Part shown: positions 1 through 64,000 of the stretch, in pieces
How positions within the stretch are numbered: position 1 is the first letter of the stretch
Layout of the letters: the number at the start of each line of letters is the position of its first letter
From: Platerodrilus igneus
Taxonomy: Eukaryota; Arthropoda; Insecta; Coleoptera; Lycidae
Assembly: GCA_036346225.1 (NCBI GenBank)
Contig: JARFIW010001215.1
Location: forward strand, 8,942,501 to 9,006,500
Length of the DNA: 64,000 nt
Direction: 5' to 3'
The notes under the pieces: model-generated
Told to the model about the DNA's origin: nothing
Databases searched by the model: none
The model's input: the letters and a program-made list of their open reading frames with translations, nothing else
Position numbers and translations under genes: made by a program

Positions 1-790
1 TACATTTACAAAAAATGTTTACATACAACTTAAAGTTATTGTATTTGTGCTACTTATTCACAACAGAAAATATTAAAAACCTTACCTCCTTCTATCTTAT
101 GTAATTTTTCGTTCACGCAAGTATTATAATAACTAGGTTAAATAACGCCACCAAGATGGTATTCAGAACACTGAAGGTTATCTGCGCATTAGGTATGAGT
201 TTGACGTTCCCCCCTCATTTGAATTTGGCAGTTGATGAACCTAAAGCCTCATTTACGTTCTAAAGTTAACATTCTGTAAAATACAGGGATTTGGCAATAT
301 TGACAGCTTGGCCATATTACCTTCAGTTACGTTATTATTTAGACATACGTTTTATTGTTAAATTTTTATAATTTGGTTATTATGGTGTATTAAAAAGATA
401 CAAATGATCAACATGCATCCGCGAAACGTTTTAAAGGCCACCACCTTAGCCCAGAAAGCTTTATTATACACTCTGTGATATTAATTTCCGACACATAAAT
501 ATAAACGCTTTATTTTGCTATGATGTTCGAAGTTATCTAATGTACTGTGTCAGTATAAAAATTAATAAACTTAGCATGTACTTACCCGACATAATTGCGT
601 AGCTAAAAACTGGAAGCAACCAAGTAACGAAGCCAGATAAGAAAAATAATTAAGGGTATGTAATGTATTTTCGGCGGTTAAGCAACCAAGAGCACGCAAA
701 CGCAGGAAACGTTTTTATTAAAGTAGGCGGTGGTTCATCTAGCAGGCACGTAACGAACCTATATAATTATGTAATGTCGCAAAAACTGAA
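1..790. other. Unassigned AT-rich noncoding stretch
   Basis: I see no open frame with a recognisable product, no terminal repeats and no similarity to the repeat families elsewhere in the window. It lies upstream of the tandem repeats and promoter of zinc-finger gene C. Confidence 0.5.
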
Positions 791-794
791 ATTT

Positions 795-1365
795 GTTACA
801 GCATACAAACAGTGAAGAATAATATATTATAATCCAATAGGATTGTTATTTGTTGCATTACATCAGAGTTTCGGTGTTGCAATTCAAATACATTTCACTG
901 AAATGCTGTTATTACGTACGTTTCAGAAACCTTACAATGTGGTTATATTGTTATATAACAAACATACACATACTGTTACAGTACATACGCGTTTCCAAAG
1001 GTAGAAGATTATGTAGATATTTCTTAGGGCCGTTTACTGTTTCGTTGTTACGTTACAGTAAGGTTTTAGTTATGAAATTTGGCTATGTTTCAAAGTTGCA
1101 CAAATGAAATCCTTTTGATTGGGTTTCAGAAACCTTCCACTGTGGTTACTGTTATGTATCAAAACAACTAATTTTACTGAAATTGTTACAGTACATAAAC
1201 GTTTCGAAAAGTAGAAGATAATGCACTAAATGTTTGGAGCGTTTATTGTTTTCTTGATGCGTTACAGTAACGTTTTAGTTCTGAATATAGGCATATGTTT
1301 CAATGTTGCACAAATGATGTCGTTTTGATTATGCTTCAGAAACCTTCAATGCTGACTGGGATACT
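795..1365. repeat. Three imperfect ~180-210 bp tandem repeats upstream of zinc-finger gene C
   Basis: The phrase GTTACAG followed by a CATA(A/C) run recurs near 795, 975 and 1185. The phrase CAGAAACCTT recurs near 925, 1128 and 1339, giving spacings of about 180-211 bp. TTGCACAAATGA also recurs in the second and third units. The array ends immediately before the conserved TATA promoter of zinc-finger gene C and is not found upstream of the copies near 43.8 or 56.7 kb, so it is private to this locus. The 85-aa open frame over it looks fortuitous. Confidence 0.6.
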
Positions 1366-1500
1366 ATCCTGATATTCTTATTATACATTTTTAATGTTAA
1401 AATAGATGGATATAAAAGGGCAGAACAATAATATAACCTATATACATAAATAACACCAGCTTTTTACGATTTACACACACAAGAAAACCAACTAACTATT
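1366..1500 (+). promoter_or_regulatory. Conserved TATA promoter of zinc-finger gene C
   Basis: TATAAAAG at 1411-1418 is flanked by CCTGATATTCTTATTAT upstream and, downstream, by a run containing AACAATAATATAACC and CAAGAAAACCAACTAAC. The same ordered blocks precede zinc-finger gene B (TATA at 56612-56619 on the minus strand, 245 bp from its ATG). They are also found, detached, at 43685-43850. The distance from TATA to ATG here is about 250 bp. Conservation at three loci supports a real core promoter and 5' UTR. Activity is inferred. Confidence 0.7.
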
Positions 1501-1662
1501 TTTAGTGCGAAATATGCAGATTGCGCTAAAGGGGAATGTTGAGCACCGCATCTCACGTAAAGACGCACAGGATTTCTATAAAACATGGATTGATGCAAGA
1601 CATTTGCGTTAATGATTGACGCTTAGTTAATAAAACTCGACAATTGTCAACAAACACGGCAC

Positions 1663-2654
1663 ATGATGCAGTCCCACACTAACAAACGTCGATTCGCATG
1701 TAATGTCTGTGATTATACCGCATCACGAGAAAGTCATTTACAGGAACATTTGAGATTGCATACTAACGAGCGTCCATTCGCCTGCAATTTGTGTAATTAT
1801 ACGGCATCACGGAAAAGTAATTTAAAAATACATTTGCGGTCGCACACTAACGAGCGTCCATTTGGATGTAATTTTTGTGATTATACCACGTCACAAAAAA
1901 GTAATTTACAGGTACATTTGCGGTCGCATACTAACGAGCGTCCCTTCGCTTGCAATTTGTGTAATTATACCACTTCACAGAACAGTCATTTACATGAACA
2001 TTTGAGGTTTCACACTAACGAGCGTCCATTCACATGCAATTTGTGTAATTATACCGCATCACGAAAAGGTCATTTACAAGAACATTTGAGGTCGCATACT
2101 AACGACCGTCCATTCTCGTGCAATTTATGTAACTATACGGCAGCACGAAAAAGTAATTTACAAATACATTTGCGGTCGCACACCAACGAGCGTCCATTTG
2201 CATGCAACTTTTGTGATTACACCGCGTCGCAAAGAAGTAATTTACAGGTACATTTGTGGTCGCATACTACCGAGCGTCCATTCGCATGCAATTTGTGTAA
2301 TTATAGCACATTACAGAAAATCTTTTGCAAGAACATTTGAGGTTCCATACTAACGAGCATCCATTTGCATGCAATTTATGTAATTATACGGCATTACGAA
2401 AAAGTAATTTAAAAATGCATTTGCGGTCGCACACTAACGAGCGTCTACTTGCATGTAATTTTTGTAATTATACCACGTCACGAAAAAGTAATTTACAGGT
2501 ACATTTGCGGTCGCATACTAACGAGCGTCCATTCGCGTGCAATTTCTGTAATTATACCGCATCACAAAAAAGTCATATACAAAGACATTTGTGGTCGCAT
2601 ACTAACGAGCGTTCGTTCGCATGCAATTTGTGTGATTATAGCACATCACAATAA
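1663..2654 (+). pseudogene. Poly-C2H2 zinc-finger gene C (frameshifted)
   Basis: The start is ATG ATG CAG, the same start context as genes A and B. The first open frame (225 aa) holds seven complete C2H2 fingers of 28 residues (C-x2-C-x12-H-x3-H) joined by the linker TNERPF. Finger 8 is broken by a one-base loss near 2315, after which the next frame (2325-2654) carries fingers 9-11. Finger 12 is cut by a TAA at 2652, where sister fingers have a lysine codon. An aromatic residue sits two positions after the second Cys (CNYT/CDYT) instead of the usual Phe at position four, as in REST- or Hunchback-type fingers. Predicted helix contacts are monotonous (-1 R/Q, +2 S/G, +3 N/H). There is no ZAD, KRAB, BTB or other effector domain. 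The product would be a nuclear nucleic-acid-binding protein. A 225-aa truncated protein could still be made, so 'pseudogene' is inferred from comparison with its paralogues. Confidence 0.8.
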
Positions 2655-2930
2655 AGTTATTTACTAAGACATTTGAGGTCGCATACTTACGACCGTCTAT
2701 TTGCATGCAATTTGTATGACTATTCCATAAAAAGTTACTCCAAACAACAATTTGTAGTTAAATACTAACGAAACGTCCTATTTGTGCAATGTTTATGTAA
2801 TGTATACGGAAATTTTTTACGACAAATACTGTTACATTTACAATTTTTGAGAAAACGTCAAAACATTTTGCATCTACAGCTTTTCAATTGATAATTAATT
2901 AGTACGCACTTACGAAATAGTAATTTATCA
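2655..2930 (+). pseudogene. Relic fingers and 3' flank of zinc-finger gene C
   Basis: After the premature stop the finger reading continues in frame: a helix with HLRSH, a linker TYDRLF and another CNL motif whose second Cys is lost. It then decays into noncoding sequence. The trailing sequence (GAGAAAACGTCAAAAC, then CAATTGATAATTAATTAG) is repeated at 3235-3310 and in inverted form at 3885-3970. Confidence 0.65.
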
Positions 2931-2934
2931 ACGA

Positions 2935-3310
2935 ACATTTGCGTTCGTTTACTGAACGAGCGTCCATTGCGTCAATTTCTGTAATTAACCGCTCCAAGTC
3001 ATATACAAAGACATTTGTGGTCGCATACTAACGAGCGTCGTTCGCATGCAATTGTGTGATTATAGCACATCACAATAAAGTTATTTACTAAGACATTTGA
3101 GGTCGCATACTTACGACCGTCTATTGATGCAAGTTAATCGGCTATGACTTGCCGCATAAAGTTACGTCGGGAAACAACAAATTTCATTAATAGTCCTAGA
3201 AACGTCTATTTGTGCGTTATTCTTGATAAATTTTTTACAAAATAAGTTCATTACAATTTTGAGAAAACGTAAACGTTTGCTCAGCAATGCTTTTCAATTG
3301 ATAATTATTC
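2935..3310 (+). repeat. Deletion-riddled second copy of the gene C tail
   Basis: This stretch follows 2524-2905 in order but with many 1-4 base losses and very few substitutions. For example, the phrase around the finger at 2530-2570 reappears with scattered bases missing. Loss-only differences are typical of uncorrected long-read sequence, so this may be an assembly artefact rather than a biological duplication. Confidence 0.6.
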
Positions 3311-3329
3311 ATAGACTTAAAATAGAATT

Positions 3330-3870
3330 TTTATTCTAAACATTCTTGCCTTATTAGGGAAAGTGAAATAAGAAAGAAAACGGTACTATAAATCTGCCAA
3401 ATAACCAAACAATTAAATGGATTAATACGCTGTCTATTCAGTTCATTACAACGTATTAATCCATTTAATTGTTTGGTTATTTGGTAGGTTTATATAGTCC
3501 ATTCCAGCTAAGAGTATAGCGATGAATGGAATAGGGAAAGTTTAGCTTCGATTTGATTGGTTAAAACATGATGCTGATTTACACAGCTTAATTTTAAAAA
3601 TTTATATTTAAAATTTATATAATACGCCATTGTCAAATTTGGAATAAAAACGGGTTATGGAAATTAATTTAAGGCTAGTAACGATTTATAATCACTCAAA
3701 TATGGAATTAATAATTATTCTGTATGTATATATAGAAATTATAATTAACTTGCTGTGTCAATCCACCTTGCCTACAAAATCATCTACTTTATTCTTATTT
3801 GGAATGGACTATAGTCCCGTTTTCTTTCTTATTTCGCTTTCCTTAATGAGGCAAGAATTGTTAGAATAAA
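3330..3870. mobile_element. Palindromic (foldback/MITE-like) element
   Basis: A perfect 33-bp inverted repeat (3397-3429 against 3452-3484) surrounds a 22-nt spacer. A longer outer inverted repeat pairs about 3335-3395 with about 3800-3868, sharing ATTCTTGCC and a GAAATAAGAAAGAAAACGG core. No transposase-like ORF lies between the arms. The 70-aa frame at 3657 has no recognisable domain. The arms extend imperfectly into the gene C 3' flank, so the outer boundary is uncertain. Confidence 0.6.
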
Positions 3871-4142
3871 AAAATTCTATATTTTATAAGCCTACTAATT
3901 AATTATCAATTGCAAAGCTTGCTAGATGCAAATTGTTTTTGACGTTTTCTCAAAAAATTGTAATGTAACAATATGAAAATTTGTTGTATCTGAAAAGAGA
4001 ATGAAATTCTCTATAAATTTCAGCAAAAAAACTCTATCATGTCATTTAAAAAAAACTCTCATGTCATAACTAAAAAAATTATGATGCATCAAAATATAGA
4101 GAATGTCACCGGATTTAATAATATATAATAATAATTATCAAG

Positions 4143-4197
4143 GTATATATATATATATATATTATATAAAATATATAAATATATATATATATATATT
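4143..4197. repeat. (TA)n microsatellite
   Basis: An interrupted run of TA dinucleotides lies at the left edge of the R1 repeat. Other copies of R1 also abut (TA)n (for example at 30340), so the tract may be a terminus or a target of this family. Confidence 0.9.
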
Positions 4198-5319
4198 GCT
4201 GTGATAATAGGGTTATAAGTATATAGGGTCACAAGGGTTGTACACTCCATGTAAACGACACCATAGTCTAGAAAATTAAACATTTTATCATAAAGAGTAC
4301 GCAATTCGCTAATTTACAAAAAGCAAATATTAAACACACTATAAAATTTACAACCAACTTTAATCAATGAAAGAAAGCTCATTCTTCAAGAATTGAATAA
4401 CATTTAGGTTACTAAATATTGAACTGAATATTGAACTAAGTATTTAACTGAGGATTGAACTAACGGTTGAATTAAATTCAACTAAGTAAACGATTAAGTG
4501 TTAAACTGGGCGCTTAATCAAGCTGTACTACGCAATTCAATAAACAACTACCAAACAAAATCAACAAGAAAATCTTACTGAAAACAATCCAAGGGTACTG
4601 TTCAACAGCACACAGCAGCAGTTCTGAGAATTGGGGTGAATGCAGAGACACGCATTCACAACCAGGTGTTCAATAGGGAAAAACAACAAGTCAGAGATAA
4701 AATTCATTAATAGCATAAGGCATTAATTTCTGTTTGAACATTTAAATTTTGCATGTTTTGAGATATTTATGTAAAGGGTCATCAAAAATTTTTGGTTCAT
4801 ACGTAGAAATTACGTAAAAGGGTATGAAGGTCGTTAAACGTTCAACGTAGTTCCAGTAGTATACAGAGTTATTTTTACTGGCTTTAAATGGATTTAAGGG
4901 AGTCATAATTTGGTTACAAACTGATTTCTATTATTACTTTGATTCAGGGGTATTCTTAAACAGCGAATAATATTATAAAGGTTGTGAAGCTACAAATTGT
5001 ACATATTTTTGTTATTATATAAATTTTGGTTAATTTTGTTTACCTCGTTCAGGTAGAGAAAAAGGGGGCAAAAACTTCTCTGTTATCGTATCGTCCTGCA
5101 CTCTGTGTGGGGTTGAACTGAGCTAGTCGAGGCATATAAAACGAATTGTGTGAAATCTAAAAAGCCATCAAAAGGCTGATTTCTTAACTATTTTTACGTA
5201 CTGTTTGATGCGATTTTGACAAATGGCGATAATTGAATGTCCCCATCTATTTGTTTAAATTCAGAAGAATGAGAATAATCCTTCAGTAAGATGTCATTGT
5301 CGACTTCGCCAATTTTGTC

Positions 5320-5700
5320 TTAAATAAACTTTTCTGTTTTGCTTTTAATGTTCTTTGATGATGAACATTTTGCTTGAGAATGAAAGTTACTTTCTTCATC
5401 AACGTCAGAGTTAATTTCTATATCTTTCTCAATTTCATTCTCCTGTATGATTTCAGGTTGCTCGGAAGATGCACCAGCATCCAAACGGATGTTTACCTCC
5501 CTAGTAAATGTATACTGAGGTTTTAGGTCAGTTTTGTAGTATCTGTATTTTTTAATCCTTGACATTATGTCCTTTAAACTGAAGTGTACGATAGTAGAAA
5601 AAGTTGATGTCAAACTTCTTGTAGATCGAAAAATTTGCTCACACGGATGGTTGCTCATCAACCATAGTACAAAATTTTGATAATCTAAACTTTCTTCCAC
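5320..5700 (-). CDS. 126-aa conserved ORF in R1 (copy a), function unknown
   Basis: The frame begins at an ATG and ends at a TAA. The N-terminal half is hydrophobic and basic (NHPCEQIFRSTRS, then STIVHFSLKDIMSRIKKYRY). The C-terminal half is acidic with a Lys/Ser-rich tail. The wording resembles C-terminal segments of transposon-derived insect proteins, but I cannot name the family. It is repeated at 9032-9412 with a handful of changes and no frameshift, so the frame may be under constraint or the copies may simply be young. A splice-in exon of a longer protein is possible. I propose no function. Confidence 0.4.
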   Translation of the reverse strand: MEESLDYQNFVLWLMSNHPCEQIFRSTRSLTSTFSTIVHFSLKDIMSRIKKYRYYKTDLKPQYTFTREVNIRLDAGASSEQPEIIQENEIEKDIEINSDVDEESNFHSQAKCSSSKNIKSKTEKFI

Positions 5701-5784
5701 CTCTTTTTGTGCTAAAAGGAATATGGCGGCACTAACATGAGAAGCCGGTACGAAAATATAAGTAAATTTTAGTAATTACAAGGT

Positions 5785-5940
5785 GCTTACTTGTAATTAC
5801 AGGTGAATACAAGTGATTACAGATGATTATATGAGATTATAATCGATTATATGTGATTACAGATGATTACAAGTGATTACAGGCAATTACAATTGATTAC
5901 ATGTGATTACAGGTGATTACAGGTGATTGTGTACAATGAA
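5785..5940. repeat. GATTACA-type minisatellite
   Basis: About 13 tandem copies of an 11-nt unit close to GTGATTACAGR, with variants such as GATGATTATAT, occupy this stretch. The block sits at the end of R1 copy a and recurs at 9490-9650 in copy b, with the same variant order apart from a few substitutions. Confidence 0.85.
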
Positions 5941-5994
5941 TAGAGTCAATGACTAACCCCCCGAACGTAACGCACGTTACATATTTTTTTTAGA

Positions 5995-6470
5995 AAGTTG
6001 GCAATTATTTTTAATGACAAGTTGTGAAATACACAAATATTAAAGTAAAGTAAGTTTTTCCAAGTAATACTAGAGAACGAAATGCAAAGGAAACGCATTA
6101 TTGAACTAAATGTTTTTCTTGGTTTCTTATATTTTGCAGGTGTGAATTGCTCAAGTCACTGAAATGATTTATATCTATTGAAAATAGATGGAACTGGGGT
6201 TGAAATGTTTAGATTAGTGATCGGAATCAATGGATTTCGCTATTTGGTTCACATGTTGCAATTTGATGACATTTCTGATACTGCAGGAAATATTTGGCAT
6301 TGAAGAAAGAGAAATACCTGAAGAAATACGCACACTATCCCTGATCAGAGAATCGTAAAACAAAAACCAGATGCTGCAGCTGCAAGAAATCTATTTGCCA
6401 ACAACACACTATATTTATCTGTTCCAACTGTCACGCCGAAAATCAGGATTAGTTTTCGCGTTTTCTATTT
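5995..6470 (+). pseudogene. piggyBac-like transposase fragment, unit C
   Basis: On the plus strand the sequence reads pieces of a piggyBac-type transposase. First comes an IDGTGVEMFRLV segment followed by LQFDDISDT, homologous to the minus-strand copy near 52.85-52.95 kb. After an internal deletion it jumps to the Cys-rich C-terminal tail (CSCKKS ... ICSNCH), matching 51.87-51.97 kb. The catalytic core is missing. It lies inverted relative to units A and B, as expected for an inverted unit. Confidence 0.7.
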
Positions 6471-6539
6471 GTTCCGATAGTTTAGTACGTGTTATATTTT
6501 AATGTACCATTCTTTTTAAGTTGTATGGTTATATAATAT

Positions 6540-7068
6540 TATTGCGAGATACTATTAGGCAACCCGTCAAACACACAAGCGCCGCAAGCACTGTACATTC
6601 TCCATGGACCGGGAAGCTTCTTGTAAATACTGGAGGATGAGTCATCCTTTTTAATTCACGGTATACATAAGACCGATGATGAAGTACAGAGTTAGTCTGT
6701 ATCAGAATGTCGAATATAAATTATATCGTGTAAAGTTAAATAGTCGAGCTTTTGGAAGTCCAAGAGTATACACAAATGTTATATTATGTGTCTAATGTAC
6801 ATGCAGCTTCTCGAATACATACATAGACAAAAGTGAAATAAATTAATAGTTGTGTTAGTGTTGTTAATGGACCTATGATTAAGAAGTTAGTTTAAGAAGA
6901 TATTAGTGCTTGTAAATTCATTAGTGTTAGTGCTTCATTGTTAATTGGACTGAAAACATCTATAAATAAAGCATATACTGTTAATTGGACTTGTGAACAG
7001 TGAGTAATAAAGACTTTTGTTATTACTTGTTGTAAATTAGTGAAACGCGGTGGTAGTAGCCCGTTACA
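6540..7068 (+). mobile_element. Solo LTR inserted in unit C
   Basis: A 529-bp block begins TATTGCGAGATACTATTAGG and ends CCGTTACA, flanked by the 4-bp duplication ATAT (6536-6539 and 7069-7072). It contains a TATA-like stretch near 6661 followed by an AGTTAGTCTGT initiator-like block and AATAAAG near 7006. Its first ~25 bp closely match the LTR start of the gypsy element at 60219. The bodies differ, so it is a related but distinct family. Sequence on both sides is co-linear with unit A, which lacks the insertion. Confidence 0.75.
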
Positions 7069-7074
7069 ATATGC

Positions 7075-7935
7075 TTTAACTATATATTATTACTTTTAAA
7101 TATATTTATAAATTGTTACGACTAAATAACTGTAACAAATGTTGTTAAAACAAATAACACTTCAAGGATGTTATATTAACACGAAAAAACAGAAACTTAT
7201 CAGCAAATCGGCCGGCGAGGGATCCCCCATAGTTTGTGTATCGTTTAAACTAATATTTGTGCGTGTAGCGAACATCCGTTTGTTACGCGTTTAAAAGAGC
7301 TTAACATATCATTTTTGCAAATAATTATGTTAGGGGATTTCCAATTATTAGTTTAAATATATTACCAATAGTTGTCTAAAATAGTTTTAGAATCTAGGAT
7401 ATATAGGCTTATTATTTTGACCTAGATATTCCCAGCAATGTTTAAGAGAAATAACCCGTTAATATTGTGTAATTTTGATGTGCACGCGTTTCTTACGGTT
7501 CCGGAACGGGCTTTTTCCGACTAATCAGAATACGTTACATAGTGGGGATTGTGTGAACAAGTGTCGAAGCGGTCACGATAATAATTTCTGTCTTGACTTG
7601 TCGTATGTTAGTGCTTTATAGGTTATGTAGTAGATATTACTTGTTAATCTTGGCTTTCCTGTAATATTTACCTTTGTTTTGTTTCTTTATGTTGTAGAAA
7701 AAGCAACGACTCGGCTACATAAATTTAATATAGAACAGCCGCCGAGTAAACCCACGCTCAGTATTACGTAAACAAACAATAAACCTTGGCTATGCAACTA
7801 ACCAAAATGAAGTAATTCTACGGATTCACTAATTGGCTTTGCTTTAAAATTTAAATATTTAGATGCTCATAAAGTAAGCAGAGATAATTAATTTGCATGT
7901 TTATTCCGTAAACGAAGTAAATAACTCGTGCATAA
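7075..7935 (-). repeat. Noncoding arm of unit C (inverted)
   Basis: Read on the minus strand this follows 18275-19090 and 47940-48640 plus 49897-49980: TACAGAATAAACATGCAAATT, CTACATAA(T/C)(T/C)TATAAAGC, GTTTAAACGAT and CTTTGAAGTGTTATTTG in the same order. No ORF is conserved across the three copies except a short C-terminal-looking NVEGIV frame in A and B. The function is unknown. Its constant position beside the piggyBac relic defines the segmental unit. Confidence 0.65.
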
Positions 7936-9031
7936 TTTAAGGGTATATAGGGTCACAAGGGTTGTACACTCCATGTAAACGACACCATAGTCTAGAAAAT
8001 TAAACATTTTTATCATAAAGAGTACGCAATTCGCTAATTTACAAAAAGCAAATATTAAACACACTATAAAATTTACAACCAACTTTAATCAATGAAAGAA
8101 AGCTCATTCTTCAAGAATTGAATAACATTTAGGACACTAAATATTGAACTGAATATTGAACTAAGTATTTAACTGAGGATTGAACTAACGATTGAATTAA
8201 ATTCAACTAAGTAAACGATTAAGTGTTAAACTGGGCGCTTAATCAAGCTGTACTACGCAATTCAATAAACAACTACCAAACAAAATCAACAAGAAAATCT
8301 TACTGAAAACAATCCAAGGGTACTGGTCAACAGCACACAGCAGCAGTTCTGAGAATTGGGGTGCATGCAGAGACGCGCATTCACAACCAGGTGTTCAATA
8401 GGGAAAAACAAGTCAGAGATAAAATTCATTAATAGCATAAGGCATTAATTTCTGTTTGAACATTTAAATTTTGCATGTTTTGAGATATTTATGTAAAGGG
8501 TCATCAAAAATTTTTGGTTCATACGTAGAAATTACGTAGAAGGGTATGAACGTCATTGAACGTTCAACGTAGTTCCAGTAGTATACAGAGTTATTTTAAC
8601 TGGATTTAAGGGAGTCATAATTTATTGACAAACTGATTTCTATTATTACTTTGATTCAGGGGTATTCTTAAACAGCGAATAATATTATAAAGGTTGTGAA
8701 GCTACAAATTGTACATATTTTTGTTATTATATAAATTTTGGTTAATTTTGTTTACCTCGTTCAGGTAGAGAAAAAGGGGGCAGAAACTTCTCTGTTATCG
8801 TATCGTCGTGCACTCTGTGTGGGGTTGAACTGAGCTAGTCGAGGCATATAAAACGAATTGTGTGAAATCTAAAAAGCCATCAAAAGGCTGATTTCTGAAC
8901 TATTTTTACGTACTGTTGGATGCGATTTTGACAAATGGCGTTAATTGAATGTCCCCATCTATTTCTTTAAATTCAGAAGAATGAGAATAATCCTTCAGTA
9001 AGATGTCATTGTCGACTTCGTCAATTTTGTC

Positions 9032-9412
9032 TTAAATAAACTTTTCTGTTTTGCTTTTAATGTTCTTTGATGATGAACATTTTGCTTGAGAAGGAAAGTT
9101 ACTTTCTTCATCAACGTCAGAGTTAATTTCTATATATTTCTCAATTTCATTCTCCTGTATGATTTCAGGTTGCTCGGAAGATGCACCAGCATCCAAACGG
9201 ATGTTTACCTCCCTAGGAAATGTATAGTGAGGTTTTAGGTCAGTTTTGTAGTATCTGTATTTTTTAATCCTTGACATTATGTCCTTTAAACTGAAGTGTA
9301 CGATAGTAGAAAAAGTTGATGTCAAACTTCTTGTAGATCGAAAAATTTGCTCACACGGATGGTTGCTCATCAACCATAGTACAAAATTTTGATAATCTAA
9401 ACTTTCTTCCAC
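9032..9412 (-). CDS. 126-aa conserved ORF in R1 (copy b), function unknown
   Basis: This has the same length and the same start and stop as the frame at 5320-5700, with about five amino-acid differences, mostly in the acidic C-terminal half and near the PREVNIRL segment. No membrane segment, signal peptide or metal-binding motif is visible. An intact frame in both copies is the only argument for coding potential. Confidence 0.4.
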   Translation of the reverse strand: MEESLDYQNFVLWLMSNHPCEQIFRSTRSLTSTFSTIVHFSLKDIMSRIKKYRYYKTDLKPHYTFPREVNIRLDAGASSEQPEIIQENEIEKYIEINSDVDEESNFPSQAKCSSSKNIKSKTEKFI

Positions 9413-9484
9413 CTCTTTTTGTGCTAAAAGGAATATGGCGGCACTAACATGAGAAGCCGGTACGAAAATATAAGTAAATTTTAG

Positions 9485-9650
9485 TAATTACAAGGTGCTT
9501 ACTTGTAATTACAGGTGAATACAAGTGATTACAGATGATTATATGAGATTATAATCGATTATATGTGATTACAGATGATTACAAGTGATTACAGGTAATT
9601 ACAATTGATTACATGTGATTACAGGTGATTACAAGTGATTGTGTACAATG
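9485..9650. repeat. GATTACA-type minisatellite, copy b
   Basis: 11-nt units like those at 5785-5940, with the same order of variant units, show that the array was duplicated along with R1. Confidence 0.85.
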
Positions 9651-9717
9651 GATAGAGTCAATGACTAACCCCCCGAACGTAACGCACGTTACACATTTTT
9701 CTTAGAAAGTTGGCAAT

Positions 9718-9824
9718 TATTTTTAATGACAAGTTGTGAAATACACAAATATTAAAGTAAAGTAAGTTTTTCCAAGTAATACTAGAGAACGAAATGCAAA
9801 GGAAACGCATTATTGAACTAAATG
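9718..9824 (+). pseudogene. piggyBac N-terminal remnant joined to the LTR by deletion
   Basis: This matches 6006-6115 (TTGTGAAATACACAAATATT to TATTGAACTAAATGT). It then passes directly into LTR sequence corresponding to 6590. The roughly 480-bp piggyBac/LTR segment present in unit C is missing here, and the join lies at a shared TGTA. Confidence 0.6.
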
Positions 9825-10300
9825 TACATTCTCCATGGACCGGGAAGCTTCTAGCAAATACTGGAGGATGAGTCATCCTTTTTAATTCACGGTATAAATA
9901 AGACCGATGATGAAGTACAGAGTTAGTCTGTATCAGAATGTCGAATATAAATTATATCGTGTAAAGTTAAATAGTCGAGCTTTTGGAAGTCCAAGAGTAT
10001 ACACAAATGTTATATTATGTGTCTAATGTGCATGCAGCTTCTCGAATACATACATAGACAAAAGTGAAATAAATTAATAGTTGTGTTAGTGTTGTTAATG
10101 GACCTATAATTAAGAAGTTAGTTTAAGAAGATATTAGTGCTTGTAAATTCATTAGTGTGTAGTGCTTCATTGTTAATTGGACTGAAAACATCTATAAATA
10201 AAGCATATACTATTAATTAGACTTGTGAACAGTGAGTAATAAAGACTTTTGTTATTACATGTTTTAAATTGGTGAAACTCGTTAGCGGTAGCCCGCTACA
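9825..10300 (+). mobile_element. 5'-truncated copy of the solo LTR
   Basis: It is co-linear with 6592-7068. It carries TATAAATA near 9893, the same AATAAAG near 10238 and the terminal GCTACA. The LTR start is missing because of the deletion described for the preceding entry. Confidence 0.7.
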
Positions 10301-11550
10301 GTATGTTATAGTCCCTATTTGACAGGCGGGATTTATTAATTTATCGTTTAAATTTGCAACCAGTTAGATCCTAACCAACAAATTTAGAACCTGTTGTATC
10401 AAGCAAGTGATCTAAAGAGCCAGTGTAACCAAAAGAAAAGTAGCAACAATATTTAACATCGACAACGTATCCATAGGAGACAAATCTAATACTTGAGATG
10501 AAATTACAATAATTTTAATCTCCATATGGTATGTTCCATAATACTGAATCGCAAAAAGTATGATAATTCGAAACAGGAAACGTGAAAGTCTGCAGCAGTA
10601 AAAAGAAAAGAGAAGTTGATAACTGAGGGTGGAGCTGTTGATATAATAACACCAAAAGATCCCAATCAGAATTTGGTGCTATACTTAAAAACCCAAAAAG
10701 TGTATATAGAATAATAAACACTGATAGTGATCATTGCTATATGACACAGGTACTTAGCACAAATGTGTCTACTAACGTAGAAATAGAAATTAAACCCACA
10801 AAAGATTGCCCCTTATGTTTGTCTGGCGACTGAATTTTAATGTTTGTCCCATTATTACGTGCAGTTCCTGCACGCGAATATTTTCGTTCTTTGTGGAAAA
10901 AATTTTACATTTCTTACTCACTTTTCACGGTCATTTGAGTATTCATAAACAATTTCAATCGCCTTCTCGATTCTGAACAATGATGGGAGAAATCTAGCTT
11001 TCATTTTCCATTATTCGGAAACAAAGATCCGAACAAAGCTCCCAATTCGATTGAAACGCAACAATTGTCGTGCGGATAAGGTTGATAATTGGCTAATTCA
11101 AGGACGGTATTAAACACCAGTAAAGTTTAATGAGGATAATCAACTACAACTAAGAGGCCATTCCTCTAAAATAAAACTTCTAGAAATCAAAAATATATCT
11201 CTTAAACCTCATATTGCCAAAATGCGTAATAATGTTTTGTCTATCTAATTCAACAAAACTACACAAACAGCAATAGATAATCTATTAACTAAAGAGTCAG
11301 AAATTCAAAATAGCAGTAAATATGCTAACAAATTCTCTCAAACAGAGATCAATTCCTATTCCTATAGTTAAATAAATGCTCGCATTGGTTCTGGCATTTT
11401 TCCTGCTTCAAATTGTGTCCCGCATATGGCCACTAGACACATATTCTTAACTCCTGCTACGGAATTAAAGGTTACTGAGGAAAATTTGGATCATACCATC
11501 GCTCTATCACAGACATCATATGACATACCGGATTTGTTCAACAAGCAAAA
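10301..11550 (+). other. Decayed coding-like stretch of unknown origin
   Basis: One forward frame from about 10.85 to 11.55 kb reads as protein-like sequence (NNCRADKVDNWLIQGRY, later KESEIQNSSKYANKFSQTE and SGIFPASNCVPHMATRHIF), interrupted by a few stops. The 63-aa frame at 11426-11617 is its last open part, ended by translated (TA)n. I do not recognise the family; a dead transposon protein is the likeliest explanation. A short perfect hairpin with arms CGTGCA/TGCACG lies near 10860. The remainder shows nothing I can name. Confidence 0.35.
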
Positions 11551-11551
11551 G

Positions 11552-11596
<45 letters not shown>
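11551..11596. repeat. (TA)n microsatellite
   Basis: An uninterrupted TA run separates the decayed ORF from the LTR-like segment. The equivalent tract in the second tandem copy is at about 14706-14750. Confidence 0.9.
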
Positions 11597-11598
<2 letters not shown>

Positions 11599-12845
11599 CG
11601 TGGAAATTATAGGTTAAGAAGGATAGATAGGTCTAGATAATAAATTTTTAACGACTGTGTATATAGGTAATAGGAACAATTTATTTACGCGCCAAATTAA
11701 TTAGTTATGGAATGTTAAATTTTCATAACGTGTAGAAGCTTTGGAGTACGTGAAAACTCAAGGATACGCATAATTAGTTGTAATATTTTAAATCAAGCGC
11801 ATCGGATAATAAACAGAGCTTTGGGGTATATAAATCAATAAGGTAAACGAATATTTTCAATTTAACTAAACTAAACGTTCGTTAAAATACAAATCCTAAG
11901 AAATGCTAAAACTTGGAAATATAATTTCAAACGGACAGTTTGCTTCATAGAAAACCTGACAGTTGAAAATAACAAGTTCAAGGATACTTAAATAAACGTT
12001 GGAACAGAATTCTGTGGAATTGTATGTTACGGTCGATACAAAAGCTACTAAAACAACAGATGGTTTGAAGGCAAAGTGAAATAGAATATCCGTAGTGTAA
12101 ATCAGACAGAGAGCATGTATAATAAAAGTTGGTTAAAATACTCGTTTAAAGTACTCGGTAGATTTGGAGGTCAACCACAATATCGATTTTCTGTTGCTTG
12201 AGTGGGATTCTAAAAGAGACAGCAAATATGGGTTAAACAAGGAAAGATAGCTAAAGGCTGGACGTAGAAATGGGGGAAAGGAATCTAATTGGTTGAAGGT
12301 TACAAATCTTCAAGAAGCTCGCGGCGGTTATATGTTGTTGAACAGTTTTTAGGCGAAAAGCACGGTGGAATGAGAATTTTCGGAGGTACTAGTCGGTTAA
12401 GCGTAAAATTTTTAGAATCAATTATGATAAAATAAGCTTTTCGACTGAAATAGGGTCCAAGAGAGGTGGATGAGAGAATATAAATACACTAGGAGATGTA
12501 GTATGGCTCTCTTGCTTATTAACGTACGTCGCTAATCCGTCTGACTTTGCGTTGCTAAAGCAACATCCTAATTTAAAAGTGTAAAGCGGTGTTAGTACAG
12601 TACGTCGATAGTTTTTTTTAAACGTGTGTATTGCACAAGTGAGTGCTAGTTAATTGACAGTGCTGTTACTACACTCAACAAACAAATGGAAGGATGGTAC
12701 TAGGGTAAGCGAGTTGAGAAGTGTTTGAAACAAGAATGCGTGAGGTTTAGTAATTACGAAAGGTGATTAGCTTCGTCTAGTCAAGTATCGAGGTAGAAAC
12801 ACTAAAGGCGGCTGCAGAGATTTGGATAGCGAGTGAAAAGCTAGA
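11597..12845 (+). mobile_element. LTR-like promoter segment of an unidentified retroelement (copy 1)
   Basis: It starts TGTCGTGGAAATTATAGG right after (TA)n and runs about 1.25 kb to the point where R1-homologous sequence resumes (CTAGAAAACTAAAC). A TATA box (TATAAAT at 12479-12485) sits about 30 bp before a GGCTCTCTTGCTTATT initiator-like stretch, a layout like that of the 1.24-kb gypsy LTRs at 37.2 kb. No coding region follows it. It could be a solo LTR or a different promoter-bearing repeat. The 3' end and a target duplication are not resolved. Confidence 0.4.
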
Positions 12846-13580
12846 AAACTAAACAATTTTATCATGAAAAGTACGTAATTCGCAAATTATGCAAAAAGCA
12901 AACATTTAACACCCTGTATAAGGATCACAATTGAGTTTAATTAATGCAGGGAAGCACATCCTTCAATAATACAAACATTCAGTAAAATAAATAACTCTGT
13001 ACGCAATTAAATTCATTTAAATCAAAAAAGCATTCATAAATTCTAAACAAACACGCATTAAGAACATTGAAAGCTAGAAATTATTATTAGAATTCTGGTA
13101 AAATAGGGCACGCAATGCTACAAAGAAATAACAAAGCATCTTAGAAATAAATGCACATTTAAAAACCAATACGTTTCGGAAACGCAGGATGTAAAGAGAC
13201 GCATTTCAATTTACGTCATTATAGAAATTTTGCGTACGTGATTTTTAACATGAAAATAAATTCAAAACCCAAGACATTATCTTGACAAAAATTAAGCCAT
13301 AAGTTTGTCTACGTGAGAAGTCAAATTAAAATTTCCTACAACAAAACAAAACAGACTGATGAAAGTACAAGAATGATAGAAATTCACCATATGGAACTGG
13401 TATACTACGTCACCACAGCATTGTTCCGGCGGGCTATTATCAAATTCATACCTGAGAAAGCCCAGAGTGTTGATAAAACCCTATAACATGCCTTAAACCT
13501 TGACCGTAGTACGCCGATAACCAATTCTGTCAGATGGAGGCGTTGCTTTATACATCACTCAAATTTGATAAACAGACAGT
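12846..13580 (+). repeat. R1-related fragment, copy c
   Basis: This is diverged but co-linear with 4272-4740. Shared steps are AAACAATTTTATCAT, AAGTACGTAATTCGC, AAAAAGCAAA and TTTAATTAATGCA. It lacks the 126-aa frame region. The same fragment recurs at 16000-16730 within the tandem copy. Confidence 0.55.
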
Positions 13581-14437
13581 CTTCTTTTAACTTGAGCACG
13601 CTACACATCAGTTTAAATTAAAAATTTACGTAAAAGTAAACATAGAAAATTAAATAATTATATTTAGTAAAAGTCGTGACAGAAAAATTTGAAACTAGAA
13701 TAATAGTAAAAAATATACTACAAAAGTTAGCTCATTTTATGTTATTCGTGTCCGTGGAAAGTAGTTTTTTTGCTATTTCAAGCTTAATTTTTATATTATA
13801 GTTCATGTAAGGTAGTTTTTTTTAAGTTTCAGATTCCTGTAAGAGTTTATTATTTGTTGTTTCAGGTCCCTGTAAGAAATATTACCCTCTACGCACACGT
13901 CATTAAAATTACGAATGCGAATGTTTGTATCTAAGAGCAAAGACGATTACTGTTCGAATTGTGAATTAGTTCAAAGGCTTTCGCTGTGTCAAAACGAGTG
14001 CTTTCCGTTGTAAAAAAAATTTCTTTTAGCGTAAACCCATGAACTTTGAGAAGAACAACAATGTTTATTTTTCACGATTCCGCATACTTAAATTTTACGA
14101 ACACTATACATACCACGGCGATAACCGACACTATAATCCACTATAGTACACATAATACGCATAAAATAAATCAACTATGACAACACAGCATTTATTTGAA
14201 TTGTGACGTAATTCCATATTTATCGCGAATAACGTATATCTTACCTAACCTATTGCATAATACTTTGCAATAATAAAAATATGGCAGCTTCTTTTTAGTG
14301 AACATATTTTATTAAAATAGTTATTTTTAATACAGTTTAATTAAAATTATGGTTTTGTGAATGTCAATGGAATTTATATTTGATAGAATATTTTATATGA
14401 ATAACACTTGTAATTTGCCGTGCGGAAAAAATATTTC

Positions 14438-14705
14438 TATTAACTAAAGAGTCAGAAATTCAAAATAGCAGTAAATATGCTAACAAATTCTCTCAAACAG
14501 AGATCAATTCCTATTCCTATAGTTAAATAAATGCTCGCATTGGTTCTGGCATTTTCCTGCTTCAAATTGTGTCCCGCATATGGCCACTAGACACATATTC
14601 TTAACTCCTGCTACGGAATTAAAGGTTACTGAGGAAAATTTGGATCATACCATCGCTCTATCACAGACATCATATGACATACCGGATTTGTTCAACAAGC
14701 AAAAG

Positions 14706-14752
<47 letters not shown>

Positions 14753-17590
14753 CGTGGAAATTATAGGTTAAGAAGGATAGATAGGTCTAGATAATAAATT
14801 TTTAACGACTGTGTATATAGGTAATAGGAACAATTTATTTACGCGCCAAATTAATTAGTTATGGAATGTTAAATTTTCATAACGTGTAGAAGCTTTGGAG
14901 TACGTGAAAACTCAAGGATACGCATAATTAGTTGTAATATTTTAAATCAAGCGCATCGGATAATAAACAGAGCTTTGGGGTATATAAATCAATAAGGTAA
15001 ACGAATATTTTCAATTTAACTAAACTAAACGTTCGTTAAAATACAAATCCTAAGAAATGCTAAAACTTGGAAATATAATTTCAAACGGACAGTTTGCTTC
15101 ATAGAAAACCTGACAGTTGAAAATAACAAGTTCAAGGATACTTAAATAAACGTTGGAACAGAATTCTGTGGAATTGTATGTTACGGTCGATACAAAGCTA
15201 CTAAAACAACAGATGGTTTGAAGGCAAAGTGAAATAGAATATCCGTAGTGTAAATCAGACAGAGAGCATGTATAATAAAAGTTGGTTAAAATACTCGTTT
15301 AAAGTACTCGGTAGATTTGGAGGTCAACCACAATATCGATTTTCTGTTGCTTGAGTGGGATTCTAAAAGAGACAGCAAATATGGGTTAAACAAGGAAAGA
15401 TAGCTAAAGGCTGGACGTAGAAATGGGGGAAAGGAATCTAATTAGTTGAAGGCTACAAATCTTCAAGAAGCTCGCGGCGGTTATATGTTGTTGAACAGTT
15501 TTTAGGCGAAAAGCACGGTGGAATGAGAATTTTCGGAGGTACTAGTCGGTTAAGCGTAAAATTTTTAGAATCAATTATGATAAAATAAGCTTTTCGACTG
15601 AAATAGGGTCCAAGAGAGGTGGATGAGAGAATATAAATACACTAGGAGATGTAGTATGGCTCTCTTGCTTATTAACGTACGTCGCTAATCCGTCTGACTT
15701 TGCGTTGCTAAAGCAACATCCTAATTTAAAAGTGTAAAGCGGTGTTAGTACAGTACGTCGATAGTTTTTTTTAAACGTGTGTATTGCACAAGTGAGTGCT
15801 AGTTAATTGACAGTGCTGTTACTACACTCAACAAACAAATGGAAGGATGGTACTAGGGTAAGCGAGTTGAGAAGTGTTTGAAACAAGAATGCGTGAGGTT
15901 TAGTAATTACGAAAGGTGATTAGCTTCGTCTAGTCAAGTATCGAGGTAGAAACACTAAAGGCGGCTGCAGAGATTTGGATAGCGAGTGAAAAGCTAGAAA
16001 ACTAAACAATTTTATCATGAAAAGTACGTAATTCGCAAATTATGCAAAAAGCAAACATTTAACACCCTGTATAAGGATCACAATTGAGTTTAATTAATGC
16101 AGGGAAGCACATCCTTCAATAATACAAACATTCAGTAAAATAAATAACTCTGTACGCAATTAAATTCATTTAAATCAAAAGCATTCATAAATTCTAAACA
16201 AACACGCATTAAGAACATTGAAAGCTAGAAATTATTATTAGAATTCTGGTAAAATAGGGCACGCAATGCTACAAAGAAATAACAAAGCATCTTAGAAATA
16301 AATGCACATTTAAAAACCAATACGTTTCGGAAACGCAGGATGTAAAGAGACGCATTTCAATTTACGTCATTATAGAAATTTTGCGTACGTGATTTTTAAC
16401 ATGAAAATAAATTCAAAACCCAAGACATTATCTTGACAAAAATTAAGCCATAAGTTTGTCTACGTGAGAAGTCAAATTAAAATTTCCTACAACAAAACAA
16501 AACAGACTGATGAAAGTACAAGAATGATAGAAATTCACCATATGGAACTGGTATACTACGTCACCACAGCATTGTTCCGGCGGGCTATTATCAAATTCAT
16601 ACCTGAGAAAGCCCAGAGTGTTGATAAAACCCTATAACATGCCTTAAACCTTGACCGTAGTACGCCGATAACCAATTCTGTCAGATGGAGGCGTTGCTTT
16701 ATACATCACTCAAATTTGATAAACAGACAGTCTTCTTTTAACTTGAGCACGCTACACATCAGTTTAAATTAAAAATTTACGTAAAAGTAAACATAGAAAA
16801 TTAAATAATTATATTTAGTAAAAGTCGTGACAGAAAAATTTGAAACTAGAATAATAGTAAAAAATATACTACAAAAGTTAGCTCATTTTATGTTATTCGT
16901 GTCCGTGGAAAGTAGTTTTTTTGCTATTTCAAGCTTAATTTTTATATTATAGTTCATGTAAGGTAGTTTTTTTTAAGTTTCAGATTCCTGTAAGAGTTTA
17001 TTATTTGTTGTTTCAGGTCCCTGTAAGAAATATTACCCTCTACGCACACGTCATTAAAATTACGAATGCGAATGTTTGTATCTAAGAGCAAAGACGATTA
17101 CTGTTCGAATTGTGAATTAGTTCAAAGGCTTTCGCTGTGTCAAAACGAGTGCTTTCCGTTGTAAAAAAAATTTCTTTTAGCGTAAACCCATGAACTTTGA
17201 GAAGAACAACAATGTTTATTTTTCACGATTCCGCATACTTAAATTTTACGAACACTATACATACCACGGCGATAACCGACACTATAATCCACTATAGTAC
17301 ACATAATACGCATAAAATAAATCAACTATGACAACACAGCATTTATTTGAATTGTGACGTAATTCCATATTTATCGCGAATAACGTATATCTTACCTAAC
17401 CTATTGCATAATACTTTGCAATAATAAAAATATGGCAGCTTCTTTTTAGTGAACATATTTTATTAAAATAGTTATTTTTAATACAGTTTAATTAAAATTA
17501 TGGTTTTGTGAATGTCAATGGGAATTTATATTTGATAGAATATTTTATATGAATAACACTTGTAATTTGCCGTGCGGAAAAAAATATTTC
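14438..17590. repeat. 3.15-kb tandem duplication, copy 2
   Basis: Near-identical to 11284-14437: it includes the 63-aa frame at 14580-14771, (TA)n at about 14706-14750, the LTR-like segment at about 14751-15999 and the R1 fragment at about 16000-16730. From 16731 to the end I see no gene. Confidence 0.85.
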
Positions 17591-17959
17591 TACATTAAAG
17601 TTGTCTTGGTAAGTCTTATTAAATTTAAGTTTTTATCAATAATACCAAATTTACCTAGTATCTTTAGCAATTTTTCCCTCTAAAGTCGTTTTTATAATAA
17701 ATATTCCAATTTTTCTACTCAAAAAACCAATCTGTTTTTATTACATAAATTGGTAACTACACACCTTGTCTTATAGAAACAAAAACAATGGTTCTAATCT
17801 TGCTTAATTGATAAATAAACAGAGCGGATTGTTTGTATTAACCTCAACATCAAACTTTAACTTATTGTTCTTCCTCATCTAGAATACCGATATAAATTAT
17901 GTGTATTTAAACCTAACCTAACTAACGAATAAACAACCAAAATCATAGTAATTTTGTTT
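17591..17959. other. Unassigned noncoding stretch
   Basis: AT-rich sequence between the tandem duplication and unit A. I see no ORF, terminal repeat or similarity to other parts of the window. Confidence 0.5.
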
Positions 17960-18804
17960 ACCTATATGATGTTAAAAGCTTGCCCCAATTGGCGTGAATA
18001 TTGGCATTTATTTTTTTGTCAACGGACATTCCATTGTATGCAAGTGAATACGGCATGTTAAATGCCTACTGGAAGTTGCAGGATATCACTTGTGTTGCAG
18101 AATAGTCACACAAATTATATACAAATGAATTTCTCTAGTATGCTATCGCAAATGAATTTGATGCGAAATAAAACCACAAATTGCATGTGGATGTATTATA
18201 ATACAACGATGCAGTAGTTCACCGCGTGCTCGCCTAGAGGGCATAATAGGTTTGACAAAAATTACACACAAATAATTTATTTCGCGTTACAGAATAAACA
18301 TGCAAATTAATTGTTTACCCTGTATACTTTATGACCATCTAAATGTTTAAATTCTAAGGCAAAGCCAGTTAATAAATCCTTTGAATTACTGCACTTTTGT
18401 CAGCTGGATAACAAACAATTATTGTTTGGTTACGTAATAAAAAGCGTGGGTTTATTCTACAGCTATTTTATATCAAATTTTTGTAGCAGAATCGTTAGTT
18501 TGCATACAACATAAAGGAACAAGCCAAAGCTAAAGGTAACAGGAAGACTAGCATTAACAGGCAACATCCACTACATAATTTATAAAGCGTACTGCAAACA
18601 TTAGCGGCTAACGATACAAAAAGTCAAGACGGGAATGAACATCGTGATCGCTTGACCACCTGTTTACACAATTCCCTCTACGTTGCGCGTTCTGATTGGT
18701 CGGGAAAACAAATGTCCGTTCTCGAACTGCGAGAATGGAGTATATACCGCAAAATTGCATACAATAACGGGTTTTTTCCCTAAGGTCACAATAGTATACC
18801 TAAA
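17960..18804. repeat. Noncoding arm of unit A
   Basis: Homology with unit B begins at TGATGTTAAAAGCTT (17968, against 47651) and continues to the piggyBac region. Between about 18090 and 18220 the minus strand reads relic zinc-finger wording (CNLWFYFASN, then VYNLCDYSATQ), so a dead finger array lies inside the arm. Near 18640-18790 the blocks AAAGTCAAGAC and CCCTCTACGTTGCG are conserved in all three units. No conserved long ORF is present. Confidence 0.6.
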
Positions 18805-19526
18805 TATCCTAGAGTGAAAACATTTTATAGAACTATGTGTAATATATTTAAATTTATGATCAGAAATCCTCAAACATTATTATTTAGAAAAACAGTATGT
18901 TAAGCGCTTTTAAACGGGTAGCAAACGGACTGACTATATGGATTCCTTCACTGGTCGATTAGCTCCTAGATTTTTATTTTTTGGTATTAATATAATATCT
19001 TTGAAGTGTTATTTGTTTTAATAACATTAGATATGGTTATTTTAGTCGTAATTTATTATAAATAGATTAATAAGTAATGATACCAAGTTAAAACCATAAC
19101 ATATTATCTAACCCTACAACATAAAAAGAAAGGCATACTAAAATACTAATACAATCCGAAAACATTGAAAAACGAAAAGTAATATTGGCTTACGACGTGA
19201 CAGTTGGTATAGGTAAATATAGTGTGTTAGTAAATAGGTTTCTTGTAGATGCAGAATTTGGTTTTTGTATTGCAATTCTTTGATGAAAGACATTCGCTGC
19301 ATCCTACTTCAGAGACTTCTATTTCTTCAATGCAAAATATTTTTCAGTCTTGCTTTCATCGCTTAAAATCTACTCCTTGCTGAAATCCTTCTCGTTCATT
19401 AGATCTTTTGCTAATTCCTTTAGGGTTCTTTTTCTAGCGAGTTTACTGTGTATACTGTTATTAAAAATTATGAAGATGTTTATAGCGTCAATACTCATAA
19501 TAGTAAAAAATATCATCAAAGGACTT

Positions 19527-20125
19527 GCTACATGCCAACCGGCATGTAGCACGTTAAATTTAATTTGTAAATAAAATGCCGCGTATTTTTAAATAAATAC
19601 GTCAAGTTCCGTCGTCCCTGACAGCCGCGTCTGCGCAAAAGGGTGCGAAGTGCGCGCGTGGTGTTATAAGACGCCATTAAGTTACGAGCCCTCGACGAAG
19701 CAACATCTATCTGTGTCGTGTGTCTTTTCTTTTTAGGGATGTAGGTTCCTTCCACTTTTACCTTCGTGTACCTGTTACCTAATTCCTGACGTTCCCCTAC
19801 GAGTACACCAGTAAAAGGAAAGACGGATGTAATTTGATTCAACATTGCGTGAACTGAACCCAACCTGCAAAACCATCGTGGGACCCTGAGACGAATTTTC
19901 AGATGCCGCCATGTAAGTAATTTGTTTTGATCTAAATTATGCTTGCAAACTGACTTAAAAGCGGTTGCATCACTTAAAACGTGTTCGGTATAAGTTCAAT
20001 ATGGCGGGAAAAATATGCCACGTAATTATGCGTTAAAGTATGACAATGACGTGTAGTTATCGCAAGTATAACAATTGTGCATAGTATAACAATTGCCCCG
20101 AAAGTGTAACAGGCTTCTGTTACAC
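19527..20125. mobile_element. ~0.6-kb insert with a hairpin at each end, inside the piggyBac C-terminus
   Basis: Unit B reads straight from the CKTST segment to RRPLTIFF, whereas unit A has about 590 extra bp here. A 10-bp-stem hairpin (GCTACATGCC/GGCATGTAGC) is at 19527-19550 and a 9-bp-stem hairpin (GTGTAACAG/CTGTTACAC) at 20104-20125. Part of the right hairpin resembles the empty site, so that edge is uncertain. The 111-aa minus-strand frame inside has no recognisable domain. The superfamily is not assigned. The tandem copy is at 22411-23009. Confidence 0.5.
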
Positions 20126-20563
20126 AGAGTGAGTTGTGTGTTTTGCAGTTCCTCATTTGCTGCCTCAACGCTGCTTTTAGTCTGATTGTAGTACGTTCTA
20201 TTTCTGATTTATGAGCTTGCCGGATGACGAGTCGATTGAATCGTCGTGTTGTGTAGATAGTAATATTACTAACTTGTTTTTGCTTTTTAAGAAAGTTGTA
20301 ATATCTTTGGAAAATCAAAATATAAAACATCACATTGGTCGTTCGTTCAAATTTCCTATAACACTGACGGGATTTCCTTACTATTTTACCTGATCGTGAG
20401 AGCTACAGTAAAACCCATATGTAGAAGATTCATAGCCAATTTTAGTGATGTCATATAATTATTGCAGATAATGTTTCTTTTGGATTCAGAAAAATAACTT
20501 ACTAATCGTTTTACAACCGCATCTAGTCTGTTGTCTAAGCAATGAAGTCCTACTTTTTGTTAT

Positions 20564-20952
20564 AGTAGAATTTATTTAAGAAGAGCCTGTACGTCATCAT
20601 GCGCACACGGCTAAAACGGTGTCAGAGTAGTCCATTGTTTATAAATAGGCGTGTTCGTCTAGCATATCAGTGGCGTATATAAGTTGCTCTTAAATGTCAA
20701 TTGATATTTGTGACTTTGATACTCGATATTTATTTTTTACGCTTTCATAGTTTTCTTTCTGTTTCTTTGTTTTATGCCTTGCTTATTCGGGTATTCGCCA
20801 TGTAAATTTAAACTACCAACAAAATAAAACTTGATGTTAGAATATTTACTCTATGGGAGTTAATAAAAATTGTTAAGTCCGCTACGGCACTGACTTTTAA
20901 GGTTTGCACATATGTCAAATGACGTACAAGCTCTTCTTATATAAATTCTACT
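20564..20952. mobile_element. MITE with 34-bp terminal inverted repeats
   Basis: The left terminus at 20564-20597 (AGTAGAATTTATTTAAGAAG...) and the reverse complement of the right terminus at 20919-20952 match at 32 of 34 positions. No ORF of note lies inside. The homologous part of unit B near 52.59 kb has no insertion. A TA target is likely but the exact duplication is ambiguous. The tandem copy is at 23447-23834. Confidence 0.8.
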
Positions 20953-21688
20953 CTACCCAATAAACACTTAAAGATTCGACCAATACAAAGCTCTTGCGTC
21001 TGTACTACCCCAAATATTTTTCCGTATTTATTTGGCTTAATCGACATGTAAACATTAAAACTACAGCAACCTCTGAAGATGGAACGCATTTCATTAACTG
21101 TTACTTAAGGGCCCGTCTTGTAATTACTCTTGCAATACGTAATAAATTCTTCAAAGATTTCCCTACTGTAGGTAAATTTATTAATTTCTTTGCTTTCGGC
21201 TCTTTCAATATCGCAACATTTGAGCTAAGAAATGAAATCAGTTGACCCTGTTCACTAATCTAAAGATTGCAACCCCAATTTTATCTATTCTCCATAGATC
21301 CAAACCCTTTTAGTGACGTGAGTAATTCACATCTGCCAAATATAGTAAACCAAGAAAGACATATGATCCAATAAAACGTTTCATTTGCATCTCGTTCTAG
21401 TACGATTTGGAAAACTTACTTTATTTTAATATTGGTATATTTCACAACTAGTAGTATACTGTCAAGAAACAATCATTTCTAGAATTTGTGTAATATGACT
21501 AGCGTTGCTAACAGCGACCGATAGTTTTATGGGTAGGTTTTACCAACACACAATCTTCAATATCAAACTCCTCGTTAGCAACCACTTCGATATATAATTG
21601 CAATTAACGTTCACTTTCTTTTGCATATGAATATGTCATCGCTAACATAGTAATATTTAGCAGTCGCACTACCTTCTTTTCAACAGAA

Positions 21689-24568
21689 TATCCTAGAGTG
21701 AAAACATTTTATAGAACTATGTGTAATATATTTAAATTTATGATCAGAAATCCTCAAACATTATTATTTAGAAAACAGTATGTTAAGCGCTTTTAAACGG
21801 GTAGCAAACGGACTGACTATATGGATTCCTTCACTGGTCGATTAGCTCCTAGATTTTTATTTTTGGTATTAATATAATATCTTTGAAGTGTTATTTGTTT
21901 TAATAACATTAGATATGGTTATTTTAGTCGTAATTTATTATAAATAGATTAATAAGTAATGATACCAAGTTAAAACCATAACATATTATCTAACCCTACA
22001 ACATAAAAAGAAAGGCATACTAAAATACTAATACAATCCGAAAACATTGAAAAAACGAAAAAGTAATATTGGCTTACGACGTGACAGTTGGTATAGGTAA
22101 ATATAGTGTGTTAGTAAATAGGTTTCTTGTAGATGCAGAATTTGGTTTTTGTATTGCAATTCTTTGATGAAAGACATTCGCTGCATCCTACTTCAGAGAC
22201 TTCTATTTCTTCAATGCAAAATATTTTTCAGTCTTGCTTTCATCGCTTAAAATCTACTCCTTGCTGAAATCCTTCTCGTTCATTAGATCTTTTGCTAATT
22301 CCTTTAGGGTTCTTTTTCTAGCGAGTTTACTGTGTATACTGTTATTAAAAATTATGAAGATGTTTATAGCGTCAATACTCATAATAGTAAAAAATAGCAT
22401 CAAAGGACTTGCTACATGCTAACCGGCATGTAGCACGTTAAATTTAATTTGTAAATAAAATGCCGCGTATTTTTAAATAAATACGTCAAGTTCCGTCGTC
22501 CCTGACAGCCGCGTCTGCGCAAAAGGGTGCGAAGTGCGCGCGTGGTGTTATAAGACGCCATTAAGTTACGAGCCCTCGACGAAGCAACATCTATCTGTGT
22601 CGTGTGTCTTTTCTTTTTAGGGATGTAGGTTCCTTCCACTTTTACCTTCGTGTACCTGTTACCTAATTCCTGACGTTCCCCTACGAGTACACCAGTAAAA
22701 GGAAAGACGGATGTAATTTGATTCAACATTGCGTGAACTGAACCCAACCTGCAAAACCATCGTGGGACCCTGAGACGAATTTTCAGATGCCGCCATGTAA
22801 GTAATTTGTTTTGATCTAAATTATGCTTGCAAACTGACTTAAAAGCGGTTGCATCACTTAAAACGTGTTCGGTATAAGTTCAATATGGCGGGAAAAATAT
22901 GCCACGTAATTATGCGTTAAAGTATGACAATGACGTGTAGTTATCGCAAGTATAACAATTGTGCATAGTATAACAATTGCCCCGAAAGTGTAACAGGCTT
23001 CTGTTACACAGAGTGAGTTGTGTGTTTTGCAGTTCCTCATTTGCTGCCTCAACGCTGCTTTTAGTCTGATTGTAGTACGTTCTATTTCTGATTTATGAGC
23101 TTGCCGGATGACGAGTCGATTGAATCGTCGTGTTGTGTAGATAGTAATATTACTAACTTGTTTTTGCTTTTTAAGAAAGTTGTAATATCTTTGGAAAATC
23201 AAAATATAAAACATCACATTGGTCGTTCGTTCAAATTTCCTATAACACTGACGGGATTTCCTTACTATTTTACCTGATCGTGAGAGCTACAGTAAAACCC
23301 ATATGTAGAAGATTCATAGCCAATTTTAGTGATGTCATATAATTATTGCAGATAATGTTTCTTTTGGATTCAGAAAAATAACTTACTAATCGTTTTACAA
23401 CCGCATCTAGTCTGTTGTCTAAGCAATGAAGTCCTACTTTTGTTATAGTAGAATTTATTTAAGAAGAGCCTGTACGTCATCATGCGACACGGCTAAAACG
23501 GTGTCAGAGTAGTCCATTGTTTATAAATAGGCGTGTTCGTCTAGCATATCAGTGGCGTATATAAGTTGCTCTTAAATGTCAATTGATATTTGTGACTTTG
23601 ATACTCGATATTTATTTTTTACGCTTTCATAGTTTTCTTTCTGTTTCTTTGTTTTATGCCTTGCTTATTCGGGTATTCGCCATGTAAATTTAAACTACCA
23701 ACAAAATAAAACTTGATGTTAGAATATTTACTCTATGGGAGTTAATAAAAATTGTTAAGTCCGCTACGGCACTGACTTTTAAGGTTTGCACATATGTCAA
23801 ATGACGTACAAGCTCTTCTTATATAAATTCTACTCTACCCAATAAACACTTAAAGATTCGACCAATACAAAGCTCTTGCGTCTGTACTACCCCAAATATT
23901 TTTCCGTATTTATTTGGCTTCATCGACATGTAAACATTAAAACTACAGCAACCTCTGAAGATGGAACGCATTTCATTAACTGTTACTTAAGGGCCCGTCT
24001 TGTAATTACTCTTGCAATACGTAATAAATTCTTCAAAGATTTCCTTACTGTAGGTAAATTTATTAATTTCTTTGCTTTCGGCTCTTTCAATATCGCAACA
24101 TTTGAGCTAAGAAATGAAATCAGTTGACCCTGTTCACTAATCTAAAGATCGCAACCCCTATTTTATCTATTCTCCATAGATCCAAACCCTTTTAGTGACG
24201 TGAGTAATTCACATCTGCCAAATATAGTAAACCAAGAAAGACATATGATCCAATAAAACGTTTCATTTGCATCTCGTTCTAGTACGATTTGGAAAACTTA
24301 CTTTATTTTAATATTGGTATATTTCACAACTAGTAGTATACTGTCAAGAAACAATCATTTCTAGAATTTGTGTAATATGACTAGCGTTGCTAACAGCGAC
24401 CGATAGTTTTATGGGTAGGTTTTACCAACACACAATCTTCAATATCAAACTCCTCGTTAGCAACCACTTCGATATATAATTGCAATTAACGTTCACTTTC
24501 TTTTGCATATGAATATGTCATCGCTAACATAGTAATATTTAGCAGTCGCACTACCTTCTTTTTCAACA
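21689..24568. repeat. 2.88-kb tandem duplication within unit A, copy 2
   Basis: Near-identical to 18805-21688. Its right end joins the linker shared with unit B, showing that this copy keeps the ancestral right flank while copy 1 keeps the ancestral left flank. Confidence 0.85.
22224..24565 (-). pseudogene. piggyBac-like transposase pseudogene, unit A copy 2
   Basis: It has the same composition as copy 1, with the same VTVNEM change near 24.0 kb, the same hairpin-flanked insert (22411-23009) and the same MITE (23447-23834). The N-terminal portion near 24.3-24.5 kb retains the EVVANEEFDIEDC-like wording found in unit B at 53.35 kb, then breaks. Confidence 0.7.
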
Positions 24569-24850
24569 GTCAATGCGAACTATTTTAAAGTTGCAAACGC
24601 ATAAAGGGGAATTACCGAATTTTTACATGATTAGGACTATTGAGACATCCTACATCCATGAATGTAGGCACTTCAAGATATTGGACTTAATTGTTGGGAC
24701 ATAAACAAACGCTATTATTACGAAAATATACAAATCCAAAGAATCTTTAGTATAATTTAACGAAGCCTATTTTATGAAGGTTCCATATACTGGCATCATT
24801 TTGTAACCAAATTATAAATGGTGTCTGACCGAAAAAAAGGTCGATGGCGC
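24569..24850. repeat. Conserved linker between piggyBac relic and zinc-finger array, unit A
   Basis: Co-linear with 53490-53830 of unit B: CATAAA(A)GGG.ATTACCGAATTTTT, GGGACATAAACAAACG and ATATACAATCG. It carries no ORF. It ties the two genes into one duplicated segment. Confidence 0.65.
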
Positions 24851-25085
24851 GTGTAATGAAGCACTAATATACAATCGAATAGGTTTTCCTAAGTGTATTC
24901 TTCTGATGAGGCATTATTTAATACAAAGCATGTCAATGAACATTGGTTGCTTTGGGATCGTACGTACAAATGCTTGTGGATTATTTTTCCCCAAAACAAA
25001 GTAATTACATATTGCAAACAAATGGGTGTTCGTTACTATGGGATTGCAGAAGCATTTTATAAAAAATTTTTGCGATACAGAATAA
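24851..25085 (-). pseudogene. Relic fingers downstream of zinc-finger gene A
   Basis: The minus strand reads finger debris after the gene A stop, for example QSHSNEHPFVCNM and a TKHVNEH-like block. Frames are broken and several Cys/His are missing. The array was therefore once longer. Confidence 0.6.
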
Positions 25086-25964
25086 TCATACAAATGAACG
25101 TTTCTTAGTATGCGACAGCAAATGGTTTTTTAGAGATGCTTTTTTTGATGCGGAATAGTCACATAAATTGCACACAAATGAGCGTTTATTAGTGTGCGAC
25201 TGCAAATGTCTTTGTAAATGACTTTTTTGTGATGTAGTATAATCACACAAGTTGCATGCAAACGGACGTTCGTTAGTATGCGACCGAAAATGTATTTGTA
25301 AATGGTTTTTTTGTGATGTGCTAAAACCACACAAACTGCATACGAACGGACGCTCGTTATTATGCCATCGCAAATGTCTTTGTAAACTACTTTTTTGTGA
25401 TGTGCTATAATCACATAAATTGCATGCAAATGGACGATTATTAACATGCGACCGCAAATGTATTTGTAAATGACTTTTTTGTGTGGTGGTATAATTACAC
25501 AAATTGCACGACAACGGACGCTCGTTAGTATGCAACCACAAGTGTATTTGTAAAGTACTTTTTCGTGATGCGGTATAATCGCACAAATTGCATGAGAATG
25601 GGCGCTCGTTAGTATGAGACCGTAAGTGTACATGTAAAATACCTTTTTGTGATGCGGTATAATCACACAAATTGCATACGAACGGACGTTCGTCAGAATG
25701 CGACCACAAATGTTTTTGTAAATCACTTTTTCGTGACGAACTATAACTACACAACATGCATGGGAATAGACGCTCGTTGGTATGCGACCACATATGTACT
25801 TGTAAATTACCTTTTTGTGATGTGCTATAATCACACAAATTGCATGCGAATGGACGCTCGTTAGTATGCGACCGCAAATGTATTTGTAAAGTATTTTTTC
25901 GTGATACGGTATAATCACAAAAATTGCATGCGAACGGACGGTGGTTAATATGGGACTGCATCAT
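25086..25964 (-). CDS. Poly-C2H2 zinc-finger protein A (10 fingers)
   Basis: An uninterrupted 292-aa frame starts at ATG ATG CAG, as in the sister genes. It contains ten complete C2H2 fingers at 28-residue spacing with TNERPF-type linkers, ending ...TKKRSFV. Predicted DNA-contact residues vary little (-1 mostly R/Q, +2 S/G/N, +3 N/H/T/S, +6 I/V/K/R), so the preferred site should be repetitive. No effector, oligomerisation or nuclear-localisation domain is evident beyond the basic fingers. The protein is probably nuclear and binds DNA or RNA. About 210 bp of its 5' UTR are conserved, but its TATA promoter is missing and replaced by (TA)n at 26177. The promoter's counterpart lies 17.5 kb away at 43685, so the gene may be silent although its frame is open. 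An antisense 262-aa frame is a shadow. Confidence 0.75.
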   Translation of the reverse strand: MMQSHINHRPFACNFCDYTVSRKNTLQIHLRSHTNERPFACNLCDYSTSQKGNLQVHMWSHTNERLFPCMLCSYSSSRKSDLQKHLWSHSDERPFVCNLCDYTASQKGILHVHLRSHTNERPFSCNLCDYTASRKSTLQIHLWLHTNERPLSCNLCNYTTTQKSHLQIHLRSHVNNRPFACNLCDYSTSQKSSLQRHLRWHNNERPFVCSLCGFSTSQKNHLQIHFRSHTNERPFACNLCDYTTSQKSHLQRHLQSHTNKRSFVCNLCDYSASKKASLKNHLLSHTKKRSFV

Positions 25965-26175
25965 GTGCCGTATTCTTAGACAATCGTCAAGCTTTATTAA
26001 CTAAGTATCAACTATTAACACGCATGTCCTTTGCTTCAATTTATGTTTTATAGTTATTCTATGCATTTTTACGTGAAAGGCGGTGTACAAGATTCTCTTT
26101 TAGTGAAATTTACAGATTTCGCACTAAAAAATGTTAGCTGGTTTTTATGCGTATGTGAAAATCTTTTAAACCTCG

Positions 26176-26176
<1 letters not shown>
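25965..26176 (-). promoter_or_regulatory. Conserved 5' UTR of zinc-finger gene A, cut off at (TA)n
   Basis: Homologous to 56368-56575 and 1450-1662: the blocks TTAGTTAATAAA, TAGTGCGAAAT and AACCAGCTAAC occur in order. Homology stops at 26177, where a (TA)n tract begins. Confidence 0.7.

Positions 26177-26221
<45 letters not shown>
26177..26221. repeat. (TA)n microsatellite at the insertion breakpoint
   Basis: A 45-bp pure TA run that marks where gene A loses homology to its sister promoters. A matching tract at 43670-43684 marks where the promoter resumes. Confidence 0.9.
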
Positions 26222-26223
<2 letters not shown>

Positions 26224-26284
26224 TACGATATCGCCCTTCGCCGAATGTATATAATGACCAATTGCCCGCTGATCGCCACCCCTC

Positions 26285-26776
26285 TGTTGCTTTAAAATAA
26301 TTTAAATTTAACACAATTAATTTTTACTCCCCGACTAGCCCAGTGATACCCCACACAGAGTGAATGACGATATGATAACAAGGAATATTTACCCACTCCC
26401 GTCTAACACTCCAAATGCCTGAGTAAGGCAAGCGAAATTCACCAAAATTCGAATAATAAACGAAGAAAATTTACAATTTACTATTTACAGAATTTTTAAA
26501 ACAGAATAAATATTCCTATCATTTTTGTTCATTATGAAGGTCATTACCCTTTTTATACCTTTTTATATCAATTAAAGCCAGCAAAAAGAATTGTATTTTA
26601 CTATGAATATTTCGTTGAACGTGCAAAGAGCTATTCCCCTTCTTAAAAACAAACTTTTGCGTACCAACAAAAATTTTGTTGACCTTTTACACAAATAATT
26701 AAATTATATGCAAGTTCTAAGTTTAAAGTAATAATCAATGTATCGTATTATGAATTAAAAAAATGATTCCGACTAG
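26285..26776 (-). repeat. R1-related fragment, inverted
   Basis: The reverse complement follows 4740-5130 of R1: GTTCAGGTAGAG-like, ATCGTATCGTC, CACTCTGTGTGGGGT and GAGCTAGTCG occur in order but diverged. The 81- and 89-aa frames crossing the (TA)n tract are artefacts. Confidence 0.55.
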
Positions 26777-26790
26777 CGGTAGCTTCTCCC

Positions 26791-27091
26791 GGCGTCGCCG
26801 TGGATCAATGTAGAAAGCGTAAGACTACGGACCCCAAGGTCCTGGGTTCAAATACCGACACGGCCGACTGCTTGAAAAATGACAGGTGAGCATTTTTCAC
26901 AAAAATTACGCCCTCGTTCGGATGAGAGGTTAAATGGAGGTCCCGTGTGTGAGTGTTGTCACGCACGTTAAAGATCCTTACCTTGCCTAGAACGGCAAGG
27001 GTTCGGCAAAATTCTAAATTTTCAGGCAACAAAAAACTCGCCTTCTGGCCAATGTAGTACCTTCTGGTGGAGCATTGGAAATATAAATGCA
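26791..27091 (+). mobile_element. tRNA-derived SINE with 14-bp target duplication
   Basis: A 301-bp element is flanked by perfect direct repeats CGGTAGCTTCTCCC at 26777-26790 and 27092-27105. The first ~75 bp are tRNA-like, with an A-box-like GTGGATCAATG and a B-box-like GGTTCAAATAC. The central part (GAGAGGTTAAATGGAGGTCC, then CGTTAAAGATCC) resembles the deeply conserved core domain described for invertebrate SINEs as Nin-DC. That similarity is from memory. The tail is short and AT-rich. It would be transcribed by RNA polymerase III and mobilised by a LINE in trans. Confidence 0.8.
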
Positions 27092-27105
27092 CGGTAGCTT
27101 CTCCC

Positions 27106-30009
27106 TAGAGCTTCCGGACCCACATCGGTTGTTTCTCGTTATTAACCCTCAGCTTGGCGTACTCTCCAATACTTCCAAATTATTTATCAGCAACTTGGAG
27201 TTGTTTTTGAAGTACTAACCCTGTACTTGGAGTCGATTTATTCTCGTACTTAGATATTTAGATTATTAGATTATTTCTTAAATGATTTCTTAGATGATTT
27301 CTTAGACACTTTTTAATAAAAAATATTTTTAAATTGTTTTTTATTTTTATTTTTACCCTCGTGAATATCAGCTAATAAATTACACCTTTATATTTCCTAA
27401 ACCCTTACCTGATATCACAAGGTCGAGAATTTCTTATTGTCAATGAAAGCCCAAGGTAAAGTTGGATGGAAAATGGCTTGAGGAGAAGAAAGACTTTTTA
27501 GACATAAACGGCTAGTAGAGTGTTAGCTCTGGGTAGAGCATGAGCTTGGGTCATGGGTTGTCAAAAGACTAAAAATATAAATAATGAGCGCCACCGTATT
27601 TTTCAATACAACAACCAACAAAATTTAACTGTGCTTGTATTAGGGGAATGCGGAAACCTTATATCAATACCACTAACATAGCCATAAAACCCGAATTTCA
27701 CTCTTTTAAACACACTTACCAAAACCTCAAACACCATATGTCATACAGATGTCTCGGCTTGACCTGTGAACAAACAAATGTACAACATGGACACCATTTG
27801 TGTCCTCAAAAATATTTACCAAAAATAAAATAATAGAATTTAGGTTTCAAAAATATACACCCAGGGTATTTGTTTCCATTACACACAATTTCTGATCAGG
27901 GATGACTTGTAATTTTTTTACTTGAATTCTAAATAATAAAAAGTCATGCAAAAAAAATAGATTCTATTTGATTAAATTTCAGGATTCGTTTTACTATAAT
28001 ATTTTTAATTTGTTTTACTATAATTTTTCAATTAATAATTTTTATGAAACAGAAATATGCTAATAAGGATTTGTATTCAACAACATAAATATCTCAAAAT
28101 GGATCTTTCTTAATAATTTAAATGTAAGGATTCGAGTTTTCTTAATTATTTATATTACAAATTCTCCAAGCCATAGTAGTACTACTTCAACCTTAACAAT
28201 GAAATTTAATTACCTAAGTGCTGATAAACTAGCATGTATCAACCTAAAGTTACTTTTACTTAACAGTTATTAGACGAATTCTACATGTTCTACAAGTTCA
28301 TGACCTCATAATATTTAAACATATTTTTAAATTAACGTAAGATGACATGTGAGGTCTAAATAGGACAACTGAATCTATGTTTTTTATATCTGACATAATA
28401 TGTCACTCACAACTTTTTAGCTTAGTTAACTTTATCTGTATGTGCAAACATTCTGACAAACAATAAATTTGTTATTTAATTCTTTCTTTCCTTAAACGAT
28501 TTTTACGTCATGAAAGTTCAATGTAATCTTTTCTTATTGCAAGTTAATTAATATTCAAAGTGATTAAATGCTAAAAAAACACTCACGTGTAGAAATACTG
28601 CTGTGAACGAAAGAAATCGGACTATAACCTCAGCTGTCGGAAATTCCATAACCATCTGTTTTCTGCGACGCACAAATAGAAACCACGTGAATACTTACGA
28701 AATTATTACTGGAATTGATAGAACTCTTATGAATACAACCATTATTTAACGAAACTAACATCTGCTTGATTTTACATCATATTAAATTTAGTACTCCAAC
28801 AAATTTTCTAGATCCAAGATTTGCTTATTCGATATTACTTATTTATGATGTTGAATTATATGAAACTGCATAACATGATATTACCATATATCATATTGTA
28901 TAAAATATTACCATATCTGATATTGCATGTATTAATGGTGAGGGTGAGCTTCCATCTTTTCTCATTGCTATTTAATTTTTTTTCGGACTGTGTTACAGGC
29001 CACGTGTTTAGACACGACCATTTTGACTTTACTACGCCGCTTATCGCAGCTTACCTCTTCAAACGCTGATAGCAAAGTGATCAAATTGACAACTCGACGG
29101 AGCTTAGTAAGGAAAACTTAGACCTCAAAGGTAAAGAAGTCTATATGCTATTATTAATTTTCTGTATTATTATTGAACGGAAATTTATAAATTATATATT
29201 TTATATTATTGCTGTTTTATTTTATATTAATGAACAAAGTGTAACTAGGAAAAAAAATACGTTACAACTTAGATACCTAGAGCCTTAAATAAATTGTATA
29301 GATTTTGTTTACATTAATTAAATTTAGACTTACATTTATCTCAACAGCAGAATTTAACACACACTATTTTCAACGGCACTTTTACTATGTACTCCACTTT
29401 AAAATTATTAATTTATATTATATTTTATTTTCTACTACTTTCACTTTGACGAAATTGAAATTTGCGTAATAATTTCGTTTCAACTAATACAATTCACGCG
29501 TCGAATGTGGAATGCCCTTCCATGTCTTTAGGTTCGTTTTATAGACAAATTTGTTTTATCCTTTTGTTATTAGATCGTAGACAAGGCGTTTTACTTTTAT
29601 TACTATCAGCAACCTGTTGGGATTTTACTCTGTAGTGCATGCTCTAGACGTTTGAATTAGCACGTAGACAAACGCTGTTTAGTACGGAATTTATCATCAA
29701 GTGGTATTTTGTACCTTTTGACTTCCACGTAGACTCCATACCTTGTTTACTTAAGTTCGGTTTTGTTACATGTGACAATATCTACACTTCAAATGACACG
29801 TACGCTTTCGCCTCAATATCTATTCCTTATTGCGTTATGAAATATGTTTGTTTTCAAAAGTTTGTTTATTACAAACTGGTACAAATTATATGCGTTTTAT
29901 TGACTTATATTTCTTACGCAAATGCATCTAGGTTGAACGAAATTTCATTTTACGTTTATTATAAACACGCATTGATTATTTTCTTACGCAAATGCGTTTT
30001 GAAAGAAAT
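27106..30009. other. Unassigned AT-rich stretch
   Basis: I found no recognisable protein, terminal repeat or repeat-family match. Short imperfect direct repeats of GATTTCTTAGA occur near 27.27-27.31 kb. If the two flanking R1 fragments belong to one inverted R1 copy, this stretch lies inside it. The short open frames at 27648, 28821 and 29837 have low-complexity composition. Confidence 0.4.
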
Positions 30010-30338
30010 TTCGCTTTACAGTTAGCTTACTCTAAATGTCCCACATTTGTATTTATTTTGCTTAGGAATGTTTTAAACGTTTTTAAAATTGATTGCATTG
30101 CGTCCGTAATTATTTTTCTCAATGAATGTGGTTAAGCTATTACTGAATGTGATTTCTTTAATCAACTGTAGCTTATTATTGACTTTATACAGGGTGATTT
30201 GTATTTGTTTTTTGCATACTGAACAAATTATTTACTTTCTGTGATGTAAATGTGTGGTTTTCTCAATTTTTATAATGTTTACATAAAGTATTCCTCCCCT
30301 GTGACCTTATATACCCTTAAATAACTTTATGATCATAG

Positions 30339-30339
<1 letters not shown>
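30010..30339 (-). repeat. R1-related terminal fragment, inverted
   Basis: The reverse complement begins beside (TA)n and reads GGGTATATAAGGTCACAGGG, then TATGTAAAC and AAAAAACAAAT. This matches the R1 start at 4205-4330 and 7935-8060. It is the immediate flank of the Penelope-like element. Confidence 0.55.

Positions 30340-30385
<46 letters not shown>
30340..30385. repeat. (TA)n microsatellite, left flank of the Penelope-like element
   Basis: A pure TA run. A second run at 33821-33845 bounds the element on the other side. Confidence 0.9.
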
Positions 30386-30386
<1 letters not shown>

Positions 30387-30889
30387 AGTTGTGGGTTTCA
30401 GGTCTGCTGGATTAAAGAGTACTCTTTTATCACCTAAATTTTCGGATATATTTCTATCCTTTTCAAAGGTGCTACAATAAGAAAACGCTATTACAATATT
30501 AATAACTAAAGTACCTACTAAATTGAGGTTACTAATAAATTGGCGTTGTATAAATATAAAAGGCAAGCACAATTCTACAAACTAAATACATAAAAAACAT
30601 AAGTATAACATAAAAATTTCATATTTCTGTATACAGTGACAATTTTTGAAAGTTTGATTTTGTATACAAAACTTTGTTTTCTAATTATGTGCGAAAGGTG
30701 TTGCTAGATTTTAAAGTAATAAGTATGTACGTGTGTGATGTAACAATGTCGATTACATAATTTGGTTGGAGTAAGATTTAAAAATATATTTATCTTGGTG
30801 TTGTATTTGTATTTGAATTATTATCAGACTGAAAATGTAATAAATATGTGTATAAGTACTCAAATTATTTATATCTGTTCTTTTATTCA

Positions 30890-31143
30890 TGGTGTTAGGG
30901 TATCTGTAAATGTAGCACATTTCTTGAAATTCTCTTTTGCTTATTGCTTACAATATTTAGAATTATTGGTTCTGAAAAGTTAATTCTATGAGAATTATTT
31001 AAATTTGCATGGATACTCAATGCACATGCATTAGGTTTAACGCGGATGTCACTTCTGTGTTGAGTTAACCTTTGTTTTAGATTTTGGGAAGTTTGCCCAA
31101 TGTATTCTTCATTGCAGTCTAAACAGTTAATTTTGTAGATTAC
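30890..31143 (-). pseudogene. GIY-YIG endonuclease domain of the Penelope-like element
   Basis: Starting at 31143 the minus strand reads VIYKINCLDCNEEYIGQTSQ followed by LKQRLTQH, the GIY-YIG signature of endonuclease-bearing Penelope elements. It ends with an RISRNVLHLQ-like C-terminal helix. In this family the domain nicks target DNA to prime reverse transcription. The frame breaks shortly after. Confidence 0.8.
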
Positions 31144-31630
31144 GTTTCTCTGATTTAATGGTGAAGTTTTGTCTTTAATTTTGAAAATAAATTACTTAGT
31201 GTAAGTATATTCTTTCTTGCAATTTTTATGTTAAATCTCTTAAAAATATTATGTAACTTTGGTGTCAGTTCTTTATGTAAGGAAGAGAATGGTATTGTAA
31301 AGTGTCATTATTAGTAATATTCGCTTCATTGTTTAAATTAATATTATTTGTATTATTAGTTGGATGGTTATATAACAGTCTATTTACTATTTTGAAGGAT
31401 AATTGTTATCTTTTAGAATTGTTCGTAATTTATTTAAATTTTTTGATATAATGAAGGGTGACAAATTTTTTGATTCTGTTTTTAAACCTAATATAAAATT
31501 GATTTTAATTTTGTAATAAGGTATGAGTTATAATTTAAATATCTACCCGAACATGTTGGTTTTGATACCAGTCGAGGATTATCTTATTGTTGCTATTATG
31601 AATGAGTAAGGTATCTAGAAAGGTACTGTA

Positions 31631-32180
31631 TTATCTTTCTGTCTTCACATGTAAATTGTAATTTTGGATGATAACTGTTAAAAATTTTAAAGTTTCATTG
31701 ACCATTTCTTTGGGAATTGCAGTTATTACATCATCTACAAATTTCTTTAAGAAAGGCAATTCAAATGGCAATTTACTAACTACATTATTAATAAGAGTAT
31801 CCATGACTATAGTTGCTATAATCGGACTTAAATTTGAACCCATCGGAGATCAAATTTGTAAATAATACTCATTATTAAAACTAAAATAACTATTGTCAAA
31901 GATAAATTCAATCACTTCTAAAATTTTTCTTTTGGTATTGTACAATTTTTGATATGTTATTCCATAAAGTTGATATTACTTAATACCAGATCTTTTGGAA
32001 TATTTGTAAATAAAGATATTGTATCAAAACTAATCAGGATGTAATTGTCTGGTAACTGAAAATTATTTATAAAGTTTGCAAATTCAAACGAGTCCTGAAC
32101 ATTATAAGAATTATTATTCATTGATTTTGATAGAATATCTGCAATAAATTTTGATAAATTTTCGTAGGACTGTTGTTAGA
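31631..32180 (-). pseudogene. Penelope-like RT catalytic domain (fragmented)
   Basis: The open part 31843-31631 reads MGSNLSPIIATIVMDTL and then FVDDV, the catalytic block of the RT. Upstream pieces (SFDTISLFTNIP) lie in another frame. Downstream, near 31.55 kb, comes LDWYQKPTCSGRYLNY, a Penelope-specific motif. Multiple stops are present. Confidence 0.8.
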
Positions 32181-32194
32181 TGCTACAATAGGTC

Positions 32195-33244
32195 TTAATG
32201 GATATCCTTCTTTGTGTATTTTGGAAGTCCATAAAATTTTGGCGTGGAACTACTAAAATTATTTAAAGATTTTGCTTGATTTATTGAAATATATTTATTA
32301 TTTTTTAATTTATTAATAATATTTAAACATCCTTTTTGAATTCTGGATGTAGGGTCTGAATTAATTTTTTTATATATTAAATTATCTGATAGAAGTGCAT
32401 ATATTTTTTGTTGGTAATCTGCTTTAGAAATAGCTACAGTTACATTACCCTTATCAGCTTTGACGATATATAGTTCTTTGTTTTCGTTAAGAAATGTCTT
32501 GCATTTTAAATAATCTTGAGTAATTTTTTGTTTAGAATTTGAGTACTTTAGAACATAATTCGTGATTGTGTTAGTAGCACGTGATCTGTATAAATTAATT
32601 TCGTCTTGATTAATATTGCTCATAATATGTTCTAAATCTGATAATAATTCAATCATAACTCTATAATTAATTGAAGGAGGAAAGCTAAATTTAGGTCCTA
32701 ATGATAAAATATTTTTTATATCATCAGGTATCACAAAGTTGCTTATATTTTTAAACCAAATGTCACTTTTATTAAAAGGTATGTCATGCATTTTCGACAA
32801 GTTGTTAATCTTTTTTAGGTTATTTAGTTTAATGTCATAAAATTTTTTATTATATAAAATGTTTTGTCTGCGTTGGTATTCAACTAATATATGATTTGGA
32901 ATAATATTAGCAACTTTGTTTTTTAGAAATTTTAAATCTTTATTTGTGTTTCTAATCACTAGGTGAGTAATACTTATTTCTAATCTTAGAATTTTAATTT
33001 TTAGTTGATCTTCAAAACGTTTTACTATATAAGCAGTGGTATTACCATTATTTGTCAGCAAGTTATGTAAACTATTTAAAGTTTGAGGAATGTGCTTTGG
33101 AAAAATGTTCTTAGATTTGCATTGTAGAAGAAATATTTTTCTATTATTCATAGATGCCAATTTGATGTTCAATTTTGCCCAGCGTTTTAGGAGGAAAGTT
33201 GCTTCAGCTCCATAATTTTCAGATATTATATTATAAAAACCCAT
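32195..33244 (-). pseudogene. Penelope-like ORF, N-terminal part and start of RT
   Basis: The 349-aa frame is Lys/Asn-rich. The first ~250 residues are the extended N-terminal region usual in this family. From about residue 265 comes YIVKADKGNVTVAI, and near the end SSTPKFYGLPK, both hallmark Penelope RT1-RT2 blocks. The frame is lost immediately afterwards by a one-base deletion near 32215. Neighbouring frames continue with LRPIVASNNSPT-type wording. Confidence 0.8.
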
Positions 33245-33820
33245 ATTGCGATACTATATTTTGTAAGTTAATGACCTTGCTGTAGATTTATTTATTAGGA
33301 GTTGCGGGTTTCAGGTCTGCTGGATTAAAGAGTACTCTTTTTTATCACCTAAATTTTCGGATATATTTCTATCCTTTTTCAAAGGTGCTACAATAAGAAA
33401 ACGCTATTACAATATTAATAACTAAAGTACCTACTAAATTGAGGTTACTAATAAATTGGCGTTGTATAAATATAAAAGGCAAGCACAATTCTACAAACTA
33501 AAACATAAAAAACATAAGTATAACATAAAAATTTCATATTTCTGTATACAGTGACAATTTTTTGAAAGTTTGATTTTGTATACAAAACTTTGTTTTCTAA
33601 TTATGTGCGAAAGGTGTTGCTAGATTTTTAAAGTAATAAGTATGTACGTGTATGTGAGTGTAACAATGTCGATTACATAATTTGGTTGTAGCACCTTTGA
33701 AAAAGGATAGAAATATATCCGAAAATTTAGGTGATAAAAAAGAGTACTCTTTAATCCAGCAGACCTGAAACCCACAACTCCTAATAAATAAATCTACAGC
33801 AAGGTCATTAACTTACAAAA

Positions 33821-33845
33821 TATATATATATATATATATATATAT
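33821..33845. repeat. (TA)n microsatellite between Penelope-like and gypsy array
   Basis: A 25-bp TA run directly followed by the first gypsy LTR copy. Confidence 0.9.
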
Positions 33846-34546
33846 TACTCATATTTAGACCAGGGTAGAAAATTAAATAATCAAATCAAATAATTTTAAT
33901 TACCGTGTATAAGGAATTTCATTAAATAATACGCTTTATTAAAACCTTGAAGCATTAATAAACTCGGTCGTTTCAGTAAAAATAAGAAATTTAAATTATC
34001 TATAAGACGCTTTACATCAAAAGAAGCAGTATTGAAAAGCGCAGTGGATAATTTAATTATTCCTAAACAAATGGAAATTACGTGCAAAGTTTATATTAAT
34101 TAACCCTATTTTAAGTAACGGGTAGTAAAACAAAGTGTACATATAATAATTAATGTTTAAGGTGTATTCGCTAAAAAAATGAAAAGGATGGAAATCAATT
34201 TTAATTGGAGTTAATTAAACCGTTAATAACATATAATAAGCATAAAAGGCTTGTGAAAACCCAATAATAGTCAAATCGTAGGAAGGTTATTTAAAATGTT
34301 ACGTTTGAAAACACCTGCGTGTTTTAAAAGGCAATTTCAAGTTAATTTGTTTGGATAAACATGTTGATTCTAAGGATATTGGAAACGATCAGATGCTTTA
34401 GCAGGAAATACAGAACACCTGCGTATTTTTAAAAAGCTCATTCTGCGTAAATTTGGCAAATAATTAATGTTTCAAAGAATCTTGGAGAAACCGGGACTTA
34501 GTATTTACGAGAATGTGCGATATGGGTTTATTAAACCCAGATAACA
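33846..34546 (+). mobile_element. LTR copy 1 of the tandem gypsy array (3'-truncated)
   Basis: Starts TACTCATATTTAGACCAGGG and matches 37169-37873. It then joins internal sequence equivalent to position 38767, so the last ~530 bp of the LTR and ~360 bp of leader/gag start are deleted. Confidence 0.8.
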
Positions 34547-34793
34547 GTCAAAATGGGGAGGTTGAAAATAGGGTTGAAAAAATGAGCGTGATATTACAGG
34601 TCTTCGACAGGAAATGGGACATTTAAGGTCCGAAGTACGCATTTTTGTGAAGAAGAGATTAATATAAAATGACTGAAGTGACGGACTCATGTAGGGATCA
34701 GTTAGGCAGGGTAGAACGCGAAGTTAGTAGTATCAAATACAACATGTCAAATTTAACGGGGATGGTCCCAGATTTTCTACAGGTGGAGTATCA

Positions 34794-35605
34794 TTGGACC
34801 AACACATGAAGTTTTATGGTGATAACAGGGTAAATCCACAAATTTTTATTAATAGTGTAAGAAATCTAGTGGGAAATTTATTTGACGAACAGACTAAACT
34901 GAATACGATAAAGGCTTTATTAAAGGACAACGCGGAAGCATGGTACAATTTAGTAGGACAGGACATAGACACGTATCAGGACTTTGAAAACAAATTTTAC
35001 AACACTACTGGAGTGACCACAGACAAGACCAGGTACGAGACGACTTAATTACAGGAAAATTTAAGGGAGAGTTTGCAGGATCTAGGGAGCAATATGCCAT
35101 CCGCAAGTACAGTGTGGCCAAACAACTGAATCCACCATTGACGGACAGACAGATTATCAAGTACCTATCACGACATTTTGAACTGGAAATTAGACAACAC
35201 GTGGCCTTACAAAACATCACAGAACGGGAGACATTTTTAGAGTATTTACAGAGATATGACGATGTATGTGTTGGACGGACAAGAGAGATACGAGAACGAA
35301 ACGTTAACACAGTTAGGTTTGACAACAGGACACCGAATTATCCGAGACGGCCTGACTACAACAGAAATTTTCGACCGAATTGGGAACGACGAGGACAGGA
35401 ATACAGGAGCAATAGTGCGACTAGGGGACCGACGCCAAGACCTAGTTACACGCGACAGAACAGTTTACCGGAGGTAAACAGGACTGTGACCAGCACGCCG
35501 AATAGAGACAGGGACACGGATATTAACACGAGAAGGACGTACGCACAGGTTGTAGAAGGACAACCAGGACCAAGCACGGAAAACAGGATGAGACAGGATT
35601 TTTAG
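34794..35605 (+). pseudogene. gypsy gag, copy 1 (frameshifted)
   Basis: The first frame (34794-35048) has a capsid-like wording (KFYGDNRVNPQIFINSVR, EAWYNLVGQDIDTYQDFENK). A one-base shift near 35040 moves the reading to the frame ending 35605. This continues with TDRQIIKYLSRHFELEIR and then an Arg/Asn/Pro-rich tail with no CCHC zinc knuckle. The same shift occurs in copy 2, so it predates the duplication. The role was a particle-forming structural protein. Confidence 0.7.
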
Positions 35606-35607
35606 AA

Positions 35608-36000
35608 CGTGACAGACCACTAGATTTCTGTGTAAATGTATACGAACATCCACGTGAATTTTTCAAAATTGAGGAGGAAGTAGAGCCAGAAACTGAGGAA
35701 AAATTATGTTTGCCAATTATTAATTTAGAAATTTTTGAGAATAATGTAGAAGTATTACTTGATACAGGGGCAGAGGCGAGTTTAATATCGGAGGAATTCG
35801 TCAGCAAAATTAGGGATAAGGTTTGTGATAGAATTATGCCTATAAAACGTAGCCATTTAGTAGCTCAAATAAAAGAAGTTTGCTGTAGTAAATAGTGTTG
35901 TGGTGCTTAGGATAGATATAGGAGGTTTAAGCTGTGAACAGGAGTTTGTAATTGTACCTGGACTGAAGTTTCAGAGCATTTTAGGTGTTGACTGTATGAT
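35608..36000 (+). pseudogene. gypsy aspartic protease, copy 1
   Basis: The retroviral-type protease signature VLLDTGAEASLISEEFV is intact at about 35750-35800. Two small deletions near 35865-35880 shift the frame relative to copy 2, so the flap and C-terminal part are lost. The protease would have cleaved the Gag and Pol precursors. Confidence 0.75.
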
Positions 36001-36012
36001 GAAGTTAGGGTT

Positions 36013-36630
36013 TTGATAGATATGGAAAGGAAGGTAATAAGGATTAAGGATAGGGTAGTGCCATGGAAGGGCAGTTATGAAGTCACAGAGGATGACACGG
36101 GGTTTAGTATTAATGTAGTAGAGGTAGAGGATGATGAAGGTAAACAGATCAACACAATAATATGTCCAGAGGATAGGAGAGTAGAGGTTCAAGCTTTAGT
36201 ACAAGAAAATGCAGAATTAGTGGGAGTAGAAGCAGCATATCAGGAACAGGTGAAGGCGAAATTAAGTAAAGATGGCAAGTTTGTTTTTAATCAAGTAGAT
36301 TTAAGGGATTCATTCTGGCGGATTCCATTACACAAAAATTCTAGAAGGTACATAGGATTTTCCATAGAGGGAAAAATTGATAATTGTAAAGTAGTATCGT
36401 TTGGTTTGTCGGCAGAAAAGGAAATAAGAATAAATAAGAAACAGACAAGTGTAGGGACTGAAGAAGAAGTGATATTTAAGAGTCAGGATAAGAGGGATGA
36501 TAAGTTTATTGTATGTGAGATAATAGAGATGTTAAGTATAGATATAGAAGGGGGAGAGATAGGGATGAAGAGTATTAGGTTGGTGAGAAGAAAGACTTGG
36601 AGGGTCAAGAAGAGAGTTAGATTTAAATAG
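36013..36630 (+). pseudogene. gypsy RT stub, copy 1
   Basis: After a connecting region the frame reads FNQVDLRDSFWRIPLHKNSRRYIGF, an RT motif A block with its Asp. Instead of continuing to the FGL...YLDD region it passes into Lys/Glu-rich wording encoded by purine-rich DNA. No YxDD, RNase H or integrase follows. Confidence 0.7.
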
Positions 36631-37155
36631 GATAGGGATAGCATAGATGTATATAAAAGAGTAGAAGTAAGTGGTTATAGAAAATAAAGCTAGATATAGG
36701 ACACATATGGGAGATAATTAGGAATAGGTTTAGGATGAGGATAAAGAGTAAATGTAGGAAGAAAATAAGATAGGTTAAGTATAGATATTTTATATAAGAT
36801 TAGTGGAGAGTTAGGAATAGAGTAAGAGTAGGATAGGCATATAGGATTAGGTAGGGGGAAGTAAAGTATAGTGAAGAGTAGTTAAAAGTTAGGGATAGGA
36901 TAGGTATATAGGATGTATATAGGATTAGATGGATAAGTAGGATGAAGTTAGGATAATTTCAGTTTATAGAATTAGGTGAGAGTTAGGAATAGGATAGGGA
37001 TATAGGATAGGTGTAAATATTTTTTTTGGATTGGAGACAAAGTAGGTAAGTTAGATAGATAAGGATAGAGAGAGATAGGCAAAATTCTGTAAAGATTTTT
37101 TGGCAGTCTAAATATTTGATATTTGTATTCAAATAAGTGGGATTATTTGTATTCA
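36631..37155 (+). repeat. Purine-rich GGATAG-type filler replacing pol (copy 1)
   Basis: The strand is dominated by A, G and T with very few C, in irregular GGATAGG/TATAGGAT phrases. It sits where RT, RNase H and integrase should be. The matching block in copy 2 is 40800-41370. Confidence 0.6.
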
Positions 37156-37168
37156 AATAGGGGGAAAA

Positions 37169-38405
37169 TACTCATATTTAGACCAGGGTAGAAAATTAAA
37201 TAATCAAATCAAATAATTTTAATTACCGTGTATAAGGAATTTCATTAAATAATACGCTTTATTAAAACCTTGAAGCATTAATAAACTCGGTCGTTTCAGT
37301 AAAAATAAGAAATTTAAATTATCTATAAGACGCTTTACATCAAAAGAAGCAGTATTGAAAAGCGCAGTGGATAATTTAATTATTCCTAAACAAATGGAAA
37401 TTACGTGCAAAGTTTATATTAATTAACCCTATTTTAAGTAACGGGTAGTAAAACAAAGTGTACATATAATAATTAATGTTTAAGGTGTATTCGCTAAAAA
37501 ATGAAAAGGATGGAAATCAATTTTAATTGGAGTTAATTAAACCGTTAATAACATATAATAAGCATAAAAGGCTTGTGAAAACCCAATAATAGTCAAATCG
37601 TAGGAAGGTTATTTAAAATGTTACGTTTGAAAACACCTGCGTGTTTTTAAAAGGCAATTTCAAGTTAATTTGTTTGGATAAACATGTTGATTCTAAGGAT
37701 ATTGGAAACGATCAGATGCTTTAGCAGGAAATACAGAACACCTGCGTATTTTTAAAAAAGCTCATTCTGCGTAAATTTGGCAAATAATTAATGTTTCAAA
37801 GAATCTTGGAGAAACCGGGACTTAGTATTTACGAGAATGTGCGATACGGGTTTATTAAACCCAGATAACAGTCCGCGTGGACTAAAATATAATCGATAAT
37901 GAAGAGTGTCAAGTTGCACCAATACGAACAGGTTAGAGAAGGAAAGAGAAAATGCGTCAAGCAAAGACACATATTGTAAAGGGCGGGATTTAAGCAACGT
38001 CAAGGGGTTGCGATTGGTTAAAATAGGATGCATATATCAGAGGTAGAACAACAATTTCTGTATAAAAGTAATTAGTTTTTCTCGGACAACTTTGCGGGCC
38101 GTGTTGAAATTTTCTGAGATCTCAATGGGGTGAGTACGAAATTCATAAAATCGACGTGCAGGCTACAGACTGGGAACGTAGAATGAGGAATTCGTTGGAA
38201 TTACCCGTTTTAGGGAACAAAGCGACGTGTCGGCTATTCGCTATATATACAGGCGGGAATATGTGTTTCGCTCTCTTAGACTCTTAGACTTTCGACGATT
38301 CGATGCGTTAAAAGCTCGTGCATCCGCGACTTGATTTTAAACAGTGCTTTTTAGTTTGATTAAATAATTTAAAGTTTGCTTGTATATTTTAGTGACTCAA
38401 AATAG
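37169..38405 (+). mobile_element. LTR copy 2 (complete, ~1.24 kb)
   Basis: Bounded by the purine tract on the left and leader sequence on the right; the ends are defined by where copies 2 and 3 stop matching. TATATATA at about 38239 precedes an initiator-like TTTCGCTCTCTTAG. It forms both the 3' LTR of internal region 1 and the 5' LTR of internal region 2. Confidence 0.8.
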
Positions 38406-38511
38406 AGTGTGTGTGAGTGATTTGAACGTATGCAGAGAAAGGAGTGGTTAAGGAGTCAAGGAGTGGAAATTGGAAGTGACGATAGTGCATTGTGTGAGAA
38501 AATTTCGAAAA

Positions 38512-39822
38512 TGGAAGAAGCTGGAGGCAGTAGAGATCAGTCGAGGACGGAATCAGGGATCAAGGAAACGAGATGATAATGAGAATGCTAGAGAGGATGA
38601 ATGAAGAATCGAATAGAGCGAGGGAGGAGTCTAACAGAAAATTAGAACTGCTAAGCGATGAATCTAATAGAGCTAGGGAGGAGTCCAACCAAAAATTAGA
38701 GCAGATAAGCGGGAAAATTGAGCAGTCGACTACAGAATTTACAGAGTTTAAAATAGTCTTACCATAAAAATGGGGAGGTTGAAAATAGGGTTGAAAAAAT
38801 GAGCGTGATATTACAGGTCTTCGACAGGAAATGGGACATTTAAGGTCCGAAGTACGCATTTTTGTGAAGAAGAGATTAATATAAAATGACTGAAGTGACG
38901 GACTCATGTAGGGATCAGTTAGGCAGGGTAGAACGCGAAGTTAGTAGTATCAAATACAACATGTCAAATTTAACGGGGATGGTCCCAGATTTTCTACAGG
39001 TGGAGTATCATTGGACCAACACATGAAGTTTTATGGTGATAACAGGGTAAATCCACAAATTTTTATTAATAGTGTAAGAAATCTAGTGGGAAATTTATTT
39101 GACGAACAGACTAAACTGAATACGATAAAGGCTTTATTAAAGGACAACGCGGAAGCATGGTACAATTTAGTAGGACAGGACATAGACACGTATCAGGACT
39201 TTGAAAACAAATTTTACAACACTACTGGAGTGACCACAGACAAGACCAGGTACGAGACGACTTAATTACAGGAAAATTTAAGGGAGAGTTTGCAGGATCT
39301 AGGGAGCAATATGCCATCCGCAAGTACAGTGTGGCCAAACAACTGAATCCACCATTGACGGACAGACAGATTATCAAGTACCTATCACGACATTTTGAAC
39401 TGGAAATTAGACAACACGTGGCCTTACAAAACATCACAGAACGGGAGACATTTTTAGAGTATTTACAGAGATATGACGATGTATGTGTTGGACGGACAAG
39501 AGAGATACGAGAACGAAACGTTAACACAGTTAGGTTTGACAACAGGACACCGAATTATCCGAGACGGCCTGACTACAACAGAAATTTTCGACCGAATTGG
39601 GAACGACGAGGACAGGAATACAGGAGCAATAGTGCGACTAGGGGACCGACGCCAAGACCTAGTTACACGCGACAGAACAGTTTACCGGAGGTAAACAGGA
39701 CTGTGACCAGCACGCCGAATAGAGACAGGGACACGGATATTAACACGAGAAGGACGTACGCACAGGTTGTAGAAGGACAACCAGGACCAAGCACGGAAAA
39801 CAGGATGAGACAGGATTTTTAG
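38512..39822 (+). pseudogene. gypsy gag, copy 2 (coiled coil + capsid, frameshifted)
   Basis: It starts at ATG 38512 and shifts frame by 38573. There a run of repeats (EESNRAREESNRKLE, DESNRAREESNQKLE) predicts a coiled coil. The capsid segment is at 39011-39265 and the Arg-rich nucleic-acid-binding tail at 39331-39822, separated by the same shift as in copy 1. No CCHC knuckle is present. Confidence 0.7.
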
Positions 39823-39824
39823 AA

Positions 39825-40235
39825 CGTGACAGACCACTAGATTTCTGTGTAAATGTATACGAACATCCACGTGAATTTTTCAAAATTGAGGAGGAAGTAG
39901 AGCCAGAAACTGAGGAAAAATTATGTTTGCCAATTATTAATTTAGAAATTTTTGAGAATAATGTAGAAGTATTACTTGATACAGGGGCAGAGGCGAGTTT
40001 AATATCGGAGGAATTCGTCAGCAAAATTAGGGATAAGGTTTGTGATAGAATTATGCCTATAAAACGTAGCCATTTAGTAGCTCCAAATAAAAAGAAGTTT
40101 GCTGTAGTAAATAGTGTTGTGGTGCTTAGGATAGATATAGGAGGTTTAAGCTGTGAACAGGAGTTTGTAATTGTACCTGGACTGAAGTTTCAGAGCATTT
40201 TAGGTGTTGACTGTATGATGAAGTTAGGGTTTTGA
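39825..40235 (+). pseudogene. gypsy aspartic protease, copy 2
   Basis: Better preserved than copy 1: the LDTGAEASLIS signature is followed by an uninterrupted reading to ILGVDCMMKLGF. A one-base shift in the T run at about 40231 separates it from the RT-stub frame, and this is shared with copy 1. Confidence 0.75.
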
Positions 40236-40795
40236 TAGATATGGAAAGGAAGGTAATAAGGATTAAGGATAGGGTAGTGCCATGGAAGGGCAGTTATGAA
40301 GTCACAGAGGATGACACGGGGTTTAGTATTAATGTAGTAGAGGTAGAGGATGATGAAGGTAAACAGATCAACACAATAATATGTCCAGAGGATAGGAGAG
40401 TAGAGGTTCAAGCTTTAGTACAAGAAAATGCAGAATTAGTGGGAGTAGAAGCAGCATATCAGGAACAGGTGAAGGCGAAATTAAGTAAAGATGGCAAGTT
40501 TGTTTTTAATCAAGTAGATTTAAGGGATTCATTCTGGCGGATTCCATTACACAAAAATTCTAGAAGGTACATAGGATTTTCCATAGAGGGAAAAATTGAT
40601 AATTGTAAAGTAGTATCGTTTGGTTTGTCGGCAGAAAAGGAAATAAGAATAAATAAGAAACAGACAAGTGTAGGGACTGAAGAAGAAGTGATATTTAAGA
40701 GTCAGGATAAGAGGGATGATAAGTTTATTGTATGTGAGATAATAGAGATGTTAAGTATAGATATAGAAGGGAGAGATAGGGATGAAGAGTATTAG
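40232..40795 (+). pseudogene. gypsy RT stub, copy 2
   Basis: Same content as 36013-36630: the motif A block VDLRDSFWRIPLHKN, then loss of recognisable RT. The two copies part near the end by a one-base difference in a G run (40770). Confidence 0.7.
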
Positions 40796-40799
40796 GTTG

Positions 40800-41370
40800 G
40801 TGAGAAGAAAGACTTGGAGGGTCAAGAAGAGAGTTAGATTTAAATAGGATAGGGATAGCATAGATGTATATAAAAGAGTAGAAGTAAGTGGTTATAGAAA
40901 ATAAAGCTAGATATAGGACACATATGGGAGATAATTAGGAATAGGTTTAGGATGAGGATAAAGAGTAAATGTAGGAAGAAAATAAGATAGGTTAAGTATA
41001 GATATTTTATATAAGATTAGTGGAGAGTTAGGAATAGAGTAAGAGTAGGATAGGCATATAGGATTAGGTAGGGGGAAGTAAAGTATAGTGAAGAGTAGTT
41101 AAAAGTTAGGGATAGGATAGGTATATAGGATGTATATAGGATTAGATGGATAAGTAGGATGAAGTTAGGGATAATTTCAGTTTATAGAATTAGGTGAGAG
41201 TTAGGAATAGGATAGGGATATAGGATAGGTGTAAATATTTTTTTGGATTGGAGACAAAGTAGGTAAGTTAGATAGATAAGGATAGAGAGAGATAGGCAAA
41301 ATTCTGTAAAGATTTTTTGGCAGTCTAAATATTTGATATTTGTATTCAAATAAGTGGGATTATTTGTATT
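40800..41370 (+). repeat. Purine-rich GGATAG-type filler (copy 2)
   Basis: Near-identical to 36631-37155. No ORF beyond chance. Confidence 0.6.
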
Positions 41371-41385
41371 CAAATAGGGGGAAAA

Positions 41386-42623
41386 TACTCATATTTAGAC
41401 CAGGGTAGAAAATTAAATAATCAAATCAAATAATTTTAATTACCGTGTATAAGGAATTTCATTAAATAATACGCTTTATTAAAACCTTGAAGCATTAATA
41501 AACTCGGTCGTTTCAGTAAAATAAGAAATTTAAATTATCTATAAGACGCTTTACATCAAAAGAAGCAGTATTGAAAAGCGCAGTGGATAATTTAATTATT
41601 CCTAAACAAATGGAAATTACGTGCAAAGTTTATATTAATTAACCCTATTTTAAGTAACGGGTAGTAAAACAAAGTGTACATATAATAATTAATGTTTAAG
41701 GTGTATTCGCTAAAAAATGAAAAGGATGGAAATCAATTTTAATTGGAGTTAATTAAACCGTTAATAACATATAATAAGCATAAAAGGCTTGTGAAAACCC
41801 AATAATAGTCAAATCGTAGGAAGGTTATTTAAAATGTTACGTTTGAAAACACCTGCGTGTTTTTAAAAGGCAATTTCAAGTTAATTTGTTTGGATAAACA
41901 TGTTGATTCTAAGGATATTGGAAACGATCAGATGCTTTAGCAGGAAATACAGAACACCTGCGTATTTTTAAAAAAGCTCATTCTGCGTAAATTTGGCAAA
42001 TAATTAATGTTTCAAAGAATCTTGGAGAAACCGGGACTTAGTATTTACGAGAATGTGCGATATGGGTTTATTAAACCCAGATAACAGTCCGCGTGGACTA
42101 AAATATAATCGACAATGAAGAGTGTCAAGTTGCACCAATACGAACAGGTTAGAGAAGGAAAGAGAAAATGCGTCAAGCAAAGACACATATTGTAAAAGGG
42201 CGGGATTTAAGCAACGTCAAGGGGTTGCGATTGGTTAAAATAGGATGCATATATCAGAGGTAGAACAACAATTTCTGTATAAAAGTAATTAGTTTTTCTC
42301 GGACAACTTTGCGGGCCGTGTTGAAATTTTCTGAGATCTCAATGGGGTGAGTACGAAATTCATAAAAATCGACGTGCAGGCTACAGACTGGGAACGTAGA
42401 ATGAGGAATTCGTTGGAATTACCCGTTTTAGGGAACAAAGCGACGTGTCGGCTATTCGCTATATATACAGGCGGGAATATGTGTTTCGCTCTCTTAGACT
42501 CTTAGACTTTCGACGATTCGATGCGTTAAAAGCTCGTGCATCCGCGACTTGATTTTAAACAGTGCTTTTTAGTTTGATTAAATAATTTAAAGTTTGCTTG
42601 TATATTTTAGTGACTCAAAATAG
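41386..42623 (+). mobile_element. LTR copy 3 (complete, ~1.24 kb)
   Basis: Near-identical to copy 2. It ends at ...GTGACTCAAAATAG, after which unique sequence follows. No target duplication can be matched to the left edge, which is (TA)n beside the truncated LTR 1. Confidence 0.8.
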
Positions 42624-43668
42624 TTGGTTATTTTACGTGCTAACATGAATGTACTTCAGTGCACTTAGATACGAGGTAATAAAAGTTTATTATCACGGTA
42701 CCAATTAGTAAAATTTACAACGACAAATGTATACCCAAAAGTAGGCAGTTTTGGCGTATATTGGTAATATTGGTAAAAGGAAGTATGAATTTCTTTGCTA
42801 TTTTGCGGGGGTGTTAATGACTAAATGGTTCGTAAATGTGTCTGCATCCACTGAACCAGAGGCAGATATACACAGATGAGTTCCGGAAAAGCCTAGAAAC
42901 AACTTTAAATTAATGGTGATGGAGAACATTTTTAAAGCGTTGACAACTTGAAGCTGTAAATAGAATCCGGTTGGAATGGTGTGATTTACAAAGGGACGAT
43001 TACACTGAAGCTACGAGGACAATAACCTTCAGGTAAATTGTACTATTTTGTTTGACATTTTTGTGTGTATTGAATGACTTTATAATTGATTTACTTTAAA
43101 TGGACATTAGTGGAATTTTTCTAACCATAAAAATTTAATTTTAAGATGAAATTTGCTTGTTTAAGTAAAAGGGTATTTTGTTTTGATGTTCGGGAATAGG
43201 ATGAAACTTTGGGTAGGTCTTTGAGCTCAATTAGACAAACCTGGTCAATTAACGTAAAGGGTGGTAGATGCTCCTTTATACTCAGACTCCGGTCTGCTTA
43301 TATTGTTATATTAATTAGTAGGCATCCAACAAGGACTTTAATTTTGGATGCACAGTAAAATGATAATAAAATTAATCCGGAAATTCTTTTTAAAACTGAA
43401 TTTTATGTTCAAATTTAATTTGAAAATTTAATGTATTCTGAATATTGATGTAAATAGAGTTAACGTTGATGTTTGTGGTAGGAATGTGTTGTTTAATTTT
43501 TATGATTAAGAATGGAAGTTATCTAGAAGAGCAGCCGAGGCGATTAACAGAAGGAATCAACGGACCAGGTGATTTAAAAGGTTTCACAGCATTCTTGACG
43601 CCCAAACTGTGGGGCTCGAATGTTTTTTTGAAAGGGCCAGTACCTAGAGATATGAGAAAATTCACAGC
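42624..43668. other. Unassigned stretch between gypsy array and orphan promoter
   Basis: No recognisable protein. The 87-aa frame at 43466-43729 has unremarkable composition and runs into (TA)n. I see nothing else. Confidence 0.4.
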
Positions 43669-43669
43669 A

Positions 43670-43684
43670 ATATATATATATATA
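43670..43684. repeat. (TA)n tract at the second breakpoint
   Basis: A short TA run immediately followed by zinc-finger promoter sequence. Confidence 0.85.
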
Positions 43685-43850
43685 GTTCAGTTCTTTTATA
43701 TCTATTTTAATATTACAAATGTCGTATAATAAGAGTATCAGATTAATTTGCGATCTATTAATAACAGATGGTTTTGAATTACATCGTCGGTTTAACTCTA
43801 TTTGGTTAAAATGAAGGTTTTGATTCCATGCGTTTACAAACTATGTCTCA
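43685..43850 (-). promoter_or_regulatory. Orphan zinc-finger promoter, probably from gene A
   Basis: Co-linear with 56605-56780: CTTTTATATCTATTTTAATATTACAAAT, then TATTAATAACAGATGGTTTTGAATTA and CATAGAT. The TATA box is at 43693-43700 on the minus strand. No zinc-finger gene follows. The orientation and missing parts are those expected for the promoter of gene A, whose UTR stops at (TA)n 26177. Confidence 0.7.
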
Positions 43851-46800
43851 CATAGATAAAAGAAATCACAGTAATTTAAATAAACTATGCTTTATATAAT
43901 TTAACGTTTTACCTGCAAGTGTATTGACCACCGATTTACAGCGCATGCGCAAAACCATAATGTCCATTGTAGTGCATTGTCCGATAATGTAACTATTTGT
44001 AACGAAAACACCATTTTTATTTTTATTTATGCCAATAAAGCAGAAGGTGATTAATTATAGTGTACTTTGTATAATTTATTGGTATTAAATTGTTACTCGT
44101 AAGGCGAGCGGGCCAGTACGAAAAGAACAAAATCAATAAGGGAATGTTCGCCCTAAGTACGTGTAACAACGAAAGGAAAAGATAACAAATGTCGCGCTAA
44201 ACACAGTCATTAATTGAGGGGGTAAGAGGGAGGGGTGTCTGAAGAACGAAACAGCAATGCACACAAACCAACTCGCATTTTTTTCGATCAACTTTACCTG
44301 AAAGAATGGTTAAACACAAAAAACATTAAAATATAACTCTAATGTATATTTTCTAAGAATCTAGATGGTAAGCGGTATTAAATTACTGGTTTAAGGACAA
44401 ACATCTGTTTCCTCCACTCCTCGCGCACTAACATTAAATACTAATTATATCTAATATTGTTATGTAATAAGATTAGTTAGTTTAAATGTTATATAGTTTT
44501 ATATATTTTCAATTCACATGTACATAATTAATAAATCTAAATATAGAAACTCAAAAGGTGTTAGTTATTTAGAATTCGACCCATTGTTTGGAAATGAGAA
44601 CACCTATTGTATTGTTTTTCTCTTTTGTACAAAATGGACGAAATGCTGATATTTCTTTAAAAGAAAATTTGAAGGCAGCTGAAAATCACCAGTTCGTTGA
44701 TATACAGAGGCATCCTGACGATCCGTTTAACTTAAATGCGAGACAGTTTCAAAAATTGTTTTGACGAGTAAAGAGCTGTTGCGAGTTTTAATTGAAATAT
44801 TGGCGTCTCATATGCGAAATTATATTTTTGATATTTTGTATTTTTGCTAACTCATATTTTGAAATTTTCGTATTTGTGCTTTCCTTTTTTATGAACTGTC
44901 GTATTTTGATATTTTCACATTTCCGTGGTTTTAAAATTTCCAATTTTTTTGTTTTTTGTTATGTCATTGATGTTGTTTGGGTAGTTAATCATGGGTGTAT
45001 TTTAAGTAGCAACATTCATTACGTCGCTCCTTACATTTTAGAATTTATTTTTAAACCCAGGGAAAGCTGTTTTTCTCATCCGTAATTTAAATTTTTGTTT
45101 GTAAGATTTACGATTATAGTTCCCACAAACCCGAGAACATTAACTCAATGAATTATTGTATGTAAACGCATACGTTTGCGTTTCTAGGCTAAAGGAATGT
45201 AGATGTGGTTAACGGATTGGTCGTAGAAACGTGAAATGGTGCGGTTACTGTAGTTGGTGACCACGCAGTATCTAAAAAGAATGCACTTTTCGACCGGCGT
45301 TTTTGAGTCCAGTAGTTAAGTTCGGCGAAGTGATCCTTTCCTATTTCCGTACATTCTTCTACCTCAAAATTATCTCTGTGCTTCGCCGATACAATTTGGG
45401 CACACGGAAAAAACTCCAGTCGATGACCCGGATCTGAGAAGCGGAAAATGGCCTTGGATTTTAGTAAAATCCAAATAACTTTGTAACAATTTTTTTTGCA
45501 AAAGAAAGAAAATTTGCCGAATTATTTTGTAATCCTAAATAAGTTTTCATATTCATAGCAAATTTTTAGTTCAAGATGGGAAATATTAAGCAAACCGTTA
45601 TTACTTTTTAATTCTGTTGCAAGGTTGGGCCCCATACTTTATTGTAATAAAAAATTATACGTTTCAGATGTTTAAAATCTTGTGAAAGTCGTCTAAATTT
45701 CAAGGTAATCTTTTAAAATAGCAGTTTAACGTTGTAAGTATATACATTAATATTTTTTAATATTTCAAGGTTTTCCGAGTTATTTTGTAAACACCGCCGT
45801 TGGTCCGTCCTTCGCTTAGTTTCATGTAGATAGCGTGTCTTGGGACGAATCATTCTTATGAACCGTTTTGATAATTTTATTACTTCTATTCCATCCTCCG
45901 AGACGCTCGTAATGGAATCATTGATGCTAAAATTTAATTTAAGGATTAAGACACTGCTTTAATCTGTTTTTAGCGCAAAACACAACAATTCTGATACAGC
46001 TTATCCCTTCAGAAATATGGTCCGAAATAGTATAATTTGTTACACGAGAATGTATAATTAATATCGATAAACCTTTATCGTTCCACTTAGTTAGAATCCC
46101 GCAACACAGCAGAGTAGTTTCATCAGGGTGATTATCCACAACTCGCTGTTAAGGGTGAGTGGTTTATTTTGTTGCTGAATTCGTTAAAGAATTAATTAAA
46201 ACGGGTTGTATTGAACAACTTCCCTTGACGCTTGAGACGTTAATACACCCGTTAACCTAATTAGATGTAAAAGTACTGTCATTCCAGTCCATCGAATTTT
46301 TTCGTAAAACAGAAATTGTAATTAAAATTTCAATTCTTTAATTTAAGATATTATGTTAAAAGAAAACTAACTTAAGTAAATTTCGTTTAAAATTTGTAAT
46401 AAGTAGGAATTTCTTTTGTTTGTCCTTCTCATTTGTGAGATGCCGGAATATAGAAGTTTCTTTCAAAAGACCTGTTTGTGTAATGATTTGCAACGAATTT
46501 GTTTTCCTATTCTATAATTTAAAATTTAGATAATGAATATATATGTAAGTGGTATGCGAGATCTGACAAATCATAATTGAGATAACAACTTTGTAAATGC
46601 GTAAACTATTTAAAAATTCTGTTTGAGTATTTAAAAACAAAAAAAAAACCTGTGATATTATTTGATGATTTTATTAAATATGAATGTTATAGTGTTTTGA
46701 TACAAAATATTTATTTCTCCAAAACGAAATAGACGTGTCACGATGTTGGCAATTTTTGTGTCTTATAATTTAAGAGTTGCATATGTTAAACTATTTTAAA

Positions 46801-46900
46801 TTGTCGTATATAATACACGCCTTTAAGTCGACTTGCGCTTAAGGTCAACGTATTCTAAAATTTCACCAATAAACGGTTGTGTGTAAAACAGCTATAAGAC
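43851..46900. other. Unassigned stretch
   Basis: AT-rich sequence with no recognisable family. A 56-aa frame at 44594-44764 (plus) reads protein-like wording near its end (DIQRHPDDPFNLNARQFQKLF), and a hydrophobic 97-aa frame lies at 44792-45085. Neither has a known domain and both may be chance. The first ~70 bp may still belong to the zinc-finger promoter region. Confidence 0.35.
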
Positions 46901-47044
46901 AATACAGGAGTTAGTCAGTATGTTACATTCAATTTTTCATTCCTAAATATTTTCATTCAATTTACGATGTTCTCAAATATTCCGACACCTCGGCTTCGAT
47001 ATTTTGTATAACTATCTGTTATAGAAGGCACCTCTGATTACGCA

Positions 47045-47390
47045 TTATAATGTAATAATTCGAACTGTTTCTATAAAACTCACTTTAATACAAATAAGTA
47101 AGTTCTTTTCGAAAGTAGGAGTAGCAAGTATGATATCATCGAGATACGAAAAGCAATACGGTTCGAGGTCGTATCCCAGCACACGATCGATACGATGCTG
47201 AAACGTAGCAGGAGCTCTATGAAGTCCAAAAGACATTCAACTGAAACAAACCTCGACCTAGTGACGTATTTGCGGTAACGGGTTTTAAATCAGCAGGAAG
47301 ATGGATTTGTCAGTAGGCAGGACAGATGTCTAAGCTAGTAAAAATTTGGCACCACGTAGACGGTCTAAAATTGTGGAAATATAAGGGAGT
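47045..47390 (-). pseudogene. gypsy reverse transcriptase relic
   Basis: Minus-strand frame 47236-47045 reads MSFGLHRAPATFQHRIDRVL then YLDDIILATPTFEK, the core of a Ty3/gypsy RT including the YLDD catalytic motif. Upstream, in shifted frames, are ILDRLRGAK and a LGRGLFQ-like block. Only ~350 bp survive. It is a different lineage from the elements at 34 and 61 kb (FSYLDDIILATPTFEK against VYLDDVIVLGRSFEE). Confidence 0.8.
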
Positions 47391-47649
47391 GGTTAAGTTG
47401 CAAATTTAAATGAAAACTTAAAACTTCCCGCCTGTAAAATAAGACTTTAACGCACTGTCGCTCTACTGTTGCTTAATATACAAATTTTTTATTTAAATAT
47501 TTCATAAGTTTCCCGTGAAGAAGAATAACGGTAAAAACTAATTTTGATAGAAATTGTTCAATGTACACGCAGTTAATTTTGATCTTTTTCCAAACTGACG
47601 AATTGACATCTAAAAGTCATATGTATGCGCAAAATTATTTTATTTCGTA

Positions 47650-48641
47650 ATGTGATGTTAAAAGCTTACCCCAGTTGTTGTGAATAGTGGCAAGCATCTT
47701 TGTCTACGGGCATTACTTTGTATGCAAGTGTATAGGGTTTGTTAAATGGCAACTGGAAGTTGCAGCAAATCACATATATGGTAAAGAATAGCCACACAAA
47801 TTGTATACATATGAATTTCTTTAGATGCGATCGCAAATAGTATCACAAATTGCACGTGAATGTTATAATACAAACAAAGGTACAGTAGTTTATCGCGTGC
47901 TCGCATAGAGGGCATAACAGGTTTCACCGAAATTACACATGAAATATTTATTTCGCTTTACAGAATAAACATGCAAATTAATTATAGCTCTGCTTACTTC
48001 ATAACGATCTAAACGTTTAAATTTTAGAGTAAAGACATCTAATGATTTTTCCTTGTTTATGTAATACTGAGCGCGGGTTTACTCGATGGTTGTTCTACAT
48101 CAAATTATTGTAACGGACTCGTATGTTTTCCTACATAAAGGACCAACATAAGGATAACAGGAAGGCCAGGATTAACAAGTAATCTCCACTACATAACTTA
48201 TAAAGCACAACTGCCACATTAGTATTTAACGATACGCAAAGTCAAGACAGAAATGATTATCGTGACCGTTTCAACACTTGTTCACACAATCCCCTCTACG
48301 TTGCGTATTATGAATAGTTGGGAAATAAATGTCCATTCCGGAACCGTAAGAAACGTGTGTACCGCAAAATTACATAATACTAACGAGTTATTTTCCTTAA
48401 ACATTGCTGGGAGTATCAAGGTCACAACAATATGCGTAAATACCTTAATTTCTAAAACTATCTTTGACAACCAGGTGTAATTCAATTAAATTAATAATTA
48501 GGAATACGCTAACATGATTATTTACAAAAATAATATCTTCAGCTCTTTTAAACGGATATTCCCTACCCACATAAATATCAGTTTAAACGATTTGCTGATA
48601 CATTTTTATTTTATTTTATTAATATAACATCTTTAAAGTGT
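47650..48641. repeat. Noncoding arm of unit B
   Basis: Co-linear with 17968-19010, including relic finger wording on the minus strand near 47.77-47.87 kb (CVAILYH over an ICVAI frame). It ends at GTGTTA, where the mariner is inserted, and resumes at 49897 (TTTGTTTTATTAATATTAGATA). Confidence 0.65.
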
Positions 48642-48643
48642 TA

Positions 48644-49894
48644 CAAGGGTCGTTCAATAATTCCTTGGGAAATCCAAGAGATGACGCTCGTAGTACCGAA
48701 AATATATTTTTGACAGTAAGCAGCACTTCTAACTAGTCAGCTGTTTCAGCCGCATCCATCACGTAGTTTCATTTTTTGTTGATTGAAGTAAAAACTTTCA
48801 TTTGATTATAACAATTGATAAAGGTGATTTTCAAGCAGTGATTAAACACTTGTATTTGAAAGAGTTAACGGCGAAAGAAATCAAAGATGAGTGGGATGAA
48901 GTCCATAGCGCATATGTCCCTGCGTTTGCAACTGTTTACAATTAGGTGATTGAGTTTAAACATGACCATACATCTACAAAAGATGAACATCGTTCCGGAC
49001 GCCTTGTGAAAGTGTCTACCCCCGAAATGATTGACAAAATTCACGATATGATTTTAAATGATCGACGAATAAAAGTGCGCGAAATAGTTGAGGCCACAGG
49101 CATATCGCAAGGTACAGTTGCTTCAATTTTGCACGAAAAATTGGCTTGGAAAAAAATCTCGGCAAGATGGGTGCCGCGTTTGCTCAACGCAACGTGTGGT
49201 AGATTCTGAGGCTGCTTTGGCGCTTTTCTGTTGCAATCTTGAGGATTTTCTGCGTCGATACATAACTGTTGACGAAACATGGATACATTACTACACTCCA
49301 GAGACAAAAGAACAGCCAAAACAGTGGATTTTTGAAGACGAACGGGCTCCGAAGAAGGCGAAGAAATCGGCCGGCAATGCTATAGTCAGGGTCTTTTGGG
49401 ATGCACGCGGTATCATCTACATAGATTACTTAGAAAAGGGAAACGATACCAGGAGATTATTATGCCTCGTTATTGGACCGGCTGAGCGAAGAAATCAAGG
49501 AAAAACGTCCTCATTTGAAACGGAAAAAGATCCTTTTTCATCAAGACAATGCACGGGTGCACACTGCGCAGTTGCAATTGCCAAAATTATAGAATTGAAA
49601 TTCCAATTATTACAATATCCACTATATTCGCCAGATTTACCCCCCGTGACTTTTTCTTATCAGCAAACTTAAAAAAATAGCTTGGAGGACAAAGGTTTAC
49701 GTCTAATGAGGAAGTCATCACCCAAACGAATGCCTATTTTGAGGAGCTTCGGAAATTCCATTTGGACGGCTTAAAAAATTTGGAAAAACGCTTAGAAAAA
49801 TGTATAGAGCTGAAGGGAGATTATGTTGAAAAATAAAAAACGAACCCAAAAAAATGTTTTTTCTACTTTTCCCTAAGGACTTGAACGACCCTCG
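48644..49894 (+). mobile_element. mariner element (SETMAR-like) with TA target duplication
   Basis: The termini CAAGGGTCGTTCAA (left) and the inverse of TTGAACGACCCTCG (right) form the TIR core. TA duplications lie at 48642-48643 and 49895-49896. At 1.25 kb it is full length for mariner. The corresponding site in unit A (near 19010) is empty and reads GTGTTATTTG across the join. Confidence 0.9.
48810..49836 (+). pseudogene. mariner transposase pseudogene
   Basis: The reading begins with an N-terminal HTH region (VIKHLYLKELTAKEIKDEW) and is interrupted by TAG at about 48943. It reopens with IDKIHDMILNDRRIKVREIV and GISQGTVASILHEKLAWKK, the second HTH, then WVPRLL. After a frameshift near 49195 come the catalytic block ITVDETWIHYYTPETK with the first Asp, HQDNARVHT (second Asp, in yet another frame) and YSPDL (third Asp of the DD34D triad). 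The wording is closest to the SETMAR/Hsmar-type lineage. Nonsense and frameshifts make it inactive. Confidence 0.85.
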
Positions 49895-50241
49895 TATTTG
49901 TTTTATTAATATTAGATACAGTTATTTTAATCGTAATTTATTATAAATATATCTGTAAATAATAATACAAAGTTAAAACCAAACGTAGTATTTATGGCCG
50001 CTTGTTCCGTACATCTTAAACAACGTTTAATGCTAAACACTGGTTTAAAATTAAAAATTACTTTGCACCGTTCTGTAAACCGAGATTAAATCAATCTAAA
50101 CCAAGGTTAAACTAAACCGTCAATTTTGGGGGTTTAATTATTTTAAGCCTAGTTTAAAGTCTAGTTTCATATTCATAACCCTACTTTTTGTTTTTACCAT
50201 ATTAATTGCAAAATTGATATATTTATAAGAAATCAGATAAC

Positions 50242-51115
50242 ATGGAGAACGATTATGATTTTTTGAGGACGATTTTGACATCCTAGAAAATATTGAATTT
50301 GGATTTCCAAAAAAGAAATATGTAAGAAGTCAATACTATGAAACCATGGACGAATTAAGTTTCTTTAAATGATTTCGCCTCATGAAAATTACTGTCATGG
50401 AATTGTTGACTTTGATCGAGAATGACCTAGAGTATAATAATGATTTGTAAGTACAATTATTTGAAAAATCTATAATATAACATATCCAACTTTGAGTTTT
50501 TTTTTGTAAAAATAACAGCGCCGTCAATTAATCAATTATTGACAGCGCTTACCATCTGGTTACGGCAGCAGATTTTATTGGTATAGACGATTCGACTGCA
50601 TCTAGAATTATTGCCAAAGTGTCCTTATGCATAGCTCGACTGTATTCTCAATATATCAAGATGCCAAATAATGAGACAGTTATTAAAACACAAACAAACT
50701 TTTACAATATTGCATCTCTTCCTCGGGTTATTGGATGTGTTGATTGCACACATGTACGTATTCAGTCTCCAGGTAAGCATTAGCACATTACATTAATAAA
50801 GCTAACAATAACTGTTTATATTTTCTGGAGGGGATGATGCCGAAATATATAGGAATCGAAAAGGTTCTTTTTCAATCAATACGTAGCTAACATGCGATTC
50901 CAACCTTAAAATATTAGATCATGTTGCACGGTGGCCGGGTTCCACGCATGATTCTACAATATTCAACAACTCCAGATTAAAAGGACGATTTCAAAACAAT
51001 GAATTTCGAAATAGTGTTTTGATAAACCCCTAAAAAACACAGTGCAAGTACAACGTAACACAGACTCAATTTCGCATACAGTCCACTTGGTTGAAGGAAT
51101 AGGAACTGCAGCTTA
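50242..51115 (+). pseudogene. Harbinger transposase (HARBI1-like) pseudogene
   Basis: Starting near ATG 50242, shifted frames read an acidic N-terminus, FRLMKITVMELL, and INQLLTAL. Then comes a good stretch DDSTASRIIAKVSLCIARLYSQY followed by SLPRVIGCVDCTHVRIQSPG, which includes the first catalytic Asp. A probable intron (GTAAGC at about 50773 to a TTTCTGGAG-type acceptor near 50829) leads to NRKGSFSIN, ARWPGSTHDSTIF (second Asp) and a weak VEGIG block where the Glu should be. Frameshifts and stops abolish function. Confidence 0.8.
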
Positions 51116-51514
51116 GAACAACAAAAAACCGCGGAGGTAAGTCGATATACAAATTTATAAGACCTCCGCGCAATAAACAGTATGGACTCTTTTTAATAAC
51201 CTTACGTGAGCCCTCTCCAGTAAGTGATATTTCGTTTTTCTCCTCGGCCACTATTTTTCTAACCTCTTTCTTTTTATTTTTAAAGAGCCTCTTTAAACAA
51301 TCTACTCCTCTATATATACCATCTGGACTACATTGAATTTTTTGGTAATATCCATCCAGGGCTTTGCCTTTTCTTTAGATGTAACCTGGTCGGTTTTTTA
51401 ATTTTCTAAAACATGACTGTATTCTGAACAAGTATTTGCAATCAACATTTTTTTCTCGCTCGTAAAATTTGAGGACCTGGCTCTTTTTTTCTGCTCTAGT
51501 ACAAGATCACTCAT
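51066..51514 (-). pseudogene. Harbinger-associated Myb/SANT-like protein, decayed
   Basis: Starting at ATG 51514 the minus strand reads RARSSNFTSEKKMLIANTCS, then HVLEN, a stop, KTDQVTSKEKAKPWMDITKKFN, and later KEVRKIVAEEKNEIS. This is the trihelix/SANT-like DNA-binding protein that Harbinger elements encode as a second ORF, needed with the transposase for TIR recognition. Its 3' end converges on and slightly overlaps the transposase tail. Two stops and one shift are visible. Confidence 0.75.
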
Positions 51515-51779
51515 GGCTTTATAATATTATAAAAAATATAAATATTCGCTGGCGGTTGCCTTAACCTCAAAAAACTTTTTAATAATAGGAACGAAGTTAG
51601 CAACCAGATGACTTTTACAATGTTGTCAAATGTTAGTGGTTCCTAAACTCAGTTTAGATAACCGAGGAAAAATTTATTACTTTGCAAACCAACCAAAATT
51701 TAATCTTCGTATAAAATAAAACCTAGATTAATTAAACGTCGTTTAAAGTATATACGGCGTAAGTGGCCCTTAATCCTAC

Positions 51780-53470
51780 AACTTATAAAAGAAAAGTTCA
51801 ATGCACGTAGGCATATTAATATATTATACGTATTAAATAATCTGAATAAATAGAAAAATCGATACTAATCTTGGTTTCCGGTGTGACAGTTAGTGCAGGT
51901 AAATAAAGTGTGTGGTAGGCTGATAAACTTCCTGTAGCTGCAGTATCTGGTTTTTGTCTTACAATTCTTTGATTAGAAACAGTAGCTGCATCTTACTTCA
52001 GCAATTTCTATTTTCTCAATACCAAATATCTCCTTCAGCCTTGCTTTCATCGCTTGAAATGAACTCCTTGCTGCAACCCTTCTCGTTCATTAAATCTTCT
52101 GCTAATTCTTTTAGCGTCTTTTCTAGAGAGCTTACTGTCTCTTTTGCTATTAAAAATTATGTAGCTGTTTATGGCACCGAGATACAGAATGGTAAAAAAT
52201 ATAGTCAAAGGACGTCTGTTAGACACTTGACTCAGAGTAGATGTTTTGCAGTTTCTCATTTGCATCAACACTGCTTTTAGTCTGATTGTAGCACGTTCTA
52301 TGTCTAATTTATGAGCTTTGCCAGATGATGAGTCGATTAAATCACCATCGTATTGTGTGGATAGTATTAATCCTAACTTGTTTTCGCTTTTTAAGAAACA
52401 ATGGTAGTATATTTGGAAAATCCAAATACAAAATATCACGCTGGTCGCTCGTTCAAATTTGCAATAAATTTCAGTGATGTGATATAATTATCGCAGGTAA
52501 TGTCTTTTGAATTTCGATTCATAACTTACTAGTCATTTTACAACTGCATCTGGTTGTTGTCTAAGCAATATGATCCTTCCTTTTGTTGCACAACAAACAC
52601 TTCAAGATTCAAGCAATACAAAGTTTTTGCGTTTGTTAAAGCTCACACATTTATTCCATATTTATCTGGCTTCATCATCATATAAATATTAAAACTGCAA
52701 CAACCTTTGAAGGCAGAAAACATTTCATCAACTGTTACATAAGGTCCGATGCTGTAATTACTCTTGCAATACGTTATAAGTTCTTAAAAGGTTACCTTAC
52801 TGAAGGTAAATTTATCAATTTTTTCTTTCGGCCCTTACAGTATCAGAAATATCATCAAATTGCAACATTTGAACTAAGAAACGAAATTTATTGATCCCGA
52901 TAACTAATCTAAACATTTCAACTCCAGTTCCATCTATTTTCCATAGAGCCAAACCATTTGAGTGACTTGAGCGATTCACACAGACCAAATATAATAAACC
53001 AAGAAGACATTTGGTTCAATAATAAATTTTTTGGCATCTCGTTCTCTAGCACGATTTAGAAAACCTACTTTATTTTAATAATTTGATATATCACAACTTA
53101 TCAAGAAAATGTAATTCCCAACTAATCTGGAATGTGTGTATCGTACCTTACGCTGCTAACTGTTACTGATAGTAAATTTTTCTTTGCACTGCGGTTCGTT
53201 TTTGTAGTTAACGGACCTTTACATTCAACAAAAAGTGCGCTAGGGCTAAATCATCTGCATTTAAATCTCTTTCCTCAGAAATGTGCTTTTCTAATTGTGT
53301 AGTTGCGTTGTCGTCCACGTCATTGAAATTTGAATTACAGTCTCCAATATTAAACTCGTTGTTAGCAACCACTTCCTTATATAATTGCAATAAACGTTCA
53401 GTTTCTTTTGCATGCGAGCATATCATTCCTAACATCGCAATCTTCGCATCCGCATTCCTCCTCTATCAAC
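51780..53470 (-). pseudogene. piggyBac-like transposase pseudogene, unit B
   Basis: The best preserved of the piggyBac copies, on the minus strand. 53435-53208 is an acidic N-terminal segment (EVVANNEFNIGD, HISEERDLNADDLALAHFLL). About 52.95-52.85 kb reads KIDGTGVEMFRLVIGINKF and LQFDDISDT. About 52.75-52.62 kb reads VTVDEMFSAFKGCCSF then KPDKYGI, containing the first catalytic Asp of the DDD triad. 52439-52047 reads the C-terminal block (HKLDIERATIRLKA, RRPLTIFFTILYLGAINSYIIF). 51.97-51.87 kb reads a Cys-rich tail ending TCTNCHTG. The core between the first Asp block and the C-terminal part is missing, and stops occur throughout. Confidence 0.75.
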
Positions 53471-53890
53471 AGTTCATGTGAAACTAATTTAGAGAGACAC
53501 TAATTGGTTGCAAAAACATAAAAGGGATTACCGAATTTTTGAAAAGGATAAGGCCTATTGATCCATCCTACGTTCATAAATATAGCCACTTCAAGGGTTT
53601 ACCCTGAATTGTTGGAACATAAACAAACGATATTCCAAAAATACACTCAACGAAAGAATACTTTTGTATCATTTAACACAGCCTGTTTTATGAAGGTAGG
53701 TACTAAAGATCTGGCATAATTTTGTAAACAAAACTATATAAAAAAATAGTGCCTGACCGAAGAAAAGTCGACGGCGAGGATAACGAAAAATCAATATACA
53801 ATCGTATGTCTTCCTAAATGTATTTTCCTCATGAAGCATTATTACATACAAAATATGCAAATAAACGTTGGTTGTTATGAGATCGCACAA
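53471..53890. repeat. Conserved linker, unit B
   Basis: Co-linear with 24569-24880 of unit A. No ORF of note; the 73-aa frame at 53669-53890 is not conserved. Confidence 0.6.
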
Positions 53891-55458
53891 ATGCTTTTAG
53901 ATTATTCCTCTTTGATGCGAAATAATTACATACTGCAAACAAATGGTTTTATAGAGTTGTCTTTTTAAGCGGATTAAACACACAAATTGCATGCGAATGG
54001 ACGATATACAACTACAAATGGCTTGGCAATTTACTTTTTTGTGATGTGATATAATCACACAAATTTCATGCGAATAGACGTTTGGTTGTATACGACTGCA
54101 AATGTATTTGTAAATGATTTTTCTGTGATGTGGTATAATCACATATATTGCACGAGAATGGACGCTCGTCAGTATGCGAACGTAAATGTACTTGTAAATT
54201 ACTCTTTTGTGATGTGGTGTAAATGCTCAACTTACATGCAAATGGATGCTCGTTACTGTGCGACCGCAAATGTACTTGTAAAGTACTTTTTTTTGATGCG
54301 GTATAAGCACACAAATTGCATGCGAACGGACGTTCATTAGTATACAACTAAAAATGTTTTTTTAAATCACCTTTCAGTGACGATCTATAAATACACAAAT
54401 TGCATACAAATAGTCGTTCGTTAATATGCGACCTCAAATGTTTTTTTAAATTACTTTTATGTGGTGTGGTATAATTACACAATTTGCATGCAAATAGACG
54501 CTGTTTAGTGTGTGCGAGCGCAAATGTACTTGTAAATGGTCTTTTTGTTTTGCGATATAACTACACAAAGTGCATGCGCAGGGACTTTCGTTAGTATGCG
54601 ACCTCAAATGTTCTTGTAAATGACTTTTTGTAATGCAGTATAATGACATAAATTGCAAGCGAAGGGACGGCCATAAACTTGCGATTGCAAATATCTTTGT
54701 AAATAGCTTTTTCGTGATGTGGCGTAATAACACAAATTGCATTCGAATGGACGCTCATTAGTGTGTGATCACAAAAATGTACTTGACAATAAATTTTTAT
54801 GATGTAGTATAATCGCACAAATTGTATGCAAATGAATGCTCGTTTGTATGTGACCGCAAGTGTAATTGCAAATAACTTTTGTGACGTGGTATAATCACAC
54901 AAATTGCATTAGAGTAAACGCTCATTAGTGTGTGATTGAAAATGTACTTGAAAATAGATTTTTATGATGTGGTATAATAGCACAAATTGCATGCAATTGG
55001 ACGCTCGTTTGTGTGTGACCGCAAGTGTAATTGCAAATAACTTTTGTGACGTGGTATAATCACACAAATTGCATTAGAGTAAACGCTTATTAGTGTGTGA
55101 TTGAAAATGTACTTGAAAATAGATTTTTATGATGTGGTATAATAGCACAAATTGCATGCAATTGGACGCTCGTTTGTGTGTGACCGCAAGTGTAATTGCA
55201 AATAACTTTTTTGTGACATGGTATAATCACACCAATTGCATTAGAGTGGACGCTTATTAGTGTGTTATCGAAAATGTACTTGAAAATAGATTTTTATGAT
55301 GTGGTATAATAGCACAAATTGCATGTAAATGGACGCTCGTTTGTATGTGACCGCAAGTGTAAGCAAATAACTTTTTTGTGACGTGATATAATCACACAAA
55401 TTACATTAGAATGGACGCTCATTAGTGTGTGATCGCAAATGTACTTGAAAATAAATTT
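53891..55458 (-). pseudogene. Relic finger array downstream of zinc-finger gene B (~18 fingers)
   Basis: Finger motifs continue at 84-bp spacing for ~1.57 kb after the gene B stop, with shifts, stops and lost Cys/His. One open part (54347-54066) still holds three fingers, the middle one lacking its second Cys (ACKLSIYTTSQ). The ancestral protein may have had close to 30 fingers. Confidence 0.75.
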
Positions 55459-55460
55459 TT
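54790..55460 (-). repeat. Higher-order two-finger repeat
   Basis: The block TTTTTATGATG recurs at 54794, 54959, 55124, 55291 and 55456, giving a 165-167-bp period equal to two fingers (168 bp minus a codon-size loss). Neighbouring units share private changes such as CATTAGAGTAAACGC, so the pair was amplified as a unit. Confidence 0.8.
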
Positions 55461-56367
55461 ATGATATGGTATAATCGCACAAATTGTATGCAAATAGACG
55501 CTCGTTTGTGTGTGACCGCAAATGTAATTGCAAACAACTTTTTCGTGACGCGGTATAATGACACAAATTGCATTTGAATGGACGTTCGTCAGTATGCGAC
55601 CACAAATGTTTTCGTAAATCACCTTTTCGTGACGAGGTATAATTACACAAATTGCAAGCAAATGGACGTTCGTTAATATGCAACCGTAGGTGTTCTATTA
55701 AATTACTTTTACGTGATGTCGTATAATTACACAAATTGCATGCAAATGGACGTTGGTTAGTGTGTGACCACAAATGTACTTGTAAATGACTTTTCCGTAA
55801 TGCGGTATATTTACACAAAGTGCATGCAAATGCACGCTCATTAGTATGCGACTTCAAATGTTCTTGTAAATGACCTTTTTGGAATGCGGCATAATTACAC
55901 AAAGTGCATGCAAATGGACGACGTGCGTAAGTATGCAGCCGCAAATGTTGTGGTAAATTACTTTTTTGTGATGCGGCATAACCACACGAACTGCATATGA
56001 ATGGACGCTCTTCAGTGTGCGATCGCAAATGTACTTGCAAATGACTTTTTCGTGATGCCGTATAATCACACAAATTGCATGCGAATGGACGCTCTTTGGT
56101 ATGTGACCACAAATGTACATGTAGATTACCTTTTTGTGATGTGGTATAATCACACAAGTTGCATGAAAATGGACGCTCGTTAGTATGTGACCGCAAGTGT
56201 ACTTGTAAATAACTTTTTCGTGATGCAGTATAATTACAGAAATTGCATGCGAATGCACGCTGATTAGTATGCGACTTTAAATGTTCTTGTAAATAACGTT
56301 TTTGTGATGCGCTATAATTACACAAATTGCATGCTATAGGACCTTCGTTAGTGTGGGACTGCATCAT
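55459..56367 (-). CDS. Poly-C2H2 zinc-finger protein B (10 fingers)
   Basis: A 302-aa frame starts at ATG ATG CAG. It has ten complete C2H2 fingers of 28 residues with TNERPF/TNQRAF-type linkers. The linker between fingers 5 and 6 has an extra residue (TYARRPF). Finger 11 has lost its first Cys (FAYN) and is cut by TAA. Helix contacts repeat the family pattern (-1 R/Q, +2 S/G, +3 N/H/Y/D), so sites should resemble those of proteins A and C. No effector domain is present. Unlike gene A, it keeps its whole conserved upstream region with TATA at 56612-56619. It is the best candidate in the window for an expressed gene, as a nuclear nucleic-acid-binding protein. Antisense frames over it are shadows. 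Confidence 0.8.
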   Translation of the reverse strand: MMQSHTNEGPIACNLCNYSASQKRYLQEHLKSHTNQRAFACNFCNYTASRKSYLQVHLRSHTNERPFSCNLCDYTTSQKGNLHVHLWSHTKERPFACNLCDYTASRKSHLQVHLRSHTEERPFICSSCGYAASQKSNLPQHLRLHTYARRPFACTLCNYAAFQKGHLQEHLKSHTNERAFACTLCKYTALRKSHLQVHLWSHTNQRPFACNLCNYTTSRKSNLIEHLRLHINERPFACNLCNYTSSRKGDLRKHLWSHTDERPFKCNLCHYTASRKSCLQLHLRSHTNERLFAYNLCDYTIS

Positions 56368-56800
56368 GTGCTGAATTCTTAGTCAAATTTAAGTTTTATT
56401 AACTAAGTATCAATTATTACAGCAAATGGCTTTGTTTGAATTTATATTTCATAGCAATCCCGTGCGTTTTAACGGTAAAGTCGGTGCTTAGGATTCTCCT
56501 TTAGCGGAATTTGCACATTTCGCACTATAAAACGTTAGTTGGTTTTCTTGCGTGTGAAAACCGTTTAAGACTCGTGTTATTTATGTATCTAGGTTACATT
56601 ATTGTTTAGTCCTTTTATATCTATCTATTTTAATATCACAAATATTGTATAATAAGAATATCAGGACAGTTTGTGTCTTATTAATAACAGATGGTTTTGA
56701 ATTATATTCTTGATTTAACCTACACAATCTGTAAGTCCATATTTGGATAAAATGGAAGTTTTGATGCCATGGGATTGCAAACTATTTTTTACATAGATTC
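56368..56800 (-). promoter_or_regulatory. Promoter and 5' UTR of zinc-finger gene B
   Basis: TATAAAAG (minus strand, 56619-56612) lies 245 bp from the ATG. It is preceded by the conserved CCTGATATTCTTATTATAC and followed by AACAATAATGTAACC and CAAGAAAACCAACTAAC. The portion up to about 56780 is shared with the orphan promoter at 43685-43850; gene C shares it only to CCTGATATTC. Confidence 0.7.
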
Positions 56801-57028
56801 TAACCAAATTCCAAGTAAATGAAACTTTGTAAAATTTATAGTTATGTCTACACGCACGTCCTGACCTATTTAAACACTAGCGTCTCGCGGTAGTAATAAC
56901 GCAACTGTAATGACAGTTGTAAACAGATTGAGGTTACGTAATTTTTTTGTTTACATATAGTGAATGAGATCTATGGAAATTACCTATTAATTTTGTATAT
57001 CGTGTTATTTGTAAACGAAAAGTAAAAA

Positions 57029-59548
57029 ATGAATACTTGCGAAGATTGTGGTTTTGAGTTTACACAAAAGAAGAATTTAAGAAAGATTCATAATTTTGAA
57101 TATAGGAAACCAGTTACTTTAACTAGTAAATTTTTGTGTGATACATGTGGCAAATCCTTGACCAGTAAAGCAACTTTACGTCGTCATTGCAGAACTGTTC
57201 ATAAAAGTATTCCAATAATTCTTAACTCGTCAAGAATCAAGTGCTTTTATGAAAATTGTACAACACATCTAAAGGGATATAAAAAACTTCGACAACATTT
57301 GGCAAATGAACATCAAATTGAAACTAAACTTGATCAACTACATTTTATTTCACAATTAGGTTTGAAGATTATTATGCAAAGTGTTAATTATATACTAATT
57401 TTATTCTGTTCAACAGAGTTCAAAAATTGGAAAACCAAGAACAGGAAAAATCTTTGGCAATGTATATACTTCACACTTCAGCTAAATTATTGTCTGATGT
57501 CACCAAAAAGGAGTACTATAATTGCCATCGATCGTACAACTACATTCCAAAAGGCAAGGGTTTTGGAAGCTTAAAAAGCACAGGCACTAATAAAATTGGA
57601 AGTGTTTGTCCCTCAAGAATGGAAGCAACGATAAAGAACGATGGGTCTGTTGCAGTAGACTTCTGGACAACTCATGTTAGACATACCAACGATATTGGTC
57701 GAGTTTTTTTAAGTAAAGGGAGTAAAGCAGAAATTGCAGGTATTTTCGAACATAAAGTTCTAGTTTGAAATTTTACAATTGATGTGTTTCAGGAAAATTA
57801 AAGGAAGGTGTTACATTTCGACATATATTGGATGATGTTCGTGATTCTGCTTTAAAACAAGAAAATCACAGAGAATTTTGTTGTTAGAAACAAAAGATAT
57901 GCACAATATTATTAGGGATTTCAATATTGAGTATGGCGTGAAACGTCACCTAAATGATGCAATTAGCGTACGGCTCTGGGTAGAGGAGATGATGAACTTA
58001 GGAAGCGACTGCCCAGTGTTATATTATAAAAGCCAAGGTGTAGAAGGAAACCCAAATGACTCAGAAATAATTTTAGATGTTCAAGATTTTGCATTAGTCA
58101 TAATGACTTCTTTTCAACGTGAACAGTTGCTTAAATTTGGGAACGAAAAAGTGTGCGTTGATGGTATACACGGTACAAATAGTTACGATTTTCAGCTCTA
58201 CACACTAATGACAGTGGATGAATTTGGTTCAGGGTGCCCAGTGGCATTTTGTTTTTCAAATCGTGCTGACGAAATGATTTTCAAGTTGGTTTTTGGAAAA
58301 ATTAAATCAAGAGTGGGTATTATATCAACTACTGTTTTTATGTCTGATGATGCTCCAGCATTTTATAATGCATGGTCTTATGTTATGGCCAAGGTACCTC
58401 ACCAGTTGCTATGTACCTGGCATGTGGATCGTAATTGGCGCAAGAATTTGTCAAAAATCAATGGAGGGATTGAAAAGAAAGTAGTAGTATATAAATCCCT
58501 TCGTGTTTTATTACAGTGTGTATCTATTGATGAATTTAATGACATTTTAAATCAGGTAGTAGAAGATCTTTATGCCGATGTTGATACACAATCATTTGCT
58601 GAATATTTTCATAATAATTATGCAAATCGTCCAACATCTTGGGCATATTGCTAACGATTGGGTTTAGGAATAAACACTAACATGTATCTTGAATCGATGC
58701 ACAAAGTTTTGAAGTATGTGTATGTGGAAGGTTGGAAAGTAAAACGTTTGGACAAAAGCATTAATGCAGTAATGAAAATTGCTCGAGATAGCTTGTTTAA
58801 ACGTATAATTAAACTTGCAAAGAATACTTCCAATGACAAAATTAATAGAATTAAACAAAGTCATAAAGCAAGTCTAACAATTACATCAGATTTATTAGAC
58901 GTCTTGAAAATGATAAGGAATTTTTAGTTACGTCGTCCACTTGTGCTTTTCAACAGTATCAAGTTACCAGAGTAGATGAGGCCTGTGAAAGTTCATGCCT
59001 AAGTTGTACAAAGTGCAGCATATGTGTTCATACATTTCAATGCACCTGTATTGACAACATGATAAAGCTTAACATTTGCAAACACATACATGCTTGTGCG
59101 ATACAGTTTTACAAATCGAATCTTGACACCTTTGCATATTAGTAACGTTAATGAACTTTTCAGCAGTAATATTTTACATAAAGCAAAATCTTCAAAAAAT
59201 GATATTATTAAAAAAAAAGCCGAGCTAATAATAGGCTTATGTGAGAATGCTTCGTTAACTGACGACGAACATCTGGGTATAATAAAGCAATTTGATAAAA
59301 TCATTGACACACTAAATAAAGCAAAATCTATTGATATAAAAACTATAGAGATTAATATTAATAAAAAAGTTGAACATTAGGTGCGGCTTTTTTCAACAAA
59401 GAAGAAATCAACAAGGAATAATGATCTTAAAAAGCCTACCCTAACAGAAGAAATTTTTATTAGGGATGGTTTGGTTAATAACTCAAACCTTAATGTTAAT
59501 GTTCATACAAGATCTGATCATACATCACCTGATTTTATGTTAAGATAA
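57029..59548 (+). pseudogene. Mutator-like (MULE) transposase: C2H2 fingers + DDE + SWIM, decayed
   Basis: The gene starts at ATG 57029. Three C2H2-like fingers come first (CEDCGFEF, CDTCGKSL...HCRTVH, and one with C-x4-C). A 57-bp GT-AG intron (about 57360-57416) leads into 57427-57768. A second short intron ends with TTTCAG at 57792. Then follow a conserved helical region and the MULE core: VCVDGIHGTN (first Asp), TVFMSDDAPAF (second Asp), LLCTWHVDRNW and, past an in-frame TAA at 58652, YLESMHKVLK (Glu). A SWIM zinc motif CTC...CKH (C-x-C-x9-C-x-H) lies at 59041-59086 in a shifted frame. A C-terminal basic tail (FSTKKKSTRNN) follows a TAG at 59378. A frameshift near 57876 adds to the damage. 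TIRs were not found. Confidence 0.8.
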
Positions 59549-59700
59549 AACAGTGTATTATCTCAGTAGAAAGTAGGTTTAATTAACACTAAAGTTTATA
59601 AGGTTAGATTTTGTTCTGCTTTCTCTTGTTTGGGAATAAAATCTGATGGGGAAACCACTCGCAGAAATACATGTACAAGTTACTGGAAATTATTAAAATC
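59549..59700. other. Short interval between MULE and gypsy LTR
   Basis: Nothing recognisable. The end of the MULE and the end of the gypsy LTR both fall somewhere near here. Confidence 0.4.
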
Positions 59701-60219
59701 CCAGCGAATTTTGATGGGAAACCTCCAAGTACGCGACTAATCTAATTTAATCCTCAGTTCTCACTTTATTTTATCAGTGTTACAAGCGCTGGTAAGTTAT
59801 TGTAATTTCGTCAAATCTGTCGGATTGAGTGTTCTTATATTAACAGTGCAGTATTTTAGTTTTACTTTTAGTCGGAGTACCAAAATAATCTTAATTTTCT
59901 TTGTTCTTTTACATATTTTAGTCGACTGACAGTGCAGACAAAATTCTCGACAAAATAAAATTAGTTTCTTTCTTAATTAATTTAGGTATTTATTGAGAAT
60001 ATATATGGGTACATAACGTGTTTACTTTTTAAAAAATAAAAATACAGTTATTGAAACCTCAAGCCTTTATTACTATTATTAAACACATTTCACTCAAGTA
60101 ATTAATAATTTACAAATCAAATTAAAGAAATCCCAGCAAAGTACCTTTAAACTGCATATTGACACAAGTACGAAAGATACCTAGAATAGCAACGGGTTGC
60201 CTAATAGTAGCTCGCAACA
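59700..60219 (-). mobile_element. 3' LTR of the gypsy element (inner end defined, outer end uncertain)
   Basis: On the minus strand the LTR begins TGTTGCGAGCTACTATTAGG at 60219, directly after the AAAGGGGGG polypurine tract and a TAG stop. The start matches the solo LTR at 6540. AATAAAGG near 60065 (minus) is a candidate polyadenylation signal. The outer end is not determinable without the 5' LTR, which lies outside the window; the lower bound given is approximate. Confidence 0.6.
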
Positions 60220-60840
60220 CTACCCCCCTTTAAAACCGTTACGTCTCGTAACAGTAAACACATTTTGACGCCAATTCGATGAATGATGACGGTATCGGCA
60301 GCTATCTCCTCTGGTGCATCCACGGCGTCGTTGGAAATAACAGTCAACACTTTTTTCTTGGTCTTGGTAGGCAACCGTTTGATAACAACAAACAAGGACC
60401 TGGACGTTGGTTTCCTGGAAAACTACTTCTAGCATATTTCGGACTATCCTCCAATCTAAGCGATCCAGTCCACAGCCTAGCTTGGGCACCACTAGTTTTG
60501 TTATTCCATTTTCCATCATCTGCGCCTTAAGATTTAGCAAAGCCTCCCATAGATGTCCATAACTAGGTCTCTGCCATGAGGAATTTTTGGTGACCAGATA
60601 GTAAATATAACGATTTTTATCTTGAAGAACCAAAGCTTTTCCTACAGTTGGCTGCTGTTGTACTAATTCATCCACACATCCAAACTTTTTCATGAAAACA
60701 ACAGCTATTCCTCTTGACATTTCCAAATCTTGAGCTACGCAATGTTCAAGGGAATACTCTTCTGGTGCTCTAAACAGATCTTGCTGTGTTTCAACAACAA
60801 CGCCAAATCTCGCCTTAGCAGAACCACCATATGCCGCCAT
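60220..60840 (-). CDS. Retrotransposon-borne TARG1/OARD1-like macrodomain with C-terminal CCCH zinc finger
   Basis: A 206-aa frame from ATG 60840 to TAG 60220. Residues ~10-155 are a macrodomain of the TARG1/OARD1 class (ADP-ribosyl-ester hydrolase): GDLF-like DLFRAP at 21-26, AHC-like LEHCVAQD, MSRGIAVVF for the glycine-rich loop, YYLVTKNSS and GCGLDRLDW. By alignment to that family from memory, Lys85 (VTK) and Asp126 (GLD) match the catalytic Lys/Asp pair. Residues 167-185 form a CCCH finger (C-x7-C-x5-C-x3-H), a typical RNA-binding type. The predicted role is removal of ADP-ribose from protein or nucleic acid, with the finger guiding it to RNA. The ORF is in the same frame as pol, 14 codons after a TGA, and its last codons AAA GGG GGG are the polypurine tract next to the LTR, so it belongs to the retroelement. 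Function in the element (countering host PARP defence, or particle chemistry) is inference. Confidence 0.8.
   Translation of the reverse strand: MAAYGGSAKARFGVVVETQQDLFRAPEEYSLEHCVAQDLEMSRGIAVVFMKKFGCVDELVQQQPTVGKALVLQDKNRYIYYLVTKNSSWQRPSYGHLWEALLNLKAQMMENGITKLVVPKLGCGLDRLDWRIVRNMLEVVFQETNVQVLVCCYQTVAYQDQEKSVDCYFQRRRGCTRGDSCRYRHHSSNWRQNVFTVTRRNGFKGG
60223..60231 (-). promoter_or_regulatory. Polypurine tract (plus-strand primer) of the gypsy element
   Basis: AAAGGGGGG on the minus strand, three bases before the LTR start TGTTGCG. It overlaps the final Lys-Gly-Gly codons of the macrodomain ORF, and the intervening TAG is that ORF's stop codon. Confidence 0.8.
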
Positions 60841-60882
60841 AAAACTCTCAAACTCTACATTTGGCTCATGACTAATAACTTG

Positions 60883-63800
60883 TCAAACACCATTCTCATT
60901 ATTTGGGCCTTCAAGGTTGCTGCCAGCGTAGGATGTTAAACGGTCAAAGTGTACCACTTTCGGTTTACCACAGGAAAATCTTCTGATCCGGTACACTACA
61001 TCATTAATCCTTTTCATCACTTCGTACGGGCTTTCCCATTGTCTTTGTAATTTTGGCGACAATCCACGCTTTCTTTGTGGATTATACAACCACACTAAAT
61101 CTCTAGGTTAATAACCACCTTCTTGTGCTCTCGTGTCATATTGTGATTTCATTCGATCGCTTGCTGCCTGGATATTCTTTCGGACGTTTTCGTGAATGCT
61201 ATTTAATCTTTCATGAAGCTTACTAACGTAATCTTCACCTGCGATCTCTTCTCCAGGTTTAAATCCAAACTGAAGATCACATGGTAGCCGTAATTCACGT
61301 CCTAGCATTACGCAAGCGGGCGAGTATTCTGTGCTGTCATGTACCGAAGATTGGTACGCCAGTAGGAACAAATGTAAATATTGGTCCCAGTCTCGTTGAT
61401 GTTCAGAGACAACTTTGGCCAGGTAGTTCCCTAACGTCCTGTTCATTCTTTCAACCATTCCATCCGATTGGGGATGAAGTGGCGTGGTTCTAGTCTTCCT
61501 GATTCCAAGATGCTTGCAGACGTTTTGAAACAACGCTGATTCGAAGTTCCGACCTTGATCGGAGTGTAATTCCAACGGAACTCCAAAACGACAAAACAAC
61601 GCCCTGACTAGTACATCTGCAACCGACTCGACTTCTTGATTAGGTATAGCATATGCCTCCGGCCATTTGGTAAAATAATCCATTGCAACCAAGATGTATT
61701 TATTTCCTTTCTCTGATTCAGGAAACGGACCAGCTATATCAATGGCTACCCTCTCATAAGGATTCCCCACGTTATACTGTCTCATTGGGGCTTTCCGTTT
61801 TGTGACCGGGCCATTTGCAGAGGCACACAATTCACATTTCCGGCACCACTCCTTCACATCATCTTTGCAGTTCACCCAATAGAATCTTACTCTCACTCTT
61901 TCGAGAGTTCTTTTCACGCCAAAGTGCCCTCCGGAAATACCATCGTGCAAGTGCTGCAACACTTCCGGCACTCTGCTTCCCGGCACTATCACTTCAAGTC
62001 TCTCAGTGCCATCTTCACATTCCAGGCGTCGTTTCAAGATTCTATTTCCAATCATCAAGGAGTCCCACTGTGCCCAGTATGCCTTCAGGTTCCTACTTAA
62101 AATACTAATTTCTTCCCAAGCTGGTCGTTGTCCTCTATTTTTCCACTCAATAATGCGTTCCAATTCGACGTCCTTCTCCTGGTCTTCTCGTAGTCTTTCG
62201 GGTTGCCAAATATCATCGGTCACCGTCATTCTATGGATGACACTTATCTTCTCTTCCATCTTGGAGCAATGATTGCAGTCCACCGGACAAGGTCTCTTTG
62301 ATAGAGCGTCTGCATTCCGATGGCTGGTTCCTACACGATGTTCTGTGTCAAAGTCATTTTCCTGCAGCCGCTCTATCCACCTTGCAACTTGCCCTTCAGG
62401 ATTTCGAAACTGCAGTAACCATTTTAGTGCAGCATAGTTTGTTCTCAACAGGAATTTACGGCCGTATAAGTACTTATAAAAGTGCTCTACGGATTTGACG
62501 ACGGCCAACAGCTCCCTTCTTGTCACACAATAGTTCCTTTCTGGACGCGACAAGACCTTACTGAAATACCCAATAACTTTTTCTTGTCCGTCCTGCACTT
62601 GAGAAAGAACGCTTCCTATAGCTGTGTTACTGGTATCGGTATCCAACACAAATTTCCCCTCCATCCGCGGATAACTCAAAATTGGTGCTGTAACTAGTAG
62701 CTGTTTCAGTTGTTCAAATGCACTGTGGCAGTCGTCATTCCAATCATATTCTTGTCCATCTTCGGTTAATTTTGTTAACGGTTTGGCAATGTTTGCAAAC
62801 CCAAGTATGAAACTTCGGTAATATGTACACAATCCTAGAAAACTGCGTAGTTGGTGTATATCTGCTGGTGTAGGCCACTCTTGCACCGTTTTTATTTTTT
62901 CAGGGTCAGCTCTTATTCCGGTCTCCGAAACGACATGTCCTAGGTATTTAACCTCTTTTCCAAATAGGTGACACTTCTTGGGGCTCAATGTAAGGTTTGC
63001 CCCGAGTAATCTTTGGAATATCTCCTCTAGGTTCTTAAGGTGTTCTTCAAAAGACCGGCCTAACACTATCACGTCGTCTAGGTACACCAAACACGTTTTC
63101 CAGGACAGTCCACGCAGTATCGATTCCATCAATCGTTCAAAAGTAGCAGGGGCATTGCATAATCCAAATGGCATGTCCTTGAACTGCCATAATCCGGTTC
63201 CAATTGTAAACGCAGTCTTTTCTTTATCGTTTGGCTCCAAGCCAACTTGCCAGTATCCGCTTTTCAAGTCCAAGGTCGAAAACCATTTAGATCCGGATAG
63301 AGTATCCAAGATGTCATCAATTCTGGGCAAAGGATCGCTGTCTTTCTTTGTCACATTGTTTAACCTCCGGTAGTCTACACAAAACCTTGTCGACTCATCC
63401 TTTTTCTTGACAAGCACTAACGGGGACGCCCATGGACTATTCGAGGGTTCAATCACTCCTTGTTCTTCCATGTCGGTGATGATTTGCGCGGCTTCCTTAC
63501 GTTTTGCCAAAGGAAGCCGCCTGGGGTGTTGTCTTATCGGTTGCGTATCTCCAGTATTGATTTTATGTCGCACAACATTCGTCCTTCCTTTCTCACTATC
63601 ATCCAGTGCAAACACACTTCGATATCGTCCGACCAGTTCTTTTACCTTGCCCATTTGATGGCCGTTTAATCCTTGACACGAAGGTATCAACATATCCAGA
63701 AATTTCTGTGAGCAACCGTTGGCTGGTTTATCTTTCGTGTCGTCCACACAACGTTTAATATGGCATACTGGAATGCAACTTCCCACAATCATGTCTTTCT

Positions 63801-64000
63801 TCAGGGTCACCGTATGCGGATTAATGTTCAGCACCCTTACTGGTATCATATTTCGAAACTTTACCAGCGTTCTTCCAATCAGTGATCCCTCCTGACCCAT
63901 TCCCGATTCAGTTGCTTCCATCATGCATACTTGTTCTTCTCGGAGCGTACTATCCGGGCGTCCCATTACTATCATTTCCGCCTTCTCAGGTATTTTTATA
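60883..64000 (-). pseudogene. Ty3/gypsy Pol polyprotein (RT, RNase H, integrase), partial at window edge
   Basis: The frame is open from the window edge to a TAA at 61110-61108. The first internal Met is at 63975, but the reading upstream remains open. Numbered from that Met: RT at ~130-345 with TLDLKSGYW (Asp236) and YLDD (298-301); RNase H at ~440-560 with Asp447, Glu488 and Asp556, but Asn513 where the family has its third catalytic Asp; integrase with an HHCC zinc site (His677, His684, Cys714, Cys717) and a DD35E triad (Asp746, Asp806, Glu842). Past the TAA the same frame continues to a TGA at 60885-60883 with WLYNPQRKRGLSPKLQ and VVHFDRLTSY, the GPY/F-type integrase C-terminus. The premature TAA and the RNase H change suggest this copy is dead. 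Protease and Gag must lie beyond 64000. Confidence 0.9.

What the first reader, a model, noticed from the sequence alone, without database searches (positions are those of the whole stretch)
60220..60840. Gypsy retrotransposon encodes a TARG1-like macrodomain fused to a CCCH zinc finger
A 206-aa ORF between integrase and 3' LTR carries a macrodomain with the TARG1-class Lys (85) and Asp (126) preserved, plus a canonical C-x7-C-x5-C-x3-H finger. Viral macrodomains reverse PARP-mediated ADP-ribosylation, and CCCH fingers occur in antiviral PARPs, so this may be a host gene captured by a retroelement to erase ADP-ribose marks on its RNA, DNA or capsid. I know of no established LTR-retrotransposon system with this fusion in the env position.
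Basis: partly seen in the sequence, partly recalled or inferred. Interest (0 to 1): 0.88.

Follow-up and report, generated by a model that had tools for sequence, protein, structure and literature searches.

The report
Retrotransposon with an ADP-ribose eraser domain
A group of jumping genes, seen so far mainly in beetles, carries a conserved relative of a cellular enzyme that removes ADP-ribose tags, which suggests that host ADP-ribose tagging is something these elements have to undo.

The parts
60220..60840 (-). 206-aa open frame, macrodomain + CCCH finger; C-terminal part of Pol in relatives; stop at 60222-60220
60382..60804 (-). TARG1-class macrodomain (residues 13-153)
60586..60588 (-). 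Lys85 = TARG1 Lys84
   Evidence: alignment; K in 33 of 36 non-redundant C-terminal-type rows
60463..60465 (-). Asp126 = TARG1 Asp125
   Evidence: alignment; D in 33 of 36
60286..60342 (-). CCCH finger C167-x7-C175-x5-C181-x3-H185
   Evidence: sequence; Pfam CCCH models below cut-off here, zf-CCCH above cut-off in relative P0041 (22.6 against 20.5); pattern in 25 of 36 rows
60841..61107 (-). C-terminal integrase module and linker, same frame, interrupted by a stop at 60885-60883
61108..63999 (-). Pol frame (RT, RNase H, integrase), runs off the window; stop at 61110-61108
   Evidence: Pfam
62932..63411 (-). reverse transcriptase domain
   Evidence: RVT_1 6.2e-36
62359..62742 (-). RNase H domain
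   Evidence: RT_RNaseH_2 and RT_RNaseH
61471..61986 (-). integrase zinc-binding and core domains
   Evidence: Integrase_H2C2 3.9e-19, rve 8.9e-17
60223..60231 (-). purine run directly before the LTR, read as the polypurine tract
   Evidence: sequence
60194..60219 (-). remnant of the 3' LTR (first 26 bp, 96% to the LTR of copy L036); no LTR match further on
   Evidence: the 5' LTR match lies outside the window (L035 6838-7485)

Best explanation
This is a decayed copy of a high-copy Ty3/Gypsy element whose Pol polyprotein ends in a TARG1-class macrodomain plus a CCCH finger. Shown: the architecture, its conservation in one clade of elements, the conserved dyad, purifying selection on the macrodomain. 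Inferred: the domain is an active ADP-ribosyl hydrolase, brought onto the element's RNA or particle by fusion to Pol and by the CCCH finger, which removes mono-ADP-ribose that host transferases put on Gag/Pol proteins, on the RNA/cDNA or on bound host factors, and so keeps the element replicating.
For: TARG1 fold and dyad. Of 120 listed integrase relatives 27 carry it: 27 of the first 32, 0 of the last 88 (P0055, P0063, P0066 only in part). Quick Pol tree: one group, SH-aLRT 99, 20 rows with and 3 without macro; macro tree: C-terminal type one group 99/81, with one unlabelled row P0032 inside. Both dyad residues kept in 32 of 36 non-redundant rows and in 74 of 74 Aromia gene models, which are near copies of each other. 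MK-type test on 56 integrase-chosen copies: shared by >=4 copies N:S 7:23, singletons 61:26, OR 0.13, p 1.1e-5; threshold >=3 11:25, p 9.7e-5; >=2 22:30, p 0.0022; wrong frames p 0.21 and 1.0. A subgroup without the finger keeps the macro (P0046, P0050, P0054, P0059, P0061, P0064), so the macro seems the core. Four further Gypsy-type proteins (P0243, P0244, P0246, P0247) have TARG1-like domains with YLVTK and GCGLD at two other places. TARG1 frees Asp/Glu-linked ADP-ribose and reverses thymidine-linked ADP-ribose of DNA (PMC9411070, passages). ADP-ribosylation restrains another retroelement, L1, through SIRT6 (PMC4695847, passages).
Against: No activity, expression or substrate data. 4 of 36 rows lost one or both dyad residues (P0051, P0057, P0062, P0071). 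Three members of the Pol group lack the macro (P0052, P0053, P0058), so it is not indispensable. 44 of 56 integrase-chosen copies show indels in the macro, 27 of them frame-shifting, and 1 of the 12 indel-free ones has a stop; I read most of the indels as assembly artefacts but cannot prove it. Macro is less conserved than Pol (51% against 76% mean identity, 171 pairs of 19 elements), which also fits relaxed constraint. Selection on the finger region alone is not significant (5:7 against 32:13, p 0.09). I did not search the literature specifically for PARP restriction of insect retroelements; the listings showed none.
Confidence: 0.55

Rival explanations
1. Reader, not eraser: the macrodomain at the integrase C-terminus tethers the integration complex to ADP-ribosylated chromatin or damage sites, as the chromodomain at the same place does in chromoviruses (recalled).
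For: The macro begins 34-50 residues after the integrase C-terminal motif in all 24 relatives where the motif was found, of 27 with macro; macrodomains bind ADP-ribose; some members lost dyad residues but kept the domain (P0051, P0057, P0062, P0071).
Against: Dyad conserved in 32 of 36; in P0243/P0247 the domain precedes the protease and in P0244 and P0246 it lies between RNase H and integrase, so the integrase C-terminus is not required; a CCCH finger suggests RNA rather than chromatin.
Confidence: 0.22
2. Same hydrolase, other target: it repairs ADP-ribosylated nucleic acid (as DarG does) or recycles O-acyl-ADP-ribose, with no host defence involved.
Against: Recurrence in distant elements and in viruses fits an antagonist better than housekeeping (inference); no substrate data either way.
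Confidence: 0.15
3. Neutral passenger: a fragment fused once to Pol and merely inherited.
For: Three members of the Pol group lack it; macro less conserved than Pol.
Against: Shared variants N:S 7:23 against a neutral expectation near 2.9:1. Simulated neutral drift leaves at most 1.3% of frames open at 0.3 substitutions per site (mean identity 53%) and at most 0.2% at 0.7-1.4 (12-27% identity), whereas many distant relatives are open; the true neutral distance between the elements is not known.
Confidence: 0.04
4. Artefact: chimeric assembly, or a host gene next to a Gypsy fragment.
For: The window copy is decayed and separated from Pol by two stops.
Against: 60 of 60 integrase-chosen copies have it downstream, one 1441-codon frame holds Pol and macro in copy L036, and database polyproteins from several sources hold both.
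Confidence: 0.01

Closest known systems
TARG1 / OARD1 / C6orf130 (ALC1-like class macrodomain)
   Different: part of a retroelement Pol polyprotein, followed by a CCCH finger; activity untested
Epsilon-like fish endogenous retroviruses with macro-domain proteins (Basta 2009, as cited in PMC4977317)
   Same: a retroelement that acquired a macro-domain protein
   Different: vertebrate retroviruses, described as additional open reading frames; neither TARG1 class nor CCCH is named in the one passage seen; original paper not read
Ectocarpus Gypsy families with YbiA-family NADAR domain in Pol (PMC12477816)
   Same: Gypsy lineage with a conserved ADP-ribose-related domain inside Pol
   Different: NADAR, not macro; [quoted passage not shown] brown algae (one passage seen)
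412-like Ty3/Gypsy elements without macro
   Same: protease-RT-RNaseH-integrase; integrase of rows outside the macro clade up to 68% identical; one is named after transposon 412 (P0074); the clade name is my inference from that name
   Different: no macro in the 88 lower-ranked relatives of 120
Viral macrodomains (alphavirus nsP3, rubella, insect viruses)
   Same: macro fold; TARG1-like motifs in P0245; best viral structural match Kadipiro virus VP8, 44% identity but rmsd 6.4 over 160 columns
Chromovirus integrase chromodomain (recalled)
   Same: accessory domain at the integrase C-terminus
   Different: no chromodomain in the three polyproteins scanned

Membership tests
TARG1 macrodomain | macro fold closest to TARG1 | tested here: met
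   [not shown]
TARG1 macrodomain | catalytic Lys84/Asp125 | tested here: met
   Lys85 and Asp126 aligned; both kept in 32 of 36 rows; roles from PMC9411070 (passages)
TARG1 macrodomain | ADP-ribosyl hydrolase activity | not testable with these tools
   needs purified protein
CCCH zinc finger | C-x7/8-C-x5-C-x3-H with family score | tested here: inconclusive
   pattern present; Pfam scores below cut-off in the window copy, above it in P0041
CCCH zinc finger | zinc and RNA binding | not testable with these tools
   needs protein
Ty3/Gypsy LTR retrotransposon | order protease-RT-RNaseH-integrase | tested here: met
   window RT-RNaseH-integrase; protease before them in P0041, P0048, P0220
Ty3/Gypsy LTR retrotransposon | paired LTRs and polypurine tract | tested here: met
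   repeat pairs flank the macro in 6 of 8 stretches, which I picked from the list; LTR ends and purine runs in the 4 copies read
Ty3/Gypsy LTR retrotransposon | tRNA primer site and gag gene | tested here: inconclusive
   a similar sequence follows the 5' LTR in 4 copies, not matched to a tRNA; a 425-codon frame in L036 is called gag by position only; Retrotrans_gag in Aromia P0169 22.9 bits, cut-off 24.1
Chromovirus | chromodomain at integrase C-terminus | tested here: not met
   no Chromo family at E<=0.001 in P0220, P0041, P0048
Errantivirus-like (env-bearing) | env gene between Pol and 3' LTR | tested here: not met
   the Pol-macro frame fills the space and overlaps the 3' LTR in L036; no env family among Pfam hits of the two window frames and three relatives

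The most novel reading that the evidence does not exclude
ADP-ribosylation is a general layer of defence against reverse-transcribing elements in arthropods, and TARG1-class erasers have been captured at least three times by different Gypsy lineages (at Pol's C-terminus, before the protease, and between RNase H and integrase), and by insect viruses too, as dedicated antagonists. The beetle-linked lineage adds an RNA-binding finger that aims the eraser at the element's own RNA, much as some beetle nuclear TARG1 relatives carry a poly(A)-binding-protein motif that would aim theirs at mRNA.
Probability: 0.4. Interest if true: 0.88.

Novelty: new variant of a known kind. Interest (0 to 1): 0.78.

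Why it matters
If the domain is active, it points to an unrecognised conflict between retrotransposons and host ADP-ribosylation in insects (to my knowledge not described; not searched for by itself). It gives a ready test: a natural, selected eraser whose substrates would reveal what the host marks. It also shows that a set of 'C3H1-type' and 'Macro domain-containing' gene models in beetle annotations are retroelement pieces.

Tried and rejected
Rejected or left open: (1) Separate env-like gene: rejected, because the frame is continuous with Pol in relatives. (2) Widespread inactivation of the macro: 44 of 56 integrase-chosen copies showed indels against the window copy, 27 frame-shifting, mostly one-base deletions at a few shared places. 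These lie in runs of three to five equal bases, are nearly unlinked to each other (mean r2 0.11 at under 150 bp, 8 pairs, against 0.52 for substitutions, 82 pairs) and differ between near-identical copies. I read them as base-calling or assembly errors, less likely recurrent slippage, and left codons with gaps out of the counts. (3) Donor: constrained trees with beetle or beetle+fly TARG1 are not rejected and not favoured; undecided. (4) One capture for all element types: macro-tree AU tests do not reject it (p 0.50, 0.27, 0.15, and 0.057 for all together). I favour independent captures from the different places and from RT identities to the window of 40-43% against 71-79% for most C-terminal-type rows (59 and 64% in two Callosobruchus models, 91% in P0065). 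It is not proven: in the Pol tree P0243, P0244 and P0246 are long branches whose placing the tool warns about. (5) TARG1 of the window's own host: the search gave element copies. (6) DNA relatives in IMG/VR and the GTDB set: one and three loci, none a retroelement by record title or match size (flanks not examined).

Rows dropped and limits: Pol tree used 58 of 89 rows (half of the macro-less rows left out); its 20 macro rows include the window, P0160 and P0220. Macro tree: 68 rows after thinning 149 at 85% identity and dropping short ones; its bootstrap had not settled. The 60 copies are 60 of the 150 places listed (40 near the top, 20 from lower ranks). Codon counts leave out 4 of 60 copies with partial matches and the last 24 bases; Lys85 could be read in 42 of 56 integrase-chosen copies, Lys in each. 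Among variants shared by two or more copies one makes a stop, among those shared by three or more none. P0032, inside the C-terminal macro group, is an unlabelled 145-aa protein whose context I did not see. Whether the frame usually ends at the purine tract or runs into the LTR is open: it does run on in L036, and other copies differ by one base in the tract.

Full report

Place in the element. Upstream in the same frame lie RT, RNase H and integrase. Database polyprotein P0049 matches the window in one stretch from 63999 to 60286. Stops at 61110-61108 and 60885-60883 cut the frame in this copy; 85 of 85 aligned other copies have sense codons there. In copy L036 a 585-bp LTR pair (99.8% identical) encloses a 425-codon frame, taken for gag by position, and a 1441-codon frame that contains Pol, macro and finger and ends 56 nt inside the 3' LTR. 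Of eight stretches that I picked from the list, partly for long open frames, six show repeats that flank the macro, at 99.8, 99.0, 98.6, 97.8, 95.2 and 94.6% identity over 283-602 bp; two show none. The window copy keeps 26 recognisable bp of its 3' LTR; a 5' LTR match lies beyond the window edge.

Distribution. A database search by integrase residues alone found 1880 proteins and listed 120. The macro-CCCH profile hits 28 of the 120, one of which (P0052) matches the tail only: 27 of the first 32 by rank and 0 of the last 88 carry the macrodomain, three of the 27 (P0055, P0063, P0066) in part. The five of the first 32 without it are P0052, P0053, P0058, P0069 and P0070. A quick Pol tree puts 20 macro-bearing and 3 macro-less rows (P0052, P0053, P0058) in one group (SH-aLRT 99, no bootstrap). 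The macro tree groups 36 C-terminal-type rows plus P0032 at 99/81. A search with the domain of P0049 over polyprotein-sized candidates gave 98 proteins, 74 of them Aromia moschata gene models. Named hosts of the C-terminal type over searches are Aromia, Molorchus, Callosobruchus, Acanthoscelides, Diabrotica, Gonioctena, Harmonia and Aquatica, all beetles (lineages looked up for Aromia, Aquatica and Harmonia; the others from knowledge). Its genome has 13,907 first-look candidates for the domain; the 150 scored all match at E below 1e-127.

Selection. To avoid choosing copies by the macro itself I used the integrase search (54,480 candidates, 150 scored), fetched 60 of those copies and found macro sequence downstream in 60 of 60, full length in 56. 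Among the 56, variants seen in at least four copies are 7 nonsynonymous to 23 synonymous, singletons 61 to 26 (OR 0.13, p 1.1e-5); at thresholds of three and two copies 11:25 (p 9.7e-5) and 22:30 (p 0.0022). In the two wrong frames the contrast vanishes (28:4 against 64:21, p 0.21; 25:7 against 69:19, p 1.0). With 29 macro-chosen copies added: macro 8:25 against 102:38 (p 4e-7), integrase control 4:37 against 128:71, linker 14:15 against 68:26 (p 0.02), finger and tail 5:7 against 32:13 (p 0.09, not significant). Sequencing errors would swell the singletons, but the shared class alone lies far from the neutral expectation of about 2.9:1. Between 19 elements the macro averages 51% and Pol 76% identity (171 pairs): constrained but less so than Pol, as expected of a domain in a conflict or of a partly relaxed one. 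Against this stand frequent one-base deletions in these copies, which I judge to be mostly assembly artefacts.

Residues. Of 36 non-redundant C-terminal-type rows, 32 keep both dyad residues; P0051, P0057, P0062 and P0071 do not. Asp21 (equivalent of a TARG1 adenosine-side residue, recalled) is Asp in 32 of the 32 rows that reach it. The finger pattern is in 25 of 36; six of the 11 without it (P0046, P0050, P0054, P0059, P0061, P0064) form one Pol subgroup that keeps the macro, and some others are short entries.

Other carriers. P0243 and P0247 have the TARG1-like domain before the protease; P0244 and P0246 between RNase H and integrase; all four keep YLVTK and GCGLD. Their RTs are 40-43% identical to the window's. 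Position and Pol distance suggest separate gains; the macro tree alone cannot exclude a shared origin. A TARG1-like domain also occurs in an RNA-virus polyprotein (P0245). Among viral predicted structures the best match is Kadipiro virus VP8 (44% identity, but rmsd 6.4 over 160 columns), and macro-fold matches of 20-32% identity follow in thrips-associated and Hubei virga-, negev- and flavi-like viruses; these need not be TARG1-class.

Mechanism. Fold, dyad and selection argue for an enzyme. TARG1 is proposed to free Asp/Glu-linked ADP-ribose through the Lys/Asp dyad and also reverses thymidine-linked ADP-ribose (PMC9411070, passages). Host ADP-ribosylation acts on retroelements elsewhere: SIRT6 represses L1 by modifying KAP1 (PMC4695847, passages), and the CCCH-bearing PARP13/ZAP restricts retrotransposons although its own PARP-like domain is inactive (PMC4982230, passages). 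I therefore prefer an eraser carried with Pol; the finger may hold it on RNA. The main rival is a reader that steers integration, like the chromodomain at the same place.

Prior art. Nine searches of open-licence papers listed none on a TARG1-type macrodomain in a Ty3/Gypsy element. Related: macro-domain proteins in fish epsilon-like retroviruses (PMC4977317, one passage, citing Basta 2009, not read) and NADAR in Ectocarpus Gypsy (PMC12477816, one passage). The library lacks most subscription papers and Repbase could not be searched, so an entry for this element may well exist there.

Noticed in passing
P0235, P0237-P0242 (beetle chromosomal proteins): Seven beetle proteins of 816-1296 aa without retroelement domains in the precomputed lists carry a TARG1 domain in their C-terminal half; P0238 has a Pfam PAM2 (poly(A)-binding-protein) motif and P0235, P0237 and P0242 a PAM2-like pattern. 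This looks like an mRNA-docked TARG1.
   Followed up: partly
P0245, residues 750-906: An RNA-virus polyprotein (methyltransferase, helicase, RdRP by precomputed Pfam) carries a TARG1-like macrodomain with the dyad motifs.
   Followed up: no
Kadipiro virus VP8 (BFVD A0A8E0KJF2): Best viral structural match to the model, 44% identity, loose superposition.
   Followed up: no
Lactobacillus phages LP65 and LpeD, Bacillus phage G, Fusobacterium phages: Phages encode TARG1-like macrodomains 31-40% identical to the window's domain.
   Followed up: no
window 6542-7068 and 9850-10300, plus strand: Two further LTR fragments, about 81% identical to the LTR of copy L036.
   Followed up: partly
genome G000, copies L043-L102: Recurrent one-base deletions in short homopolymers among near-identical copies, nearly unlinked to each other: the assembly seems poorly polished in young repeats, so stop and frameshift counts there can mislead.
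   Followed up: yes
window 57878-58654 (+), 49088-49672 (+), 55459-56367 (-), 25086-25964 (-), 1663-2340 (+): MULE transposase fragment, Transposase_1 fragment, and three C2H2 zinc-finger arrays.
   Followed up: no
Aromia moschata gene models P0161-P0219, P0221-P0234, P0236: Many are listed with SAP and gag or integrase C-terminal families and no RT (precomputed lists; P0169 scanned), probably because annotation cut the RT region out.
   Followed up: no
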